Made by a program: the position numbers and the translations under genes
In this document: positions 1 to 64,000 of the stretch, in pieces
Numbering within the stretch: position 1 is the first letter of the stretch
Layout: each line of letters starts with the position of its first letter
Notes under the pieces: model-generated
What the model saw: only the letters and a program-made list of their open reading frames with translations
Told to the model about the DNA's origin: nothing
Databases searched by the model: none
Origin: Kutzneria chonburiensis
GTDB lineage: Bacteria; Actinomycetota; Actinomycetes; Mycobacteriales; Pseudonocardiaceae
Assembly: GCF_028622115.1 (NCBI RefSeq)
Contig: NZ_CP097263.1
Location: 8,370,001-8,434,000, forward strand
Direction of reading: 5' to 3'
Length of the DNA stretch: 64,000 nucleotides

Positions 1-908
1 GTGACCTCATCCGCACGACGCACGGTCGTCAGCGGCGTCGGGCTGCCGGCCGCGTCGGTCAGCGGCTGCACGGCGCCCCGGAACCCCTCCAGCGCGTCCA
101 GCTCGCGGCGCCGGGCCGACAGGAAGCGCTGGAGGTGGGTGCTGGACAGGTTCACGGAGTCGATCGCCGTGTTGGCTGCCCGGTGCGCCGCCGCGGCCTG
201 GCTGCGGACCTGCTCCACGTCGGCCGCGATGGCCCGCTCCGTCGCCGCGAACAACGCCGCCGAGGCCAGCACCGCGAAGCCGGTCGGTCCGCACAGGAAA
301 ACCCGCCGGTCCAGCAGCCAGCGCAGCAGGTCGGGGTCGGTGTCCATGGCCGCGACCACCGCCGCGTCCGACGGCACGAACATGACCGTGCCGTAGATGG
401 CGTCGGCCCAGCGGGAGTAGCCCTTGCCAGCCAGTTCCGCCGCCCTGGACCGGATGTTGCGCACGTGCACGCGCAGCGCGTCGGACCGCTCGTCGGCGTC
501 GTCGGTCTCCATCGCCTCGGCCCACACGACCATGCTCATCTTGGAGTCGACGGGCACCTGCCGGCCGCCGCCGACCGCCAGCACCATGTCCGGGCGGACC
601 ACGCCGCCGCCGGCCAGGTCCGTCTGCAAGGTGAAGTGCAGTCCCTCGCGCAGCCCAAGGGTGCGGGCCGTCTCCACGAGCACCTGCTCGCCGAGTTCAC
701 CCCTTCCGGTGATGGAGGAGAACGCCACCTCGTACCGGCGCAGCGTCGCCTGCTGCCGGTCGAACCGGGCCCGCTCGGCCTCGACCACGGCGAACGCCGC
801 GTCGGTCCGACGCACGCTGTCCTGGTACAACCGCCACAGCAGCACCAGGCCACCGGCCAGCAACAGGGCCAGCACGATCGCCGCGGTGCTGATCACTTCC
901 GCACTCAC
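1..908 (-). CDS. rmuC: DNA recombination protein RmuC (3' end outside window)
   Basis: The minus-strand frame is open from a GTG at 906-908 to the window edge, giving the first 302 residues. It starts with one membrane segment (about residues 7-26, AIVLALLLAGGLVLLW), followed by a helical, charged stretch. The RmuC core follows, seen as RPDMVLAVGGGRQVPVDSKM, then a helical part with RVHVRNIRSRAAELAGKGYS and the run DAIYGTVMFVPSDAAVVAA. RmuC proteins are membrane-anchored, nuclease-fold proteins that limit DNA inversions and rearrangements. The gene is divergent from sbcD, 123 bp away. An in-frame GTG lies three codons upstream and is an alternative start. The C-terminus is not in the window. 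Confidence 0.85.
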   Translation of the reverse strand, partial: MSAEVISTAAIVLALLLAGGLVLLWRLYQDSVRRTDAAFAVVEAERARFDRQQATLRRYEVAFSSITGRGELGEQVLVETARTLGLREGLHFTLQTDLAGGGVVRPDMVLAVGGGRQVPVDSKMSMVVWAEAMETDDADERSDALRVHVRNIRSRAAELAGKGYSRWADAIYGTVMFVPSDAAVVAAMDTDPDLLRWLLDRRVFLCGPTGFAVLASAALFAATERAIAADVEQVRSQAAAAHRAANTAIDSVNLSSTHLQRFLSARRRELDALEGFRGAVQPLTDAAGSPTPLTTVRRADEV

Positions 909-1031
909 GACCCCCACAGTGCCATCAGCCCCTGACAGTGTCGTTGCCGCCCGAGGACTTCGGTCACACCTTCGAGACTCGCCGAGCGGCCTACCGGAGG
1001 TTGTCGGGGTCGGGCCTTAGCTTGAGGATCC

Positions 1032-2156
1032 ATGCGGGTCCTGCACACCTCCGACTGGCACGTCGGCCGCACCTTCCACGGCCGCGACCTGCTGGCCGAC
1101 CAGGAAACGGTCCTCACCGGACTGGCGTCACTGGTCGAGCGCGAGCGGGTGGACGTGGTCGTGGTGGCCGGCGACCTGTACGACCGGGCGATGCCGTCGG
1201 CCGAGTCGATCGAGACCTGCGGGCGGGCGCTGTCGGCGATCCGCGAGGCCGGCGCGAAGATCGTGATCACGCCGGGCAACCACGACTCGGCCCAGCGCAT
1301 CGGGGTGTTCGGCACCTTCGCCGCGGCCGGCGGCCTGCACCTCAAGACCACGCTGTCCGCGCTGGACACGCCGGTGGTGATCGACGACGTCGCCTTCTAC
1401 GGACTGCCCTACCTGGACCCGGAACCCGCCCGCCACACCCTCGGCGTCGAGGGCCGTGGCCACGCCGCCGTGCTGGGTGAGGCGATGCGCCGCGTTCGGG
1501 CCGATTTAGGCAACCGGACCGGCCTCGGCACCATGGTTCTCGCGCACGCCTTCGTGACCGGCGGCGAGGCCTGCGAGTCCGAACGCTCCATCCGCGTCGG
1601 CGGCATCGACCACGTGCCCGGCGCGGTCTTCGACGGCGTCGACTATGTCGCCCTCGGCCACCTGCACGGTGCGCAGAAGCTGGCCGAGAACCTGCGCTAC
1701 TCGGGCAGCCCGCTGGCCTACTCCTTCTCCGAGGCGCGGCACCGCAAGCAGGTCCTGCTGGTCGAGCTTGACAGCTACGGATTGCACAACGTTTCCCAGG
1801 TCGAGCTGCCTGTTCCACGCCGACTGGCCACCCTCTCGGGACGCCTTGACGATCTTCTCTCGGACCCCCGGCACGCCGATCTGGAAGAGTGCTTCCTGTC
1901 GGTCGCGGTGACCGATGAGGTTCGACCCCTTGACCTGCAACGCAAGTTGCAGAAGCGGTTCCCGCACGCCGTGCACGCCGAGTGGCGTCCCGACGGCGGA
2001 CGGGCCGCGGCCGAACTGCGCTACGCCGACGCCGTGCGCGGCCGCAGCGATCACCAGATCGCCACGGGCTTCGTGCACGACGTCCGTGGCAGCGTGCCGA
2101 CCGCGTCGGAATCGTCGTTGCTGGAACAGGCTTTCCGGGAGGTGGAGACGGAATGA
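1032..2156 (+). CDS. sbcD: Exonuclease SbcCD, nuclease subunit SbcD
   Basis: A 374-residue metallophosphoesterase of the Mre11/SbcD family. The metal-binding motifs are visible in order: SDWH (D8, H10), GDLYDR (47-52), PGNHD (81-85), LAHAFVTGG and VALGHLHG. With SbcC it forms a complex that opens hairpins and trims double-strand ends during repair. The length and C-terminal capping region fit the family. The stop overlaps the sbcC start (ATGA at 2153-2156), so the two subunits are probably translated together. No frameshift or missing residue is seen. Confidence 0.95.
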   Translation: MRVLHTSDWHVGRTFHGRDLLADQETVLTGLASLVERERVDVVVVAGDLYDRAMPSAESIETCGRALSAIREAGAKIVITPGNHDSAQRIGVFGTFAAAGGLHLKTTLSALDTPVVIDDVAFYGLPYLDPEPARHTLGVEGRGHAAVLGEAMRRVRADLGNRTGLGTMVLAHAFVTGGEACESERSIRVGGIDHVPGAVFDGVDYVALGHLHGAQKLAENLRYSGSPLAYSFSEARHRKQVLLVELDSYGLHNVSQVELPVPRRLATLSGRLDDLLSDPRHADLEECFLSVAVTDEVRPLDLQRKLQKRFPHAVHAEWRPDGGRAAAELRYADAVRGRSDHQIATGFVHDVRGSVPTASESSLLEQAFREVETE

Positions 2157-5074
2157 GGTTGCACCGCTTGGAGTTGTGCGCCTTCGGCCCCTACGCGGGC
2201 CGGCAGGCGGTCGATTTCGACCAGCTCGGCGCCGACGGCCTTTTCCTGCTGCACGGGGAAACCGGCGCCGGCAAGACAACTCTGCTCGATGCCGTGGCGT
2301 TCGCCCTGTTCGGTCGGGTGCCGGGTGCGCGGGGCGACGTCAAGCGCCTGCGCTACGACAACGCCGACCCGGACCTGGCCACTGAGGTCCTGCTGGAGCT
2401 TTCCGTTCAGGGCCAACGGTTTCGGCTGGTCCGCAGTCCCGAGTACGACCGGCCCAAACGCCGCGGCGGCGGTTTCACCACGCAGAAGGCCATGGTCTCG
2501 TTGACCTGGCTGAGCTCCGACGCCGAGGGCATCACCCGCAACGACGAGGTGGCCCGCACGGTCGAGCGATTGCTCGGTATGACCGCCGAGCAGTTCTTCC
2601 AGGTTGTGCTGCTGCCGCAAGGGGAATTCGCCCGGTTCCTGCGCTCGGACACGTCCGAGCGGGAGAAGCTGCTGGAGAAGTTGTTCGGCACGCAGCGGTT
2701 CCACGACGTCGAGCAGTGGTTCCGCGATCGCCGCCAGCTGGCCGGCCGCAAGGTCGAACAGCACCGCCAGCAGGTACGGGAGCAGGTCGCCCGCACCGCG
2801 CAGGCGGCCGGCGAGCCGATGCCCGAAGACGCCGGCGAGCAGTGGCTCGGCGAGGTGACCGACCGCGTCGCCATCCTGGTGTTCGAAGCCGAGGCCACGG
2901 AGTCCGAGAGCCGCGAACGCGCCCGTCACGCCGAATCCGAGCTGGCCCAGCGACGTGCGCTGGCCGATCGGGTACGCCGCGTGCGCCGGGCGCAGGAACA
3001 GCTCGCGGGATTGCCGACCGGCGAGCGCATCGCCTGGCGGGCCGAGCTGGCCGCCGCGCGGCGAGCCGTCGGCGTCAAGGCCGCGCACCTGGCCGAGCGG
3101 CAGATCGAGCAGGAGCTGGCGCAGGTACGGGAGCGGGAACGGGCCGGCGTGCGACGGCTCGGCCCGATCCCGTTGGAGGACGATTCCCGTGGCCAGGCCG
3201 GTCGTCTCCGCGAGGAGGCCGGCACGCTGCGGCAGTTCGTCGCCGAGGCCGAGCAGCTGGCCGCCGATCAGCGACGGATTCGGCAGCAGGACAAGCGCCG
3301 TGAGGAGCTCGCCGTCGGCATCCGGCAGCTCAACGGGGTGCTGACCCAGCTGCCGGACCAGTTGAGCATGGCTCGACAGCGCCTTGACAAGGCCAGGGAA
3401 GCCCGGACCCGGCTGGACGCCGTCGAGGAGCAGTGGAAGCAGCTGGCCGAGATCGCCGTGGACGCGGACCGGTTGCCGGCGCTGGAACGAGCGCTGGAGC
3501 GAGCCGAGGCCGGCAACAGCAAGGCGATCGACGACCATCAGGCGGCCTACGACCGGTTCCTGGACATCCGGCAGCGACGGCTGGACGGCATGGCGTCCGA
3601 GCTGGCCGCCGGTCTCGTGCCCGGCGACAACTGCCCGGTCTGCGGCTCGACCGAGCACCCGGCGCCGGCTCGTGCCGCCGACGGCTCGGTCACCCGGGAG
3701 CAGGACGCCGCCGCACAGCGGGCCGAGCAGGAGGCGAATCAACGCCGAGAGCAGGCCGCCGCGCGGCTGCGAAGTGCCGAGCAGGAGTGCCTCACGCTCC
3801 GGGACCGCTTGGCCGGCAAGGATCCTGAGTCGCTCAAGGCCGACCTGAAGATGCTCACCGACGAACGGGACGAGCTGCGCGTGGTCGCCGCGTGGGTCGA
3901 CCGGCTGGTGGCCGAGGTGGGCCGCCTGGAGGAGGAGACGCGGCGGCAGGCCGAGCGGCACGCCGAGGCCGAGCGGGAGCTGGCCGTCGTGGTCGCCGAG
4001 CTGACCTCGTTGCGGGAGAACGTCGACGAGCGCACCGAACGGGTGCGGCTCGCTCGCGGCGAGTTCCCGGACGTGGCCGCCCGGCGCGAGCACCTGCTCT
4101 CCGTCGCCGACATCGTCGAAGTCGTCGCCGCGGCGCGGGACGAGGCCGTCGGCGTGGAGAAAAGGCTTGCCGCGCAACGGGAAGCCGTCATGCAGGCCGC
4201 CGTGGCGGCCGGCTTTGACGACGTGCCGGCGGCGATCACCGCCGTGCGCTCCGACCAGGCGATCGCTGCGTTGGAGCGACGTCTGGACGAGGTGCAGGCG
4301 GTCGAGGACTCGGCACGCGGTGTGCTGGCCGAGCCCGAACTGGCCGGCGTTGATCCGTCGACCGAGGTCGACGTCCTGACGGTCGAAGCCGAGGCGGCGC
4401 AAGCCCGTGACGCCCTGGAAGCCGCCGTCGCCGCACTGCGGTCGGCCCAGCTGCGGCGAAGCGAGGTGGCCGAGCAGGGTGCCCGGCTGCGCTCGGTGTG
4501 GGCCTCGCTCGCCCCGGTGCTGGCCAAGTACGACGAGCTGGACGCCCTGACCGACGTGGTCATCGGCCGAGGTCAGAACGCCCGCAGCATGTCGCTGCGG
4601 TCGTACGTGCTGGCTGCCCGGCTGGAGGAGGTCGCGATCGCCGCTTCCCGCCGGCTGCGCCGGATGAGCCAGGGCCGCTACGAGTTCGTTCACTCGGACG
4701 AGGCCGGCCCGCGCGGCACTCGGGGTGGCCTGGGGCTCGACGTGCTCGACGACTACACCGGTCGCAAGCGGCCGACCAAGACGCTGTCCGGCGGCGAGTC
4801 CTTCCTCGCCTCCCTGGCGCTCGCGCTGGGCCTGGCCGACGTGGTCGCCGCCGAGACCGGTGGGGCGCTGCTGGACACGCTCTTCGTCGACGAGGGTTTC
4901 GGCACCCTCGACCCGGAGACCCTCGACATGGTCATGGACACCCTCGACGAGCTGCGCGCCGGTGGCCGCGTCGTCGGGCTCGTGTCGCACGTCGAGGAGC
5001 TCCGACAGCGGATCCCGACCCGACTGCGCGTGCGCAAGGCCCGCGCCGGCTCCCGGTTGGAGGTGGTTGCCTAA
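2153..5074 (+). CDS. sbcC: Exonuclease SbcCD, ATPase subunit SbcC
   Basis: A 973-residue SMC/Rad50-like ATPase. The frame is open upstream to 1982, but the ATG at 2153 overlaps the sbcD stop and begins MRLHRLELCAFGPY, typical of SbcC. The Walker A motif GETGAGKT is at 35-42. Long coiled coils flank a zinc hook CPVC (C494, C497). The ABC signature LSGGESF is near 878 and Walker B (LFVDEGFGTLD) near 911-921. The coils fold back at the hook so the two ends form one ATPase head that binds SbcD. The TAA stop overlaps by 4 bp the convergent methyltransferase gene on the other strand. Confidence 0.95.
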   Translation: MRLHRLELCAFGPYAGRQAVDFDQLGADGLFLLHGETGAGKTTLLDAVAFALFGRVPGARGDVKRLRYDNADPDLATEVLLELSVQGQRFRLVRSPEYDRPKRRGGGFTTQKAMVSLTWLSSDAEGITRNDEVARTVERLLGMTAEQFFQVVLLPQGEFARFLRSDTSEREKLLEKLFGTQRFHDVEQWFRDRRQLAGRKVEQHRQQVREQVARTAQAAGEPMPEDAGEQWLGEVTDRVAILVFEAEATESESRERARHAESELAQRRALADRVRRVRRAQEQLAGLPTGERIAWRAELAAARRAVGVKAAHLAERQIEQELAQVRERERAGVRRLGPIPLEDDSRGQAGRLREEAGTLRQFVAEAEQLAADQRRIRQQDKRREELAVGIRQLNGVLTQLPDQLSMARQRLDKAREARTRLDAVEEQWKQLAEIAVDADRLPALERALERAEAGNSKAIDDHQAAYDRFLDIRQRRLDGMASELAAGLVPGDNCPVCGSTEHPAPARAADGSVTREQDAAAQRAEQEANQRREQAAARLRSAEQECLTLRDRLAGKDPESLKADLKMLTDERDELRVVAAWVDRLVAEVGRLEEETRRQAERHAEAERELAVVVAELTSLRENVDERTERVRLARGEFPDVAARREHLLSVADIVEVVAAARDEAVGVEKRLAAQREAVMQAAVAAGFDDVPAAITAVRSDQAIAALERRLDEVQAVEDSARGVLAEPELAGVDPSTEVDVLTVEAEAAQARDALEAAVAALRSAQLRRSEVAEQGARLRSVWASLAPVLAKYDELDALTDVVIGRGQNARSMSLRSYVLAARLEEVAIAASRRLRRMSQGRYEFVHSDEAGPRGTRGGLGLDVLDDYTGRKRPTKTLSGGESFLASLALALGLADVVAAETGGALLDTLFVDEGFGTLDPETLDMVMDTLDELRAGGRVVGLVSHVEELRQRIPTRLRVRKARAGSRLEVVA

Positions 5075-5577
5075 GCCGACTTCTCCTCGTGGTCCAGCAG
5101 CCAGCGCTTGATCTCGACACCCCAGCGGAAACCGCCGATCGAGCCGTCGGTGCGCAGCACGCGGTGGCAGGGCACGAACAACGTCGCAGCGTTGTACGCG
5201 CAGGCCCCCGCGGCGGCCCGGACCGCCGTCGGACGGCCGGACAGCTCGGCGTACTGCCGATAGGTGACCGGCTTGCCCGCGGGCACGGTACGCAGCATGC
5301 GCCAGGCGTGCTCCCGGAACTCGCCGGACCGTTGCAGCACCTCGATGTCGTCGATCGCCAGCAGCTCGCCCGCGTGATAGCCGCGGACGGCCTGGGTGAC
5401 GCGGCCCAGCTCGGCCCGGTCCTCGATCTCGGTCGGCCGTAGCGCCGGCTGAACCTGGGGCAGCAGATCGCCGAGGTCGGCGGTCCAGCCCGAGGCCAGC
5501 ACCACGTCCTCGCCGTTGACGACCGTGGTGAACGGCCCGATCGGGGTGTCCACTGTGGACGCGTACGCGGTGGTCAC
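5071..5577 (-). CDS. ogt: Methylated-DNA--protein-cysteine methyltransferase (Ogt/MGMT)
   Basis: A 168-residue protein that removes O6-methyl groups from guanine by transfer to its own cysteine. The active-site motif FVPCHRVLR is present, followed by GSIGGFRWGVEIKRWLL. The GTG start at 5575-5577 overlaps the stop of the upstream Ada/AlkA gene (GTGA at 5574-5577), so the pair forms a translationally coupled alkylation-repair operon. The frame is open far upstream, but that extension only mirrors the Ada/AlkA gene in another frame. The TAG stop overlaps the sbcC stop on the opposite strand. Confidence 0.93.
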   Translation of the reverse strand: MTTAYASTVDTPIGPFTTVVNGEDVVLASGWTADLGDLLPQVQPALRPTEIEDRAELGRVTQAVRGYHAGELLAIDDIEVLQRSGEFREHAWRMLRTVPAGKPVTYRQYAELSGRPTAVRAAAGACAYNAATLFVPCHRVLRTDGSIGGFRWGVEIKRWLLDHEEKSA

Positions 5578-7106
5578 TTCGAGCTCCCGGGGATCGTGGT
5601 GGTCGAGTGGGCGGCGGCCCGCCACAGGTGCATGCCGGCGTACGAGCGCCAGGGCCGCCAGGCCCGGCCGCGTGCCGCCAGGCCGTCGGGGTCCGACGGC
5701 AGGCCGAGGTTGGCCGCGCCCTTGAGCAGGGCGACGTCCGTGGTGAGCAGGACATCGGGTGCGCCGAGCACGCGCATCAGCACGTAGCCGGCGGTCCACG
5801 GCCCGATGCCCGGCAGGGCTTCGAGTTCGGCCCGCAGCTCCTCCGGGTCGCGGCCGACGTCGACGGTCAGCGTGCCGTCGGCCAGCGCCGCGCAGGTGGA
5901 CAGCACCGTGTCGATGCGACGGCGTGGACCGGTGAGCACCGCCGCGCCCTCCTTGGCAATCGCCTCGGGGGTGGGGAACAGCCTGGTCAGCGTGCCGTCC
6001 GCGGTCTCGAGGGGCTCGCCGAGCTGCTCGGTCAGCCGGGCCAGCGCGGTGCGTGCCGCGGCGACCGTCACCTGCTGGCCGAGCAGCGCCCGCAGCACGA
6101 TCTCGGGGCCGTCGACCGCGCCCGGCAGCCGGATGCCCGGCGTCTTCGACACCATCGGCGCCAGGTTGGGGTCGGCGGCGAGCAGGTCGTCGCAGGCCAC
6201 CGGGTCGGCGTCGAGGTCGAACAGGCGTCGTACACGGGTTACCGCGCTGCCCAGGTCGCGCAGGTCGGTCAGCCGCAGCGTGCAGTCGATGTGCTGCGGT
6301 GCCGGGGTCAGCCGGACGGTCGCCGTGCCGTGCGGCAGGCGCAGCGCGCGGGCGTAGCTCTGCTCGCTCGCCTCCTCGACCCCTGGGATTGCCCGGGCGG
6401 CGAGGAACGCGAGCATGCCCGCCGAGTCCATCGGCGGCCGGAACGGCAGGCGCAGCGTGATGGTGCCTGGCGTCGCTTCGTGGCGCTTGTGCTTGGCCGC
6501 GCTCTCGCGCAGCTGGGACGGGGTCACCGCGAACACCGCCCGCACGGTGTCGTTGAACTGGCGGATGCTGGCGAAGCCCGCGGCGAACGCCACGTCCGAG
6601 AACGGGAGGTCGGTGCTCTCGATCAGCAGCCGGGCCGAGTGCGCCCGGTGCGCGCGGGCCAGGGCCAGCGGCGGGGCGCCGAGCTCCGCGGTGAGCACCC
6701 GGGTCAGGTGCCGCTCCGAGTAGCCGAGGCGGCGGGCCAGGCCCGGCACTCCGTCGCGCTCGACGACGCCGTCCGCGATCAGGCGCATCGAGCGGGCGGC
6801 CAGGTCGGCGCGGACGTTCCAGTCCGGCGAGCCCGGGACCGCGTCCGGCAGGCAGCGCCGGCACGCCCGGTAGCCGCCGGCCTGGGCGGCCGCCGCCGTC
6901 AGGTAGAACTCCACGTTCTCGCGCTTCGGGCGGACCGCCGGGCAGGACGGCCGGCAGTAGATGCCGGTCGTGCGCACCGCGGTGATGAAGTGGCCGTCGA
7001 AGCGCGCGTCGCGGGAGGCGACGGCACGGTAGGCACGTTCCGGATCGATGAGCACGGTAGGAATGCTGCCAGCATCGACCGGCACCGGCTGGCGGTTTTC
7101 GGACAC
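5574..7106 (-). CDS. alkA: Ada-type methylphosphotriester domain / AraC HTH / AlkA glycosylase fusion
   Basis: A 510-residue three-part DNA alkylation repair protein. The N-terminal Ada zinc domain has cysteines C51, C55, C82 and C85, matching the C-x3-C-x26-C-x2-C spacing of Ada; the first receives methyl groups from phosphotriesters. An AraC-type DNA-binding domain follows (about 95-195). The C-terminal half is an AlkA-like 3-methyladenine glycosylase with the helix-hairpin-helix LPGIGPWTAGYVLMRVLG and catalytic Asp in LLTTDVALL. It probably senses methylation and activates the operon, as known for Ada, while also excising alkylated bases. The listed GTG start gives a 17-residue leader; a GTG at 7053-7055 (VLIDPERAYRAV) could be the true start. 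Divergent from ychF by 29 bp. Confidence 0.93.
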   Translation of the reverse strand: MSENRQPVPVDAGSIPTVLIDPERAYRAVASRDARFDGHFITAVRTTGIYCRPSCPAVRPKRENVEFYLTAAAAQAGGYRACRRCLPDAVPGSPDWNVRADLAARSMRLIADGVVERDGVPGLARRLGYSERHLTRVLTAELGAPPLALARAHRAHSARLLIESTDLPFSDVAFAAGFASIRQFNDTVRAVFAVTPSQLRESAAKHKRHEATPGTITLRLPFRPPMDSAGMLAFLAARAIPGVEEASEQSYARALRLPHGTATVRLTPAPQHIDCTLRLTDLRDLGSAVTRVRRLFDLDADPVACDDLLAADPNLAPMVSKTPGIRLPGAVDGPEIVLRALLGQQVTVAAARTALARLTEQLGEPLETADGTLTRLFPTPEAIAKEGAAVLTGPRRRIDTVLSTCAALADGTLTVDVGRDPEELRAELEALPGIGPWTAGYVLMRVLGAPDVLLTTDVALLKGAANLGLPSDPDGLAARGRAWRPWRSYAGMHLWRAAAHSTTTIPGSSK

Positions 7107-7135
7107 GAGGGTCGGGCCGCGTAGACTGCTCCGTC

Positions 7136-8215
7136 GTGAGTCTCACCCTCGGCATCGTCGGTCTGCCCAACGTCGGCAAGTCGACCCTGTTCAACGCGCT
7201 GACCCGCAACGACGTGCTCGCCGCGAACTACCCGTTCGCCACCATCGAGCCCAACGTGGGTGTCGTCGCGCTGCCCGACCCGCGGCTGGACAAGCTCGCC
7301 GAGCTGTTCAACTCCGAGAAGATCGTGCCGGCCACGGTGTCGTTCGTCGACATCGCCGGCATCGTCAAGGGCGCTTCCGAGGGCGCCGGGCTCGGCAACA
7401 AGTTCTTGGCCAACATCCGTGAGGCCAACGCCATCTGCCAGGTCATCCGGGTGTTCGACGACCCCGACGTGGTGCACGTCGACGGCCGGGTCGACCCGTC
7501 GTCCGACATCGAGACGATCAACACCGAGCTCATCCTGGCCGACCTGCAGACCTTGGAGAAGGCGCTGCCGCGGTTGGAGAAGGAGGGCCGGACCCACAAG
7601 GACCGCCGCCCCGCCTTCGAGGCCGCCGCCAAGGCCAAGGACATCCTCGACGCCGGCCGGACCCTGTTCCAGGCCCAGGCCGAGTTGGACGTCGCGCTGC
7701 TGCGGGAGCTCAACCTGCTGACCAGCAAGCCTTTCCTCTACGTCTTCAACGCCGACGAGGGTGTGCTCACCGACGAGGCCCGGCTCAAGGAGCTGCGCGA
7801 GCTCGTCGCCCCGGCCGACGCCGTCTTCCTCGACGCCAAGGTCGAGTCCGAGCTCATCGAGTTGGACGCCGAGTCCGCCCGCGAGCTGCTCGAGTCCATC
7901 GGCCAGCTCGAACCCGGCCTCGACGCCCTCGCCCGCGCCGGCTTCCACACCCTCGGCCTGCAGACCTACCTCACCGCCGGTCCCAAGGAGTCCCGCGCCT
8001 GGACCATTCCCCAGGGCGCCACCGCTCCCCAGGCCGCCGGCGTCATCCACACCGACTTCGAGCGCGGCTTCATCAAGGCCGAGGTCATCTCCTACGGCGA
8101 CCTCGTCGACACCGGCTCCGTCGCCGCCGCCCGGGCCGCCGGCAAGGCCCGCATGGAGGGCAAGGACTACGTCATGGCCGACGGCGACGTGGTCGAGTTC
8201 CGCTTCAACGTGTAG
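7136..8215 (+). CDS. ychF: Ribosome-binding ATPase YchF (Obg family)
   Basis: A 359-residue OBG-family P-loop protein. G1 is GLPNVGKST (residues 9-17), G3 is DIAGIVKGAS, and the G4 position reads NADE instead of NKxD, the change that makes YchF prefer ATP. A coiled-coil insertion and a C-terminal TGS domain (about 275-359) complete the fold. YchF associates with ribosomes and is involved in stress and translation control. A possible -10 hexamer TAGACT (7122-7127) ends 8 bp before the GTG start, so the mRNA may be leaderless. No similarly convincing -35 was seen. Confidence 0.95.
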   Translation: MSLTLGIVGLPNVGKSTLFNALTRNDVLAANYPFATIEPNVGVVALPDPRLDKLAELFNSEKIVPATVSFVDIAGIVKGASEGAGLGNKFLANIREANAICQVIRVFDDPDVVHVDGRVDPSSDIETINTELILADLQTLEKALPRLEKEGRTHKDRRPAFEAAAKAKDILDAGRTLFQAQAELDVALLRELNLLTSKPFLYVFNADEGVLTDEARLKELRELVAPADAVFLDAKVESELIELDAESARELLESIGQLEPGLDALARAGFHTLGLQTYLTAGPKESRAWTIPQGATAPQAAGVIHTDFERGFIKAEVISYGDLVDTGSVAAARAAGKARMEGKDYVMADGDVVEFRFNV

Positions 8216-8219
8216 TTCG

Positions 8220-8627
8220 GTGAGCTACGTTCCCAACGAGCTGTTGTCCCGGCTCGTCGGGCACCGGTTGTTCTCGGTGCAGTTCCTCCTCGACCACGTG
8301 CAGCTGCACTTCGACAGCGACACGTCGAGCCGGCAGGTCGTCCTGCAATGCGACTGCTTCCCGACCGTCGTTCGCGACGGCCGCACGTATGCCGTCGGCG
8401 ATCCCGGCTGGGCCGATGCCCTGTGGCGGTTCATCCCGGGCGTCGTGACCGACACTCGCGAGGCCACCGGCACCGGCCTCGAAGTGCGCTTCGGGGTCGA
8501 CCTGATTCGCCTGCGCCCGACCGTCGACGAGCTGGTCGGCGCCGAGATCGCCATGCTCACCGGCTTCGACGACGGCCAGTGGATGGTGTGGCGGCCCGGT
8601 GAGGAGTCCTTCGAGGACCTCGCCTAA
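8220..8627 (+). CDS. Conserved hypothetical protein
   Basis: A 135-residue protein starting at a GTG four bases after the ychF stop, probably cotranscribed with it. It has no signal peptide or membrane segment. The sequence is mixed alpha/beta with LFSVQFLLDHVQLHF near the start and an acidic C-terminus (RPGEESFEDLA). I do not recognise a family. The frame is open further upstream only as a shadow of ychF. The coding nature is supported by GC-rich third positions and by tight spacing to both neighbours. Confidence 0.75.
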   Translation: MSYVPNELLSRLVGHRLFSVQFLLDHVQLHFDSDTSSRQVVLQCDCFPTVVRDGRTYAVGDPGWADALWRFIPGVVTDTREATGTGLEVRFGVDLIRLRPTVDELVGAEIAMLTGFDDGQWMVWRPGEESFEDLA

Positions 8628-8667
8628 TCCGGGTGCGCCGCCCGGCCACGGCTCCTACGGTTCGCTC

Positions 8668-9159
8668 GTGCTGATCCGTGACGCCGTGGCCGGCGACTGG
8701 CCGCTGATCTATCCGTTCTTCGCCCAGATCGTCGCCGAGGGCCGGACCTACGCCTTCCCCGAGGGGCTCTCGCTCGACGAGGCCCGGCCGTGGTGGATGG
8801 AGTCCCCGCCCGGGTGCACCGTCGTGGCGGTCGACGGCGACACCATCCTCGGCTCGGCGAAGATGGGCCCGAACCGGCCCGGCCGAGGTTCCCATGTCGC
8901 CACCGCCAGCTTCATGGTCGACCCGAACCACCGCCGCGGCGGCGTCGGTCGGGCCCTTGGCCGGCACGTCGTCGGCTGGGCCCGTGACGCCGGCTACCGC
9001 AGCATCCAGTTCAACGCGGTGGTCGAGGCCAACACGGCCGCCGTTGCCCTCTGGCACTCCCTGGGCTTCCGCACGATCGGCACGGTCCCCGAGGCCTTCG
9101 ACCACCCGGACCACGGCCTGGTCGGCCTGCACGTGATGTGGCTGGACCTCACGAACTGA
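8668..9159 (+). CDS. GNAT family N-acetyltransferase
   Basis: A 163-residue phosphinothricin-acetyltransferase-like GNAT. It starts VLIRDAVAGDWPLIYPFF, a typical GNAT beginning. The acetyl-CoA loop is seen as VDPNHRRGGVGRALGRHV, and the C-terminal motif as NTAAVALWHSLGFRTIGTVPEAF. The substrate cannot be told from sequence. The GTG at 8668 is chosen because it places the fold start correctly and lies 40 bp after the previous gene. Its last 11 bases overlap the end of the convergent gene at 9149. Confidence 0.88.
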   Translation: MLIRDAVAGDWPLIYPFFAQIVAEGRTYAFPEGLSLDEARPWWMESPPGCTVVAVDGDTILGSAKMGPNRPGRGSHVATASFMVDPNHRRGGVGRALGRHVVGWARDAGYRSIQFNAVVEANTAAVALWHSLGFRTIGTVPEAFDHPDHGLVGLHVMWLDLTN

Positions 9160-9859
9160 CCAGGTTGACGCCCCGCAACGCGAGCAGGAGCTGGTTGTTC
9201 AACTCGACGACCAGTCGCGCCTGGGCCGGATCGCCCAACCGGAAAGGGTTCGGGAGGTGCGCGTCGGACGGGATGGATCGGGGCGGGGAAAGCGCGTGCC
9301 GGCCGGACTTGGCCGGTACGGGGGCGGTTGTTGCCGGCATGGCTGGTGCCGGGGCCAGCGCCGGCCTGGCCAGGGGCGGCACGGTGAACGCGGGCAACAC
9401 CGGCAGGTCGGGCAGCGCCGCCTGTAACGAGCGCAACTCGATTGCCGCCTGGTTCATGCCGGCGGCCGCGGCCTGGCCGGCGGCGGTGAGCTGGTCCCGG
9501 AAGCGGTCCAGGGAACCCCGGTTCAGCTCGGCGATGCCGGGAATCGGGCTGGTGCGCGCCTCCGCGATCAGCGAAGTGGCAACCGGCTGGAGGGTGGCCA
9601 ACATGTCGCGGTAGTCGGCGAGGGCATTCGCGGCCCAGGCGTGGGCGGCGGCGGCCCGAAGGCACGTTGTGGCGATCCGGATTCGGCCGTCCAGCGCGAG
9701 GTCGCTGGCGGGGCCGGTCCACTCGTCGACACGGGCGGCGCGCACGAACTGCCCGAGGTCCTCGAGACCGCTGGCGAGCTGGTGCAGCCGCTCGTGCTCG
9801 TTGGTGATGGCGTGGACGTTGCCTCGGAGCGGGGTGAGGCCGTCGTCGTTCGGGTGCAT
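9149..9859 (-). CDS. WXG100/ESX-like helical protein, possible type VII secretion partner
   Basis: A 236-residue protein. The ATG at 9857-9859 is 16 bp downstream of the stop of the EspC-like gene, so the two form an operon. The N-terminal 150 residues are predicted helical, with VDEWTGPASD (a W-x-G turn like that of WXG100 proteins) followed by an AWAANALADYRDML helix. The middle is alanine-rich helical and the C-terminal part is Pro/Ala-rich and flexible (VPPLARPALAPAPAMP). This layout resembles actinobacterial ESX substrates that are secreted as pairs. No toxin domain is recognisable. The function is inferred from its neighbour and shape only. Confidence 0.65.
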   Translation of the reverse strand: MHPNDDGLTPLRGNVHAITNEHERLHQLASGLEDLGQFVRAARVDEWTGPASDLALDGRIRIATTCLRAAAAHAWAANALADYRDMLATLQPVATSLIAEARTSPIPGIAELNRGSLDRFRDQLTAAGQAAAAGMNQAAIELRSLQAALPDLPVLPAFTVPPLARPALAPAPAMPATTAPVPAKSGRHALSPPRSIPSDAHLPNPFRLGDPAQARLVVELNNQLLLALRGVNLVSS

Positions 9860-9875
9860 CGGGATTCGTGGCTGT

Positions 9876-10178
9876 CTACGACCGCTGGGCCACCACGTCG
9901 GCCAGTTGGCGGGCCAGCTCCTCGTCCACGGTCCGGTAGCCGGCTGCGGTGGCGGCCAGTCGCTCGGCCAACGCGGTGAGGTCACCGTTGATGATCTTCA
10001 TTGCCTGCCGGGACGCGTCCTGAACAGCGCTGAGCGGCGCGACCAGTTCCGCGACATCCAGTTCGGCGGCATTGAGCAGGTACTTGCCGGCCGGCAGTTC
10101 GGCCAACTCGGCCCCACGAGCCCGAGTGCGGCCGGCCAGTCCGATCAGTTCGGCCGGATCAACCGAGAAGCTGGTCAT
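9876..10178 (-). CDS. EspC-like type VII secretion target
   Basis: A 100-residue helical protein beginning MTSFSVDPAELIGLAGRT and ending AAGYRTVDEELARQLADVV. This matches the EspC/T7SS-target family (ESX-1 secretion-associated proteins), in which two helices form a hairpin and a YxxxD/E signal (here YRTVDE) directs export. A strong Shine-Dalgarno GGGAGGA sits 6 bp before the ATG. It leads a two-gene operon with the WXG-like protein at 9149-9859. No ESX core component (EccB, EccC, EccD) is in the window, so the machinery must be encoded elsewhere. Confidence 0.75.
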   Translation of the reverse strand: MTSFSVDPAELIGLAGRTRARGAELAELPAGKYLLNAAELDVAELVAPLSAVQDASRQAMKIINGDLTALAERLAATAAGYRTVDEELARQLADVVAQRS

Positions 10179-10272
10179 GGTGTTCCTCCCCAGGATGGGT
10201 GGAGAGCGTAGCGGAACGGCATTGGCGCGGGGAGGGGTATTGGCATGGTGGATCGTTGCCCGGCGAAGTTTT

Positions 10273-11087
10273 TCAGAGTCGGCTGGTCATCATCTCGACC
10301 ACGGCCGGCGGAAACGCGATGGTGTGGTCGAGCTTTTCGGAAACCCGCGGTTCCGGATCAACCAGGATGCCGGTGCGGAGGGCGCGATCGCCGAGTTCAC
10401 GCAGCAGTGCCGCGCCGAGCAGTCGGCGAGCGTTCCACGGCGGCGTCACGCCCGATGTCCGGCCGTACTCGTTGTGACCGGAAAGGGTGAGGAACGTCGG
10501 CAGCCAATCCCCAAAATGAGGGATTGGGATGACGCGGAAGCCGGTGGACGGCGAGATCGGCACGAACAGCGGCGACCACAGGAACGTGTCGGCGATCCGG
10601 TCGACCACCCGGTTCAGGTCGTGCAGGTCGCGGCCGAGGCTGTGCAGGTTCTGCCGGGCCGCCGGCACGTCGTCCGGCGACCAGGAGGCGATCAGCTCGT
10701 CCAGGTCGGTGTGCAGCGCCGGCATGATCTCGGCCGCCGCGCACCGGCGGGTCTCGCTCGGCGAGTGGCCGTCGCCGTACTTGGCGTAGATGGCGGTGAG
10801 GCGGGGTTCGAGGTTGAGCCCCAGAACCGGGGGTCGTCCGAGATGTTGAAGTAATCGCGGGCCACCGCCGCGGTCGACTCGGAAAGCCGCTGACTGACCA
10901 CCAGGTCGATACGGGCGACGGCCTGCTCTCTGAGCTCGTCGACCGCGGCGTGCTGCGGTATTCCCCACAGCATGCGCAGATCGAAACCCAGTCGGCCGAC
11001 GAGATCGGGATGCCTGAGGCCGAGGCCCTTGTGGATGCCGTTCAGGGACTTTCTCGCCTTGGCCGGATCCAGTTCTCGAACGGTCAC
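10273..11087 (-). pseudogene. Hypothetical protein gene with a -1 frameshift
   Basis: Two overlapping minus-strand frames read as one protein of about 271 residues. The N-terminal frame starts VTVRELDPAKARKSLNGIH and runs to NISDDPRFWG; the C-terminal frame resumes at LNLEPRLTAIYAKYG and ends VVEMMTSRL. They join at the four-base run 10819-10822 (CCCC on the plus strand); a fifth base there restores one frame. The GTG at 11085-11087 is chosen because an AGAGG-like site lies upstream; a TTG at 11145-11147 would add 20 residues. No family is recognised and no signal peptide is seen. The break may be an assembly error, since other genes here show the same defect. Confidence 0.6.
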
Positions 11088-11317
11088 CTGCGATGCCTCT
11101 CGATGAGTGAGCGGCCGATCGTAGGGTGGCCCGCCGTCGACCGTCAATTCGGCCCGGTGACCAGCGATGATGAAAATCTGTCAGGTTTCCGCCACGGATG
11201 TGTGACGGGAAGTTGGCGGGAAATAAAGCTGACCGGTTCTTCGATGGAACATCGTTGCCGGTGAGTGGGCGGCTAGCGTCCGTTCCGTTCTTGGTTCGAC
11301 ACGAAACGGAGCACGTC

Positions 11318-11470
11318 ATGACCGCGACGATCGCTGTTCTGATCTATCTGGTGGGTTTTCAGTCGGGACTGCTGGTGACGCTGGCCGCCCGCCTCCGCAA
11401 GCTGATGGGAATGGACCGGGACCGGCAGCTGATGGCCCGACTCGAACGCGCGGTGATCGAAGGCCGATAG
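11318..11470 (+). CDS. Small single-pass membrane protein
   Basis: A 50-residue ORF with an N-terminal hydrophobic helix (TATIAVLIYLVGFQSGLLVTLAA) followed by a basic and amphipathic tail (RLRKLMGMDRDRQLMARLERAVIEG). It starts at an ATG preceded by GGAGC, and a strong hairpin terminator follows the stop by 3 bp, which supports it being a real gene. The function is unknown. The frame is open upstream to 11198, but that part has no coding character. Confidence 0.55.
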   Translation: MTATIAVLIYLVGFQSGLLVTLAARLRKLMGMDRDRQLMARLERAVIEGR

Positions 11471-11472
11471 CA

Positions 11473-11506
11473 CCGTGGGGCGTCCGCCGCAGCGGACGCC
11501 CCACGG
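11473..11506. terminator. Bidirectional terminator hairpin
   Basis: A perfect 15-bp inverted repeat (11473-11487 and 11492-11506, arms CCGTGGGGCGTCCGC and its complement) with a 4-base loop. It lies between two convergent small genes and would stop transcription from both sides. Confidence 0.85.
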
Positions 11507-11518
11507 CTCGGCCCGACC

Positions 11519-11740
11519 TCAGTTCTCGGAGTCGCGGTGCCGGGCGGCGTAGATGATCACGCCGAACGCGGCGGCGAGGATGAACAGGCCGGCGGCGCCG
11601 GCGAAGATCAGGTCGCCGTTGCCCTGATCGGGCTGGGCGGTGACCTGTGGGCTGGGCGAGGCGGCCTGGGCCTGTACGGCGAACAGGACGGCGAGGACGA
11701 CGGCGGCGGCGCTGGCAGTAACGGTGCGGAAGAACTTCAT
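11519..11740 (-). CDS. Small exported membrane-anchored protein
   Basis: A 73-residue protein with a Sec signal peptide (MKFFRTVTASAAAVVLAVLF, cleavage likely after AQA), then a short polar segment (SPSPQVTAQPDQGNGD). A C-terminal membrane helix (LIFAGAAGLFILAAAFGVIIYAA) and a charged tail RHRDSEN follow. This gives a protein anchored from outside by its C-terminus. A GTG one codon upstream (11741-11743) is also possible; an AAGGGG site precedes both. No family assignment. Confidence 0.7.
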   Translation of the reverse strand: MKFFRTVTASAAAVVLAVLFAVQAQAASPSPQVTAQPDQGNGDLIFAGAAGLFILAAAFGVIIYAARHRDSEN

Positions 11741-11937
11741 CACTTCTGATCCCCTTGAACGGCTTCACCACCAACGACGCACGGGAAGGGGAGATCGTTG
11801 CCCTCGTCGCGCAGGTCACAACCCGATGGGGTCACATCCTGAGATTCCCCTGTGGACTTCGCGGACGCGGCACGAAGCGAGGTGGGCTCGACGTTAAAGC
11901 GTGTGTAAGGCGGACAAGCCGACGAGGAGGGCCCATC

Positions 11938-12423
11938 ATGACCACTGCATTCGCGAACAACTCGGCCGGTTCGGCGCTGCCTACGCCGCCGACCGGCTGG
12001 CCGATCGGCTCGTACGACACCTACGAGCAGGCCCAGCGGGCGGTGGACTTCCTGGCCGACCGGGACTTCCCGGTGCAGGACATCACGATCGTCGGCGTCG
12101 AGCCGATGCTGGTTGAACGGGTCGCGGGCCGGCTGAGCTGGGGTCGGGTGCTGGGCGCGGCCGCCGCGTCCGGGGCCTGGTTCGGTCTGTTCGTCGGCAT
12201 CCTGCTGTCGCTGTTCACGGTGAGCGGCGGCTGGTGGGCGATCGCGATCGGCCTGCTGGCCGGTGTTGGCTCGAGCATGATCTTCGCCGCGATCAGCTAC
12301 GCGTCGACCAGGGGCAAGCGCGACTTCGTGTCGCAGAGCCAGCTGGTGGCCCGCCGCTACGACGTGCTGTGCCAGCCGCGCAACGCGGAGGCGGGCCGGA
12401 ACCTGCTCTACTCGCTGGGCTGA
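11938..12423 (+). CDS. General stress protein 17M-like membrane protein
   Basis: A 161-residue protein. Residues about 23-50 contain GSYDTYEQAQRAVDFLADRDFPV followed by ITIVGVEP, the pattern of the YflT/GSP17M domain. Two adjacent membrane segments follow (VLGAAAASGAWFGLFVGILLSLF and WWAIAIGLLAGVGSSMIFAAISY), then a cytoplasmic tail. Proteins of this type are linked to stress responses in Gram-positives, with no known biochemical activity. The ATG is preceded by an excellent GAGGAGGG site; the open frame upstream is not used. Its end overlaps the convergent pterin dehydratase gene by 16 bp. Confidence 0.85.
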   Translation: MTTAFANNSAGSALPTPPTGWPIGSYDTYEQAQRAVDFLADRDFPVQDITIVGVEPMLVERVAGRLSWGRVLGAAAASGAWFGLFVGILLSLFTVSGGWWAIAIGLLAGVGSSMIFAAISYASTRGKRDFVSQSQLVARRYDVLCQPRNAEAGRNLLYSLG

Positions 12424-12713
12424 CCGAGCAGCTCCAGCACCCCGTCGATCTCGCCGGCGAGCATCACGTCCAAGGCCGTGATGCCGCCGGCGCTGTGCGT
12501 CGAGACCCGGAACACCAGCGTCCGCCAGCGGATGTCGATGTCGGGGTGGTGGTTGTCGTTCTCGGCGATCTCGGCCACGCGGTTCACCGCCTGGATGGCC
12601 ATCGGGAAGCTGTCCAGTTCCACGGTGCGCATCAGGGCCGAGCCGTCCAGCTGCCACAGGGGCCGCCGGCCGAGTGCTTCGGTGACCTGATCGTCGGTGA
12701 GCAGAGCAACCAT
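12408..12713 (-). CDS. 4a-hydroxytetrahydrobiopterin (pterin-4a-carbinolamine) dehydratase
   Basis: A 101-residue PCD/DCoH family protein. The active-site signature is seen as ENDNHHPDIDIRW, with the histidine pair, and a later THSAGGITALD. The enzyme dehydrates 4a-hydroxy-pterin after aromatic amino acid hydroxylation; in bacteria it may also act on other pterins. The ATG at 12711-12713 gives MVALLTDDQVTEAL, a usual start; another ATG at 12720-12722 would add three residues. The upstream open frame runs through the TPP riboswitch and is not coding. Convergent with the stress protein gene. Confidence 0.9.
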   Translation of the reverse strand: MVALLTDDQVTEALGRRPLWQLDGSALMRTVELDSFPMAIQAVNRVAEIAENDNHHPDIDIRWRTLVFRVSTHSAGGITALDVMLAGEIDGVLELLGQPSE

Positions 12714-12764
12714 GCCGTCCATGGTGGTCCCGACCGCGCCGAAATGCAGCGTAAGCTCCGGGTG

Positions 12765-12857
12765 AGCCACGGGAGTCCGGTGCAGCCGGGCTGAGAGGAG
12801 AGCGGGCGAGCTCTCGACCGTAAGCACCTGATCCGGGTCATGCCGGTGTAGGGAGGC
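12765..12857 (+). promoter_or_regulatory. TPP (THI-box) riboswitch
   Basis: The conserved elements are present in order: CACGGGAGTCCGG (12768-12780), GGGCTGAGAGG (12788-12798) and CCTGATCCGGGTCATGCCGG (12827-12846), followed by GTGTAGGGAGG. These are the thi-box sequences that bind thiamine pyrophosphate. It sits 43 bp before the thiB start, with the Shine-Dalgarno just beyond it. This means the transporter is turned down when thiamine pyrophosphate is plentiful. Confidence 0.95.
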
Positions 12858-12899
12858 AGTACGGGCGACCTCGCGCGACGAGGTCACCTGGAGGAGAAC

Positions 12900-13946
12900 T
12901 TGACCGGGACGGCACGGCTGGCCGCGCTGGGGCTGGCGGCGATGACGCTCGCGGGCTGTTCGCTGGTCGGAGGGGGTGAACAGCCCGCGACCGACCACAC
13001 GGTGACCCTGGTGACCCACGATTCGTGGGCGGTGGACAAGGCGCTGTGGGCGGACTTCCAGAAGACCTCGGGCATCACGGTCAAGGTCAGCATGAACGGT
13101 GACGCCGGCGCGCTGACCAACAAGCTGGTGCTGACCAAGGCCAACCCGATCGGCGACCTCGCGTACGGAGTGGACAGCACGTTCGCCTCCCGGGCGCTGA
13201 AGGAGGGCGTCTTCGCCCCCTACACCAGCCCGGACGCGAGCAAGGGCCCGCAGCGCTACCAGCTGGACGATTCGCACCGGCTGACCGCGATCGACGTCGG
13301 CGACGTCTGCCTGAACGTCGACACGGGCTGGTACGCGCAGCACAACCTGCCGGCGCCGACCGGCTACAACGACCTCGTCGACCCGAAGTACAAGGGGCAG
13401 ACGGTGGTGGAGGACCCCTCGACCTCGTCACCGGGCCTGGCCTTCCTGCTGGGCACGGTCAAGCAGTTCGGCGCGGACAAGTGGCCGGACTTCTGGACGA
13501 AGCTGAAGGCCAATGACGTCAAGGTCGACGCGGGCTGGGACGAGGCCTACACGCAGGACTTCTCGGGCTCGTCGGGCAAGGGCCCGCGCCCGGTCGTGGT
13601 GTCCTACGCCTCCTCGCCGGCCGACGAGATCGGCTCTGACGGCAAGCCGCGCACCAAGGCCCTGCTGAGCACCTGCTACCGCCAGGTCGAGTACTCGGGC
13701 GTGCTGGCCGGCGCGAAGAACCCGGACGACGCCAAGAAGGTGCTGGACTTCCTGGTCTCGCAGAAGTTCCAGGAGCAGGTGCCGGCCAGCATGTACGTCT
13801 ACCCGTCGCGCGAGGGCGTTGCCCTGCCGGACGCCTGGAAGACGGCGGCGCCGCTGCCGGACGCGCCGGCGCAGCTGCCGGCCGACCAGGTGGACGCCAA
13901 CCGGGAGAAGTGGGTCCAGCAGTGCCGAACGCTGCTGCAAGGCTAG
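12900..13946 (+). CDS. thiB: Thiamine ABC transporter substrate-binding lipoprotein
   Basis: A 348-residue periplasmic-type binding protein with a lipobox LAGC (Cys20), so it is anchored to the outer face of the membrane. The start VTLVTHDSWAVDKALWADFQ and later TGWYAQHNLPAPTGYNDLVDPKYKGQ match the ThiB/TbpA fold. The start is a TTG with GAGGAGAA just upstream. It is the first gene after the TPP riboswitch and overlaps the permease gene, so its ligand is thiamine or a thiamine precursor or phosphate. Confidence 0.93.
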   Translation: MTGTARLAALGLAAMTLAGCSLVGGGEQPATDHTVTLVTHDSWAVDKALWADFQKTSGITVKVSMNGDAGALTNKLVLTKANPIGDLAYGVDSTFASRALKEGVFAPYTSPDASKGPQRYQLDDSHRLTAIDVGDVCLNVDTGWYAQHNLPAPTGYNDLVDPKYKGQTVVEDPSTSSPGLAFLLGTVKQFGADKWPDFWTKLKANDVKVDAGWDEAYTQDFSGSSGKGPRPVVVSYASSPADEIGSDGKPRTKALLSTCYRQVEYSGVLAGAKNPDDAKKVLDFLVSQKFQEQVPASMYVYPSREGVALPDAWKTAAPLPDAPAQLPADQVDANREKWVQQCRTLLQG

Positions 13947-15499
13947 TTCTGCCGCTGCTCGCCCTGGTCCCGGTCGGCTTCCTCGGTCTGTTCTTCGCCT
14001 GGCCGGTGGTGTCGATCGTCGGCATCGGGCTGGGCGGCAGCGGCGTGACGGACGTCCTGACCAGCGCCGACACCTGGCGGCTGGTGGCGTTCACGCTCGG
14101 TCAGGCGGCCGCGGCGACGCTGGTGGCGGTGCTGATGGGCATGCCGCTGGCGTTCGTCCTGGCCCGCTGCAACCTGCCCGGGGTCGGCCTGGTGCGCACG
14201 CTGATTCTGGTGCCGTTCGTACTGCCCACGGTCGTGGTCGGCCTGGCTTTCCGGGCGTTGCTGCCGGACGGCGGCGTGCTGTCGATCGTGCTGGCCAACG
14301 CGTTTTTCAACGTTGCGGTGGTCGCGCGGACGGTCGGCGGCCTGTGGGCGCATACGGATCGGCGCGCCGAGGAGGCGGCCCGGTCGCTGGGCGCGTCGCG
14401 CCGGCGGGCGTTCACCTCGGTCGTGCTGCCGGCGATCGCGCCGGCGGTCGGATCGGCCGCGGCGGTGGTTTTTCTCTTCTGCGCCACCAGCTTTGGCGTG
14501 GTGCTGATGCTCGGAGGGGCCCGCTACCGGACGCTGGAGACGGAGATCTACCTCCGCACGGTCGACCTGTTCGACCTGCCCGGCGCGGCGGCGTTGTCGA
14601 TCTTGCAGGTGGTGGCGGTGATCGCCGTGCTGCTGGTCGGTGCGGCGGCCCGGCGACGCCGTGAGACGGCGTTGAAGCTGCGCGGTCGCTTCGAGACGGC
14701 AAGAAGGCCGACCGGCGGCGAATGGATCGTGGTCGGTGCGGCGGCGGCCGTCGTGATCGCCCTGCTGGTGCCGATCGTCGGCCTGATCGCCAAGTCGCTG
14801 ACCACAATGGACGGTTGGCGCGCGCTCGCCGGCACCGGCGTCGACGGCACGCTCGAAGTCTCGGCCTGGCAGGCGGCGTCGAACTCGGTGAAAGCGGCGA
14901 CCGACGCCACCATCCTCGCGATGCTGCTCGGCGTGACGGCGGCCGTGGTGCTTTCGCAACTGCGACGGGGCCGTGCCGTGCTGGGCGAGACGCTGGACCT
15001 GGCGCTGATGCTGCCGCTGGGCGTCTCGGCGGTGACGGTTGGCTTCGGCTACCTCGTCACGCTCGGCGATCTGCCCTTCGACCTGCGCACATCGCCGCTG
15101 CTGGTGCCGTTCGCGCAGGCACTGGTGATCACGCCGTTGATCGTCCGGACGGTGTTGCCGGTGCTGCGGGCGATCGACGAGCGCCTGCGGCAGGCCGCCG
15201 GCACGCTCGGCGCCGGGCCGCTGCGCGTGTGGCGTGAGGTCGACCTGGCGCTGGCCTGGCGGTCGCTGATCGCCGCGGCCGGCTTCGGCTATGTGGTCGC
15301 GCTGGGCGAGTTCGGCGCGACGAGTTTCCTGGCGCGGCCGGACGCGCCGACGCTGCCGGTGGCGATCGCGCGGCTGATCAGCCGGCCGGGCGAGCTGAAC
15401 AACGAGATGGCGTACGCGGCCTGTGTGGTGCTGATGCTGGTCACCGTGCTGGCGGTCGTGCTGATCGAGCGGATGACGCCGGCGGTTGGGGAGTTCTGA
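13922..15499 (+). CDS. thiP: Thiamine ABC transporter permease
   Basis: A fused permease of 525 residues with two sets of six or so membrane segments, as in ThiP. Each half carries an EAA loop (first AEEAARSLGASRRRAF, second LRQAAGTLGAGPLRVW). The GTG at 13922 overlaps the end of thiB; another GTG at 13910 is possible but has a less well-placed ribosome site. It ends with TGA overlapping the ATG of the ATPase gene. It carries the ligand delivered by ThiB. Confidence 0.92.
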   Translation: MPNAAARLVLPLLALVPVGFLGLFFAWPVVSIVGIGLGGSGVTDVLTSADTWRLVAFTLGQAAAATLVAVLMGMPLAFVLARCNLPGVGLVRTLILVPFVLPTVVVGLAFRALLPDGGVLSIVLANAFFNVAVVARTVGGLWAHTDRRAEEAARSLGASRRRAFTSVVLPAIAPAVGSAAAVVFLFCATSFGVVLMLGGARYRTLETEIYLRTVDLFDLPGAAALSILQVVAVIAVLLVGAAARRRRETALKLRGRFETARRPTGGEWIVVGAAAAVVIALLVPIVGLIAKSLTTMDGWRALAGTGVDGTLEVSAWQAASNSVKAATDATILAMLLGVTAAVVLSQLRRGRAVLGETLDLALMLPLGVSAVTVGFGYLVTLGDLPFDLRTSPLLVPFAQALVITPLIVRTVLPVLRAIDERLRQAAGTLGAGPLRVWREVDLALAWRSLIAAAGFGYVVALGEFGATSFLARPDAPTLPVAIARLISRPGELNNEMAYAACVVLMLVTVLAVVLIERMTPAVGEF

Positions 15500-16533
15500 T
15501 GGCACTGGAACTACAGGGTTTGTCCATTCGGTACGGCGACTTCGCGGCCGTGTCCGATGTGGACCTGGCCGTGGCCGACGGCGAGGTCGTCGCGCTGCTG
15601 GGCCCGTCCGGCTGCGGCAAGTCGACGCTGCTGCGGGCGGTGGCAGGCCTGGAACGACCGGCTGCCGGCGCGATTCGTTGGGATGGCACGGATCTGGCCG
15701 GCGTCGCGGTACACCGCCGGGACTTCGGACTGGTGTTCCAGGACGGACAACTGTTCCCGCACAAGGATGTCGCAGCCAACGTGGCGTTCGGCATGCGCAT
15801 GCACCACGTCGACAAGGGCCAGCAGAAGGCGCGGATCGAGGAGCTGCTGGCGCTGGTCGGGCTCGGCGGCTACGGCCATCGGCGCGTCACCGAGCTGTCC
15901 GGCGGCGAGCAGCAACGCGTCGCATTGGCCCGTGCCCTGGCGCCCAAGCCCCGCTTGCTTCTTCTCGACGAACCACTGTCCGCTTTGGACCGTGCGCTGC
16001 GCGAGCAGCTCGCCGTCGACCTCGCCGCGCTGCTGCGGGCCACCGGCACCACCGCGCTGGTCGTCACCCACGACCACGACGAGGCGTTCACGCTGGCCGA
16101 CCGCGTCGCACTGATGCAGGCCGGCCGGATTCGCCAGGTCGGGCCGCCGGACGAGGTGTGGCGGCGGCCGGCCGACGACGTGGTGGCCGGCTTCCTCGGC
16201 TGCACCACCTTCGTGCCGGCCGAAGCCGCGGACGACCTGGTGACCAGTCCGCTCGGCGAGATCGCCCTGCCCGGCTCCGGCGACGGCACGGTACTGCTCG
16301 GCTTGCGGGCCAACGCTTTGCGTACCGATCCGGCCGGCTTCGTGCGCGGCGAGGTCGTGCAGCGGCTGCACCGCCGTGATCATGCCCGGCTGTTGGTCCA
16401 GCTCAGTGGCGACGGCGTGCCGAGCAGCCCGGTGGAGGCGGTGGCGCCGGTGGCCGGCGCACCCGAGCCGGGCGAGTCGATCCGGCTCGCGCTCGACGCC
16501 GACGGCATCGCGCTCACCGGCCAGCCGGCTTGA
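15499..16533 (+). CDS. thiQ: Thiamine ABC transporter ATP-binding protein
   Basis: A 344-residue ABC ATPase. Walker A is GPSGCGKST (about residues 35-43), the Q-loop lies in LVFQDGQLFPHK, the signature is LSGGEQQRVALARAL, Walker B is LLLLDEPLSALD and the H-loop is VVTHDHDEA. A C-terminal extension of about 110 residues resembles the TOBE-type regulatory domain of iron and spermidine importers, longer than in E. coli ThiQ. Its start overlaps the permease stop (TGATG), so it closes the thiBPQ operon under the TPP riboswitch. Confidence 0.92.
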   Translation: MALELQGLSIRYGDFAAVSDVDLAVADGEVVALLGPSGCGKSTLLRAVAGLERPAAGAIRWDGTDLAGVAVHRRDFGLVFQDGQLFPHKDVAANVAFGMRMHHVDKGQQKARIEELLALVGLGGYGHRRVTELSGGEQQRVALARALAPKPRLLLLDEPLSALDRALREQLAVDLAALLRATGTTALVVTHDHDEAFTLADRVALMQAGRIRQVGPPDEVWRRPADDVVAGFLGCTTFVPAEAADDLVTSPLGEIALPGSGDGTVLLGLRANALRTDPAGFVRGEVVQRLHRRDHARLLVQLSGDGVPSSPVEAVAPVAGAPEPGESIRLALDADGIALTGQPA

Positions 16534-16764
16534 ACGCACCGGTGGGCGGGCGCTCATCGCCGGGCCGTCCGTCACCGTGATTCGGATCCCTTCGGTGTCG
16601 TAAATTTGGAATGCTTTTCTCCCTGATTTGCGGGTGTGTGTGCCGCCGATCGGTGCGGCCGAAGTCGGCGTGACCGTTTGTCGCGCGTTTTCGACTGGTC
16701 GCCGCAGATCTCTACGGCCGTCCTCGGCTGCCGGTAGCGTCCGTATGTCCTTGGGAGCCGGGGG
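16534..16764. other. Gap between thiQ and the STAND gene
   Basis: This 231-bp gap has a locally AT-richer part (16598-16630, AAATTTGGAATGCTTTTC) that could hold the promoter of the downstream gene. No clear -35/-10 pair or strong hairpin was identified. A short open frame (16628-16813) crosses it but has no coding signs. Confidence 0.4.
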
Positions 16765-18942
16765 ATGGGGAAGGAGCGGGTGTCGACCGCCGTCGGCACC
16801 CGGGCGTGGGTGATGCCAAAAGAAATCGACGAGTTGTTCGGATCCGCGACCGTGAACACCGTCGCTTCCGGCCGTTTCGACAATGTCGTGCAGGCCCGTG
16901 AGATCAATGGCGGCGTGCATCTGCACCCGCCGCCCGACGACCGGCCGGTGCCCGGCCACCTGCCGCCGCGCCCGCGCATGTTCGCAGGTCGAGAGCGGGA
17001 AACGCGACAGCTCGCCGCCGCGCTGACCCGGGCCGGTGTCGCGATGATCTGCGGCGCGGGCGGTATCGGGAAGACCTGGCTGGCGCTGAACTGGGCGTAT
17101 GAGAACATCGGCCGATTCCCGGACGGCCAGTTGTTTGCCGACCTGCGCGGCTTTGACGCGGCCGGCGAGCCGAAGACCGCTTACGTCGTTCTGCACTTCT
17201 TCCTTCAGGCGCTCGGCGTCGAATCCGGACGAATTCCCGTCGACGTCGACGGCATGGCCTGTCTGTATCGCAGCCTCGTCGCCGGCCGCAAAATGCTCGT
17301 ACTGCTCGACAATGTGCGGGACATCGGCCAGGTCACGCCGTTGTTACCGGGCAGTTCGAGTTGCGCGGTGGTGATCACCGGCCGGAGTCGCCTGGTCGGA
17401 CTGCTCGTGCAGCACGACGCCCAGCTCGTGCCGATGGACGTGTTGTCGGAGACCGAGGCGCACACCCTGCTGACCCGGCGGCTCGGCAGCGACCGCATGG
17501 CCGGCGAACCGGCGGCGGTGGCCGAGCTGCTGGTCAGCTGCGCGGGTCTGCCGCTGGCGCTGGGCGTGGTGGCCGGCCGGGCCACCGCCCATCCCCGGTT
17601 CACGCTGACCCGGCTGGCCGAGGAGCTGCGTGATGCGGCGACCCGGCTCGGCGTACTGGACGAGCACGACCCGACCATGAGCCTGTCGGCGGTGTTCTCG
17701 TGGTCCTACGCCGCGCTGACCGACCGGGAGGCCGAGACGTTCCTGCTGATGTGCCTGGCCCCGGGGCAGGACCTCAGCCTGCCGGCGGTGGCCAGCCTGG
17801 TCGGCCGTTCGACCGAGCACACCGCGGTCATGCTGCGTGAGCTGGAGCGCGTTTCCCTTGTGCAGGAACATGTTCCGGGCCGGTTCCGGGTGCACGACCT
17901 GATCCGGCTGTACGGCGGCCAGCAGGCGCGGCAGACCCCGCCCCGGCCGGGCCCCGAGGTCGCGCTGCGCCGGCTGGTCGATTTCTACCTGCACACCGGC
18001 CGTGCCGCGGACCAGCTGCTCGATCCGGACAGCCAGCCGGTCGACATCGAGCCGGCGACGAACGGCGTCCGGCCCGCGGTGCTGCTGAGCCGGCCGGCGG
18101 CGATGGAGTGGTTCGAGGTCGAGCATTCGCAACTGGTGGCCGTGCAGGAGTTCGCGCACCGTGCCGGCTGGCGGCAGCACGTCTGGCAGCTCGCCTGGAT
18201 TCAGCACGCCTATCACTGGTGGCGCGGACATCTGCACCATGACCTGGCCATCTGGCGCTTGGCTCACGAGGCGGTCGAAGGCATCGACGAGCCGGCCGCC
18301 AAGGCGATCGTGCACCAGATGCTCGGCTACGCGTATTCGCGGCTGGGCGTGCACCAGCAGGCGCTGCGACTCGTGGCCGACGCGATCCACTTCGCCGGCG
18401 AGACCGACAGCCTCGCCCACAAGGCCGCCGCACATCACGCGGCCGCCCAGGTGTGGGGGCAGCAGGGCGACACCGCCGAAGCGCTGCGCCATGCCGCGGC
18501 CGCGCTGCGCATCTACCGCGCCATCCGCGCCCCGCTGCGTGAGGCGTTCGCGTTGAACCTGATCGGCAACTTCGCCGTCCGGCTCGGCGATTTCGACCTC
18601 GCACGGCGCTCGTACGAACCGGCGCTCAGCCTGTTCAGCGCGCACCAGTACCGGCCGGGCGAGGCCACGATTCTCGACAGTCTCGGCCGCTTGGCCGACG
18701 CGGTCGGCCACACCGAGGCGCTCGGGCACTACGAGCGCGCTTTCGAGCTGCGGCACGAGCTCGGCGACACCTACGCCGCCGCCGAGACCCTGGAGCGGCT
18801 GGGCCGGACGTATCGGGCGCTCGACCAGAACGGCCGGGCCCGGGCCGCCTGGCGGCACGCGCTGAAGTTGTACCGGGCGCAGCGCCGGAGCGAGGACGCC
18901 GATCGGGTCACCAGCCAGCTCGAGCTGCTGAAAGCCAGGTGA
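16765..18942 (+). CDS. STAND-class (NB-ARC-like) ATPase with TPR repeats
   Basis: A 725-residue signalling ATPase. The N-terminus has the actinobacterial motif SGRFDNVVQAREINGGVHLH (36-55). An NTPase domain follows: Walker A GAGGIGKT (97-104), Walker B KMLVLLDNV, a sensor-like VVITGRSR, and a GLPLALGVVAGR motif. A winged-helix-like region follows (FSWSYAALTDREAETFLLM), then TPR-type repeats over about 480-720. It lacks the DNA-binding and BTAD domains of SARP regulators. STAND proteins act as switches that oligomerise upon ligand binding. The ligand and output here are unknown. The ATG is used; downstream GTGs are possible. It is followed by an operator-like repeat. Confidence 0.85.
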   Translation: MGKERVSTAVGTRAWVMPKEIDELFGSATVNTVASGRFDNVVQAREINGGVHLHPPPDDRPVPGHLPPRPRMFAGRERETRQLAAALTRAGVAMICGAGGIGKTWLALNWAYENIGRFPDGQLFADLRGFDAAGEPKTAYVVLHFFLQALGVESGRIPVDVDGMACLYRSLVAGRKMLVLLDNVRDIGQVTPLLPGSSSCAVVITGRSRLVGLLVQHDAQLVPMDVLSETEAHTLLTRRLGSDRMAGEPAAVAELLVSCAGLPLALGVVAGRATAHPRFTLTRLAEELRDAATRLGVLDEHDPTMSLSAVFSWSYAALTDREAETFLLMCLAPGQDLSLPAVASLVGRSTEHTAVMLRELERVSLVQEHVPGRFRVHDLIRLYGGQQARQTPPRPGPEVALRRLVDFYLHTGRAADQLLDPDSQPVDIEPATNGVRPAVLLSRPAAMEWFEVEHSQLVAVQEFAHRAGWRQHVWQLAWIQHAYHWWRGHLHHDLAIWRLAHEAVEGIDEPAAKAIVHQMLGYAYSRLGVHQQALRLVADAIHFAGETDSLAHKAAAHHAAAQVWGQQGDTAEALRHAAAALRIYRAIRAPLREAFALNLIGNFAVRLGDFDLARRSYEPALSLFSAHQYRPGEATILDSLGRLADAVGHTEALGHYERAFELRHELGDTYAAAETLERLGRTYRALDQNGRARAAWRHALKLYRAQRRSEDADRVTSQLELLKAR

Positions 18943-18956
18943 CGCAGCTAACAGAA

Positions 18957-18989
18957 TAGACGGAATGACGAATTTGGTCAGTCGGTCTA
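18957..18989. promoter_or_regulatory. Operator-like inverted repeat before the FAD monooxygenase
   Basis: Arms of 13 bases (18957-18969 and 18977-18989) match at 11 of 13 positions around a 7-base spacer: TAGACGGAATGAC and GTCAGTCGGTCTA. It lies 10 bp before the monooxygenase start, where a repressor would block transcription. The TetR-family gene two places downstream is the obvious candidate to bind it. Confidence 0.6.
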
Positions 18990-18999
18990 CCGTGACGGT

Positions 19000-20210
19000 A
19001 TGACCACTGACAGGGATGAGGGGCGTCGGGCTCTGGTCGTCGGGCTCGGCATCAGCGGCATCGGGACGGCTGTGGCGCTGGCGCGCGCGGGGTGGCGGCC
19101 GGTGCTGATCGAGAAGGCGAGCGGCCGGCGCTCCGGGGCTACTTCGTCGGCCTGTTCGGGGCGGGCAAGTCGGCGGCGGAGCGGTTGGGCCTGCTGAAGA
19201 ACCTGCACGACCGGACGGCGTTCGACGGCGTCACGTACGACCTGGACCGCTTCGGCGAGTGGCGTGGAGGCTTGGGGTTCAAGGACATTCCGGGTGATCC
19301 CTGGATGATGCTGCGCGGCGACGTGGAGCAGGCGGCGTTCGAGGCACTGCCGGCCGACGTCGAGATCCGCTACGGCACGGTGCCGACGGCGATCGAGCAG
19401 GATAGTAACGGTGTGACCGTTACGTTGAAGACCGGCGGCACCGCCGTCACCGAGCGGTTCGATCTGGTGGTGGGGGCGGACGGCCTGCGGTCGACGGTCC
19501 GGCGACTGGCGTTCGGCCCGGACGAGCGGTACCTGCGCCGGCTGAACTACATGATCGCGGCGTTCCAGCTGCCCGGCGGCCTCGACACCCTGCCCCTGCA
19601 CGACGGCTGCACGCTGCTCGAGCCGGACCGCTCGCTGTGGGTGTTCCCCTTCGTCGATCACGCGCCGACGGTCCTGTTCGGCTACCGAACCGACGACGTG
19701 GACGCCGAGTTCAGCGAGCCGCCGGCGGTCCGCGTGCGCAAGGCGTTCGGTCCGGAGCCGACGGGCGACATGCTCGGCGCGGCGTTGGAAGCGCTGGAAG
19801 CCACGGATGAGCTGCTGTTCGACTCCGTCGAACAGGTGCACATGAACACGTGGCACAAGGGCCGGGTGGTGCTGGTCGGCGACTCGGCCTGGTGCGTGAC
19901 GCTGTACGCCGGCATGGGTGTGTCGGCCGGGCTGGCCGGCGCCGACCTGCTCGGCAGCATGCTCGGCCGGCACGAGAACGTCGACCGGGCGCTGACCGAG
20001 TGGGAGCGCCGGCTGCGGCCGTACCTGAACTACTACCAGCAGCTCGGCGTGCAGCAGACCGCGATCTTCACACCCAACCGCAAGCAGATCACCGTGCGCC
20101 GGGCGATGATGCGGGGGATGCGGATGCCGGTCACGTCGACACTGCTGCGCATCATGCGCACGCACAACAAGTCCGGTCGCATGAAGGAATTCGACATCGC
20201 GCGGGCATAA
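19000..20210 (+). pseudogene. FAD-dependent monooxygenase (frameshifted)
   Basis: Two frames together encode a flavin hydroxylase of about 403 residues. The first frame has the Rossmann start ALVVGLGISGIGTAVALARAG and then VLIEKASGRRSG. The second continues at GYFVGLFGAGKSAAERLG, with FDLVVGADGLRSTVRRLAF (DG motif) and GRVVLVGDSAWCVTLYAGMG (GD motif). The break is at the GGGG run 19135-19138; one more G gives RRSGGYFVGLFG, as expected for the family. Such enzymes oxidise small aromatic or polyketide-type substrates, and some confer resistance by oxidising an antibiotic. With the TetR regulator and hydrolase downstream it looks like a small inducible detoxification operon. Confidence 0.8.
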
Positions 20211-20249
20211 TCCCTGGCTGGCGCGGCACGCGCCGATGGGAGGACGGGC

Positions 20250-20960
20250 ATGGCGGCACTGGCGGAGCAGGACTCGGGTAGCGCGGCGCGCATTCTCGCC
20301 GCGGCCAGGGAACTGGTGCTCAAGCGCGGGGTCAAGGGGTTGACCATCGCGGAGATCGCCGAGCGGGCGCACGTCGCCAAGGGCACGGTGTACCTGCACT
20401 GGAGCACCCGCGAGGACCTGCTGGTCGGTCTGTTCGCCCGTGACTTCCTGGCCATGGTCGACCGCGTGGTGGAGCTGATCGAGGCCGATCCCGACATCTG
20501 CCGGCCCAGCCGGCTGCTGCCGTTGGCCGTGCAGCTCACCGTCGACCTGCCGTTCGTCCGCGCGTTGCAGATCGAGGACGACGACCTGCTCGGCGCCCTC
20601 ACCCGCCATCCCCGCAGCACCAAACTCCGTCAGGAACTCGGCCCGGCCGCGCTGATGTACAACGCCGTTCCGGTGTGGCGCATGCACAATCTCGCCCGTA
20701 CCGACTGGGCCCTCGACGACCAGGCGTACGCGCTCCAGGCCCTGCTCTCCGGTTTCCTTGCCGCCGTCACTTCGCCGCGGGTCCTCAACGCCGTGACCGT
20801 CGACGATCCGATCCCGGTGTTCTCGGCCGCCGTGACCGCCCTGCTCGGGCCGGAAACCGCCGGGCCCGAGGACATCCGCGCCACCGCCGACGCGGCGTTG
20901 GCCGTACTGGCGAGCAAGCGGGAGGTGGTGCTGGAGTCCATCGCCAAACGTGAAGACTGA
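20250..20960 (+). CDS. TetR/AcrR family transcriptional regulator
   Basis: A 236-residue TetR repressor. The helix-turn-helix is at about residues 12-58 (ILAAARELVLKRGVKGLTIAEIAERAHVAKGTVYLHW), with a long C-terminal ligand-binding region. It lies between the FAD monooxygenase and the hydrolase gene and overlaps the latter region slightly. It probably represses this operon, binding the inverted repeat at 18957-18989. The inducer is unknown. Confidence 0.9.
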   Translation: MAALAEQDSGSAARILAAARELVLKRGVKGLTIAEIAERAHVAKGTVYLHWSTREDLLVGLFARDFLAMVDRVVELIEADPDICRPSRLLPLAVQLTVDLPFVRALQIEDDDLLGALTRHPRSTKLRQELGPAALMYNAVPVWRMHNLARTDWALDDQAYALQALLSGFLAAVTSPRVLNAVTVDDPIPVFSAAVTALLGPETAGPEDIRATADAALAVLASKREVVLESIAKRED

Positions 20961-20970
20961 GGAGAAACCC

Positions 20971-21885
20971 TTGCCGCACCAACGCCGTATCAGCGTCAAC
21001 GGCATCGAACTGTCCGTGACCGAGCAGGGCTCGGGACCGCTTGTCCTGCTGTTGCACGGTTTTCCTGAGACCTCGTACTCGTGGCGGCACCAGATCACCG
21101 CCATTGCCTCGGCCGGTTACCGCGTCGTCGCCCCCGACCAGCGCGGCTACGGCGCGTCCGACCGTCCCGAGGACATCGACCAGTACACGATCTTCCACCT
21201 CGTCGGCGACGTCGTCACGTTGATCCGCGCGCTCGGCGAGGAGCAGGCCGTCGTCGTCGGCCACGATTGGGGTTCCATCGTCGCGTGGAACACCGCCCAG
21301 CTTCGTCCCGGCGTCGTCCGCGGCGTCGTCGGCATCAGCGTTCCGCCGCTGCCCCGCGGCTCTTTGCCGCCCCTCACCGTCACCCGGCAGCGCTTCGGCG
21401 AGGGCTTCTACCAGAACTACTTCCAGCAGCCCGGCATCGCCGACGCCAGTCTGGACAGGGACGTCGCTGCCTCCCTGCGCCTCATCTACTCCGGCATCCG
21501 CAACCCCGAGCCGGCGCCCGGCTTCCTCGGCCAGTTCCTCGAGCCCGCCACCTTGCCCGCCTGGCTCACTCCCTCCGACCTCGCCACTTTCGTCGACCAG
21601 TTCAGCCGCAGCGGCTTCACCGGCGGTCTGAACTGGTACCGCAATTTCGACCGCAACTGGGAGCTCACCGCCGCTTGGCAGGACGCCCCCATCACCCCGC
21701 CGTCGCTGTACATCAGCGGTGAGAACGACGTCGTTCGCAGCTTCTATCCGATGGACGCCGCCGCTCGGGCCCTCGTGCCCACCCTTCGCGGCATCGTCGA
21801 CGTGCCGAACTGCGGGCACTGGACACAGCAGGAGCACCCCGAAGTCGTGACCGGGGCGCTGCTGGACTTCTTGCGGGGTCTCTGA
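20971..21885 (+). CDS. Alpha/beta hydrolase, epoxide hydrolase-like
   Basis: A 304-residue alpha/beta hydrolase. The oxyanion motif HGFPET, the nucleophile motif VGHDWGS (Asp nucleophile, as in epoxide hydrolases and dehalogenases), an acidic residue in ISGENDVV and the catalytic His in NCGHWTQ are all visible. A TTG at 20971-20973 with GAGGAGAA 4 bp before it is the best start. A GTG at 20950, inside the TetR gene, is open but has no ribosome site. It may process an epoxide made by the monooxygenase. Confidence 0.88.
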   Translation: MPHQRRISVNGIELSVTEQGSGPLVLLLHGFPETSYSWRHQITAIASAGYRVVAPDQRGYGASDRPEDIDQYTIFHLVGDVVTLIRALGEEQAVVVGHDWGSIVAWNTAQLRPGVVRGVVGISVPPLPRGSLPPLTVTRQRFGEGFYQNYFQQPGIADASLDRDVAASLRLIYSGIRNPEPAPGFLGQFLEPATLPAWLTPSDLATFVDQFSRSGFTGGLNWYRNFDRNWELTAAWQDAPITPPSLYISGENDVVRSFYPMDAAARALVPTLRGIVDVPNCGHWTQQEHPEVVTGALLDFLRGL

Positions 21886-21993
21886 CGGGAGGCCGCTGGC
21901 CATGGCAACCAGCATGATTCTGCGCGCGCGGCGCGGGCGCCAGAACTGACCACCGCGTTCACCCCGAACCGGGCAGTCGGCCTGCGAAGAGAT

Positions 21994-22031
21994 CCCCGCC
22001 GGAACCTCACCCCGGTGTGGCTCCGGCGGGG
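21994..22031. terminator. Terminator hairpin between convergent genes
   Basis: Inverted repeat with 10-bp perfect arms (CCCCGCCGGA at 21994-22003; TCCGGCGGGG at 22022-22031) and an 18-base loop. It lies between the hydrolase (+) and the ABC permease (-) genes and could serve both. Confidence 0.7.
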
Positions 22032-22042
22032 ACGAACGGGCG

Positions 22043-22915
22043 TCAGCCGTCCTTGCCGGCCAACCGGGCGTAGGCGGCGGAGAGGCCGATGACCAGGTAG
22101 CACGCGGCCTTGAGGGTGCTGTCGATCAAGCCGTCCCACGGCATGGGGTCGCGCAGCACGTCGGTGAGCGAGGTCCAACCGGTGGTGAGCAGGTACGGCT
22201 GGATCCAATCCAGCTGGGGGATGACGGTGAGGATGGCGAACACCAGAGCCCCGGCGAGGGTGGCGGCCATGACGACCAAGGGGTGCTCGGTGAAGGCGGA
22301 CACGGCCAAGGCGATGGCGGAGACGGCCCACACCTGGAAGCTGACCCAGAGGATGGCGATGCCGATGCGGCCGAGGGCATCGCCGAAGCTGAGGGTGTTG
22401 CCGGACAAGGTGATCAGGCCATCGGTGCCGACCAGCACGACGCCGGTGATGAGGCCGACGAGTGCGATGGCGACGGTGGCGATGAACACCACGGCGGCGA
22501 CGCCGAAGGCCTTGACGCCGAGCAGGCGGGCCCGGCTGACGGGGGCGACGAGCAGACCGCGAAGGGTGCCGTGGTTGGACTCGCCGGCCAAGGCGTCGGC
22601 CGCGGACATGGCGCCGAGCAACGGAAGCAACATCGCCAAGAGCAGCGTCAGGGACAGGATCGGCAGCACGAAGCCGTTGCCGATGAGGTTGGTGAACAGC
22701 GAATTGGGACCGTTGGCGGTGCCGGGGCCGACGCCGGCATTGCCGGCGATGACGGTGCCGACGCCGATGAGCACGGGCACCAACGACAGCAGGACGATCG
22801 CGATGATGGTCCGCGGCCGACGAAGGATCCAACGCAGCTCGGAGGCGAGCAACCGGGTCAGGGGAGCCCGCAGCGGTCGGTCCATCGCGGGCCGGTCGAG
22901 AACGGCGGCGGTCAT
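22043..22915 (-). CDS. ABC-2 type transporter permease
   Basis: A 290-residue membrane protein with six membrane segments. The N-terminal cytoplasmic stretch RLLASELRWILRRPRTII and the loop LAGESNHGTLRGLLVAPVSRARLLGVK are typical of ABC-2 export permeases. The ATG at 22913-22915 overlaps the stop of the ATPase gene (ATGA). It is the last gene of a three-gene operon divergent from a two-component system, so it probably exports a lipid, peptide or drug as part of an envelope response. Confidence 0.88.
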   Translation of the reverse strand: MTAAVLDRPAMDRPLRAPLTRLLASELRWILRRPRTIIAIVLLSLVPVLIGVGTVIAGNAGVGPGTANGPNSLFTNLIGNGFVLPILSLTLLLAMLLPLLGAMSAADALAGESNHGTLRGLLVAPVSRARLLGVKAFGVAAVVFIATVAIALVGLITGVVLVGTDGLITLSGNTLSFGDALGRIGIAILWVSFQVWAVSAIALAVSAFTEHPLVVMAATLAGALVFAILTVIPQLDWIQPYLLTTGWTSLTDVLRDPMPWDGLIDSTLKAACYLVIGLSAAYARLAGKDG

Positions 22916-23877
22916 TGCGTTTCCCCCTCGGTGAGCTGCGCGAACAGCTCCTCCAACCCGGTCCGACGCCGCCGCACCTCGTGCACGTCGGCACCGGCCT
23001 CGACCAACACCTTGACCACCTTGGGCGCAGTCGTGCCGATCAGCTCGACGAACAGACCGTCCTCGGTGGACCGGGCGGCGATGCCGTTGCTACGCAACGA
23101 GTCCAACGACGTCTCAACGTCCGGAGTGGACACGATGAGTGCCGGCGCGCCGGCCTCGAGGAGCTCGGCCAACTCGCCCTGGGCGACGACGGAACCCCGG
23201 TGCAGCACGGCGACGTGCGTGCAAGTGGCCTCGATCTCGGCCAACAGGTGGGAGCTGACGAGCACGGTCGTGCCGGCGGCGTGCAGCTCGGCGATGACCC
23301 GCCGGATCTCCCGCGTGCCGGCCGGGTCGAGGCCGTTGGTCGGCTCGTCCAACACGACCAGTCGCCGGGGCAGCAGAAGTACAGCGGCCAGACCCAGTCG
23401 CTGCTTCATGCCCAGCGAATAACCCCGGTACCGGCGGTCGGCGGCGTCGGCCAGGCCGACCCGCTCCAACGCCTCCGACACCGACGACGCGATGGCCGGC
23501 GTCGCCATCAACGGCTCGGCGGCGGCGACGCGACGCAGGTTCTCCCGACCCGACAAGAACGGGTGAAACCCTGGCCCTCAACCAAAGCACCGACATGCGG
23601 CAACGTGGTCTGCGCGCCACCGGGCATCGGATGCCCCAACAGCTCGACCGTGCCGGCCGTCGGCTGCACGAGGCCGAGCAGCATCCGAATGGTGGTGGTC
23701 TTGCCGGAACCGTTGGGCCCCAACATGCCCAGCACCGCGCCGGCCGGTACGTCCAGGTCGACCTGGTCGACGGCGACGGTGCTGCCGTACGTCTTGCGCA
23801 GTCCCCGAGTCCGCGCCGCGAGCGTGGGCGGCCAGCGCCGCCCCCACACCCGGCTCCACGAGGGAGGTACTGGTCAC
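22912..23877 (-). pseudogene. ABC transporter ATP-binding protein (frameshifted)
   Basis: The N-terminal part ([20 protein letters not shown], Walker [10 protein letters not shown], to [10 protein letters not shown]) and the C-terminal part ([15 protein letters not shown], signature SLGMKQRLGLA, Walker B LVVLDEPTNGLDPAG) lie in different frames. The family consensus around the join is [16 protein letters not shown]. One extra G in the plus-strand stretch 23571-23580 (CTGGCCC to CTGGGCCC) restores it. The start is uncertain: a GTG at 23875-23877 overlaps the upstream stop (GTGA), but it is in another frame from Walker A, hinting at a second indel near the CCCCC at 23841-23845. Otherwise translation starts at the GTG at 23847-23849. 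The product is about 310 residues and drives the ABC-2 permease. Confidence 0.82.
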
Positions 23878-24974
23878 TTCACGCTCGCCAGGGCGTCGAT
23901 CAGGACCTGCTGCGGCACGGCGCCGACGGCGACGCGGCCGTCATCCAGGATCAGCGCGGTGCCGACCGCGGTGCTGACCTGGTAGCCGGAACCCCACGGG
24001 CCGCTCACGCGCTTGCCCAACTGGCCCAACAGCTTCGACGGGTCGATGCTCTCGCCGCCCTTGGTGCTGGCCGACTTGTTGCCCAGCAGCCCGTCCGGCA
24101 GCTTCTGCACCAGCACGGTGTCCCAACCGGTGCCGACGAACTTCGGCTCCGGCAGGTCCTTGGCCGCTTCACCGGCCTTCTGCTTGGCCTCGTCCGCGCT
24201 GCCGGTGACGACCTTGGCGTTGGCCGGCGGCGTGAACGTGAACAGCGCCGGGTCCTGCTGGCCGATCGTCAGCTTGGCGAAGCCGATCTGGGCCACCGGC
24301 TGGCTGTTGCCGTTGGCCAGCACGCTCAGCTGCAGCGGGATCTTGGTCTCGGAGTCGATGGCGATGCGCACCTCGCGCAGCATGGTGCGCTCGGACGGCT
24401 TCGGCGCGAGCACCAGCTCGTAGGCCGACCGGCCGGCCACGGTCGCGGTGCCGTCCACCTTGACCGTGCTGTCCTTGCTGATCAAGGCGATGATCTGCTT
24501 GGCCGCCTGCGTCGGGTCGGTGACGCCCTCGCTGCTGGCCGGGATGTGCTCCTTGCCCTTCTCGGCCGTGCCGGTGTTCTTGTGCACGGTGTTGTTGGAC
24601 GAGGTCCAGTCCCACAACGTGGTGCCGTCGAACACGACGGTCTCCTCGGAGGTGCCGCCGGGCAGCGCCAGCCGCTCCTTGCCCTGGCCGTCGGTCCACA
24701 CCTGGGCGTTGGTCGTGCCGTTGCTGAGGAACTTCGACGCCGACCCGAGCCCCGGCACGGCCGGCAGCCCCAGGTTGTTGGTCGCGCTGACGGTGCCGGC
24801 CAGCGCCGGAATCTTGTGCGTGGTCAGCACCGACTGCACCAGATCCTCGGCGCTGACCTGTGGCAACACGGGGGCGGGCCCCGCACCGGCCGGCATCGCG
24901 AGCACGCCGAGCCCGACCACGCCGGCCAGCACGCCGGCCGCCCCGACGACCAGACCTGCCTTCTTCCCGTTCAT
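23874..24974 (-). CDS. Exported LolA/RseB-like protein
   Basis: A 366-residue exported protein. The ATG at 24972-24974 has a GAAGGGGA ribosome site and gives a signal sequence (KKAGLVVGAAGVLAGVVGLGVLAMPAGAG). The mature part carries features of the LolA/MucB-RseB half-barrel fold, such as DGTTLWDWTSSNNTVHK and AYELVLAPKPSE with VRIAIDSETKIPLQL. LolA-like proteins bind lipid acyl chains; in actinobacteria their role is not settled. It precedes the ABC genes in the same operon and may pass a lipid-like substrate to or from the exporter. Confidence 0.8.
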   Translation of the reverse strand: MNGKKAGLVVGAAGVLAGVVGLGVLAMPAGAGPAPVLPQVSAEDLVQSVLTTHKIPALAGTVSATNNLGLPAVPGLGSASKFLSNGTTNAQVWTDGQGKERLALPGGTSEETVVFDGTTLWDWTSSNNTVHKNTGTAEKGKEHIPASSEGVTDPTQAAKQIIALISKDSTVKVDGTATVAGRSAYELVLAPKPSERTMLREVRIAIDSETKIPLQLSVLANGNSQPVAQIGFAKLTIGQQDPALFTFTPPANAKVVTGSADEAKQKAGEAAKDLPEPKFVGTGWDTVLVQKLPDGLLGNKSASTKGGESIDPSKLLGQLGKRVSGPWGSGYQVSTAVGTALILDDGRVAVGAVPQQVLIDALASVK

Positions 24975-25134
24975 CTGTCCCCTTCCGATACGTCCCAGTG
25001 AACGCCTCCGAGCTTGGTGAAGGCCAGCTGAGACCGGACTGAGGAGCTGAGAGAACACTGAGAAGGACCCCCTGAACAGGCGTTACCGCTGAGAGATCCC
25101 TGAGAGCCGTCCCGATCGTGGCCATACTGGCCGG

Positions 25135-25842
25135 GTGAGACCACGGGTGCTCGTAGTGGATGACGAGATCGGGGTGCGTCGGGCGCTGGAACGCGGGCTG
25201 ACGGCCGAGGGGATGGACGTGGTGTGCGCGGCCGACGGCCCGAACGGGCTGAAGGCGGCGCTGACCGGGAGTTTCGACGTGGTGCTGCTGGACATCATGC
25301 TGCCGGGCCTGTCGGGCTACCGGGTGCTCCAGCACATGCGGGCGGAGCACGTGGAGACGCCGGTGCTGCTGGTGTCGGCCAAGGACGGCGAGGTGGACCA
25401 GGCCGACGGCCTCGACCTGGGGGCGGACGGCTACCTGGTGAAGCCCTTCTCCTTCATGGTGCTGGTGGCGCAGGTCCGTGCGGTGCTGCGGCGAGGAGCC
25501 TCCACGGAGGCGGCGGCGGTGCAGCTGAAGGTGGGGGAGCTGGTGATCGACCGCGCGGGCCGCGAGGTGCGCTGGGCCGGGGAGCCGGTGGCGCTCAGCC
25601 CCCGTGAGTTCGCGGTGCTGGAGGTGCTGGTCAGTCGCGCGGGCGCGGTCGTCACGAAGGACGAGCTGCTGCGCACGGTCTGGGGCGACGAGCTGGCGGC
25701 CACGCGCAATGCGGTGGAGGTGTACGTGGGCTACCTGCGCCGGAAGCTGGACGCCGTCGGTGCTGGTGACGTGGTGCGGACGATCCGCGGTCACGGCTAC
25801 ATGGCCAGCTCGCCCGAGCTGGATGCCGCATTGCGTCGATGA
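25135..25842 (+). CDS. OmpR/PhoB family response regulator
   Basis: A 235-residue response regulator. The receiver domain has the acidic pair near D9-D10, the phosphorylation site D53 (LLDIMLPG) and the conserved K103 (LVKPFSF). A C-terminal winged helix has RNAVEVYVGYLRRKLD and IRGHGYM. The gene starts with GTG, overlaps the kinase gene by ATGA, and is divergent from the LolA/ABC operon with 160 bp between starts. It probably controls that operon. Confidence 0.95.
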   Translation: MRPRVLVVDDEIGVRRALERGLTAEGMDVVCAADGPNGLKAALTGSFDVVLLDIMLPGLSGYRVLQHMRAEHVETPVLLVSAKDGEVDQADGLDLGADGYLVKPFSFMVLVAQVRAVLRRGASTEAAAVQLKVGELVIDRAGREVRWAGEPVALSPREFAVLEVLVSRAGAVVTKDELLRTVWGDELAATRNAVEVYVGYLRRKLDAVGAGDVVRTIRGHGYMASSPELDAALRR

Positions 25843-27187
25843 ACCCTCGCACCTGGTGGCGGCGGCGGTCGCTGCGCTCCAAGATCACGGGCTCGGCCAC
25901 GCTGTTCGCGATGGTGTGCCTGCTGGTGCTGTCCCGCATGGCCGGCGGCGCGATCGGCCCGCTGCTGGTCGGGGCGGCGGACTCGGAGCTGCACAAAGCC
26001 CTCACCGAGGCGGCGCCGGCCGTGGCCGCCGGCCAGCCGGTGCGCTCCTCGCTGGTGGACGTGCAACTGCGCGTCCTGGACACCGACGGCGCGCCGGTCG
26101 ACGGTGGCCCGGCCCCGAAGCTGAGCGAGCGTGACGTCAGAGCCCTGATGTCGGGTCAGGACGTGCTGCGCCTCGGCGACGACCCGCCGCACCGCTGGAT
26201 CGGCCAGGTCATCTACGACCCGACGGGCCTGCCGCGCCTGGTGGCGGCGGGGGCCGACCTCGTGGGCTACAACCAGGCGGTACGCGAGGGCGCGGACTGG
26301 CTGTCGCTGGCCGCGGTGTTCGCGTCGCTGCTGATCGGCGTGGCGACGTGGTTCGTGGTCGGCTGGTCGCTGTGGCCGGTACGGCGCATGCAGGCGGCGG
26401 CGGGCGCGCTGCCGGCGGGGAGCGCCTGCCGGTGCCGGAGGCGCACGACGAACTGCGCTCACTGGCCGAAGCCATGAACGAGCTGCTGGTACGGCACGAC
26501 GAAGCGGTGCAACGGCTGCGGCGCTTCACCGGGGACGCGGCGCACGAGCTGCGCTCGCCGGTGGCGTCGATCCGTGCGCAGGCGGAGGTGGCGGTGGCGC
26601 ACCCGGACCCGGAGTTCGCGCAGGAGGTGCTCGCGGCGGTCACGGACGAGTCGGAGCGCATGTCGACGCTGGTGGACGACCTGTTGGCGCTGGCGCGGTC
26701 CGACGCCGGGGAGTCGCAGCCGGTGGCGCGCGTGGACGTGAGCGAGGCGGCGATCGCCGCGGCCGAGCGCCTGTCCGGCAACGGCCCGCGCATCTGGGTC
26801 GACGCGCCGCGCGCGGGGGCGATGGTGCTGTGCGCGCCCGGCGAAGTGGCGCTGGTGTTGAACAACCTGCTCAACAACGCCCTGCGCTACGCCCGCGTGC
26901 AGGTCAACGTCACCGTGCTGCCGGCCGGAACGACCGTGCGGCTGCTGGTCGACGACGACGGCCCGGGCGTGCCGGTGGAACACCGCACGCGCCTGTTCGA
27001 CCGCTTCTACCGCGTGCAGGACGACCGTGGTCGCGGCACCGGCGGCGCGGGTCTGGGCCTGGCGCTGGTGGCCGAAGCCGTGCGGCGGCGCGGCGGAACC
27101 GTGCGGGTGACGGATTCACCGCAAGGTGGTGCCCGGTTCGAGGTGCGGTGGCCGGCGTCCGGCCTGGCCATGTGGGGCAGGATCTGA
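25839..27187 (+). pseudogene. Sensor histidine kinase (frameshifted)
   Basis: The N-terminal frame encodes a membrane segment, an extracytoplasmic sensor of about 110 residues, a second membrane segment (LAAVFASLLIGVATWFVVGW) and the start of a HAMP domain. The C-terminal frame has the HAMP end, H-box DAAHELRSPVASIRAQAEV, N-box LNNLLNNALRYA, G1 DDDGPGVP, F-box FDRFYRV and G2 GTGGAGLGLALV. They join at the GGGG run 26417-26420; a fifth G gives ALPAGERLPVPEAHDEL in one frame. All catalytic motifs are intact, so this is probably a working kinase of about 449 residues hit by a sequencing error. Partner of the response regulator just upstream. Confidence 0.88.
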
Positions 27188-27189
27188 GC

Positions 27190-27600
27190 GTGACCCAGGT
27201 TGTCGTTGCCACCGCGATCATGCGGAACGGACAGGTGCTGGCCCAGCAGCGGGCCTTTCCCAGTGCCGATGCCGGCCGTTGGGAATTCCCCGGCGGACGG
27301 GTGGAGCCGGGCGAGTCCGAAGAGGCGGCCGTCGTGCGGGAATGCCGGGAAGAACTCGGTGTCGACGTGAAAACCGGTCAACGCATCGGACCAGAGGTGC
27401 CACTGCGGAACGGCATGGTGCTCCGCCTCTATACGGCAACGCTGGTGGACGAAAACGCGGAGCCGGTTGCCGTTGAACACAGCGCCGTCAAATGGGTCGG
27501 CGCCGGCGAAATCGATGACGTCCCCTGGCTCGACGCGGACCTCGCGTTCCTGCCGGATCTCACGGAAATTGTTCGAAAGGACCGTCGGACAAACCCCTGA
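27190..27600 (+). CDS. mutT: Nudix hydrolase, MutT-like (8-oxo-dGTP diphosphatase type)
   Basis: A 136-residue Nudix protein starting at a GTG two bases after the kinase stop. The Nudix box GGRVEPGESEEAAVVRECRE-ELGV matches the G-x5-E-x7-REUxEExGU rule. The short length and the start TQVVVATAIMRNGQVLAQQRA resemble MutT, which removes 8-oxo-dGTP from the nucleotide pool. Exact substrate is inferred. It may be cotranscribed with the two-component genes by position only. Confidence 0.9.
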   Translation: MTQVVVATAIMRNGQVLAQQRAFPSADAGRWEFPGGRVEPGESEEAAVVRECREELGVDVKTGQRIGPEVPLRNGMVLRLYTATLVDENAEPVAVEHSAVKWVGAGEIDDVPWLDADLAFLPDLTEIVRKDRRTNP

Positions 27601-27700
27601 CCTGCGCGAACGAGACTTCGCACATTGCCGGCTTGAACCGGACGCCCGTCGCGGGCTTTGCTGGTGGCACCGGAAATCCGGCATGCATCGAGGGGAAAAC

Positions 27701-28051
27701 ATGAACAAGGCAATCGCCGCTGTCGCCGCGTCCGCAATCGGTCTTGGCCTGATGGCCGCCGCCGCACCGACCGCGTCGGCGACCGACGTGAAGCACGCGA
27801 GCATCAGCTGCACCTCGCCCAAGGACGCGGACGCGAACTACTCCTGGGCCAACGGCGTCACCTCGGTCACCGTGTACTTCAACAACCACTGCTCGCACAA
27901 GGTGTCGGCCGGAATCGTGGTCGAGGACGTGCAGGACGGCCGGCTGGACATCTACTGCATGGTCACCAACGGCGGCACCAAGGGCAAGCACAAGTTCGAC
28001 ATCGGCGCCCAGAACAAGGTGAAGCGCATTCAAAAGGGCTGCTCGCTCTGA
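27701..28051 (+). CDS. Small secreted protein with four cysteines
   Basis: A 116-residue protein. The ATG is preceded by GAGGGGA, and a Sec signal peptide ends at about residue 27 (PTASA). The mature part is short and basic (pI high), with four cysteines (in SISCTS, NHCSHK, IYCMV and the last residues KGCSL), probably two disulfides. I do not recognise a family. A strong terminator follows at 28090. An open frame upstream of the ATG overlaps the Nudix gene and is not used. Confidence 0.75.
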   Translation: MNKAIAAVAASAIGLGLMAAAAPTASATDVKHASISCTSPKDADANYSWANGVTSVTVYFNNHCSHKVSAGIVVEDVQDGRLDIYCMVTNGGTKGKHKFDIGAQNKVKRIQKGCSL

Positions 28052-28089
28052 GGTGAGCCGGGCCGACACCCGGGGAGGATGTCGGCGCT

Positions 28090-28125
28090 GAGGCGGGTGA
28101 TCCCGGGGGAGGGGTCACCCGCCTC
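28090..28125. terminator. Terminator hairpin
   Basis: Perfect 11-bp arms (GAGGCGGGTGA at 28090-28100, TCACCCGCCTC at 28115-28125) with a 14-base loop, 38 bp after the small secreted protein gene. Confidence 0.75.
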
Positions 28126-28167
28126 ACACGTCTGATCACGGCTCGTGCTGACCTATATTTCACGGTT

Positions 28168-29007
28168 GTGACCGGTCCTCAGAATCAGCCGAGGCGAGGG
28201 CGCAAGCACATCGTTCCGGACGCCGACGACGGCCCGGTCGCGCGTTTCGCCCGTGAGCTGCTGGCGCTGAAGGAGTCGGCCGGCAACCCGTCCTATGACC
28301 GGATGCGCGCCGAACTCGGTGCGGCGGCGTCGAAATCCACGCTCTCCGCGGCCACCAGGGGCCGGGTCCTGCCCTCGTGGGAGACCACCTGGGAGTTCGT
28401 CCGCAGCCTGGCCGGCGCCGGCGAGGACGTCCGCCGGGAGTGGCGTTTCCGTTGGGAGAACGCCAATGCCGAGCCGGCCGTGGAACCGGAGCCGGTGGTG
28501 GCGGCCAAGCCGAGGAACCGGAAAACGGCCGTGCTGGCCATCGCGGTCGTCGTGCTGGTGCTGGCGGCCGGCGCGGTGCTGGTGCCACGGCTGTTCCGGC
28601 AGCTGCCGACCTGGGGCGCCCGCAATCCGTATCCGCTGCCCGGCGACGCAGCGGGGTTCGGCGGCGACGGCCTGTCCGGCGACATGACCTTCCCGGACGG
28701 CTCGCAGGTGCCGGTCGGTCAGACCTTCACCAAGGTGTGGCGGCTGAAGAACACCGGGACCGTGGCCTGGCACGACCGCTTCCTGGAGATCGCCGGCGGC
28801 ACCACCATGCAGTGCGTCTCGCCGAGCCGGGCTGCGGTGCCGGACGCCGAGCCGGGCCAGATGATCGCCGTCAGCGTCGCGGTCACGCCGACCGCCACCG
28901 GTGTCTGCCACGTGCTGTGGAAGATGGTCGACGCGCAGGGCGCGCTGGTCTTCCCCGACCACAACGGCGTCTTCTACGACGTGAAAGTGATCGCGCCCAC
29001 GCACTGA
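28168..29007 (+). CDS. Membrane protein with HTH-like N-terminus and NBR1-Ig-like domain
   Basis: A 279-residue protein. Residues about 22-95 (FARELLALKESAGNPSYDRM and LSAATRGRVLPSWETTWEFV) resemble the XRE-type helical module found at the start of many actinobacterial signalling proteins. A membrane helix follows (AVLAIAVVVLVLAAGAVLV). The external C-terminus has GDMTFPDGSQVPVGQTFTKV then WRLKNTGTVAWHD and VLWKMVDAQG, the NBR1 Ig-like (FW) domain with three of its tryptophans visible. In eukaryotic NBR1/ILRUN this domain binds partner proteins; in bacteria it is a probable extracellular protein- or wall-binding module. A GTG at 28168 is the start. Confidence 0.82.
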   Translation: MTGPQNQPRRGRKHIVPDADDGPVARFARELLALKESAGNPSYDRMRAELGAAASKSTLSAATRGRVLPSWETTWEFVRSLAGAGEDVRREWRFRWENANAEPAVEPEPVVAAKPRNRKTAVLAIAVVVLVLAAGAVLVPRLFRQLPTWGARNPYPLPGDAAGFGGDGLSGDMTFPDGSQVPVGQTFTKVWRLKNTGTVAWHDRFLEIAGGTTMQCVSPSRAAVPDAEPGQMIAVSVAVTPTATGVCHVLWKMVDAQGALVFPDHNGVFYDVKVIAPTH

Positions 29008-29087
29008 CGGGGTGTGAACCCTGTCACTAGAAAAATCATCAGCGCGACGGCGAAAACAAGATCAAATACTGTCGGCGATGCCGCGAA

Positions 29088-29198
29088 TCACGCCGCCTTC
29101 TTCTTGGCCTTGAGCAGGGCGACCACCGGGCACCGCTTGCACCTGGGCTTGGACCGGCAGCACTTCTTCTTCACCTTGACCTTGCCCACCCGTGGCAC
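29088..29198 (-). CDS. 36-residue Cys/Lys-rich conserved actinobacterial protein
   Basis: A very short gene missed by length filters. It reads from a GTG at 29196-29198: VPRVGKVKVKKKCCRSKPRC continuing with KRCPVVALLKAKKKAA. It has four cysteines as CC-x5-C-x2-C and 14 lysine or arginine residues, so it may bind zinc and nucleic acid or ribosomes. I recall similar tiny basic CCRSKPRC proteins near translation genes in other actinobacteria. It is divergent from typA with 145 bp between starts. The start codon could also be the GTG three codons in. Confidence 0.75.
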   Translation of the reverse strand: MPRVGKVKVKKKCCRSKPRCKRCPVVALLKAKKKAA

Positions 29199-29343
29199 TC
29201 CCGTCGTCGACTCCCGACAGGATAGGTGAGGCTGCCCTTACTCGGAACCCGTCCGTCCGAAAAGGTACGATGGGCGAGGACACGTGCGGGTATAGACGGC
29301 CGCCGGTGCCCACCTCCCACCTCGAAAGCTCTAGGAGTCCCGC

Positions 29344-31245
<1,902 letters not shown>

Positions 31246-31276
31246 CAACCTTTCCTACCCCGCACGCGTCTATTCA

Positions 31277-31326
31277 CCCGTGTGGTCCATAGTTGACGGC
31301 TGAAGCCCGGCTGTGGACCACACGGG
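31277..31326. terminator. 13-bp inverted repeat after typA
   Basis: Perfect arms CCCGTGTGGTCCA (31277-31289) and TGGACCACACGGG (31314-31326) with a 24-base spacer. It lies 31 bp after typA and 37 bp before the lpqW-like start, close to its ribosome site. It is likely a typA terminator or attenuator; a protein-binding operator is also possible. Confidence 0.6.
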
Positions 31327-31363
31327 GCTTCGCCCCGGTCGAAACACCTTGGAGGCGGATTTC

Positions 31364-33112
31364 GTGCGCGGCAGGTCGGCGCTGCTGGCCCTCACGGCGG
31401 CGGTGTGCGCGCTGCTGACGGCCTGCACCGATTCGCCGCCACCGCCGTTGGTCAGCATTCCGCCGACCGCGGTGACCCCGACCACGCAGGCCGACCCGAC
31501 CCAGCTGGTGATCGGCATGGACAGCGTGAAGGGCGGCTACAACCCGCACCTGCTGGCCAACCAGACCACGGTCACCCGGGCGCTCGGTGAACTCGTGCTG
31601 CCCTCGGTTTTCCACACCGGCCCGGACGGCAGCCCACAGCTGGACACCACGCTGATGGTGTCGGCCGAGGTGACCAAGGCCAGCCCGTACACGGTCACGT
31701 ACACCATCAAGCCGCAGGCGGCCTGGGGTGACGGCGCGCCGATCGCCGCCGAGGACTTCGCCTACCTGTGGCAGAACATGCGCAGCCAGCCCGGCGTGGT
31801 CGACCCGGCCGGCTACCGCTTGATCACCGGCGTCTCGGCCCGTGACGGCGGCCGGGTGGCCGACGTGACGTTCAGCCAGCCCTACCCGGGCTGGCGGACG
31901 CTGTTCGGCAACCTGCTGCCGGCGCACGTGCTCAAGGACGCCCCCGGCGGCTGGACCGGGGCGCTGAGCGAGACCTTCCCGGCGGCCGGAGGCCCGTTCT
32001 CCATCCGCAGCATCGACCCCGAGCGCGGCGAGATCGTGTTGCAGCGCAACGACCGCTACTGGGGCCGGTCGACCAAGCTGGAGCGGATCGTGCTGCGCCA
32101 GGCCGGCCAGGCCGACCTGATCGCTGCGCTCAAGGCCGGCGACGACCAGCTGGCGGTGATGACCGCGGGCGACAGCACCATGCGCGGGCTGACCGAGCTG
32201 GGCAAGGCGGTCACGCTGACCACCGTGCCCAATCCGGTCGTGGTGGAGCTGTTGCTACGGCAGAGCAGTGCGCGGTTGTCCAACCCGACGCTGCGGGCCG
32301 CCGTGTTCGCGGCGATCGACCGGGACGCGCTGATCACCCTGGGCACGGGCGGCGGCCCGTCGGCGACACTCCGGGCCGACTCGCTGGTGACGGCCCCCTC
32401 GCAGCCGGGCTACAAGCCGTCCATCCCGCCCGGCGTCGGGGCACCCAACCACGATGTGGTGAATCAACTTCTCACCCAGGCGGGCTACACCAAGGCCAAC
32501 GGGGCCTGGCTGCGTGACGGCGTGCCGCTCAACCTCGTCATCGGCGCGCCCAACGACCGGGCCCCCTATTCACAGCTGGCCGGTGTGCTCCAGCAGCAGC
32601 TGTCGGCCGCCGGCATCGGGGCCACCATCCTGAACACATCCGGTGACCAGCTGTTCGGGACCGTGCTGCCGGCCACCACGACCACCTCGCCGTCCGCCAG
32701 CACCAGCACCACCCCTGCCAACGACCAGGGCAACGACACCGACAGTTCGGTGGACATCGCGATCGTCCCGCAGGCGGTGGGGGGTGACCCGGCCGGCGTG
32801 CTGGCGGCGTCCTTCGGCTGCCGCGGGGCCCTGCCGGACGGCACCACGGCACTGCCGGCGGCCAACCCGGCCGGGTTCTGCGACCGGGGCCTGCAGCCGA
32901 CCGTCGAAGCGGCCCTGACCGGCGCGATCTCGCTGTCGGACGCGTTGGCCACGGTCGAGCCGGCGTTGTGGCAGCAGCATGTGGCGATGCCTTTGTTCCA
33001 ACTGTCCGATGTGCTCGCAACCGGTTCCGAGATCACTGGTGTGAACGGCGGACCACCCTTGGTCGGGCCCTTTGCCGGCGCGCCAACGTGGCGGCGTTCT
33101 GTTCGCCGATGA
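31364..33112 (+). CDS. lpqW: LpqW-like family 5 substrate-binding lipoprotein
   Basis: A 582-residue lipoprotein with lipobox LTAC (Cys21). The start is a GTG with GGAGG 8 bp upstream; the longer open frame is not used. The fold is that of peptide-binding (SBP family 5) proteins: LVIGMDSVKGGYNPHLLANQ, then VTYTIKPQAAWGDGAPIAAEDF and NDRYWGRSTKLERIVL. In mycobacteria LpqW, encoded beside typA, has this fold and controls phosphatidylinositol mannoside/lipoarabinomannan synthesis rather than peptide uptake. The same gene order supports the assignment. A peptide-binding role is the alternative. A Thr/Ser/Pro-rich low-complexity insertion lies near residues 440-465. Confidence 0.8.
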   Translation: MRGRSALLALTAAVCALLTACTDSPPPPLVSIPPTAVTPTTQADPTQLVIGMDSVKGGYNPHLLANQTTVTRALGELVLPSVFHTGPDGSPQLDTTLMVSAEVTKASPYTVTYTIKPQAAWGDGAPIAAEDFAYLWQNMRSQPGVVDPAGYRLITGVSARDGGRVADVTFSQPYPGWRTLFGNLLPAHVLKDAPGGWTGALSETFPAAGGPFSIRSIDPERGEIVLQRNDRYWGRSTKLERIVLRQAGQADLIAALKAGDDQLAVMTAGDSTMRGLTELGKAVTLTTVPNPVVVELLLRQSSARLSNPTLRAAVFAAIDRDALITLGTGGGPSATLRADSLVTAPSQPGYKPSIPPGVGAPNHDVVNQLLTQAGYTKANGAWLRDGVPLNLVIGAPNDRAPYSQLAGVLQQQLSAAGIGATILNTSGDQLFGTVLPATTTTSPSASTSTTPANDQGNDTDSSVDIAIVPQAVGGDPAGVLAASFGCRGALPDGTTALPAANPAGFCDRGLQPTVEAALTGAISLSDALATVEPALWQQHVAMPLFQLSDVLATGSEITGVNGGPPLVGPFAGAPTWRRSVRR

Positions 33113-33417
33113 CCCATTCGTGTTGTTAATCGCTGTTAATTCGGGCAGTCGCGAGGTACTGTCCGATTTCAACGCTTGACAGATTTTTCCCCCGTTCGGG
33201 TAGCGAACGATCCCGCCCGGTAACTGCTCAATCGCTACGCGCTGTCACCGTGTCACCCTTTGGTCACGATCCCGGTGTGACCAGTGACCCACGGGGATTC
33301 CTCTTCTTACGGTGCCTGGCATCAGCGCGCAGGTCGAGTAGCTTGTTGCGCGCTATGGTCCCCGGGCGGAGCGCGTCGACCTGATCGGGTCGCGGCCGCC
33401 CTGTGCTAGGAGGGCAC
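33113..33417. promoter_or_regulatory. Regulatory region of the peptide transporter operon
   Basis: This 305-bp gap has a TTGACA (33176-33181) with a weak -10 candidate TAGCGA (33201-33206, spacing 19). From 33243 to 33290 the pentamer GTCAC or its complement recurs about six times, including TGTCACCGTGTCACC and the perfect inverted pair TGGTCAC (33261-33267) and GTGACCA (33277-33283). This looks like a multi-site operator. An AGGAGG ribosome site at 33408-33413 precedes the first gene. Confidence 0.5.
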
Positions 33418-35229
33418 GTGTCAATGAGGAGATCCAAGGCGATCCCCGCGATCGCGGTGATGGCCGGCGCAGCTCTCATGCTGACCGCATGTGGCGGCTC
33501 CGGTGGGGGCGATCAGAACAATGGGTCCAACGGTGGCGGACTCGCCAGCGCGGCCATTGCCAAGGGTGAATCCGGAGACACGTACACCGCGCCGAAGGTC
33601 AAGGACATTGGCCCGGTCGTTGTTTCGACCGACAAGCCGTTTACCGCGTACAACAACGCGACGGCCGACGCGGTGCAGTCGTACAACAGCTACGCGCTGA
33701 TCCAGGTCCTCGCGCGGCCGTTCATCCTGGACGGCAACAACAAGGTCCTGCTCAACAAGGACGTCATGGACTCGGTCGAGGTCACCTCGACCAGCCCGAA
33801 GCAGGTCGTGACGTGGAAGATCAAGAAGGGCGTCAGCTGGTCGGACGGCGTCCCGTGGAACTGCAAGGACTTCTACCTGGCCTGGCTGGCGCAGAGCGGC
33901 CAGGACCTGAAGGCCGACGGCAAGACCACGTACTTCCTGCCCGGCGGCACCACCGGCTACAGCCAGATCGACTCGGCCAAGTGCCAGGACGACCAGACCT
34001 TCGTCACGTCGTTCTCCTCGCCGTTCGGTGACTGGAAGAGCCTGTTCGGCATCTCCGACGACCTGCTCCCGGCGCACGTCCTGGAGAAGCAGACCGGCGT
34101 CTCGGACATCACCCAGGTGACCCCGAAGAGCCCGGCCGACCTGCTGACCAAGGTCTCGGACTTCTGGAACACGGGCTGGAAGGGCTTCAAGGCCGACCTG
34201 GCCCCGGGCTCCGGCGCGTACATGATCAGCGACTGGCAGCAGGGCTCCTCCATCACGCTGGTCCGCAACCCGAAGTGGCCGGGCAACCCCGGCGGCCCGG
34301 CGAAGATCACCCTCAAGGCGATCCCCGACTCCAACGCCCAGGTGCAGGCGCTCCAGAACAACGAGGAGCAGGTGCTGTCCTCGGCGCAGCCGGACGCCAA
34401 CGCCGCCCAGACGCTGCAGACCCTCGGCTCGTCGGGCATCACCTACGGCGCCAACGCCGGCCTGAACTTCGAGCACCTCGACCTGAACCTCAAGCGCGCG
34501 GTGTTCCAGGACGAGGCGGTGCGCAAGGCGTTCGGCCAGTGCATCAACCGCAACGAGCTGGTCGACAAGCTGATCAAGCAGGTTCAGCCGGACGCCAAGC
34601 CGTTCAACAGCGTGATCTTCTTCCCGGGTATGCCCGGCTACGCCGACAACTACTCGGACAAGCTGGTCTCCAACCCGGCGACGGCCAAGGCGACGCTGAC
34701 CGCCGACGGCTGGGCCCCCGGCCCGGACGGCATCATGGTCAAGGACGGCAAGAAGCTGACCTTCAAGATCAGCCACACCGACATCCCGCGCCGTAAGCAG
34801 ACCGTGGCGCTGCTCCAGCAGGAGTGCAAGGCGGCCGGCATCGACATCCAGGACGACACCGACGCCAACTTCCTGGACAAGCGGGTCAGCGACAGCGACT
34901 ACGACGTGGCCCTGTTCGCCTGGTCGGTCGCTCCGTTCCACTCCGCCGGCATCACCACGTACAAGACCGGTGGCAACCAGAACTGGAACGGCACCACCTC
35001 CAAGGTGGCGGACGACGCGTTCGACAACGCCCTGAAGCAGACCGACGACGCCGCCGCGGTGACCTACTACCAGGCCGCCGACAAGGCGATCGCCGACACC
35101 TACTCGACGTTCCCGCTGTTCCAGCCCCCGAACATGTGGGCCTACACCGGTGACATCGACAAGGCGTGGTTCCAGAGCTACTACGGCTCGATGTGGAACG
35201 CCAACGAGTGGCAGAAGCCGAACGCCTGA
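33418..35229 (+). CDS. Oligopeptide ABC transporter substrate-binding lipoprotein
   Basis: A 603-residue SBP family 5 lipoprotein with lipobox LTAC (Cys25), followed by a Gly/Asn-rich linker. Family features include the early VKIKKGVSWSDG-like block (WKIKKGVSWSDGVPWNCKDFY), YMISDWQQGSSITLVRNPKW and VRKAFGQCINRNELVDKLI. It starts at a GTG 4 bp after AGGAGG; an ATG two codons later is an alternative. First gene of the dppABCDF-like operon, delivering peptides (or another ligand) to the permeases. Confidence 0.9.
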   Translation: MSMRRSKAIPAIAVMAGAALMLTACGGSGGGDQNNGSNGGGLASAAIAKGESGDTYTAPKVKDIGPVVVSTDKPFTAYNNATADAVQSYNSYALIQVLARPFILDGNNKVLLNKDVMDSVEVTSTSPKQVVTWKIKKGVSWSDGVPWNCKDFYLAWLAQSGQDLKADGKTTYFLPGGTTGYSQIDSAKCQDDQTFVTSFSSPFGDWKSLFGISDDLLPAHVLEKQTGVSDITQVTPKSPADLLTKVSDFWNTGWKGFKADLAPGSGAYMISDWQQGSSITLVRNPKWPGNPGGPAKITLKAIPDSNAQVQALQNNEEQVLSSAQPDANAAQTLQTLGSSGITYGANAGLNFEHLDLNLKRAVFQDEAVRKAFGQCINRNELVDKLIKQVQPDAKPFNSVIFFPGMPGYADNYSDKLVSNPATAKATLTADGWAPGPDGIMVKDGKKLTFKISHTDIPRRKQTVALLQQECKAAGIDIQDDTDANFLDKRVSDSDYDVALFAWSVAPFHSAGITTYKTGGNQNWNGTTSKVADDAFDNALKQTDDAAAVTYYQAADKAIADTYSTFPLFQPPNMWAYTGDIDKAWFQSYYGSMWNANEWQKPNA

Positions 35230-35392
35230 TTAGCTGTATCAGCGGGTTCGAGCTCCCCGGCGTCGGTCGCGGTCCGCGATCGGCGCCGGGGCGCACCCGT
35301 GTTCACCACTGACCCCGTCCCCACCGTCCAGGCAGACCTCGCTCCAGCCGGCCACCCGACCCGCGCCCGGTGAGGTCGTCGAGGAGCAACCC

Positions 35393-36391
35393 GTGTTCCA
35401 ATACCTGATTCGACGGTTGCTGATCTCCATACCCATCCTGTTGATCGGCAGCTTCCTCGTCTTCATACTCGTGGCCTCCGCCGGTGACCCGCTGGCCGGG
35501 CTGCGCACCAAGCCCGGCATCACGGCGCAGCAGATCCAGTCGCTGTCGGCCCAGCTCGGCCTGGACCACTCCATCCTGGTCCGCTACTGGGACTGGCTGA
35601 CCGGCTTCCTGCGCGGCGACTGGGGCACCAGCATCGCGCTCGGCGAGGCGCAGGCCCCGGTGTTCGACACCATCTCCAACGCGCTCTGGGTGACCATGCG
35701 CCTGGTCATCGGGGCCGAGCTGATCGCGCTCGTGCTGGGCATCGCCGTCGGCGTGTTCTCCGCCGTCCGGCAGTACTCGATCTTCGACTACCTGATGACC
35801 AGCGTCGCGTTCCTGATGTTCTCGATGCCGATCGCCTGTGTCGCCGTCGTGGTCAAGAACTACGGCATCCAGTTCAACGAGCTGCTGCTGTCGCTGCACC
35901 TCAAGCGCTGGCTGCAGACGGCGGGCCCGCCGGCCAACGGCTTCGGGCACAACCTCGGCGAGGTCATCGTCAACTACTCCGGCACCTTCCTGCTGCCGAC
36001 GATCTCGCTGATGACCATCAGCTTCGCCGCGTACAGCCGGTTCCAGCGGGCCTCCATGCTGGAGACGCTCAACGCCGACTACGTGCGGACCGCCCGGGCC
36101 AAGGGCCTCTCGCAGAGCCGGGTGATCTTCCGGCACGCCATGCGCAACGCGCTCATCCCGGTCAGCACGCTGTTCGCGCTCAACATCGGCGCCATCATCG
36201 GTGGCGCGATCATCACCGAGCGCGTGTTCGGCTGGAACGGCATGGGCACCGTGCTGGTCAAGGCCGTGTCCAACTACGACCCCCCGACCCTGATGGGCTG
36301 GTTCGCGGTGACCGCGACCATCGTCGTGATCTTCAACCTGATCTCGGACCTGCTCTACGGCCTTCTCGACCCGAGGATTCGCCTTGCCTGA
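35393..36391 (+). CDS. Peptide ABC transporter permease (DppB-like)
   Basis: A 332-residue permease with six membrane segments. The N-terminus FQYLIRRLLISIPILLIGSF and the EAA loop (YVRTARAKGLSQSRVIFRHA) are typical of DppB/OppB. An extra loop of about 40 residues between segments (LNELLLSLHLKRWLQTAGPP region) is longer than usual. GTG start with GAGGAG 6 bp before. The 163-bp gap from the binding protein contains no clear terminator, so it is probably cotranscribed. Confidence 0.92.
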   Translation: MFQYLIRRLLISIPILLIGSFLVFILVASAGDPLAGLRTKPGITAQQIQSLSAQLGLDHSILVRYWDWLTGFLRGDWGTSIALGEAQAPVFDTISNALWVTMRLVIGAELIALVLGIAVGVFSAVRQYSIFDYLMTSVAFLMFSMPIACVAVVVKNYGIQFNELLLSLHLKRWLQTAGPPANGFGHNLGEVIVNYSGTFLLPTISLMTISFAAYSRFQRASMLETLNADYVRTARAKGLSQSRVIFRHAMRNALIPVSTLFALNIGAIIGGAIITERVFGWNGMGTVLVKAVSNYDPPTLMGWFAVTATIVVIFNLISDLLYGLLDPRIRLA

Positions 36392-37304
36392 CGCCACCAC
36401 TACGGCAACGGCCGGCGGCACCGCCGCGGCCGCGCGCCACGAGTTCGACGCCAAGGCGCGGTCGCAGACGTCGATCATCCTCGGCCGCTTCGTGCATCAC
36501 CGGCTGGCCATGGTCAGCCTGGCGGTGCTGCTCCTGCTGGCGATCTCGTCCTTCGTCGTGCCGCTGTTCCTGAAGTACAACTACGCGGACACCAAGGCGG
36601 GCGGCTACCTCAAGCCCGGCGGCGGCCATCTGCTCGGCACCGACCAGCTCGGCCGCGACGCGCTGGCCCAGCTACTGCGCGGCACCCAGTTCTCGCTGGC
36701 CATCGCGTTCACGGTGGCGATCAGCTCGACCATCGTCGGCGTGCTGATCGGCGCCGTCGCCGGCTACCTGAAGGGCATCGTCGACAGCAGCCTGATGCGG
36801 CTGGTCGACCTGTTCCTGATCGTGCCGCAGATCGCGCTGACCGCCCTGCTGGTGCACGCCTTCGCCCCCAGCTGGTACGTGGTGGCCGCGGTGCTGGCGC
36901 TGTTCAACTGGATGCAGATCGCCCGTATCACCCGTGGTGAGGCGCTGTCGCTGTCGGCCCGTGAGTTCGTCGAGGCGTCGCGGGCGTCGGGCGGGGGTAC
37001 CTGGCACATCGTGTTCAAGCACCTGATCCCGAACATGGTCGGCACCATCACGGTCAACGCCACGCTGTCGGTGTCCACCGCCGTGCTGACCGAGGCGGCG
37101 CTGTCGTTCATCGGCCTCGGCGTGCAGCTGCCGGACACCTCGCTCGGCCTGATCGTGCAGGACAACTACACGCAGGTGCTGCTGCGCCCGTGGCTGTTCT
37201 GGGGTCCGTTCCTGGCCATCGTGCTGATCTCGATGACCATCAGCTTCATCGGTGACGGACTGCGTGACGCGTTCGACCCGAGGCAGACGAAGGTGCGTGC
37301 GTGA
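36384..37304 (+). CDS. Peptide ABC transporter permease (DppC-like)
   Basis: A 306-residue permease with six membrane segments and the DppC/OppC features GTDQLGRDALAQLLRGTQFS and EAA loop FVEASRASGGGTWHIVFKHL. Starts at a TTG that overlaps the end of the previous permease by 8 bp. Pairs with the DppB-like protein to form the channel. Confidence 0.92.
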   Translation: MPDATTTATAGGTAAAARHEFDAKARSQTSIILGRFVHHRLAMVSLAVLLLLAISSFVVPLFLKYNYADTKAGGYLKPGGGHLLGTDQLGRDALAQLLRGTQFSLAIAFTVAISSTIVGVLIGAVAGYLKGIVDSSLMRLVDLFLIVPQIALTALLVHAFAPSWYVVAAVLALFNWMQIARITRGEALSLSAREFVEASRASGGGTWHIVFKHLIPNMVGTITVNATLSVSTAVLTEAALSFIGLGVQLPDTSLGLIVQDNYTQVLLRPWLFWGPFLAIVLISMTISFIGDGLRDAFDPRQTKVRA

Positions 37305-38449
37305 TGACCGAGGGCGTCGACACGATCGACCCGAACGAGCCGCTGCTGCGGGTGTCCGACCTGACGGTCGACTTCCCGACCGACGACGGCGTCGTGCACG
37401 CGGTGCGTGACCTGTCCTTCGAGCTCAAGCCGCGTGAGGTGCTGGGCGTCGTCGGCGAGTCCGGCTCCGGCAAGTCGGTCTCCTCGATGGCGATTCTGGG
37501 GCTGCTGCCGAAGTCGGCCCGGGTCTCGGGCTCGATCTCGTACCGCGGCCAGGAGCTCAACGGCCTGAGCTACAACGAGATGCGCAAGTTCCGCGGCAAC
37601 TCGATGTCCATGATCTTCCAGGATCCGATGACGTCGCTCAACCCGGTTTTCACGGTCGGCGCCCAGCTGACCGAGGCCTACCTCGAGCACCACAAGGTGT
37701 CCAAGAAGGCGGCCTGGGCCAAGGCGGTCGAGGCGCTGGAGCAGGTCGGCATCCCGCAGCCGGACCGGCGGGCCAAGCAGTACCCGCACGAGTTCTCCGG
37801 CGGCATGCGGCAGCGCGTCGTGATCGCGATGGCGATCATCAACGACCCGGACGTGATCATCGCGGACGAGCCGACGACCGCGCTGGACGTGACCGTGCAG
37901 GCGCAGATCCTGGAGACGCTGCTGCGGATCCGGGACGAGACGAACGCCGCCATCATCATGATCACCCACGACCTGGGTGTGGTGGCCGGCATGGTCGACA
38001 AGGTGCAGGTGATGTACGCCGGCACCGTCGTCGAGGCCGGCTCGGTGGACGACGTGTTCGACGCGCCGCACATGCCGTACACGGTTGGCCTGCTCGGCTC
38101 CAACCCGGACCCGAGCATGATCGGGCAGCGGCTGACCCCGATCACCGGCGCGCCGCCCTCGCTGGTCAACCTGCCGTCGGGCTGCGCCTTCTCACCGCGC
38201 TGCCCGCTGGTGGCGCCGGTGTGCCACGAGTCGGAGCCGCCGTTGTTCGAGGTCGGCGGCACCGCGGCGCACCTGACCCGGTGCCACCGGTGGAACGACC
38301 TGGTCGGCTACGAGGACCCGAAGAAGCTGTTCGCCCGCAAGGAGATCGGCGCCGAGGAGCCGCTCGCCGCGCTCATGATCGACAACCCCGAGGCGGTCGT
38401 CGAGGAGCACCTCGCGGACAACAGTGACGAGAAGGAGGCCGCGTCGTGA
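37301..38449 (+). CDS. Peptide ABC transporter ATP-binding protein (DppD-like)
   Basis: A 382-residue ATPase: Walker [10 protein letters not shown]-loop [12 protein letters not shown], signature [15 protein letters not shown], Walker [13 protein letters not shown]. The C-terminal oligopeptide-transporter domain carries four cysteines in the pattern of the DppD/OppD iron-sulfur motif ([15 protein letters not shown] then C after LTR). An extra acidic tail of about 45 residues follows. The GTG overlaps the previous stop; an ATG one codon on is an alternative. Confidence 0.92.
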
Positions 38450-39495
38450 GCACCGGCATCGAGACCAGGCCGGCCAGCGGCGACGCGGGCACCACCGGCA
38501 CTCCGCTGCTCCAGGTCAACGACCTGTTCAAGTCGTTCCCGGTGCGGGGCGGCGGCATCATCCCGCGCACGGTCGGCCACGTGCAGGCCGTGCACGGCGT
38601 CAGCTTTGATTTGGCCGCCGGCGAGACGCTGGGCCTGGTCGGCGAGTCCGGCTCGGGCAAGTCGACCACCGGCCGGGCCATCCTCCAGCTGCACAAGCCC
38701 ACCTCGGGCTCGGTGCGGTTCGAGGGCAAGGAGCTGACCACCATGCATCCCCGTGAGTTGCAGGGGATGCGGCGGGACATGCAGATCGTGTTCCAGGACC
38801 CGTACGCGTCGCTGGATCCGCGGTGGCAGGTCAACGACATCATCGCCGAGCCGCTGCGGATCCACCGGTTCGGCAGTCCGGAGGCCATCCAGCAGCGGAT
38901 CAACCAGCTGATGGAGATCGTCGGCCTGAACCCCGAGCACCGGAACCGCTACGCGCACGAGTTCTCGGGCGGTCAGCGGCAGCGTATTGGCATTGCCCGT
39001 GCGCTGGCCCTGAACCCGAAGTTCGTGGTGCTGGACGAGCCCGTGTCGGCGTTGGACGTGTCCGTGCAGGCCGGCGTGGTCAACCTGCTCGAGGAGTTGC
39101 AGCACGAGCTCAACCTCGCGTACCTGTTCGTGGCGCACGACCTGTCCGTGGTGCGGCACATCTCGCACCGGGTCGCCGTCATGTACCTGGGTTCGCTGGT
39201 CGAGGTCGGGCCGCGGGAGCTGATCTACAGCAAGCCCATGCACCCGTACACGCAGGCCTTGTTGTCGGCCGTGCCCGTGCCGGACCCGAAGCGCGAACGG
39301 GAGCGCCAGCGCAACCGGATCGTGCTCACCGGTGACGTGCCCAGCCCGGTCAATCCGCCGTCGGGCTGCCGGTTCCGGACCCGGTGCTGGAAGGCCCAGG
39401 ACATCTGCGCGACGGAGGCTCCGGAGCTGCGCAAGCGTGGCGAGAGCGAGCTGCTCTCGGCGTGCCACTTCGCCGAGGAGATGCCGGTCGCTTGA
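38446..39495 (+). CDS. Peptide ABC transporter ATP-binding protein (DppF-like)
   Basis: A 349-residue ATPase with Walker [11 protein letters not shown]-loop [12 protein letters not shown], signature [15 protein letters not shown] and Walker [13 protein letters not shown]. The C-terminal OppF-type cysteine region is present ([15 protein letters not shown], then ACHF). GTG start inside a GTGA overlap with the DppD-like gene. A strong terminator hairpin lies 11 bp after the stop, so this ends the operon. Confidence 0.92.
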
Positions 39496-39506
39496 TCTGT
39501 TGGCTC

Positions 39507-39547
39507 CGTGGGCCGTTCGACGACTCCCCCTCGTCGGACGGCCCACG
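39507..39547. terminator. Bidirectional terminator hairpin
   Basis: Arms of 17 bp (39507-39523 and 39531-39547) with one mismatch and a 7-base loop CTCCCCC. Follows the peptide transporter operon and faces the DUF397 gene on the other strand. Confidence 0.88.
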
Positions 39548-39622
39548 AGCCGTTTACCGGTTCCTCCCCACGGTGTCTTCGACCCTAGCGAGAGGGTCTG
39601 ACATTTTCGTGACGCCGCGAGG

Positions 39623-39802
39623 TCAGTCGGTCTTGATGCTGGTCAGAAAGGCGGCGAAGGCCTTGGCGGGGAAGAGAAGGACATCGCCCTCAGGATTCTT
39701 GGAGTCACGAACGGCGGTGGTGTGGGGTTGGGTGGACAGCTCCACGCAGTTGCCACCGTTGCCGTTGCTGTAGCTGGACTTTCGCCAGCGCTGGGTCGCC
39801 AT
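39623..39802 (-). CDS. DUF397 domain protein
   Basis: A 59-residue protein too short for many ORF filters. It starts MATQRWRKSSYSNGNGGNCV, continues ELSTQPHTTAVRDSKNPEGD and ends VLLFPAKAFAAFLTSIKTD. This is the DUF397 pattern (W-x-KSSYS...CVE...VRDSK...L.F...W/F..F). DUF397 genes nearly always sit next to an Scr1-type XRE gene, as here (10 bp spacing), and the pair is thought to act as a regulator and antagonist in development or toxin-antitoxin-like control. Confidence 0.9.
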   Translation of the reverse strand: MATQRWRKSSYSNGNGGNCVELSTQPHTTAVRDSKNPEGDVLLFPAKAFAAFLTSIKTD

Positions 39803-39811
39803 GCGGCCCTC

Positions 39812-40642
39812 CTAGAGTTCGCGCATCACCTGGTCGATCAGCCCCACGGTCTGCGCGGTGCTCAGCGCCGCGCCGAGGAGCCGCTCGAACGTGAGGCTAC
39901 ACGCGTCTACCTGCTCTTCCTGATCCAAATAGTCGGCGCTTGTCAGGCTCTCCAGATAGACGATCCGCACGTCGTAGGGATCCGGCAGCTGTAGCAACAC
40001 GAACGAGCTACCCATGGCCGCGTGCGCACCGGCGATGAAGGGGAGCACGTGCAGCTCGACAGTGGGAAGCTCGGCAATCTCCCTCAACCGGGTCAGCTGA
40101 TCACCCATCACGGTGCTACCGCCGACCACCCGCCGAACCACTGCCTCGTTGATCACCGACACGATCCGCGGCGGCGCTTCCTGTGTGAGGACGGCTTGCC
40201 GCTCAGCCCTTCCCGCGACCAGGCGATCGACATCACGCGCCGGTCGGGTGGGGTCGGCCGCGCGGGTGATGGCCCGCGTGTAGTCCTCGGTTTGGAAGAG
40301 GCCAGGGACCAATTCGTTCTCGTAACTGCGGATCTCGCTGCTTGCCTGCTCGATGCCGGTGAACTTCTGGGCCCAGTCAGCGACCCGATAGCTGGCTCGG
40401 TGGCGGGAGTCCTTGGCCAGTGCCTTCAAACGTTCGGCCTTCTTGGCCGGGAGGTCGAAGAGCTCCGCCAGCGCCTTGACCTCCAGGCTCGTCAAGGAGC
40501 CCTTGTCGTTCTCGATCCGGCTGATCTTCGACAGGTCGCAGTCCAGCACCTCGGCCATCGCCTCCCGGCTGACCGAGCTGTTCTCCCGCAGCTCCCGCAT
40601 CTCGAAGCCCAACAGGATCTTGCTGACCACCGGGTTCGCCAT
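39812..40642 (-). CDS. XRE family regulator with DUF5753 (Scr1-type)
   Basis: A 276-residue regulator. The N-terminal helix-turn-helix (LGFEMRELRENSSVSREAMA, then LSKISRIENDKGSLTSLEV) is followed by the DUF5753 region, with IRSYENELVPGLFQTEDYTR and the late block VELHVLPFIAGAHAAMGSSF. These proteins regulate development or antibiotic production in streptomycetes. The ATG at 40640-40642 (MANPVVSK) has GAGG about 9 bp upstream; ATG 40651 and GTG 40657 are also in frame. Upstream of the DUF397 gene in the same direction. Confidence 0.9.
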   Translation of the reverse strand: MANPVVSKILLGFEMRELRENSSVSREAMAEVLDCDLSKISRIENDKGSLTSLEVKALAELFDLPAKKAERLKALAKDSRHRASYRVADWAQKFTGIEQASSEIRSYENELVPGLFQTEDYTRAITRAADPTRPARDVDRLVAGRAERQAVLTQEAPPRIVSVINEAVVRRVVGGSTVMGDQLTRLREIAELPTVELHVLPFIAGAHAAMGSSFVLLQLPDPYDVRIVYLESLTSADYLDQEEQVDACSLTFERLLGAALSTAQTVGLIDQVMREL

Positions 40643-40737
40643 GGCCGACATCCTCACCTCAGCCCGCCCACATGTGCACCGACGTCACCCAATCGTGTCA
40701 CATCTAAACCGCACATGCAGGTTGTACTGTGCTTGGT

Positions 40738-40959
40738 ATGAGCGATCTAGTGCGGCTGACCGGCCCCCGGTTCGCGTGGCAGCCGGCGGACGGGCGTCGG
40801 CACTGCTACCCGGACGAGCAGCTCCTTGCCTGGGGCACGCACGTCATCGCGCTGTGCGGCAAGGGCATGGCGGCCCGGCGCGTGCCCCGCGCCGAGTGGC
40901 TCTGGCCGACCTGCCCGGACTGCGCCGACCAGGCACGACAGCGTCAATCCGATACGTGA
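40738..40959 (+). CDS. Small zinc-ribbon-like protein
   Basis: A 73-residue protein with H and C residues suited to bind zinc: HCYPDEQ, THVIALCGK and the terminal WPTCPDCADQ. Such small actinobacterial zinc finger proteins commonly lie beside Scr1/DUF397 pairs. It is divergent from the XRE gene with 95 bp between starts, so the regulator could control both. The function is unknown. Confidence 0.75.
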   Translation: MSDLVRLTGPRFAWQPADGRRHCYPDEQLLAWGTHVIALCGKGMAARRVPRAEWLWPTCPDCADQARQRQSDT

Positions 40960-41004
40960 ACCGGCCCGGGCCGCTACGCCACCGCCGCGTCACGGAGACG
41001 TCAC

Positions 41005-41050
41005 GCGCAGTTGGTTAGCTCAATCCTGTCGACGTCCGGGTGTTCCGAGT
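41005..41050 (+). other. tRNA-Asp-like fragment in the mshB upstream gap
   Basis: The string GCGCAGTTGGTTAGC (41005-41019) equals the D-arm of actinobacterial tRNA-Asp as I recall it, and CCTGTC (41025-41030) matches its anticodon-loop start. The rest does not fold as a tRNA: no acceptor stem, no anticodon stem pairing, and the T-loop GTTCCGAGTC has an extra base. At best this is a decayed fragment; chance is possible. The remainder of 40960-41204 has no clear gene. Confidence 0.25.
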
Positions 41051-41204
41051 CGCTGCCGGCCTCGCGGCAGGGGGAACTCGGGCCGCCCGGACGGAGACGA
41101 TCAAGGGGGAAACGAGGCCGCGTTCGCAGATTCCCCAGTCCCCGGACGCGGTCTCGGCCTCCCCAGGAGGGTCGGGCGTCAGGCCCTCGCTCTACCCTTG
41201 ACCG

Positions 41205-42071
41205 GTGACCCTGACCGCCCCACCACGGCTCGCGCTGGTGCACGCGCACCCCGACGACGAGAGCCTGTGGACCGGGGGGACCATCGCCCACTACGCCTCA
41301 CTCGGCGTGCACGTCACCGTCGTCACCTGCACGCTCGGTGAGGAGGGCGAGATCATCCCCGCCAGCCTGAACGAACTGCGCGCCGAAGCCGCCGACCAAC
41401 TAGGCGGCTACCGGGTCGGTGAGCTCCGCTCCGCCTGCGCCGCGCTCCGCGTCAACGACCACCGCTTCCTCGGCGGCATCGGCCGGTGGCGCGACTCGGG
41501 CATGGTCGGCGTCGAGGCCAACCAGCACCCGCGGGCCTTCGTCTCCGGCGACCTCGCCGTGCAGACCGAGCAGCTCGCCGAGGTGTTGCGCGAGGTCAAG
41601 CCGCAGGTCGTCGTCAGCTACGACAGCTTCGGCGGTTACGGCCACCCCGACCACATCCGGGCCCACGAGATCACCACCGCCGCGGCCGCCCAGGTGCCTG
41701 ACGTGCTGCGCGTCTTCCACAGCGTCACCTCCCGCGACGCCGTCGCCGCCGGCCTGGAGAAGCTCCGTGGCGTCGAGGGCGTGCCCTACCGCATGCCCGC
41801 GCCCGGCGAGCTGCCCGTCGTCGACGACGAGGTGATCACCACCCGCGTCGACATCGAGGCCCACGTGCCGGCCAAGCTGTCCGCCCTGCGGGCCCACGCC
41901 ACGCAGGTCAGCGTCTGGCAGAACGGTGAGGGCGCGGCCTGCTACGCCCTGTCCAACGGCATCACCCAGCCCGTCATCGGCACCGAGTTCTACGTGCTGG
42001 CGGCCGGTCCCTCGGAGGGCGCGGAAACCGATCTCTTCGGAGGCCTGAACGACGTGGAACGCACGCGATGA
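41205..42071 (+). CDS. mshB: GlcNAc-Ins deacetylase MshB (mycothiol synthesis)
   Basis: A 288-residue LmbE-family zinc deacetylase. The motif HAHPDDES (13-20; H15 and D18 as metal ligands) and the later GGYGHPDHIRAHE supply the zinc site. MshB removes acetyl from GlcNAc-inositol, the second step after MshA/MshA2 in making mycothiol, the main thiol of actinomycetes. The start is a GTG; upstream sequence is non-coding. The stop overlaps a tiny ORF (ATGA). Confidence 0.94.
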   Translation: MTLTAPPRLALVHAHPDDESLWTGGTIAHYASLGVHVTVVTCTLGEEGEIIPASLNELRAEAADQLGGYRVGELRSACAALRVNDHRFLGGIGRWRDSGMVGVEANQHPRAFVSGDLAVQTEQLAEVLREVKPQVVVSYDSFGGYGHPDHIRAHEITTAAAAQVPDVLRVFHSVTSRDAVAAGLEKLRGVEGVPYRMPAPGELPVVDDEVITTRVDIEAHVPAKLSALRAHATQVSVWQNGEGAACYALSNGITQPVIGTEFYVLAAGPSEGAETDLFGGLNDVERTR

Positions 42072-42115
42072 CCGACGACTTCGCCTCCTTGAACCACCTG
42101 GAGTCCGTGCGATGA
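42068..42115 (+). CDS. Possible 15-residue coupling ORF between mshB and a membrane protein gene
   Basis: ATG at 42068 overlaps the mshB stop, and the frame MTDDFASLNHLESVR ends with TGA overlapping the next ATG at 42112. Both junctions are ATGA. This could couple translation from mshB to the membrane protein gene across the gap. No independent evidence of expression; it may be chance. Confidence 0.3.
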   Translation: MTDDFASLNHLESVR

Positions 42116-42510
42116 GGCCCGGCGACTGGGTGGTTCTCGTCGTGCTCGTGCTCGACGCGATCCTGCTCGCGGTCGTCGACATCGTGTTCCTGCCGGCCCG
42201 GTTCGACGGCACCACGCTGCCGGACCTCGGCGGCTTCCCGTTCCCGATCACCATCGTGATCGCCTTCATCACCACGCCCATGCTGGTCCGGGCCGCCGCC
42301 CGCCTGAAGCCGGTGACCTGGGTCGGCGGCCTGCCGGCGTTCGCCTGGATCGCCGTGACGCTCTGGCTGACCGTGGGCGGGCCGGGCGGAAACTTCCTGG
42401 TCTACCCGGACTGGCGGATCCTCGCGTTGCTGGCGGCCGGAGCGCTGCCGTCGGCGGTGGTCCTGGGCAACGCGCTCGGCCGGGCCCGACTGCCCACGGC
42501 CAGTGGATGA
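42112..42510 (+). CDS. Small membrane protein downstream of mshB
   Basis: A 132-residue protein with four hydrophobic segments (WVVLVVLVLDAILLAVVDIV, FPITIVIAFITTPMLV, LPAFAWIAVTLWLTV, ILALLAAGALPSAVVLGNAL). The position right after mshB matches the conserved membrane protein gene after mshB in mycobacteria. The function is unknown. It overlaps the next gene by 8 bp. Confidence 0.8.
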   Translation: MRPGDWVVLVVLVLDAILLAVVDIVFLPARFDGTTLPDLGGFPFPITIVIAFITTPMLVRAAARLKPVTWVGGLPAFAWIAVTLWLTVGGPGGNFLVYPDWRILALLAAGALPSAVVLGNALGRARLPTASG

Positions 42511-43129
42511 CCCAGTGGATGACGCCGAGGTCGTCGCCGCGCTCCGGCCGTTCGTCCGCGCGGCCGGGCCCGTGTTGGCCGTGCTCGGCGACCCCGACCC
42601 GTTCCGGCTGCACGGCCGGGCCATCGGCGCGGTGGCCAACATCGACGGCGTCGACCCCAAGTACCTGGCCCGCCTCGGGACCCTGCCCACCGAGCTGACC
42701 AGCCGCGTCGCCGCCCTGGTGCCGCTGCTGGTCGCGTCCACCGGTGTCGACCGCAAGGCGCTGACGCTGTGCGAGCAGGCCCTGGTCGTCTGCGCCGAGG
42801 CCGACACCGTCGAGCTGCGGGTGCGGGTGCTGGCCGCCGTGCTTTACGGCCGTGACGTCAACGCGGCGTCGGTCGGCGGCGACGAGGACGGCCAGACCGC
42901 GTACCTGCTTACCGAGCTGGTCGAGGCCAACCGGCGGCACGGGCGCGTCACCGTGCGGGCCCTGGCCGCCACCGCCCAGCGGCTGGGCCAGTTGTTGGCG
43001 ACGATCGACGGACGCACCGGACCCTTGATCGGTGGGAGGCTGGTGCTGTGGCGACTGCGCAAACGTGCGCGGCGCTGGATGCGGGAGCAGAGCGCGGTCC
43101 GCTGGGACCCGCGTGGGAGGCAGTCATGA
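42503..43129 (+). CDS. Hypothetical protein
   Basis: A 208-residue helical, soluble protein starting from a GTG (VDDPVDDAEVVAALRPF). It contains leucine- and alanine-rich helices (TSRVAALVPLLVASTGVDRK, LTLCEQALVVCAEADTVEL) and a basic C-terminus (WRLRKRARRWMREQ). No family is recognised. It overlaps the preceding membrane protein gene and, by ATGA, the following small gene, so all belong to the mshB operon. Confidence 0.7.
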   Translation: MDDPVDDAEVVAALRPFVRAAGPVLAVLGDPDPFRLHGRAIGAVANIDGVDPKYLARLGTLPTELTSRVAALVPLLVASTGVDRKALTLCEQALVVCAEADTVELRVRVLAAVLYGRDVNAASVGGDEDGQTAYLLTELVEANRRHGRVTVRALAATAQRLGQLLATIDGRTGPLIGGRLVLWRLRKRARRWMREQSAVRWDPRGRQS

Positions 43130-43287
43130 GCGTGCAGCGCAAGGACGACCGGCACTCCAACGACCCGGTCGACGCCATCAAGGCACTGGTCGACGGCGAG
43201 AACGAGAAGGCCAAGCCGGGCATGGGCGGCCCCGCCTTCAAGATTGTCGGTGACCTTCGTCACACGAACAAGAAGAAGGGCAAGTAG
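43126..43287 (+). CDS. Small basic hypothetical protein
   Basis: A 53-residue protein, MSVQRKDDRHSNDPVDAIKA to KIVGDLRHTNKKKGK, with a Lys-rich tail. The ATG has a GGGAGG site 5 bp before it and overlaps the previous stop, which supports it over the longer open frame. No known family. A weak hairpin (GTAAGA at 43301, TCTTAC at 43324) lies just after it. Confidence 0.65.
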   Translation: MSVQRKDDRHSNDPVDAIKALVDGENEKAKPGMGGPAFKIVGDLRHTNKKKGK

Positions 43288-43325
43288 TCCCCGGGCTGAT
43301 GTAAGAGGTCTCGGCCGATGAGGTC

Positions 43326-44042
43326 TTACGGCCGCAGATACCGGTAGCGGTGGTGCTCGGCGAAGCCGAGGTCCTCATACAGCCGGATCGCGGCCTCGTT
43401 GTGCACGGCGACCTGGAGCACCGCGTTCCGCGCGCCGCGGTCCCGGGCCCATGCGCCCAGCGCGGCCAGCAGCCGCCGGGCGGTGCCCTGGCGGCGTAGC
43501 TCCGGCCGCACGGCCAGCCGTGAGATGTGCAACGTCGAGTCCACGATGCAGCCCCGGACCACCGCCGCACCCTCGACGTAGCCGAAGCCGAGCAGCGGGC
43601 CCGTGCCGAGCACGTGCCGCTGCGCCGGCGTGGGCTCGCCGACGGCCAGTTCCCACCACTGCGGCGACGGCTTGTCCAAAATCTCGCCCGGCGCCTCCCC
43701 ATCGGGCAGTGCCACATCAGGGAGTGGCCCGACCATCACCGCCGACTCCGCCCCGCCAGGGTGGTCTTCGGCCAGCTGCCAGCCGGCCGCCCGGATGTCT
43801 CGCTCGGTGGGCGACCCCACCGTGACGTGAGCCGCCGGTGTGATGGCGTGACGGGCCGCGAAAGCGACGATGGTGGCCAGGGCCTCGGGAATCGGCCGGC
43901 CGGGATCGCCCGTGGTCAGGGCGCTGTTGGCCCGCCCGGTGAAGCCGTCGGCGGCGCGCAGGCGCCACTGGCCGAGCCGCTCGTCGACCAGCGCCGGCCA
44001 GGCGTCGGCGCACCGGATCTCCAGTTTCGCGATGGCGTCCAT
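43326..44042 (-). CDS. GNAT family N-acetyltransferase
   Basis: A 238-residue protein. The C-terminal GNAT domain has [20 protein letters not shown] (acetyl-CoA loop) and [20 protein letters not shown]. The N-terminal 120 residues form a second, degenerate GNAT-like half ([20 protein letters not shown]), as in MshD-like or DUF4081-type double-GNAT proteins. The ATG at 44040-44042 starts [11 protein letters not shown]. Because of mshB nearby, mycothiol synthase activity was considered, but the sequence fits general GNAT better. Confidence 0.8.
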
Positions 44043-44228
44043 CCGGTGACTGTGCCGGGGGCCACATGGCGGTTCCAGCTCATTTCTCGATCCTCGGGAC
44101 GTACCGTGGCGATTGGGGTGCCCAGGTGCGAGCCTTGCCTCCCAGCCGGGGGATACTGGCCGGGTGCCCGCGGGACCCAGCACCGATGTCCCGCGGCAGA
44201 TGGACGAAGACGGAAGCAGGAGAACGCA

Positions 44229-44555
44229 GTGACCTACGTGATCGCCGAGCCCTGCGTCGATCTACTCGACAAGGCGTGCATCGAAGAGTGCCCCGTCGAC
44301 TGCATCTACGAGGGTGACCGGATGCTCTACATCCACCCCGACGAGTGCGTCGACTGCGGTGCCTGTGAGCCGGTCTGCCCGGTGGAGGCCATCTACTACG
44401 AGGACGACGTCCCCGACCAGTGGAAGGACTACACGAAGGCGAACGCGGACTTCTTCAACGAGCTGGGCTCGCCCGGCGGCGCGGCGAAGATCGGCAAGAC
44501 CAGCAACGACCCGTCGTTCGTGGCCCAGCTGCCGCAGCAGGCCGCGCACGAGTGA
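44229..44555 (+). CDS. fdxA: 7Fe ferredoxin (FdxA/FdxC type)
   Basis: A 108-residue ferredoxin. Cysteines at 9, 17, 21, 40, 43, 46 and 50 have the spacing of proteins with one [3Fe-4S] and one [4Fe-4S] cluster; C25 is an extra cysteine. The C-terminal stretch [20 protein letters not shown] is typical of the mycobacterial homologue. GTG start with AGGAG 7 bp before. The stop overlaps the dapC start (GTGA). It donates electrons, for example to cytochrome P450s or other oxidoreductases. Confidence 0.95.
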
Positions 44556-45655
44556 GTGGTTCTACGACGGGGCCGGCGCTGCCGGACTTCCCGTGGGACT
44601 CGCTGGCCGACCACACCGCCACCGCGCGGTCGCACCCGGACGGTGTGGTCGACCTGTCCGTCGGCACGCCGGTCGACCCGGTGCCCGAGCTGATTCGTGA
44701 CGCCCTCGCGGCGGTCAGCGACCAGCCCGGATATCCGACCACCCACGGCACCCCCGAGCTGCGCCAGGCCGCCGTCGACGCGATGGACCGCCGGTTCGGC
44801 GTCCGTGGGCTCGACCCGGTCGCCGTGCTGCCGACCATCGGCTCCAAGGAGCTGGTGGCCTGGCTGCCGACGCTGCTCGGCGTGCGCGGCGGGGACCTGG
44901 TGGCCATTCCCGAGCTGGCGTACCCGACCTACGAGGTCGGGGCCCTGCTGGCCGGGGCCGAGGTGGCGCGGGTGGAGGGCCTGACCGCCCTCGGTCCGCG
45001 GCGGCCGGCCCTGCTGTGGCTGAACTCGCCGTCCAACCCGACCGGGCGGGTGCTGCCGATCGAGCACCTGCGCAAGGTCGTGGACTGGGCCCGTGAGCGC
45101 GGCACCATCATCGCCTCCGACGAGTGCTACCTGTCTCTGACCTGGGACTCTTCGGCCGTGTCGATCCTGGACCCGCGGGTCAGCGGCGGCAGCACCGAGG
45201 GGCTGCTGGCCGTGCACTCGCTGTCCAAGTCCTCCAGCCTCGCCGGCTATCGCGCCGGGTTCGTCACCGGCGATCCGGTGCTGGTCAAGCGCCTGCTGGA
45301 GATCCGCAAGCACGCCGGCATGATCGTGCCTCGGCCCGTGCAGTCGGCGATGACCGCCGCTTTGCGCGACGACCAGCACGTCGTGGAGCAGCGGGCTCGG
45401 TACGAGGCCCGGCGCAAGGTCCTGCGGGAGGCAGTGCTCGGCGCCGGCTTCCGTGTCGACCACTCCGAGGCCGGCCTGTACCTGTGGGCCACCCGTGACG
45501 AGGACGCCTGGGACACCGTCGCCTGGCTGGCGTCGCGCGGCATCTTGGCCGCTCCCGGCACCTTCTACGGCCCCAAGGGCGGCAAGCACGTGCGGATGGC
45601 GCTCACCGCCACCGACGAACGTATCGCCGCCGCCGCTGCCCGGCTCACCGCCTAG
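44552..45655 (+). CDS. dapC: Succinyldiaminopimelate aminotransferase
   Basis: A 367-residue fold type I, PLP-dependent aminotransferase. Visible are [15 protein letters not shown], the Asp motif [13 protein letters not shown], the PLP lysine in [16 protein letters not shown] and [18 protein letters not shown]. It converts N-succinyl-2-amino-6-ketopimelate to the diaminopimelate precursor in lysine and cell-wall synthesis. Downstream of ferredoxin as in M. tuberculosis and close to dapD/dapE. Confidence 0.92.
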
Positions 45656-45691
45656 CCGAGGCTACCGCCGCCCGCCCCCAGCACCCCAGCT

Positions 45692-45752
45692 TTTTGCCAC
45701 ATGCGCTTCCTACTTGGCGCCTGATGCCACATAGGAAGCGCATGTGGCAAAA
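45692..45752. repeat. 21-bp perfect inverted repeat, T-first polarity
   Basis: Arms 45692-45712 and 45732-45752 are perfectly complementary over 21 bp, with a 19-base spacer holding a further 4-bp stem (TGGC...GCCA). The left arm begins TTTTGCCACATGC. The motif TGCCACAT occurs in the left arm, again at 45725 and inverted in the right arm. It is AT-richer than its surroundings. It lies between the convergent dapC and CHAD genes, so it may end both transcripts. But it has T's 5' and A's 3', the reverse of a classic bidirectional terminator. Confidence 0.85.
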
Positions 45753-45761
45753 GAGGGGGTG

Positions 45762-46700
45762 TCAGCGCAGGGCGGCGTTACCCTGGCGGTCGACCGCCTC
45801 CCAAGCCGCGTGCCACAGGTCGCGGGTCGTGACGCGGCGGACGTGTTCCCGCTCCACCAGCCGCCCGGCGACGAAGACCAGGTCCCAGTCGACGACCTCG
45901 CCCTGGGCCGTGACCAGGCGTCGCACCTCCTGCTCGGCGACGCAGGCGTCCTGGTGCTCACCGAGCACCTCCTGAAGCTCCTTCGACGCCCGCACGAGCT
46001 CCTTGAGCTGCTTGCCGGTGATCGGCTTGACCAGCTCGGCGGCGTACCGCAAACGCTTGCCGAGAATGCGCAGCCGGTGCAGCTCGGCGTCCGGCGGGTC
46101 CGCCGGCAGGGCCCGCACCGCCTTGCGCAGCTTGCGGTACGGGACCCTGACAAGATCCATCAGCTCGGGCTCCTCGGCCGTCGGATCGATGTCCGAGTTC
46201 GCCGCCTGGGCCAGGCGCCCCAGCACCGTCCGGTAGCGCGAGCTGTTCAGCGCCGAGGTGAGGCGTTCACGGGCGGCGAGGCGCTCGGTGACCAGGCCGT
46301 CGAGCAGGGTCGTGGCCACGCGCCGTTCGTCGTCGGGGAAGTCGTCGGACTCGGCCCGCAGCCGGTCGATCAGCACGTCCAGATCCCGCACCGGCCCCAG
46401 CGCGCCGCCCAGCCAGCCCAACTCGGCCCGCAGCCGGTCACTGTCGGGCACACTTCGGGGCGCGGATTTGAGCACGGCTCGCAGCCGCCGCACCGAAACC
46501 CGCATCTGGTGCAGGTCTTCGGGATCCTCACCGGTGCGCGTGCCCGGTTCGTAGTGCAGCATGGCCAACGTCTGCGCGTGCAGGGCGCCTCGGACGTGGC
46601 GGGCGACCGGGTCCTTCGCGGTCGCGGGTACGGGAAGCGGCGCCAGGCCCAGCCGCTGCGGCGTCACGGGCCGACGAGCTGCGGCAACGGACTGGCTCAT
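45762..46700 (-). CDS. CHAD domain protein
   Basis: A 312-residue helical CHAD protein. The conserved His/Arg features are seen as DLHQMRVSVRRLRAVLK and ELHRLRILGKRLRYAAELVK. CHAD domains bind inorganic polyphosphate through this basic surface. There is no attached CYTH domain. The ATG at 46698-46700 is chosen; the longer open frame overlaps the divergent deaminase. Starts of the two divergent genes are 24 bp apart. Confidence 0.9.
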   Translation of the reverse strand: MSQSVAAARRPVTPQRLGLAPLPVPATAKDPVARHVRGALHAQTLAMLHYEPGTRTGEDPEDLHQMRVSVRRLRAVLKSAPRSVPDSDRLRAELGWLGGALGPVRDLDVLIDRLRAESDDFPDDERRVATTLLDGLVTERLAARERLTSALNSSRYRTVLGRLAQAANSDIDPTAEEPELMDLVRVPYRKLRKAVRALPADPPDAELHRLRILGKRLRYAAELVKPITGKQLKELVRASKELQEVLGEHQDACVAEQEVRRLVTAQGEVVDWDLVFVAGRLVEREHVRRVTTRDLWHAAWEAVDRQGNAALR

Positions 46701-46724
46701 TGCTGAATGGTAGGTGAGGAACGG

Positions 46725-47188
46725 ATGACTGGCTCCTCCGAAAGGACGCATGCCGACCTGCTCGAGGCGGCCGTCCGCGAGGCCAGGGCCGGGCGGGCCG
46801 AGGGCGGGATCCCCATCGGGGCCGCGTTGTTCCACGTGGACGGCACGCTGTTGGGCCGTGGCCACAACCGCCGGGTGCAGGACGGCGATCCGTCCATGCA
46901 CGCCGAGACCGCCGCCTTCCGCAACGCCGGCCGGCGACCGACCTATCGGGACACGATCATGGTGACCACGCTGTCGCCGTGTTGGTACTGCTCGGGCTGG
47001 TCCGCCAGTTCAACATCGGGCACGTGGTGATCGGCGAGGCCCGCACGTTCCACGGCGGGCACGACTGGCTGGCCGAGCACGGCGTGGCCGTGACGGTGCT
47101 GGACGATGCCGAGTGCGTCAGCATGATGACCGAGTTCATCGCGGCCGAGCCGCAGTTGTGGTTCGAGGACATCGGGGAGAGCCAGTGA
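46725..47188 (+). pseudogene. Cytosine deaminase-like nucleoside deaminase (frameshifted)
   Basis: Two frames combine into a 154-residue CDA-fold deaminase. The first has GIPIGAALFHVDGTLLGRGH, zinc motif MHAETAA and TTLSPCWYCSG (PCxxC). The second has LVRQFNIGHVVIGEARTFHG to PQLWFEDIGESQ. The whole resembles yeast cytosine deaminase, including the WFEDIGE end. The join is at the GGG run 46994-46996; one more G restores the frame. The ATG at 46725 has GAGGAA 5 bp before. It is coupled to the following oxygenase by a GTGA overlap, so it may act in nucleobase breakdown or salvage. Confidence 0.85.
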
Positions 47189-48147
47189 CGTCAGTGCCCA
47201 GCATCGACCTCCAGCCGTGGTTCCACGGCGACGACCGGGACCGGGCCGAGGTGGCCCGTCAGGTCGACGAGGCGTTGCAGACCGCCGGTTTCCTGTTGAT
47301 CACCGGGCACGAGGTGAGCACGTCGTTGCGTGACGACACCCGGGCCGTCGCACGGGAGTTCTTCGCGTTGCCCGAGGACGTCAAGCAGACCTATGCGACC
47401 GCCGTCGGCGGCCGGGGTTGGCTGCCGCCCGGGGCCGAGGCCAACGGCTACGCCGAGGGCACTCCCACGCCGCCGGACATGAAGGAGTCCTTCACGGCGG
47501 CGTGCGACACCCCCACCGGCAATCCCGCCGTCGACGCCGAGTGGTTCGCGCCCAACGTGTGGCCCGACGCCCAGCTGCCTCGGATGCGTTCGGTCGTCGG
47601 CGAGTACCTCGACGAGATGCATGCGTTGTCCGACGAGCTCATGGCCCTCTGCGCCGTCGCCCTCGGCCTCGACGTCGACTTCTTCGAGCCTTTCCTGTCC
47701 GAGCCCACCTACGGCTTCAACATCAACTGGTACCCGCCCCTGACCCGCGTCGGCCCCGCCGCCGAGGGCCAGTTCCGCATCGGTCCGCACACCGACTTCG
47801 GCACCGTCACCGTGTTGGACCGGGAGCCCGGTCTCGGCGGATTGCAGATCTACACCCAGTCCGGTGAGTGGATCGACGCGCCGTACGACCCCGCCGCCTT
47901 CACCATCAACATCGGCGACCTCATGGCCCGCTGGACCGGCGACCGTTGGCGCTCCACCCGCCACCGCGTTCTTCCCCCGCCCGCCGACGCCCCCAGCGAG
48001 GACCTCGTGTCCTTGGTCTTCTTCTACGAGGCCAACCACGACGCCGTCGTCGAGTCCATGGCCCCGCCCATCGGCCGCCGCAGCTACCCGCCCACCAACT
48101 GGGGCTCGTACCTCAAGGAGAAGCTGGCCGCCATCAGCGTCGGCTGA
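47185..48147 (+). CDS. Isopenicillin N synthase-like 2OG/Fe(II) oxygenase
   Basis: A 320-residue non-heme iron oxygenase. The DIOX_N part (PSIDLQPWFHGDDRDRAEVA) is followed by the jelly roll with iron ligands in IGPHTDFGTVTVL (H, D) and RSTRHRVL (H), and the 2-oxoglutarate Arg/Ser (HRVLP) region. GTG start overlapping the deaminase stop. The coupling with a cytosine deaminase suggests a nucleobase or nucleoside substrate. An antibiotic-type role is also possible and not excluded. Confidence 0.9.
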   Translation: MTSVPSIDLQPWFHGDDRDRAEVARQVDEALQTAGFLLITGHEVSTSLRDDTRAVAREFFALPEDVKQTYATAVGGRGWLPPGAEANGYAEGTPTPPDMKESFTAACDTPTGNPAVDAEWFAPNVWPDAQLPRMRSVVGEYLDEMHALSDELMALCAVALGLDVDFFEPFLSEPTYGFNINWYPPLTRVGPAAEGQFRIGPHTDFGTVTVLDREPGLGGLQIYTQSGEWIDAPYDPAAFTINIGDLMARWTGDRWRSTRHRVLPPPADAPSEDLVSLVFFYEANHDAVVESMAPPIGRRSYPPTNWGSYLKEKLAAISVG

Positions 48148-48202
48148 ACGCTTGGAAGGGGCCTTCCTCCACTCGGAGTGGAGGAAGGCCCCTTCCAAGC
48201 GT
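48148..48202. terminator. 27-bp perfect palindrome (terminator)
   Basis: Arms 48148-48174 and 48176-48202 are perfectly complementary over 27 bp with a single base between them. The left arm begins ACGCTTGGAAGGGGCC. It lies right between the convergent oxygenase and dapD genes, starting with the last base of the TGA and ending 6 bp before the dapD stop. It works as a strong bidirectional terminator and could also extrude as a cruciform. Confidence 0.9.
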
Positions 48203-48207
48203 GAAGG

Positions 48208-49125
48208 TTAGTTTGCGTGGAGGGCGGCGTTGAGCTCGATGCCCTGGCCCTTGCGGGCCTTGACCTCGATGGCGCCGGTCACGGAGTTGCGGATGAACAG
48301 CAGACCGGACTGGCCGGCGAGCTCGAGGGCCTTGACGACGTCGCCGGAGGGCAGCTTCACCTTGGTGCCGGCGGTGACGTAGAGGCCGGCCTCGACGACG
48401 CAGTCGTCGCCGAGGGGGATGCCGATGCCGGCGTTGGCCCCGATGAGGCAACGCTCGCCGAGGCTGATGACCTCCTTGCCGCCACCGGACAAGGTGCCCA
48501 TGATCGACGCGCCGCCGCCGACGTCGGAACCGTCGCCGACGACGACGCCGGCGGAGATGCGGCCCTCGACCATGGACGTGCCGAGGGTGCCGGCGTTGAA
48601 GTTGACGAAGCCCTCGTGCATGACGGTGGTGCCGGCGGCCAAGTGGGCGCCGAGGCGGACACGGTCGGCGTCGGCGATGCGGACGCCGCTGGGCAGCACG
48701 TAGTCGACCATGCGCGGGAACTTGTCGACGCCGTACACGGTGACCGGACCACGGGAGCGCAGGCGCAGGCGGGTGGCCTCGAAGTCGGCCACGGCGCACG
48801 GCCCGAAGTTGGTCCACACGACGTTGGCCAGCTTGCCGAAGATGCCGTCGAGGCTGAGGCCGTGCGGCTGGACCAGGCGGGCGGACAGCAGGTGCAGGCG
48901 CAAGTACACGTCGTGGGTGTCGACCGGCGCGGCGGACAGGTCCTCGATCACGGTCTCGACCTGCACGAGCGTCACGCCGCGGGCCTTGTCCTCGCCGAGC
49001 AGCTCGGCGAAGTCGGGCTTCTCCGCAGCGGGGGAGCCGAGGGTCGGCGACGGGTACCAGGTGTCCAAAACGGTTCCGTCGGCGGCGATGGTGGCGAGGC
49101 CGGTGCCGTAAGCGCTGGTGGTCAC
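48208..49125 (-). CDS. dapD: Tetrahydrodipicolinate N-succinyltransferase DapD
   Basis: A 305-residue left-handed beta-helix acyltransferase of the actinobacterial DapD type. The hexapeptide-repeat core is seen over [20 protein letters not shown] to [20 protein letters not shown]. It succinylates tetrahydrodipicolinate in the lysine/DAP pathway. The GTG at 49123-49125 ([13 protein letters not shown]) is the best start; the frame extends a few codons upstream into the dapE start region. Divergent from dapE with only 23 bp between starts. Confidence 0.94.
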
Positions 49126-49148
49126 GCCACAACGGTAACGTGCCGGTC

Positions 49149-50237
49149 GTGACGACAAGCCTGGACCTGACCGCCGATCCCGTAGAGCTGACCGCCGCGC
49201 TGGTGGACGTCGAGAGCGTCTCCGGCAACGAAGATGCCCTGGCCGACGCGGTGAAAGCGGCGCTGGAGAAGCAGGCCCCGCACCTCGAGCTGAAGGTGTC
49301 CGGGAACACGGTCCTGGCCCGTACGAACCTCGGCCGGGCGTCCCGCGTGGTGCTGGCCGGCCACCTGGACACGGTGCCGATCAACGACAACCTGCCGCTG
49401 CGGCGCACGGGCACAGGAGACGATCTTGTGCTGCACGGCTGCGGCACGGTCGACATGAAGGGCGGCGACGCGGTCTTCCTGCACCTGGCGGCGACGCTGG
49501 CCGACCCGGTGCACGACCTCACCTTCATCTTCTACGACTGCGAGGAGATCGAAGCCAGCCGCAACGGCCTCGGCCGGATCGAGCGGGACCTGCCGGAGTG
49601 GCTTCAGGGCGACCTCGCGATCGTGGGCGAGCCGTCCAACGGCGTGATCGAAGCCGGCTGCCAGGGCACGCTGCGGATCGAGTTGCGCACCAAGGGAATC
49701 CGCGCGCACACGGCCCGGGCCTGGATGGGGGAGAACGCCATCCACGCGATGGCCGGCGCGTTGCACAAACTGGACCAGTACGAGCCGCGGCTCGTGGACA
49801 TCGACGGCTGCCACTATCGCGAAGGCCTCCAGGCGGTGAAGATCACCGGCGGCGTCGCCGGCAACGTGGTGCCGGACGAAGCGGTGCTGACGATCAACCA
49901 CCGGTTCGCCCCGGACCGCAGCGCCGAGCAGGCCCTCGAACACCTGCGGATCCTGTTCGAGGGTTACGACCTCACGCTCACGGACGCCGCCGAAGGCGCA
50001 CTCCCGGGTCTGTCCGCGCCGACGGCCCGTGAACTGGTCGAGGCGGCGGGCGGCACGCCGGTGGCCAAGCTGGGCTGGACCGACGTGGCCCGCTTCGCCG
50101 CGCTGGGCATCCCGGCGGTCAACTTCGGCCCCGGCGACCCGACCCTGGCCCACACCCAGCAGGAGAATGTCGCCGCGGCCCAGATCGTGCGGTGCGAGCA
50201 GGTGTTGCGCCGCTTCCTGAGTAAGGTTTCCCGATGA
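49149..50237 (+). CDS. dapE: Succinyl-diaminopimelate desuccinylase DapE
   Basis: A 362-residue M20 metallopeptidase-family enzyme. Zinc-site motifs are [33 protein letters not shown] and IVGEPSN, with the late histidine in [11 protein letters not shown]. It hydrolyses N-succinyl-LL-diaminopimelate. A GTG at 49140 in the same frame would add three residues (VPVV). It overlaps the LOG gene by ATGA. The tight divergence with dapD leaves no room for separate leaders. Confidence 0.94.
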
Positions 50238-51001
50238 ACGAGAACCAGCAGGAGCATCCGCTCAAGGAGCGGCAGCGCGGCCCGGTGACGCTGCGCCGGG
50301 ACCGCTCCAGCGAATCAAGCACCACCGACCAGCGGCTGCTGGACGGCCGCGGCCCGTCGGACTGGGTGCACACCGACCCGTGGCGGGTCATGCGGATCCA
50401 GGCCGAGTTCGTCGAGGGCTTCGGCGCGCTGGCCGAACTGCCCAAGGCGGTCACGGTGTTCGGCTCGGCCAGGACCAAGCCCGACCACCCGGAGTACGAG
50501 ATCGGCCGCAAGCTCGGCGGCGCGCTGGCCGAGGCCGGCTTCGCGGTGATCACCGGCGGCGGCCCCGGCTCGATGGAGGCGGTCAACCGCGGCGCCTCGG
50601 AGGCCGGCGGCTACTCCGTCGGGCTCGGCATCGAGCTGCCGTTCGAGCAGGGCCTGAACCCGTGGGTCGACCTCGGCGTCAACTTCCGCTACTTCTTCGC
50701 CCGCAAGACCATGTTCATCAAGTACGCCCAGGCCTTCATCTGCCTGCCCGGCGGCTTCGGCACGCTCGACGAGCTGTTCGAGGCGCTCACCCTGGTGCAG
50801 ACCAAGAAGGTCACCAAGTTCCCGGTCGTCCTCTTCGGACGGTCGTACTGGCAGGGCCTCTACGACTGGCTACACGATTCGGTGGAAGCCGGCGGCAAGG
50901 TCGGGGCCAAGGACATGGAGCTGCTACATCTGACGGACGACATCGACGACGCCGTCCGGGTGGTCCAGGACGCCTACCGGGCCTGGGAACAAGTGCACTG
51001 A
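50234..51001 (+). CDS. LOG family protein (TIGR00730)
   Basis: A 255-residue Rossmann protein with [32 protein letters not shown] and the signature [18 protein letters not shown] enzymes release cytokinin bases from nucleotides; the actinobacterial relative next to dapE in mycobacteria (Rv1205) makes cytokinins. A long N-terminal extension (about 65 residues) is disordered and basic. The ATG overlaps the dapE stop. Confidence 0.92.
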
Positions 51002-51079
51002 TTTCCCGACTTTCGGACCTGACGGCCGGCGTGCGGCACCCCCTTCAATGGGCGGTGCCGGCTGATCAGGAGGAATGTC

Positions 51080-52318
51080 ATGGCGCGAGGAACGGTCAAG
51101 TCCGCGGGAGTGCTGGTGGTCGGGGCCGCGCTGGCGCTGGGCAGCGTCGCCGCTGCCCCCGCTGTCGCAGCGCCCGCCCCGAGTCAACACACCTCGGGCC
51201 ACCACGACTTCAGCGCGGCGGCGCGGTCGTTCGTCGGCGCCGACACCGTGGCGCAGAAGGTGCAGCGCCTGGCGGCGGCGGCACCGCAGCTGCCCCGCCT
51301 GTCCACCGCCTACGATGTGAAGCCCTTGTGGGACAAGGGAATCGACGGTAAGGGCATCACCGTCGCCACGCTGGTCTCGTTCGGTGACAAGGACATCCAG
51401 TCGGTCATCGACTCCTACGACCAGAGCCACGGGCTGCCCAAGACCACCGTGCAGATCCTGGAGCCGGTCGGCCACGTGCCGGGCTGCCGCGACTCCGGCG
51501 TCGACACCGCCACCTGCCAGTCCTGGGGCGGCGAGACCGACCTGGACGTGGAGATGATCCACACCCTGGCGCCCGGCGCGAAGATCGTCGTGATCGCGAC
51601 GCCGGTGGCCGAGACCGAGGGCATCGACGGGCTGCCGGAGATGATGCGGGCGGTGGACTACGCCACCACCAACAAGTCCGCCGACATCATCTCCATGAGC
51701 TTCGGCACGGCCGAGGACAACTTCGACTCCAACGCGCAGATCACCGGCCTCGACCCGGCGTTGCAGCGGGCCAGCGCGGCCGGCATCACGTTCACCGCCT
51801 CGTCCGGTGACTCCGGCGCCACCAACCACACCAAGAGCGGCGGCTACTGGAACAAGCGGACCGCGAGCTGGCCGGCGGCCGACCCGAACGTGACCGCGGT
51901 CGGCGGCACGAACTCGGTGAGCGGCAAGCCCAACACCACGCTGTGGGCCGACTCGGGCGGCGGCCTCTCCAAGGTCTACAGCCGGCCCACCTGGCAGAAC
52001 AGCGTCTCGAAGATCACCAACAGCACGCAGCGGTCCTTCCCCGACGTCGCCATGGAGGGCACCAGCGGCACCTCCGAGTCCTCGCCGCTGTTCGCCGCCG
52101 TGCTGGCGCTGGCCGCGCAGTCCAAGGGCGGCCGGCTGGGCCAGGTCAACCCCGCCCTCTACGGCGGCAAGGTGACCTACGTGGACGTGACCAGCGGCAA
52201 CAACACCTTCAACGGTGTCACCGGTTTCGCCGCGGCCAAGGGCTTCGACATCGTGTCCGGCTGGGGCACGCTCGACGCCGCCAAGTTCGTTCCGTCCCTG
52301 GTGACGGCACTGCGCTGA
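51080..52318 (+). CDS. Secreted S53 (sedolisin-like) peptidase, copy 1
   Basis: A 412-residue exported serine-carboxyl peptidase. A Sec signal (about 1-31) leads to a very short pro-region instead of the usual 150-200 residues. Catalytic Glu152 and Asp156 lie in GGETDLDVEM, the oxyanion Asp244 in SSGDSGA, and the nucleophile Ser332 in GTSGTSESSP. Two cysteines (136 and 146) could form a disulfide. The C-terminal DVTSGNN and GWGTLDAAKF make the usual calcium site. ATG with AGGAGG 6 bp before. Tandem with a paralog. Confidence 0.88.
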   Translation: MARGTVKSAGVLVVGAALALGSVAAAPAVAAPAPSQHTSGHHDFSAAARSFVGADTVAQKVQRLAAAAPQLPRLSTAYDVKPLWDKGIDGKGITVATLVSFGDKDIQSVIDSYDQSHGLPKTTVQILEPVGHVPGCRDSGVDTATCQSWGGETDLDVEMIHTLAPGAKIVVIATPVAETEGIDGLPEMMRAVDYATTNKSADIISMSFGTAEDNFDSNAQITGLDPALQRASAAGITFTASSGDSGATNHTKSGGYWNKRTASWPAADPNVTAVGGTNSVSGKPNTTLWADSGGGLSKVYSRPTWQNSVSKITNSTQRSFPDVAMEGTSGTSESSPLFAAVLALAAQSKGGRLGQVNPALYGGKVTYVDVTSGNNTFNGVTGFAAAKGFDIVSGWGTLDAAKFVPSLVTALR

Positions 52319-52337
52319 ACGCGCACGCGTGATTGGT

Positions 52338-52372
52338 GGAAACGGACCATCCCTTCGGGGTGGTCCGTTTCC
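52338..52372. terminator. Terminator hairpin with CTTCGG tetraloop
   Basis: Arms 52338-52353 and 52357-52372 pair over 12 perfect bp (GGAAACGGACCA), a T-G wobble, then CCC/GGG closing on CTTCGG, the very stable UUCG-type loop. It lies 19 bp after the first peptidase gene and 21 bp before the second, so each copy may have its own transcript. Confidence 0.85.
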
Positions 52373-52393
52373 CGTTTCTGAGAAGGAGTGAGG

Positions 52394-53650
52394 ATGCGGG
52401 GCAGAAGACTGGCGGTTGTGGTGGTGGGGGCGGCGTTAGCCGCGACCGCGATGGCGGCGCCGGCGGCGGCGAGCCAGCAGCCGAGGGCGGCGCAGCAGGC
52501 GCACCACCTGTTCAGCGCGGCGGCGGCGTCGTTCATCGGTGCCACGACCGTGCAGCAGAAGGTGGACCGGCTCAGCGCGGCGGCGGCCTCGCTGCCCCGG
52601 CTGGCCAAGGCGTACAACACGCCGACGCTGTGGAACCAGGGCCTGACCGGCGCCGGCGCGACAGTGGCCACGCTGGTGTCCTACGGCGACGCGGACATCA
52701 AGGCCGTGATGGATGCCTACGACCAGAGCCACGGCCTGCCGCCCGCCGACATCTCGGTGATCACGCCGGCCGGCGCGGTGCCGGGCTGCACCGACTCCGG
52801 CGTCGACACCGCCACCTGCCAGGGCTGGGGCGGCGAGACCGATCTCGACGTGGCCATGTTCCACACCATGGCGCCGGCCGCGAAGATCGTCATCATCGCG
52901 ACGCCGATCGCCGAGACGCAGGGCTTCACCGGCCTGCCGGAGATGATGGCCGCGGTCGACTACGTGGCCAGGCACAAGCTGGCCGACGTCATCTCGATGA
53001 GCTTCGGCACGGCCGAGGACACCTTCCCGGCGCTGAACTCGGTGAAGACCCTCGACCCGGCGTTCGAGCGGGCCAGCCGGGCCGGCATCACGCTGGTCGC
53101 GTCCTCCGGCGACTTCGGCGCCACCAACCCCGTGCTGGTCGGCGACGGCACGTTCCCGTACCGGGTGGCCAGCTGGCCGGCGTCGGACCCGAACGTCACC
53201 TCGCTCGGCGGCACCGTGCTTTCCCTTGACGCCAACGGCAACCGCACCGCGCCCGACGCCCTGTGGCCGCGGTCCGGCGGCGGTGTCTCCAAGACCTACG
53301 CCCGGCCGTCGTGGCAGAAGTCCGTGGTGGGCGGCAAGTTCCGGTCGTTCCCGGACATCACCATGGAGGGCACCTCCGGCACCTCCGAGTCGGCGCCGCT
53401 GTTCGCCGGTGTGCTGGCGCTGGCCGTGCAGGCCAACGGCGGGCACTCGCTGGGCCAGATCAACCCGGCCCTGTACGGCAAGCTCGGCCCGAAGGCGGCC
53501 AAGTCCGGCATCGTCGACGTGACCAGCGGCGACAACAGCTTCGGCGTGGTCACCGGCTACACCGCGGCGGCCGGCTTCGACACCGTGTCCGGCTGGGGCA
53601 CGCTCGACGCGGCCAAGTTCGTGCCGGCGCTGGTGAAGGCGATCAGGTAA
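52394..53650 (+). CDS. Secreted S53 (sedolisin-like) peptidase, copy 2
   Basis: A 418-residue paralog of the preceding gene, alike along its entire length: TDLDVAMFHTMAP, SSGDFGATNP and EGTSGTSESAPLFAGVLAL mirror copy 1. The signal peptide (RRLAVVVVGAALAATAMAAPAAA) is different. A longer C-terminal loop (KLGPKAAKSGIVDVTSGDN) is present. The ATG at 52394 with AAGGAG 5 bp before it is preferred over the GTG at 52388. The clear tandem duplication suggests divergent substrate use or dose effect. Confidence 0.88.
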   Translation: MRGRRLAVVVVGAALAATAMAAPAAASQQPRAAQQAHHLFSAAAASFIGATTVQQKVDRLSAAAASLPRLAKAYNTPTLWNQGLTGAGATVATLVSYGDADIKAVMDAYDQSHGLPPADISVITPAGAVPGCTDSGVDTATCQGWGGETDLDVAMFHTMAPAAKIVIIATPIAETQGFTGLPEMMAAVDYVARHKLADVISMSFGTAEDTFPALNSVKTLDPAFERASRAGITLVASSGDFGATNPVLVGDGTFPYRVASWPASDPNVTSLGGTVLSLDANGNRTAPDALWPRSGGGVSKTYARPSWQKSVVGGKFRSFPDITMEGTSGTSESAPLFAGVLALAVQANGGHSLGQINPALYGKLGPKAAKSGIVDVTSGDNSFGVVTGYTAAAGFDTVSGWGTLDAAKFVPALVKAIR

Positions 53651-53652
53651 GC

Positions 53653-53692
53653 CAGAAGGCGGGGGCTCCCGCGCCGGGGCCCCCGCCTTCTG
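53653..53692. terminator. Bidirectional terminator hairpin
   Basis: Perfect 14-bp arms (CAGAAGGCGGGGGC at 53653-53666; its complement at 53679-53692) with a 12-base loop, 3 bp after the second peptidase and 9 bp before the end of the convergent hydrolase gene. Confidence 0.85.
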
Positions 53693-53700
53693 TAGTTCCT

Positions 53701-55203
53701 CTAATTGAAGGGAACCGTCAGCGTGCCGGACAGCGCGACCGTGCTGCCCAGTTTGCTGGACGTCATGTAGCGCGGGTCGACGGTGTCGACGACCAGCGCG
53801 AGGTGGTGCCCCGCCGGCACGTTCCAGGCGATGGGCTCCAGACCGAGATCGATGTCCTTGGCCACGCCCGGAGTCGCACCCAGCAGCGAGTACGGCTTGT
53901 GGCTGATCAGCGACCCGAGGCCGAGCGGGCCGACGTCGTAGAGGTACGCGAACAACGTCGTGTCGGCGGCGCTCGGCGTGACAGCCAGCTTGGCGTGTGG
54001 CGTACCGTCGACCTCAAAGCCTTGGGCGGCAACGGGTCCCGACCACACGGCCGCTGCGGCCCGTGAGACCAGCGGCATCGAGACGCCGGTCGGAATGCTC
54101 AGGTAGCCCTGTAGGATCCCGCTCACGAACGGCACGCCGCTGTCCGCGACGGTGTCCACGCCGCCGGCGAACCTGGTGCTGCTCAACGGAATCGTCTGCT
54201 GCGGCCACGGCCACGATTCCGAGCCCTGCCAGTCGCCGCCGTTGGCCGGCTTCACCTGGAGCGAGTGCTCGCGGTCGATGCCGTTGTCCACGCCGAGCAG
54301 GTAGTGGTCGAACCAGCGGTCGACCGAGTCCCACACCTCGTTGGGCAGCCCGGCCGCGCCGAACACCTCGGGCGTGGCGTGGTCGCCGGGCGACAGCATC
54401 AGCCGCTTCGGACCGGTCAGCTTGCCGAAGAAATCGGTCAGCTGGCTGGGCGGGAACAGCGAGTCCTCCCAGGCGTTGGCCATCAGCACGGCGGTGCCGT
54501 GCTGGTTGATCGCGTCGATCTTGGTGGCCGCGGAGCGCACCGGCGCGATCGGCAGCACGTCGGCGAAGTCGCCGGCCAGGTAGTCCTTCTCGGCCTGTTG
54601 CAGGTCCTTGCCGGGACGGCCGGTCAGGTGCCCGGCGGCCAGCAGCCCGTCGACGGCCAGCGAGCTGACCGTCTGGTTCGGATAGAGCGACGCCGCCAGG
54701 TCGGTCCAGCCGCTCATCGAGGCCACGGCCCGGATCCGCGGATCGGCGGCCGCGGTGAGCAGGCTGATGCCGGCGCCGTAGGAGATGCCGGCCATGCCGA
54801 TGCGGGACGGATCGGCGTTGGTGTTGGCCAGCGCCCAGTCGATCACCTTGCTGGCGTCGGCCACGTCCGGCGGGCCGGCCACCTCGATCTGGCCGCCGGA
54901 GTCCCAGAAGCCGCGGGCCGTGTAGCTGATCGCCACGTAACCCGACTGGTACGCGAGTTTGGCCGCCGCGCCCACGTACTCGATGTCGTTGACGCCCCAA
55001 CTGCTCGGCAGCACGACGAGCGGGAACGGCCCGTCGCCGCGGCCGGTCGGGCGGACCACGAACGCGTGCAGCGTGGTGCCGCCGTCGCCGGGGATGGCCT
55101 CGTAGCTGGTGCTGAAGCCGGTCGCCGGGGCGGCGGTGGCGGTGCCCGCCAGCCCCATGATCATCGTTGTCGCCAGCAGCAGAGTCGCCATTGACCTGCG
55201 CAA
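53701..55203 (-). CDS. Secreted CocE/NonD-type alpha/beta hydrolase
   Basis: A 500-residue exported hydrolase of the CocE/X-Pro dipeptidyl-peptidase group. The signal peptide (RRSMATLLLATTMIMGLAGTATA) starts at a TTG (55201-55203) with GGAGGGG 4 bp before; the GTG at 55230 is in frame but has no ribosome site. The nucleophile is in GMAGISYGAGISLL, Asp in ANAWEDSLFP and His in LSPGDHATPE. The C-terminal jelly-roll domain (PATGHHLALVVD-like: WNVPAGHHLALVVDTVDPRY) is present. It acts on an ester or amide outside the cell; the substrate is unknown. Confidence 0.88.
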   Translation of the reverse strand: MRRSMATLLLATTMIMGLAGTATAAPATGFSTSYEAIPGDGGTTLHAFVVRPTGRGDGPFPLVVLPSSWGVNDIEYVGAAAKLAYQSGYVAISYTARGFWDSGGQIEVAGPPDVADASKVIDWALANTNADPSRIGMAGISYGAGISLLTAAADPRIRAVASMSGWTDLAASLYPNQTVSSLAVDGLLAAGHLTGRPGKDLQQAEKDYLAGDFADVLPIAPVRSAATKIDAINQHGTAVLMANAWEDSLFPPSQLTDFFGKLTGPKRLMLSPGDHATPEVFGAAGLPNEVWDSVDRWFDHYLLGVDNGIDREHSLQVKPANGGDWQGSESWPWPQQTIPLSSTRFAGGVDTVADSGVPFVSGILQGYLSIPTGVSMPLVSRAAAAVWSGPVAAQGFEVDGTPHAKLAVTPSAADTTLFAYLYDVGPLGLGSLISHKPYSLLGATPGVAKDIDLGLEPIAWNVPAGHHLALVVDTVDPRYMTSSKLGSTVALSGTLTVPFN

Positions 55204-55216
55204 TTGCCCCTCCAGA

Positions 55217-55297
55217 GTGACCTCGGTCACGACACGGTTACTCGCCAGTCAACTTGGACCTACTCTGGAGTAGCAATTGACTGTGACTCACATCACG
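55217..55297. promoter_or_regulatory. Cluster of palindromes before the hydrolase gene
   Basis: Three sites lie within 81 bp. GTGACCTCGGTCAC (55217-55230) and TGTGACTCACATCACG (55282-55297) both fit GTGA-N6-TCAC, the core of actinobacterial CRP-type sites. CTACTCTGGAGTAG (55260-55273) is a perfect 14-bp palindrome of another type. They could bind a CRP-like and a second regulator. Inference from sequence pattern only. Confidence 0.45.
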
Positions 55298-55304
55298 TCC
55301 AAAC

Positions 55305-55335
55305 GGCGGTGTCATCACCCTCTGACGACACCGCC
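55305..55335. terminator. Terminator hairpin
   Basis: Arms of 13 bp (55305-55317, GGCGGTGTCATCA, and 55323-55335) with one G-T-type mismatch and a 5-base loop. It is 43 bp past the stop of the Asn/Gly repeat protein gene and upstream of the hydrolase promoter region. Confidence 0.75.
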
Positions 55336-55377
55336 ATTCGGTCGTGCCCCGAGCGCCGTTGATCGAGGTCGAGTCAC

Positions 55378-56396
55378 TCAGTGGTTGCCGACGCCGCCGG
55401 AGTTGCCGCCGCCGACCGTGTTGCCGGAACCGCCGTTGCTGTTCCCGTTGCCGCCGTTGTTGCTGTTCCCGATGTTGTTGCCGTTGCCGCCGACGTTGCC
55501 CTGGCCGGCGTTGTTGCCGTTGCCGCCGTTGTGGTTGCCCGGGACCGGCCACCAGTCGCGCGGCTCCAGCAGCGTCCGCTCCGACGGCGAGGCCGTGAAC
55601 GTGTACGCGCGGGGCGAGTGGTTGCCGATGCCACCCGAGTTGCCGCCGCCGACGGTGTTGCCGGAACCGCCGTTGCTGTTCCCGTTGCCGCCGTTGTTGC
55701 TGTTCCCGATGTTGTTGCCGTTGCCGCCGACGTTGCCCTGGCCGGCGTTGTTGCCGCTGCCACCGTTGCTGTTGCCCGGGCCGGTGGCCAGGCTGCGCGC
55801 GCCGAATCCGCCCTCGGGCAGCGGGTAGGCGACGTCCGTGCCGCCGCCGTTGCCGACGCCGCCGGAGTTGCCGCCGCCGACGGTGTTGCCGGAGCCGCCG
55901 TTGCTGTTGCCGTTGCCGCCGTTGTTGGCCGAGCCGATGTTGTTGCCGTTGCCCCCGGTGTTGCCGGAACCGGAGTTGTTGCCGCCGCCGGCGTTGGTGT
56001 TGCCGGGACCGCTCATCGGCGCCACGTCGGCGCCGAGGAAGTCTGCGAAGGGGACCGAGGCCGCCTGGGCGAGCTTGGTCAGGCCGTTGTGCGCCCCGCC
56101 GGCGTTGCCCCCGCCGACCGTGTTGCCCGCACCGCCGTTGCTGTTGCCGTTGCCGCCGTTGTTGTTGTCGCCGATGTTGTTGCCGTTGCCGCCGACATTG
56201 CCCTGACCGGCATTGTTGCCGTTGCCGCCGTTCGTGTTGCCGGTCGGCACCACGTTCTGGCTCAGGACATTAACGTTGGAAACGAGTGGCTGTTGGAAAA
56301 GGGGTTGCCGGCCGGTGCCGCTGCCGCGAATGCCGGTGCCCCGATAACCAGCATTCCGGTCGCGGTCACCGCAACGACAAGTGCCTTCTTGGCCAC
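55378..56396 (-). CDS. Secreted Asn/Gly-rich repeat protein (probable frameshift near start)
   Basis: A GTG at 56394-56396 with AAGGAG before it starts a clear signal peptide (AKKALVVAVTATGMLVIGAPAFA). That frame soon hits a stop, while the repeat frame begins NPLFQQPLVSNVNVLS if one base is added in the run 56297-56304 (AAAAGGGG on the plus strand). The mature protein of about 310 residues is four blocks of about 49 residues, each with GNVGGNGNNIGNSNNGGNGN and SNGGSGNTVGGGNSGG. Unique linkers of 20-40 residues separate them. There are no cysteines. The pattern resembles glycine-rich extended helices or the NxGxGN repeats of PPE proteins. Its role, perhaps surface coat or adhesion, is inferred. 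Confidence 0.75.
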
Positions 56397-56787
56397 GGTC
56401 TCTCCTTTTTGATCTTGTGTTGTGCGCCGCGGCGGCGAGCGGAAGTGCGCCTCCTCCAGCCCGGATCCGCCTCGGCGGGACCGAGGCTAGCCCGGCAAAC
56501 AGCGATCTCACGGCGCGTGCCCTCGTTCGGGTGGCCCCATTTCCGGTAATCGGTATCACCCGCCGGTGGCGATTCACTAGGCCGAATGGGTAAAAGCGCG
56601 GGTGGGAGACTCGGGTGGAATACCCGGCCGGGGGACGTCACCGGACCGTGATCAACTTCCGGCGATTTGCCCTCACTTCGATGCCTGTGGCATACAGGAA
56701 GGTCGCCGATGTCGCCGGGCAGTTGTTTGATTCGGCAACAGTGACGGACATTACTCCGAACAGGTGGAGCCGGCGCGTCGTGGCACG
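56397..56787. other. 391-bp divergent intergenic region
   Basis: The region lies between the repeat protein (-) and folP2 (+) and should hold both promoters. It is less GC-rich at 56540-56590 and 56685-56760. No convincing consensus promoter, hairpin or small gene was identified. Several short open frames cross it without ribosome sites. Confidence 0.5.
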
Positions 56788-57666
56788 ATGACCGTTGTGC
56801 GACCGTTGCGATTCGGGACGAGGCAGGTCGGCGCGGACCGGGCGCTGGTGATGGCCATCGTCAACCGGACGCGCGACTCCTTCTACGACCGTGGCGCCAC
56901 CTTCGCCGAAGAGGCCGCGCTGGCCGCCGTGGACGTGGCGGTGGCCGACGGCGCCGACATCATCGACATCGGCGGCGTACGGGCCGGGTCCCAGGGCGAG
57001 ACCGTGGATGTGGCCGAAGAGGCCCGCCGCGTGGTCCCGTTCGTCGCCACCGTCCGCGAGCGGCATCCGGACGTCGTGATCAGCGTGGACACCTGGCGGC
57101 ACGAGGTCGCGGCGCAGGTCTGCCGCGAGGGCGCGGACCTGATCAACGACACCTGGGCCGGCGCCGACCCGCGACTGGCCGAAGTGGCGGCGGAGCACGG
57201 CGTCGGCATCGTCTGTTCACACACCGGCGGCCTGCCGCCGCGCACCGATCCCTTCCGCCCGCGCTACCGGGACGTGGTGGCCGAGGTCGCCGAGGAGCTG
57301 GCTGCCGCGGCGGAACGCATGGTGGCGCTGGGCGTGCCCGCGGACGGCGTGCTCATCGACCCGACCCACGACTTCGGCAAGAACACCTGGCACGGGCTGG
57401 AACTGCTGCGCCGCTTGGACGAGCTCGTCGGCACCGGTTGGCCGGTGCTGATGGCGCTGTCCAACAAGGACTTCGTCGGCGAGACGCTCGGCGTCAGCCT
57501 GGAGGAGCGGGTCGACGGCACGCTGGCGGCGACCGCCGTCGCGGCCCATGGCGGCGCCCGGGTGTTCCGCGCGCACCAGGTCAAGCAGACCCGGCAGGTG
57601 CTGGACATGGTGGCCAGCATCGCCGGCACCCGCCCGCCGTCGGCCGTGCTGCGGGCCCTGGCCTGA
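56788..57666 (+). CDS. folP2: Dihydropteroate synthase-related protein FolP2
   Basis: A 292-residue pterin-binding TIM-barrel protein. DHPS-like motifs are MAIVNRTRDSFYDRG, DIIDIGGVRAGSQGE, VISVDTWRHEVA, DLINDTWAG and LIDPTHDFGKNT. Next to gpgS as in mycobacteria, where FolP2 (Rv1207) is the second DHPS-like protein and is reported to lack ordinary DHPS activity. So its true reaction is open. ATG at 56788 (MTVVRPLRFG); an upstream in-frame ATG is less likely. TGATG overlap with gpgS. Confidence 0.92.
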   Translation: MTVVRPLRFGTRQVGADRALVMAIVNRTRDSFYDRGATFAEEAALAAVDVAVADGADIIDIGGVRAGSQGETVDVAEEARRVVPFVATVRERHPDVVISVDTWRHEVAAQVCREGADLINDTWAGADPRLAEVAAEHGVGIVCSHTGGLPPRTDPFRPRYRDVVAEVAEELAAAAERMVALGVPADGVLIDPTHDFGKNTWHGLELLRRLDELVGTGWPVLMALSNKDFVGETLGVSLEERVDGTLAATAVAAHGGARVFRAHQVKQTRQVLDMVASIAGTRPPSAVLRALA

Positions 57667-58630
57667 TGCTCGACCGGACCGAGCGGTGGTTCCGCGAGCG
57701 CACCTGGCAGGAACCCGGATGGACGGTGCCGGAACTGGTGCGCGCCAAGGGTGATCGCACCGTCAGCGTGGTGCTGCCGGCGCTGGACGAGGAGGTCACG
57801 GTCGGCGCGGTGGTGGCCGCCGTCCGGCCGCTGCTGGGCTCGCTGGTGGACGAACTGGTGGTGATCGACTCCGGCTCGACCGACCGGACCGTCGAGGTGG
57901 CCCGGGCGGCCGGGGCCAGGGTGGTGCGGCGCGAAGACGTGCTGCCCGAGCTGGAACCGTTACCCGGCAAGGGAGAAGTCCTCTGGCGCTCGCTCGCCGC
58001 GACCATCGGCGATCTGGTCGTCTTCCTCGACTCCGATCTGGTCGACCCCGACCCGGCCTTCGTGCCGGCGCTGCTCGGCCCGCTGCTCACCGCGCCGGGA
58101 GTGCAGCTGGTCAAAGGCTTCTACCGACGGCCGCTGCGGCTGGAGAGCACCGGCGGCGGCCGCGTGACCGAGCTGCTGGCCCGCCCGCTGCTGGCCGCGC
58201 TGCGACCCGAGTTGTCCGGCGTGGTGCAACCGCTCGGCGGTGAATACGCCGCCACGCGCGAACTTCTGGAGTCGGTGCCGTTCGCCGCCGGCTACGGCGT
58301 CGAGATCGGCCTGCTGATCGACACCCACGCGGCGTACGGGCTGGACGGTCTGGCCCAGGTCAACCTGGGCGTGCGCAAGCACCGGAACCGATCACTGCTC
58401 CAGCTCGGCGCGATGTCCAGCCAGATACTCGGCACGGCGCTGGGCCGCTGCGGCACCGACGTCGGCGAGGCCACCGTGCTGACCCAGTTCGTGCAGGTGG
58501 ACGGGGAGTGGCTGCCCGACCCGACCACCGTGTCGACCGCCGACCGGCCGCCGATGCGCACCCTGCGCGGGCGGGTTTCGGACGACCCCGTGCACGGGTG
58601 GCCCCGGACGTGCCACGATCGAAGGCGTGA
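57666..58630 (+). CDS. gpgS: Glucosyl-3-phosphoglycerate synthase (probable frameshift near the end)
   Basis: A GT81-type glycosyltransferase with VVLPALDEEVTVGAVVAAV, VIDSGSTDRT, the DxD motif in VVFLDSDLVDPDP, KGFYRRPL and GGEYAATRELL. It makes glucosyl-3-phosphoglycerate, the first step of methylglucose lipopolysaccharide. As written, the frame runs on past the next gene to 59015. One missing base near the G-rich stretch 58568-58578 would instead end it with TGA at 58628-58630. That overlaps the next GTG (GTGA) and gives about 321 residues, the usual length. The end coordinate given assumes this repair. Confidence 0.88.
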
Positions 58631-58938
58631 CCACCGTACTCATCTACCTCGTCGTGATGGCCGTGGTGGCCGGCGTGGTGTTCCTGGCCGCGTCGCTGGT
58701 CTTCGGCCGCGGCGAGGAGCTGGCCCCGCTGCCGCCGGGCGCGTCGCCCACGCGGCTGCCCGCCGACGCGGTCACCGAGCAGGACGTCCAGGACCTGCGG
58801 TTCCAGCAGGTCTTCCGCGGCTACAAGATGTCCGAGGTCGACTGGGCGCTCGACCGGCTCGGCCGCGAGGTGACCGAGCTGCGGGCCAAGGTGGCCGAGC
58901 TGGAGGAGCGGCTGCCGGCGGAGGAGAACGCGCGGTGA
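58627..58938 (+). CDS. DivIVA-domain protein (Rv1209-like)
   Basis: A 103-residue protein. One membrane segment (VLIYLVVMAVVAGVVFLAASLVF) leads to a DivIVA-type motif FQQVFRGYKMSEVDWALDRL and a short coiled coil (GREVTELRAKVAELEERLP). It matches the small DivIVA-domain gene between gpgS and tagA in mycobacteria. It may recruit partners to curved membrane or poles. GTG start; its TGA overlaps the first 77-bp repeat (GTGA at 58935). Confidence 0.88.
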   Translation: MTTVLIYLVVMAVVAGVVFLAASLVFGRGEELAPLPPGASPTRLPADAVTEQDVQDLRFQQVFRGYKMSEVDWALDRLGREVTELRAKVAELEERLPAEENAR

Positions 58939-59015
58939 CCGAGCTTGCGAGGGAGCCATTGAGTACAGGGACCTGGGTCGCAGACCCGCCGAGCGCCAGC
59001 GAGGTGGGCCTGTGA
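58935..59015 (+). CDS. 26-residue micro-ORF, repeat copy 1
   Basis: Reads VTELAREPLSTGTWVADPPS then ASEVGL and stops at TGA 59013-59015. Start overlaps the DivIVA-like stop and end overlaps the next micro-ORF start, both as GTGA. No known domain. It may be translated only to pass ribosomes on, or may be an accident of the repeat sequence. Confidence 0.4.
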   Translation: MTELAREPLSTGTWVADPPSASEVGL

Positions 59016-59088
59016 CCGAGCTTGCGAGGGAGCCATTGAGTACAGGGACCTGGGTCGCAGACCCGCCGAGCGCCAGCGAGGTGGGCCG
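58935..59088 (+). repeat. 77-bp tandem duplication with coupled micro-ORFs
   Basis: Two units, 58935-59011 and 59012-59088, are identical at 76 of 77 bases (last base T or G). Each starts GTGACCGAGCTTGCGAGG and contains a small hairpin GGGTCGCAGACCC. They are inserted exactly at the GTGA stop/start joint between the DivIVA-like gene and tagA. Because each unit restores a GTGA at its end, the chain of overlaps is kept. The length is not a multiple of three. Confidence 0.95.
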
Positions 59089-59092
59089 GTGA
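59012..59092 (+). CDS. 26-residue micro-ORF, repeat copy 2
   Basis: Same peptide as copy 1 except that the last residue is Arg rather than Leu. The stop TGA (59090-59092) overlaps the GTG of tagA at 59089. Together with copy 1 this makes a string of four genes joined by GTGA overlaps. Confidence 0.4.
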   Translation: MTELAREPLSTGTWVADPPSASEVGR

Positions 59093-59640
59093 CGCAGCCG
59101 GTCCGCTGCCCGTGGGGTGACTCCACAGAGGACTACCAGCGCTATCACGACGAGGAGTGGGGCGTCGAACTGCGCGGTGTGCCCGAGATGTTCGAGCGGC
59201 TCACCCTCGAGGGCTTCCAGTCCGGCCTGTCGTGGATCACGATCCTGCGCAAGCGGGAGGCCTTCCGTGCCGCCTTCGCGCGGTTCGACCCGAAGAAGGT
59301 CGCGGCGTTCGACGAGGCCGACGTGGAGCGGCTGATGGCCGACACCGGCATCGTGCGCAACCGGCAGAAGATCGTCGCGGCGGTCCGCAACGCCGGCGTG
59401 GTGACCGGTCTGGACCAGCCGCTGGACGAGCTGCTCTGGTCGTTCGCGCCGACCGGACGGCGCCGCCGCCCGCGCACCGTGGCCGACGTGCCGGCCGTCA
59501 CGCCCGAGTCGACCGCGATGGCCAAGGCCTTGCGCAAACTCGGCTTCGTCTTCATCGGCCCGACCACGTGCTATGCGCTGATGCAGGCGACCGGCATGGT
59601 CGACGACCACATCGCCGCCTGCTGGCGGGCGAGGCGCTGA
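59089..59640 (+). CDS. tag: DNA-3-methyladenine glycosylase I
   Basis: A 183-residue Tag enzyme. Zinc-binding and base-pocket signs include CPWGDSTEDYQRYHDEEWGV near the start, FQSGLSWITILRKREAFR and FVFIGPTTCYALMQATGMVDDHIAACW at the end (Cys and His ligands). It removes 3-methyladenine from DNA. Same position as tagA (Rv1210) in M. tuberculosis. GTG start overlapping the second micro-ORF. Confidence 0.94.
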   Translation: MTQPVRCPWGDSTEDYQRYHDEEWGVELRGVPEMFERLTLEGFQSGLSWITILRKREAFRAAFARFDPKKVAAFDEADVERLMADTGIVRNRQKIVAAVRNAGVVTGLDQPLDELLWSFAPTGRRRRPRTVADVPAVTPESTAMAKALRKLGFVFIGPTTCYALMQATGMVDDHIAACWRARR

Positions 59641-59862
59641 CCGTCCACAGGGGACGATTTCCGGGATCGGCACGGCCCGTGCGGCCGCCGACCGGCGTGC
59701 CGGCTCGGCGGCACGGGGCCTGACTTGCCAAGATGGTGCCGGCGGCGTGCGGCCGAAAAGATCGGTTCGGTTTCACGCCCGATGGCGGATGGGGGAGAAT
59801 GGACGGGACCCGACAGGCTGGGAGGCGGTCGGGCCGAGCTGGACGTACGGAGGGAGCACGCT

Positions 59863-60030
59863 ATGGCGGCCATGAAGCCCAGGACCGGCGACGGTCCCCT
59901 TGAGGTCACCAAGGAGGGGCGCGGCATCGTGATGCGGGTGCCCCTCGAAGGTGGTGGGCGCCTCGTCGTCGAGATGTCGGCGGAGGAGGCGAGCGAACTG
60001 GGCGATGCCCTCAAGGGCGTCGTGGGCTAG
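59863..60030 (+). CDS. DUF3117 protein
   Basis: A 55-residue conserved actinobacterial protein, starting MAAMKPRTGDGPLEVTKEGR and ending EEASELGDALKGVVG. This is the DUF3117 family (Rv1211-like), found after tagA in related genomes. ATG with GGAGGGAG 6 bp before. The function is unknown. Confidence 0.92.
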   Translation: MAAMKPRTGDGPLEVTKEGRGIVMRVPLEGGGRLVVEMSAEEASELGDALKGVVG

Positions 60031-60110
60031 ACGCCGCACCGCGTGTTCCCGAGCCCCGGTTTCCGATCAAGGAGCCGGGGCAGAATTCGTTTCCCTGCTG
60101 GAGGTCCCCC

Positions 60111-61547
60111 GTGCGCTCGACGGCGCCCGCCGTGCCAACCCCGCTGCCCGCGATCGAGGTCGTGCCGACCCCGCACCGCAGCCTCCCCACCGTGGTGGTG
60201 GTCGCCGACGGCCCCGCGTACGGGCCGGGGCGTGATCGTCTCGACGAGGCCGCGCTGGCCGCGTTCGAGCCGACCGGCAAGACCGGCGAGACCCGCCAGG
60301 TCGGCGCCGCCTGGATCGTCGGCGTCGGCGACGGCGCGGCCAAGGACTGGCGGTCCGCCGGTGCGTCGCTGGTCCGGGCGGTCAACGAGCGTGAGATCCC
60401 CCGCTTTCAGGTGCTGCTGCCCGAGGACGTGACCGCCGAGCAGGCCGGCGCCTTCGCACTGGGCCTCGCGCTGGGCGGCTACACGTTCAAGGTGACCGGC
60501 GACACGCCGGCCGCCCGCGTGAAGTCAGTGCAACTCGTCACATCCGCGCCGGTGGCCGACGCCGTCGCCGAGGCATTGGTGCTGGCCGCCGCCACCGCGC
60601 TGACGCGGGACCTGGCCAACACTCCGTCAAACGTGAAGGACCCGGCTTGGCTGGCCGGCACCGCCGCGCGGCTGGCGGCCGGCGTCACCGGCCTGACGGC
60701 CGCGGTCCGCGACGAGAAGTGGCTGGCCGAGCAGGGTTTCGGTGGCGTGCTGGCGGTCGGCGGCGGTTCCTCGCGGCCGCCGCGCTTCGTCGAGTTGACG
60801 TGGCGTCCGAAGGGCTCGGCGAAGGCCCCGCACCTGGTGTTCGTCGGCAAGGGCATCACGTTCGACACCGGCGGCATCTCGATCAAGCCGGCCGACGGCA
60901 TGCACCTGATGCGGACCGACATGGCCGGCGGCGCCGCCGTGATCGCCGCGCTGCTTGCCGTCGCCGCACTGAACCTGCCCCTTCGGGTCACCGGTCTCGT
61001 GCCGTGCGCGGAGAACCACGTGTCCGGTTCGGCCTACCGGCCCGGCGACATCGTGACCCACTACGGCGGCAAGACGACCGAGGTCGCCAACACCGACGCC
61101 GAGGGCCGCATGGTGCTGGCCGACGCCATGACCTGGGCCGCGCGCAAGCACTCCCCGGACGTGCTGGTCGACGTGGCCACCCTCACCGGCGCGATGAAGA
61201 TCTCGCTCGGCGTGCGGACCGGCGGCCTGTTCGCCACCACCGACGAACTCGCCGCGCAGGTGATCGCCGCCGGCGCCGAGGTCGGCGAGGCGCACTGGCG
61301 GATGCCGCTGATCGAGGACCTGGCCGACTCGGTGCGGAGCGAGATCGCCGACGTCAAGCAGGCCCCGGGCGGTCCCGGCGGTATCGCCGCCGCGCTGTTC
61401 CTGCGCGAGTTCAGCGGCGGCCTGCCGTGGGTCCACCTCGACATCGCCGGCCCGGCCCGCGCCGAGACGGCCTACGACGAGGTCGTGCCCGGAGCCAGCG
61501 GCTTCGCGGCGCGCACCCTGGTCAGGTTCGCTCAGAACTATCGCTGA
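60111..61547 (+). CDS. pepA: Leucyl aminopeptidase (M17)
   Basis: A 478-residue M17 aminopeptidase. The metal and active-site motifs are GKGITFDTGGISIKP (Lys, Asp), MRTDMAGGAAV and NTDAEGRMVLAD. The N-terminal domain (about 1-165) is more variable, as usual. It removes N-terminal residues in the cytoplasm as a hexamer. GTG with GGAGG 6 bp before. The last 26 bp overlap the convergent LysR gene. Confidence 0.93.
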   Translation: MRSTAPAVPTPLPAIEVVPTPHRSLPTVVVVADGPAYGPGRDRLDEAALAAFEPTGKTGETRQVGAAWIVGVGDGAAKDWRSAGASLVRAVNEREIPRFQVLLPEDVTAEQAGAFALGLALGGYTFKVTGDTPAARVKSVQLVTSAPVADAVAEALVLAAATALTRDLANTPSNVKDPAWLAGTAARLAAGVTGLTAAVRDEKWLAEQGFGGVLAVGGGSSRPPRFVELTWRPKGSAKAPHLVFVGKGITFDTGGISIKPADGMHLMRTDMAGGAAVIAALLAVAALNLPLRVTGLVPCAENHVSGSAYRPGDIVTHYGGKTTEVANTDAEGRMVLADAMTWAARKHSPDVLVDVATLTGAMKISLGVRTGGLFATTDELAAQVIAAGAEVGEAHWRMPLIEDLADSVRSEIADVKQAPGGPGGIAAALFLREFSGGLPWVHLDIAGPARAETAYDEVVPGASGFAARTLVRFAQNYR

Positions 61548-62424
61548 CGAAGGCTCGGAACAGCTCGACCGCCGGTGGCAGGGGCACTGCCGCCGACCAG
61601 ACCAGCCCGATGGTGCGGCTGGCCGACGGGGTGAGCGCGAGCTCGACGACGCCGTTCAACACCGTGTCGGCCTGCGGCAGCAGCGCCACACCGAGGCCGG
61701 CGGCGACGAGCCCGCGCACCGTGTCCACCTCTTCGCCCTCGAAGGCCAGCACCGGCAGGAAGCCGGCCTGCTGGCACAGGGCGTCGGTGATGCGGCGCAG
61801 GCCGTAGCCGGCCTTCATCCCGACGAACTGCTGGTCGGCCAGTTCGGCCAGCCGCACCCGGCGGCGGCCGGCCAGCGGATGCCCGGTCGGCACGGTCAGC
61901 AGCAGCGGCTGCTCGTAGAGGGGCTGGCCGGCGAGGTCCGGCTGGCCGACCGGCAGTGGCGCGGTCAACGCCAGGTCGACGTCGCCGGACCGGACCCGGG
62001 CCAGCATCTCCTCGTGCGAGGCCTGCTGGAGGGCGAACTGGACGTTCGGATGCTCGGCCCGGAACGCCCGCAGCAGCTCCGGCACCCGCACCCCGCCCAT
62101 GGTGTGCAGGAAGGCCAGCACGACCTGGCCGCGCTCCGGATCGGCCTCCCCGATGGCCCGCCGGCAGCCGGCCTCCAGCACGCCCAGCGCCTGCTCGGCC
62201 GCCTCGGCCAGGATCTGCCCGGCCCGGGTCAGCCGCACGCCGCGCCCGTTGCGGACGATCACCGGCGTGCCCAGCTCGGCGCTGAGCGTGGCCAGCCAGC
62301 GGCTGACCGTCGGCTGCGGCACGCCGAGCCGGTCGGCCGCCCGCGTGACGTGCTGTTCGGCGGCCAGCGCCCGCAGCAGGGCCAGCCTGGGGGCCAGTCC
62401 CGCGGCGAGCTGCTCGTGCGTCAT
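61522..62424 (-). CDS. LysR family transcriptional regulator
   Basis: A 300-residue LysR protein with an N-terminal winged helix (LRALAAEQHVTRAADRLGVP then QPTVSRWLATLSAELG) and an effector-binding domain (ERGQVVLAFLHTMGGVRVP, LALTAPLPVGQPDLAGQ). The ATG overlaps the stop of the upstream lipoprotein gene (ATGA at 62421-62424), an unusual arrangement since LysR genes usually lie divergent from their targets. Its target and ligand are unknown. Confidence 0.9.
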   Translation of the reverse strand: MTHEQLAAGLAPRLALLRALAAEQHVTRAADRLGVPQPTVSRWLATLSAELGTPVIVRNGRGVRLTRAGQILAEAAEQALGVLEAGCRRAIGEADPERGQVVLAFLHTMGGVRVPELLRAFRAEHPNVQFALQQASHEEMLARVRSGDVDLALTAPLPVGQPDLAGQPLYEQPLLLTVPTGHPLAGRRRVRLAELADQQFVGMKAGYGLRRITDALCQQAGFLPVLAFEGEEVDTVRGLVAAGLGVALLPQADTVLNGVVELALTPSASRTIGLVWSAAVPLPPAVELFRAFVSDSSERT

Positions 62425-63899
62425 CCGAAGTCCAGGGGCAGGTCGATCGGCGCGCCGGCGGTGAGATCCACCCGCCCGAGGGCGGAGACCGTCACGGCGC
62501 CGGTGCTCACGCCGATCTTGACCGACCTGACGTCCGCCGGCACCTCGAAGACCAGCGCGGCCGGCAGCAGGTCGCCGTCGTAGCGCACGCCCATCAGCTT
62601 GGCCTTGGAGTTGTCCGGCAGGGTCAACGCGAACGAGTTCTTGGTGACCGGGCCGGCCATGATCGCCGGCAGCTGGCCGGTGGTCCTGATCGCCACCTCC
62701 AGCAGCGCCTTGCCGTCGGCGACCTCGGTGAGCAGCTGGTAGTCGCCGCTGTCCAGCTTGATCGGCCGCTGCCGGCCCAGCCGCACGCCGGTCACGGTCA
62801 GCTCGGCCGCGTGGTCGCCGGCCGGCAGGCCGCCGTAGGGCACGGCCGTCCTGGCGGTGATCTTCTGGCTGGCGTTGGCCGGCACCTTGCTGACGCCGCC
62901 GGCGGTCGCCAGCGAAGCCGGGGCCTTGGCCGCGCGCCGGCCGTCCGGAACGGCCACCGTCTGCTCAAGGGAGTTCGCCCCGACGCTGCCCAGGACCAGC
63001 GACTCCGGTGGATCGGGTTTGTCCGGCACGGCGTAGATCAGGAACACGTCGCCGGAGTCGGGCAGCCGGTCCGGCGACAGCATCGTCCGCCGGCCCGCCA
63101 CCACCAGCGACAACGTCGACTGCTGCGGCCCCCAGCCCGACCACTGCTGCGCCCCGAACGCCGGGTCGGTCTTGCCCGGCCGCTCCACGTGCAGGCGCAG
63201 CACCCGCAGCTGGGAACCGTTGCCCGGCACCAGCGTCGCGCCGTCGCCGATCGGGAAGCTGCTCGGCCGGCCGTAGCCGGTGCCGTTGACCGCCAGCAGG
63301 TCGTCGTGCACCCGCACCGGGGCCGGCTCGGTCAGTCCGAGCTCGGCGTTGGACTTGTGCTCGGTGTCGGTCAGCACGGCCACGAAGTTCGCGCTGGCCG
63401 TGCGGTTGACCACGGCCTTCGGGTTGGTCGTCGTCCCGTCCGCGCGGATCAGGCTGTCGCTGACCGGGGTGCTGCGATTGCCCGGGATCGGCACGTCCGG
63501 CGGCTGCACCTGGAGCTGGATCTGGCTGTCGTTCTCGCCGGTCTTCTTCATCGAGATCGGCACCCAGGCGTTGGTCGGCGGGCTGCCCGGCACCTGCACC
63601 GGGCCGCACCACAGCCGCTCGTCCACCGTGCCGGTCAGCCCGAGCTGGGCGAACCAGCAGCGCGGCAGGCCGGTGCCGGAGGGAGAGACGTAGCCGAAGC
63701 CGACCGTGTAGGCCAACTCGCGTTCCCCTTCGGCCTCCAGCCGCGCCGGATCGACGATCTGCTTGCCCCCGATGGAGAGCGTGACTGTGCCCGAGGTCCC
63801 CGCGTGGGACGTCGAACAGGCAGCCGCCCCCAGCAGCAGCGCGCCAACCGACACCAGGATCGCGGCACGGCCCCCGGGCCCGTGCACGGTGCGTGACAC
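62421..63899 (-). CDS. Lipoprotein of unknown function
   Basis: A 492-residue lipoprotein with a signal and lipobox LGAAAC (Cys28). GTG start with GGAGGT 3 bp before. The mature part is mostly beta, with two or three Ig-like or beta-sandwich modules (ELAYTVGFGYVSPSGTGLPR; HAAELTVTGVRLGRQRPIKL). It has tryptophans and paired cysteines in its first module (RCWFAQLG, RLWCGPV). I do not recognise a family. It is probably cotranscribed with the LysR gene. Confidence 0.78.
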   Translation of the reverse strand: MSRTVHGPGGRAAILVSVGALLLGAAACSTSHAGTSGTVTLSIGGKQIVDPARLEAEGERELAYTVGFGYVSPSGTGLPRCWFAQLGLTGTVDERLWCGPVQVPGSPPTNAWVPISMKKTGENDSQIQLQVQPPDVPIPGNRSTPVSDSLIRADGTTTNPKAVVNRTASANFVAVLTDTEHKSNAELGLTEPAPVRVHDDLLAVNGTGYGRPSSFPIGDGATLVPGNGSQLRVLRLHVERPGKTDPAFGAQQWSGWGPQQSTLSLVVAGRRTMLSPDRLPDSGDVFLIYAVPDKPDPPESLVLGSVGANSLEQTVAVPDGRRAAKAPASLATAGGVSKVPANASQKITARTAVPYGGLPAGDHAAELTVTGVRLGRQRPIKLDSGDYQLLTEVADGKALLEVAIRTTGQLPAIMAGPVTKNSFALTLPDNSKAKLMGVRYDGDLLPAALVFEVPADVRSVKIGVSTGAVTVSALGRVDLTAGAPIDLPLDFG

Positions 63900-63978
63900 C
63901 GGACCTCCGATAGCTCGATCAAAGTCGCTCTATCGGGTAAAGGTGGCGAACACGGGTCCCGGGTTGCCGGAATCAAAC

Positions 63979-63993
63979 GTGACCTAGCTCACA
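63979..63993. promoter_or_regulatory. CRP-like site upstream of the lipoprotein gene
   Basis: GTGACCTAGCTCACA fits GTGA-N6-TCAC(A), the core of actinobacterial CRP-type sites, and is nearly palindromic. It lies about 80 bp before the lipoprotein start, similar to the spacing of the site before the hydrolase gene at 55282. Pattern inference only. Confidence 0.45.
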
Positions 63994-64000
63994 CTCCGGT

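Follow-up and report, generated by a model that had tools for sequence, protein, structure and literature searches.

The presence of two near-identical 77-bp copies exactly between a DivIVA-domain gene and tag in the genome of Kutzneria chonburiensis raises the question as to what such a repeat is and how a gene lying directly behind it might still be translated. The window that we analysed is the whole 64,000-nucleotide stretch of contig NZ_CP097263.1 (positions 8,370,001 to 8,434,000) and coordinates are counted from its first letter. Our reading, in which we have high confidence, is that the array is a tandem pair of a short and mobile actinobacterial repeat of the interspersed kind, MIRU-like and transparent to translation.

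The repeat array between the DivIVA-domain gene and tag

The two 77-nt copies (58935-59011 and 59012-59088, at a spacing of 77) have a single mismatch, their last base being T in one and G in the other, and the array they form has the top score (315) among the 19 TRF rows of the window. A sequence-only reading had placed both copies precisely at this joint, each running from GTGA to GTGA, and this was borne out. The features concerned are as follows.

57663-58619 (ends approximate), + strand: gpgS, glucosyl-3-phosphoglycerate synthase, 5' of the DivIVA-domain gene (PRK13915, 440 bits; ORF 57438-59015)
58627-58938, + strand: DivIVA-domain gene (TIGR03544, 43.9 bits; PF05103, 29.6 bits)
58935-59011, + strand: repeat unit 1, 77 bp
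58935-59015, + strand: micro-ORF 1, 26 codons, stop TGA within GTGA 59012-59015
58935-58956, + strand: hairpin 1 of unit 1, unit positions 1-22, begins with the start codon (family covariation)
58982-59011, + strand: hairpin 2 of unit 1, unit positions 48-77, GAGG in the 3' arm, 7 nt before the next GTG
59012-59088, + strand: repeat unit 2, 77 bp
59012-59092, + strand: micro-ORF 2, 26 codons, stop TGA within GTGA 59089-59092
59012-59033, + strand: hairpin 1 of unit 2 (family covariation)
59059-59088, + strand: hairpin 2 of unit 2, GAGG 7 nt before the GTG of tag
59089-59640, + strand: tag, DNA-3-methyladenine glycosylase I (TIGR00624, 239.8 bits; PF03352)

The stop codon of the DivIVA-domain gene (TGA, 58936-58938) overlaps the start codon of unit 1 (GTG, 58935-58937) within GTGA, and the right end of the array is the start codon of tag, again within GTGA. 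Some details of the sequence-only reading had to be amended. It had given both copies an identical 26-residue peptide, which is true of 25 of the 26 residues, the last being L in micro-ORF 1 and R in micro-ORF 2. It had correctly seen a gene downstream but had named it tagA, whereas the TIGR00624 match identifies it as tag, and it had described the chain of micro-ORFs rightly but had overlooked two conserved hairpins and a built-in Shine-Dalgarno-like motif. Nothing in Rfam matched 58600-59400 at E values up to 1.

Two further observations concern the surroundings. The gpgS reading frame (57438-59015) meets its first stop only at the stop of unit 1 (59013-59015) and traverses the whole DivIVA-domain gene in a different frame. 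Four congeners have a gpgS that overlaps the DivIVA-domain gene by GTGA and stops there, and the unstopped frame may reflect either a genuine frameshift or an error of sequencing. On the - strand the ORF at 55378-56577 is rich in Asn and Gly and contains many tandem repeats of 9-39 bp.

Dispersal of the repeat family

The unit is not unique to this locus. Within the K. chonburiensis genome (a single 10.41-Mb contig) an 81-base query matched 12 places and a second query 16, and the second query gave 28-51 matches in each of five of the six congeners. The sixth (G005) had no second-query match and no full unit, three matches to hairpin 1 being all that was found there. A pattern built on the conserved part matched at least 120 stretches in many actinobacterial genera, and among the 80 matches listed were Kutzneria, Actinophytocola, Pseudonocardia, Sciscionella, Amycolatopsis, Labedaea, Prauserella, Saccharothrix, Solihabitans, Nocardia, Blastococcus and Micromonospora, as well as genome bins of Sporichthya, Streptosporangiaceae and Acidimicrobiales. 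The reversed pattern had no match in seven Kutzneria genomes. Across the order an exact 17-base match to hairpin 1 was present in 45 of 298 genomes and absent from 253. There was no blastn match of the unit to plasmids and phages at 1e-5 and no exact match to the unit pattern in viral contigs. The earlier suggestion of a small and potentially mobile element agrees with these results, what was found being a dispersed family with tandem arrays at start codons and stop/start joints.

Variants and remnants were also seen. Some Kutzneria units keep hairpin 1 and have their 3' half (hairpin 2) swapped for GACGAAGGAGG, which is a strong Shine-Dalgarno, before the start codon; these have lengths of 66, 68 and 71 (L274, L279, L281, L283 and L285-L288) and by eye their end looks like the end of MIRU292. 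Remnants of hairpin 1 or of the first half of the unit open the frames of host genes with MSELASEP or MTELAR (L276, L277, L278, L284, L289 and L293), the host gene being presumably MiaA at L277 and, as we take it, an ABC ATPase at L284.

Joints with and without the unit

At the DivIVA-tag joint all six congeners are unit-free, the two genes overlapping simply by GTGA or ATGA. The insertion, a gain of 154 bp in this genome, thus looks young. A related two-unit array (75 + 74 bp) lies at the start of tag in another genus (L055), its units being the same as those of Labedaea (L216), and we take it to be an independent event. Elsewhere in the K. chonburiensis genome a unit (L006:1001-1077) lies inside a uracil-DNA-glycosylase-like CDS, presumably of the family-4 type, and shifts its frame; the CDS is uninterrupted in the congeners G001 and G002 and the G003 copy (L311) is partly masked.

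Genomic placement of the arrays

We looked at placement in two sets of arrays. The first consists of 111 non-redundant arrays from loci L001-L153, drawn from the matches listed for the second query together with the own genome. The chain of start codons was intact from first to last in 106 of the 111, in a few cases by in-frame fusion, and led into an ORF of at least 60 codons in 101 and into a shorter one in five (L001, L076, L091, L128 and L129). It was broken in three (L006, L023 and L078), and two arrays had no right joint (L009 and L152). Insertion into TGCGA was considered for L023 and rejected, its right end being rather an altered start codon.

The second set consists of 151 arrays with 300 nt of flank, from 155 in Kutzneria and other genera of which four were dropped, and here ORFs were classed as coding-like by a test of GC by codon position and not by annotation. 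The right end of the array coincided with the start of a coding-like ORF in 137 of the 151 and was not on a start in 14. A stop/start joint, made up of the stop of an upstream coding-like ORF and the downstream start, was occupied by 94 arrays, which accords with the adaptation to operon joints that the sequence-only reading had supposed, but another 43 were on a start codon with no upstream coding-like ORF ending there; five were on a stop only and nine on neither. As a control, 877 other DTGAS sites in the Kutzneria loci included 136 that were start-like and 10 that were both stop and start. Of 126 Kutzneria arrays, 74 have a Shine-Dalgarno-like motif of the host 5' of their left start codon, the frequency at positions drawn at random from these flanks being 228 of 2500. 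The unit ORF runs in the orientation of the genes and overlaps its neighbours by 4 nt at DTGA. By its sequence the unit is dispersed through Kutzneria and its relatives and lies usually just 5' of a DTGA start codon.

Unit length, Shine-Dalgarno-like motif and hairpins

Among 204 distinct units the length was 2 mod 3 in 186, 0 mod 3 in 16 and 1 mod 3 in two, counts which are not independent because the units share ancestry; with the 135 units of 77 bp removed they become 51, 16 and 2, and eight, five and two when distinct lengths are counted. A length of 2 mod 3 places the stop inside the next DTGA. The sequence-only reading had held that a length that is not a multiple of three preserves translational coupling, which describes the usual case, but units of 0 mod 3 exist as well and fuse in frame (L085, L116, L119 and L124 are examples). 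The unit length is thus one that either ends in the DTGA of the next gene (2 mod 3) or fuses in frame with it (0 mod 3). In the 186 units of 2 mod 3 there were no internal stops in the frame of the micro-ORF, whereas the other two frames were interrupted by a stop in 49 and 68 of the 186. Upstream of the right start codon, at 3-11 nt, 200 of the 204 units have a Shine-Dalgarno-like motif, which in 137 of them is GAGG at 7 nt. It is contained in a GCGAGG core common to 203 of the 204, and as the core is also part of hairpin 2 the conservation of the motif is inseparable from that of the hairpin. By its sequence the unit supplies a DTGA start of its own and a stop-free frame, along with a Shine-Dalgarno-like motif whose usual distance from the start that follows is 7 nt.

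Both hairpins were assessed by covariation. For hairpin 1, in 31 distinct sequences, positions 1 and 22 covary (G-C 18, A-U 8, G-U 2, other 3) as do positions 5 and 18 (G-C 19, C-G 9, U-G 1, other 2), and 96.8% of cells were paired in comparison with 87.6% in shuffles, none of 500 shuffles being as high. Hairpin 2 consists of a core CGAGC...GCGAG and a variable stem, and GAGG with the spacer to the next start lies within its 3' arm. A whole-unit alignment gave only 8 pairs with RNAalifold and the hairpin 2 stem was tested later on an alignment of its own (79 distinct sequences thinned from 121), so that its structure was picked after inspection of the data. In this alignment 77.3% of cells were paired against 65.3% in shuffles and the covariation score was 0.322 against 0.135, neither being reached in 500 shuffles. 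Related sequences may beat shuffles without any structure, but against this speak controls in which hairpin 2 was slid along the alignment, which reached at most 43.3% paired and a covariation score of 0.126. Pairs with both sides changed showed no excess for hairpin 2 (7 in comparison with 6.6 in shuffles). Single-sequence folding as RNA gave z-scores between -0.71 and -0.03 for four of five sequences and -2.56 for one, and folding as DNA gave +0.81 and +1.47; as these energies are mostly unremarkable, the case for the hairpins rests on covariation.

Proposed passage of ribosomes through the unit

We propose that ribosomes terminating in the first DTGA, as well as any recruited by a Shine-Dalgarno of the host, would start on the DTG of the unit. 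Translation of the micro-ORF, mostly 25-28 codons long, would then melt hairpin 2 and free its GAGG, and the ribosome would stop in the last DTGA and reinitiate on the downstream gene, so that the gene behind an array is probably still translatable. Insertions at start codons would thereby be nearly neutral and would persist, with insertions elsewhere being mostly purged. The peptide would be a by-product of translation through the unit, and tandem growth could proceed by slippage or by insertion at the unit's own end.

Copy number

Copy number was unequal at 9 of 28 sites common to at least two Kutzneria species, examples being 1, 1, 1 and 5 units, 4 and 2, and 3 and 1. This variation, together with the presence of the Shine-Dalgarno-like motif inside hairpin 2, would be expected if copy number at a joint were an adaptive tuner of expression, with added units altering reinitiation and arrays being kept for that effect; the sequence-only reading had raised such tuning as a possibility for tagA. 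In M. tuberculosis, fpg1 mRNA was generally more abundant in strains whose repeat upstream of the gene was longer, which points the same way (PMC2734929, excerpt). However, copy number was equal at the other 19 shared sites and 102 of 126 Kutzneria arrays consist of a single unit, and we regard tuning as an unlikely reason for the arrays.

At some shared sites different species carry different subfamilies (83-bp and 77-bp), as at L038/L138 and at L107, L135, L085 and L119, as if joints had been reused.

Target choice and the mover

A unit with its own DTGAS lies 5' of another DTGA, and in G006 eight of 13 arrays start with GTGA and are followed by ATGA. When all 155 arrays were pooled, matches between flank and unit looked strong at -2, -1, 0 and +4. 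With shuffling within Kutzneria genomes the base after DTGA (+4) stayed clear (unit and target agree in 73 of 89 arrays against 53.6 expected), the match at the first base D (0) was lost (70 of 89 against 68.2, p 0.27), and those at -2 (60 against 55.3, p 0.009) and -1 (34 against 27.5, p 0.051) were weak. A long target-site duplication was rejected on these figures; an extended match between left flank and unit end occurred at single loci only. As only +4 survives clearly within genomes, what we say about the target is limited to the S base.

Positions 18 and 5 of the unit are complementary in 154 of the 155 first units, and in 127 of the 155 position 18 is also the complement of the target base. 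For position 22 the corresponding figures are 149 with position 1 (152 when G-U pairs are counted) and 126 with the first base of the target. This pattern fits guide-like recognition but, as subfamilies differ in both the unit base and the target base, it is not proof. A bolder and rather doubtful extension is that the element homes to start codons: hairpin 1 would pair its own DTGAS with positions 18-22, the same complementarity would select target starts, a change of guide would re-aim the element, and MIRUs would be a second and independent invention. C-type units would then aim at GTGAC and G-type units at DTGAG. DTGAS and positions 18-22 form standard pairs at three of the five positions, and the within-genome data back the S base of this reading but not the D base.

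A hairpin with such a putative guide recalls known elements. In common with the new unit, REP/BIME and the mini-elements derived from IS200/IS605 are short repeats whose hairpin has a tetranucleotide at its foot, and in the IS200/IS605 and RAYT mechanism a Y1 transposase reads a hairpin and a short guide. The unit could accordingly be a non-autonomous relative of these that a Y1 transposase would move in the form of single-stranded DNA. Its hairpin-foot tetranucleotide can pair in part with a stretch inside the unit (D1-Y22, S5-S18) and no long target duplication was found at L006, both of which are in keeping with such movement. Unlike REP/BIME with RAYT, the unit is placed at start codons, follows gene orientation and has its own reading frame and Shine-Dalgarno-like motif. 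The own genome has no match to the Y1 transposase family PF01797, which sets it apart from RAYT and IS200/IS605 systems, and the six congeners gave a single partial match (33 of 121 positions) even though four of them carry at least 40 unit matches. Movement by a Y1 transposase consequently seems to us quite improbable. A reverse transcriptase was also considered and rejected as the mover, being present in G001, G003 and G006 and having no match in the unit-bearing genomes G000, G002 and G004.

The micro-ORF peptide

The frame of the micro-ORF is open in every one of the 186 units of 2 mod 3, as it would be if the micro-ORF encoded a functional 26-residue protein. The peptide sequence is however not conserved: differences fall almost evenly on codon positions 1, 2 and 3 (1166, 1334 and 1428 in 657 close pairs of 77-bp units, the pairs not being independent), and by this measure purifying selection on the peptide was not found in such pairs. 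The middle of the unit varies freely among subfamilies with pairing maintained, and some units are fused into longer frames or genes. A functional protein is therefore very hard to credit, and the earlier impression that the peptide may be unneeded agrees with these data.

Least credible of all is the view that in this genome the array is an error of assembly or a local tandem duplication that arose by chance, which the near identity of the two copies might suggest but which runs counter to single and tandem copies at many other loci in independent assemblies, including arrays of 2-5 units in other Kutzneria genomes and a tandem triplet (L008) elsewhere in the same genome.

Relation to MIRU and other known systems

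Elements of the design that we favour, a mobile repeat that ribosomes pass through, are already known in mycobacteria as MIRU. MIRUs are in wide use for M. tuberculosis typing, we know of no mover for them, and they are said to lack dyad symmetry (Supply, in 1997, reportedly), unlike the new family with its two covarying hairpins. The likeness lies in a short dispersed unit that is single or in tandem and varies in copy number (here between species), in an ORF that overlaps its neighbours by 4 nt at DTGA in gene orientation, and in apparent spread by insertion at DTGA start codons, as seen from the empty tag joint in all six congeners and from the census of joints. The new unit thus appears to work like a MIRU, which is not to show that it is one.

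The excerpted text of PMC12548453 describes MIRUs as apparently mobile and as inserting at start codons, their ORF being coupled to the gene at -4 nt. In M. tuberculosis 77-bp and 53-bp MIRUs lie at the senX3-regX3 joint, and according to the same excerpt this MIRU is confined to M. leprae and the M. tuberculosis complex (PMC4213456), whereas the new family occurs in many host genera. A 77-nt 5' UTR in M. bovis consists wholly of a class I MIRU and the same gene is leaderless in M. marinum (PMC4128351, excerpt). The MIRU292 unit is 53 bp (PMC7977185, excerpt), and from the unit published there we computed that it is 2 mod 3 and runs from ATGA to ATGA. Comparison of this one MIRU unit with the 204 units gave a mean score of 18.8 and a best score of 30.0, showing no similarity above 20 shuffles (mean 17.3, highest 24.3; best 26.1 on average, highest 37.0). 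Searching titles and abstract openings in the literature, we found no such repeats outside mycobacteria.

In the genus g53, which we took to be Mycobacterium, an exact hairpin-1 match was found in 1 of 34 genomes and a 28-base MIRU292 core in 47 of 248. Among the 14 MIRU292-core matches listed, 12 were no more than 20 nt from a DTGA that leads into an ORF of 156-498 codons. MIRU-type arrays in g53 often have a spacing of 53 but also of 51, 52 and 54 (L305; G540, G406 and G357), so the 2 mod 3 rule looks looser there.

Both kinds of element occur at a joint of the senX3-regX3 type (for MIRU, PMC4213456, excerpt). In three Kutzneria (L015, L086 and L108) one unit, of 77, 77 and 74 bp, lies between histidine kinase and response regulator genes with the stop of the kinase inside the first GTGA of the unit. 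Among solved structures the best relative of the L086 regulator is M. tuberculosis RegX3 (2oqr, E 3.4e-62, the next best having 6.8e-39), and from this match and the gene order we infer that the pair is senX3-regX3 itself.

Regulatory uORFs and leader ORFs are comparable in that the unit is a short ORF whose translation may bring ribosomes to the next gene (PMC12548453, excerpt), and differ in that the new unit is dispersed, repeated and inserted at many different genes, where a leader ORF is conserved at a single gene.

Implications

A structurally defined and widespread family of MIRU design in soil actinomycetes makes mechanism, target choice and the cost of insertion testable. The family would explain the N-terminal MSELASEP and MTELAR extensions of several genes as well as short gaps within operons. 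If the element does home to start codons, the ribosome would pass through wherever it lands.
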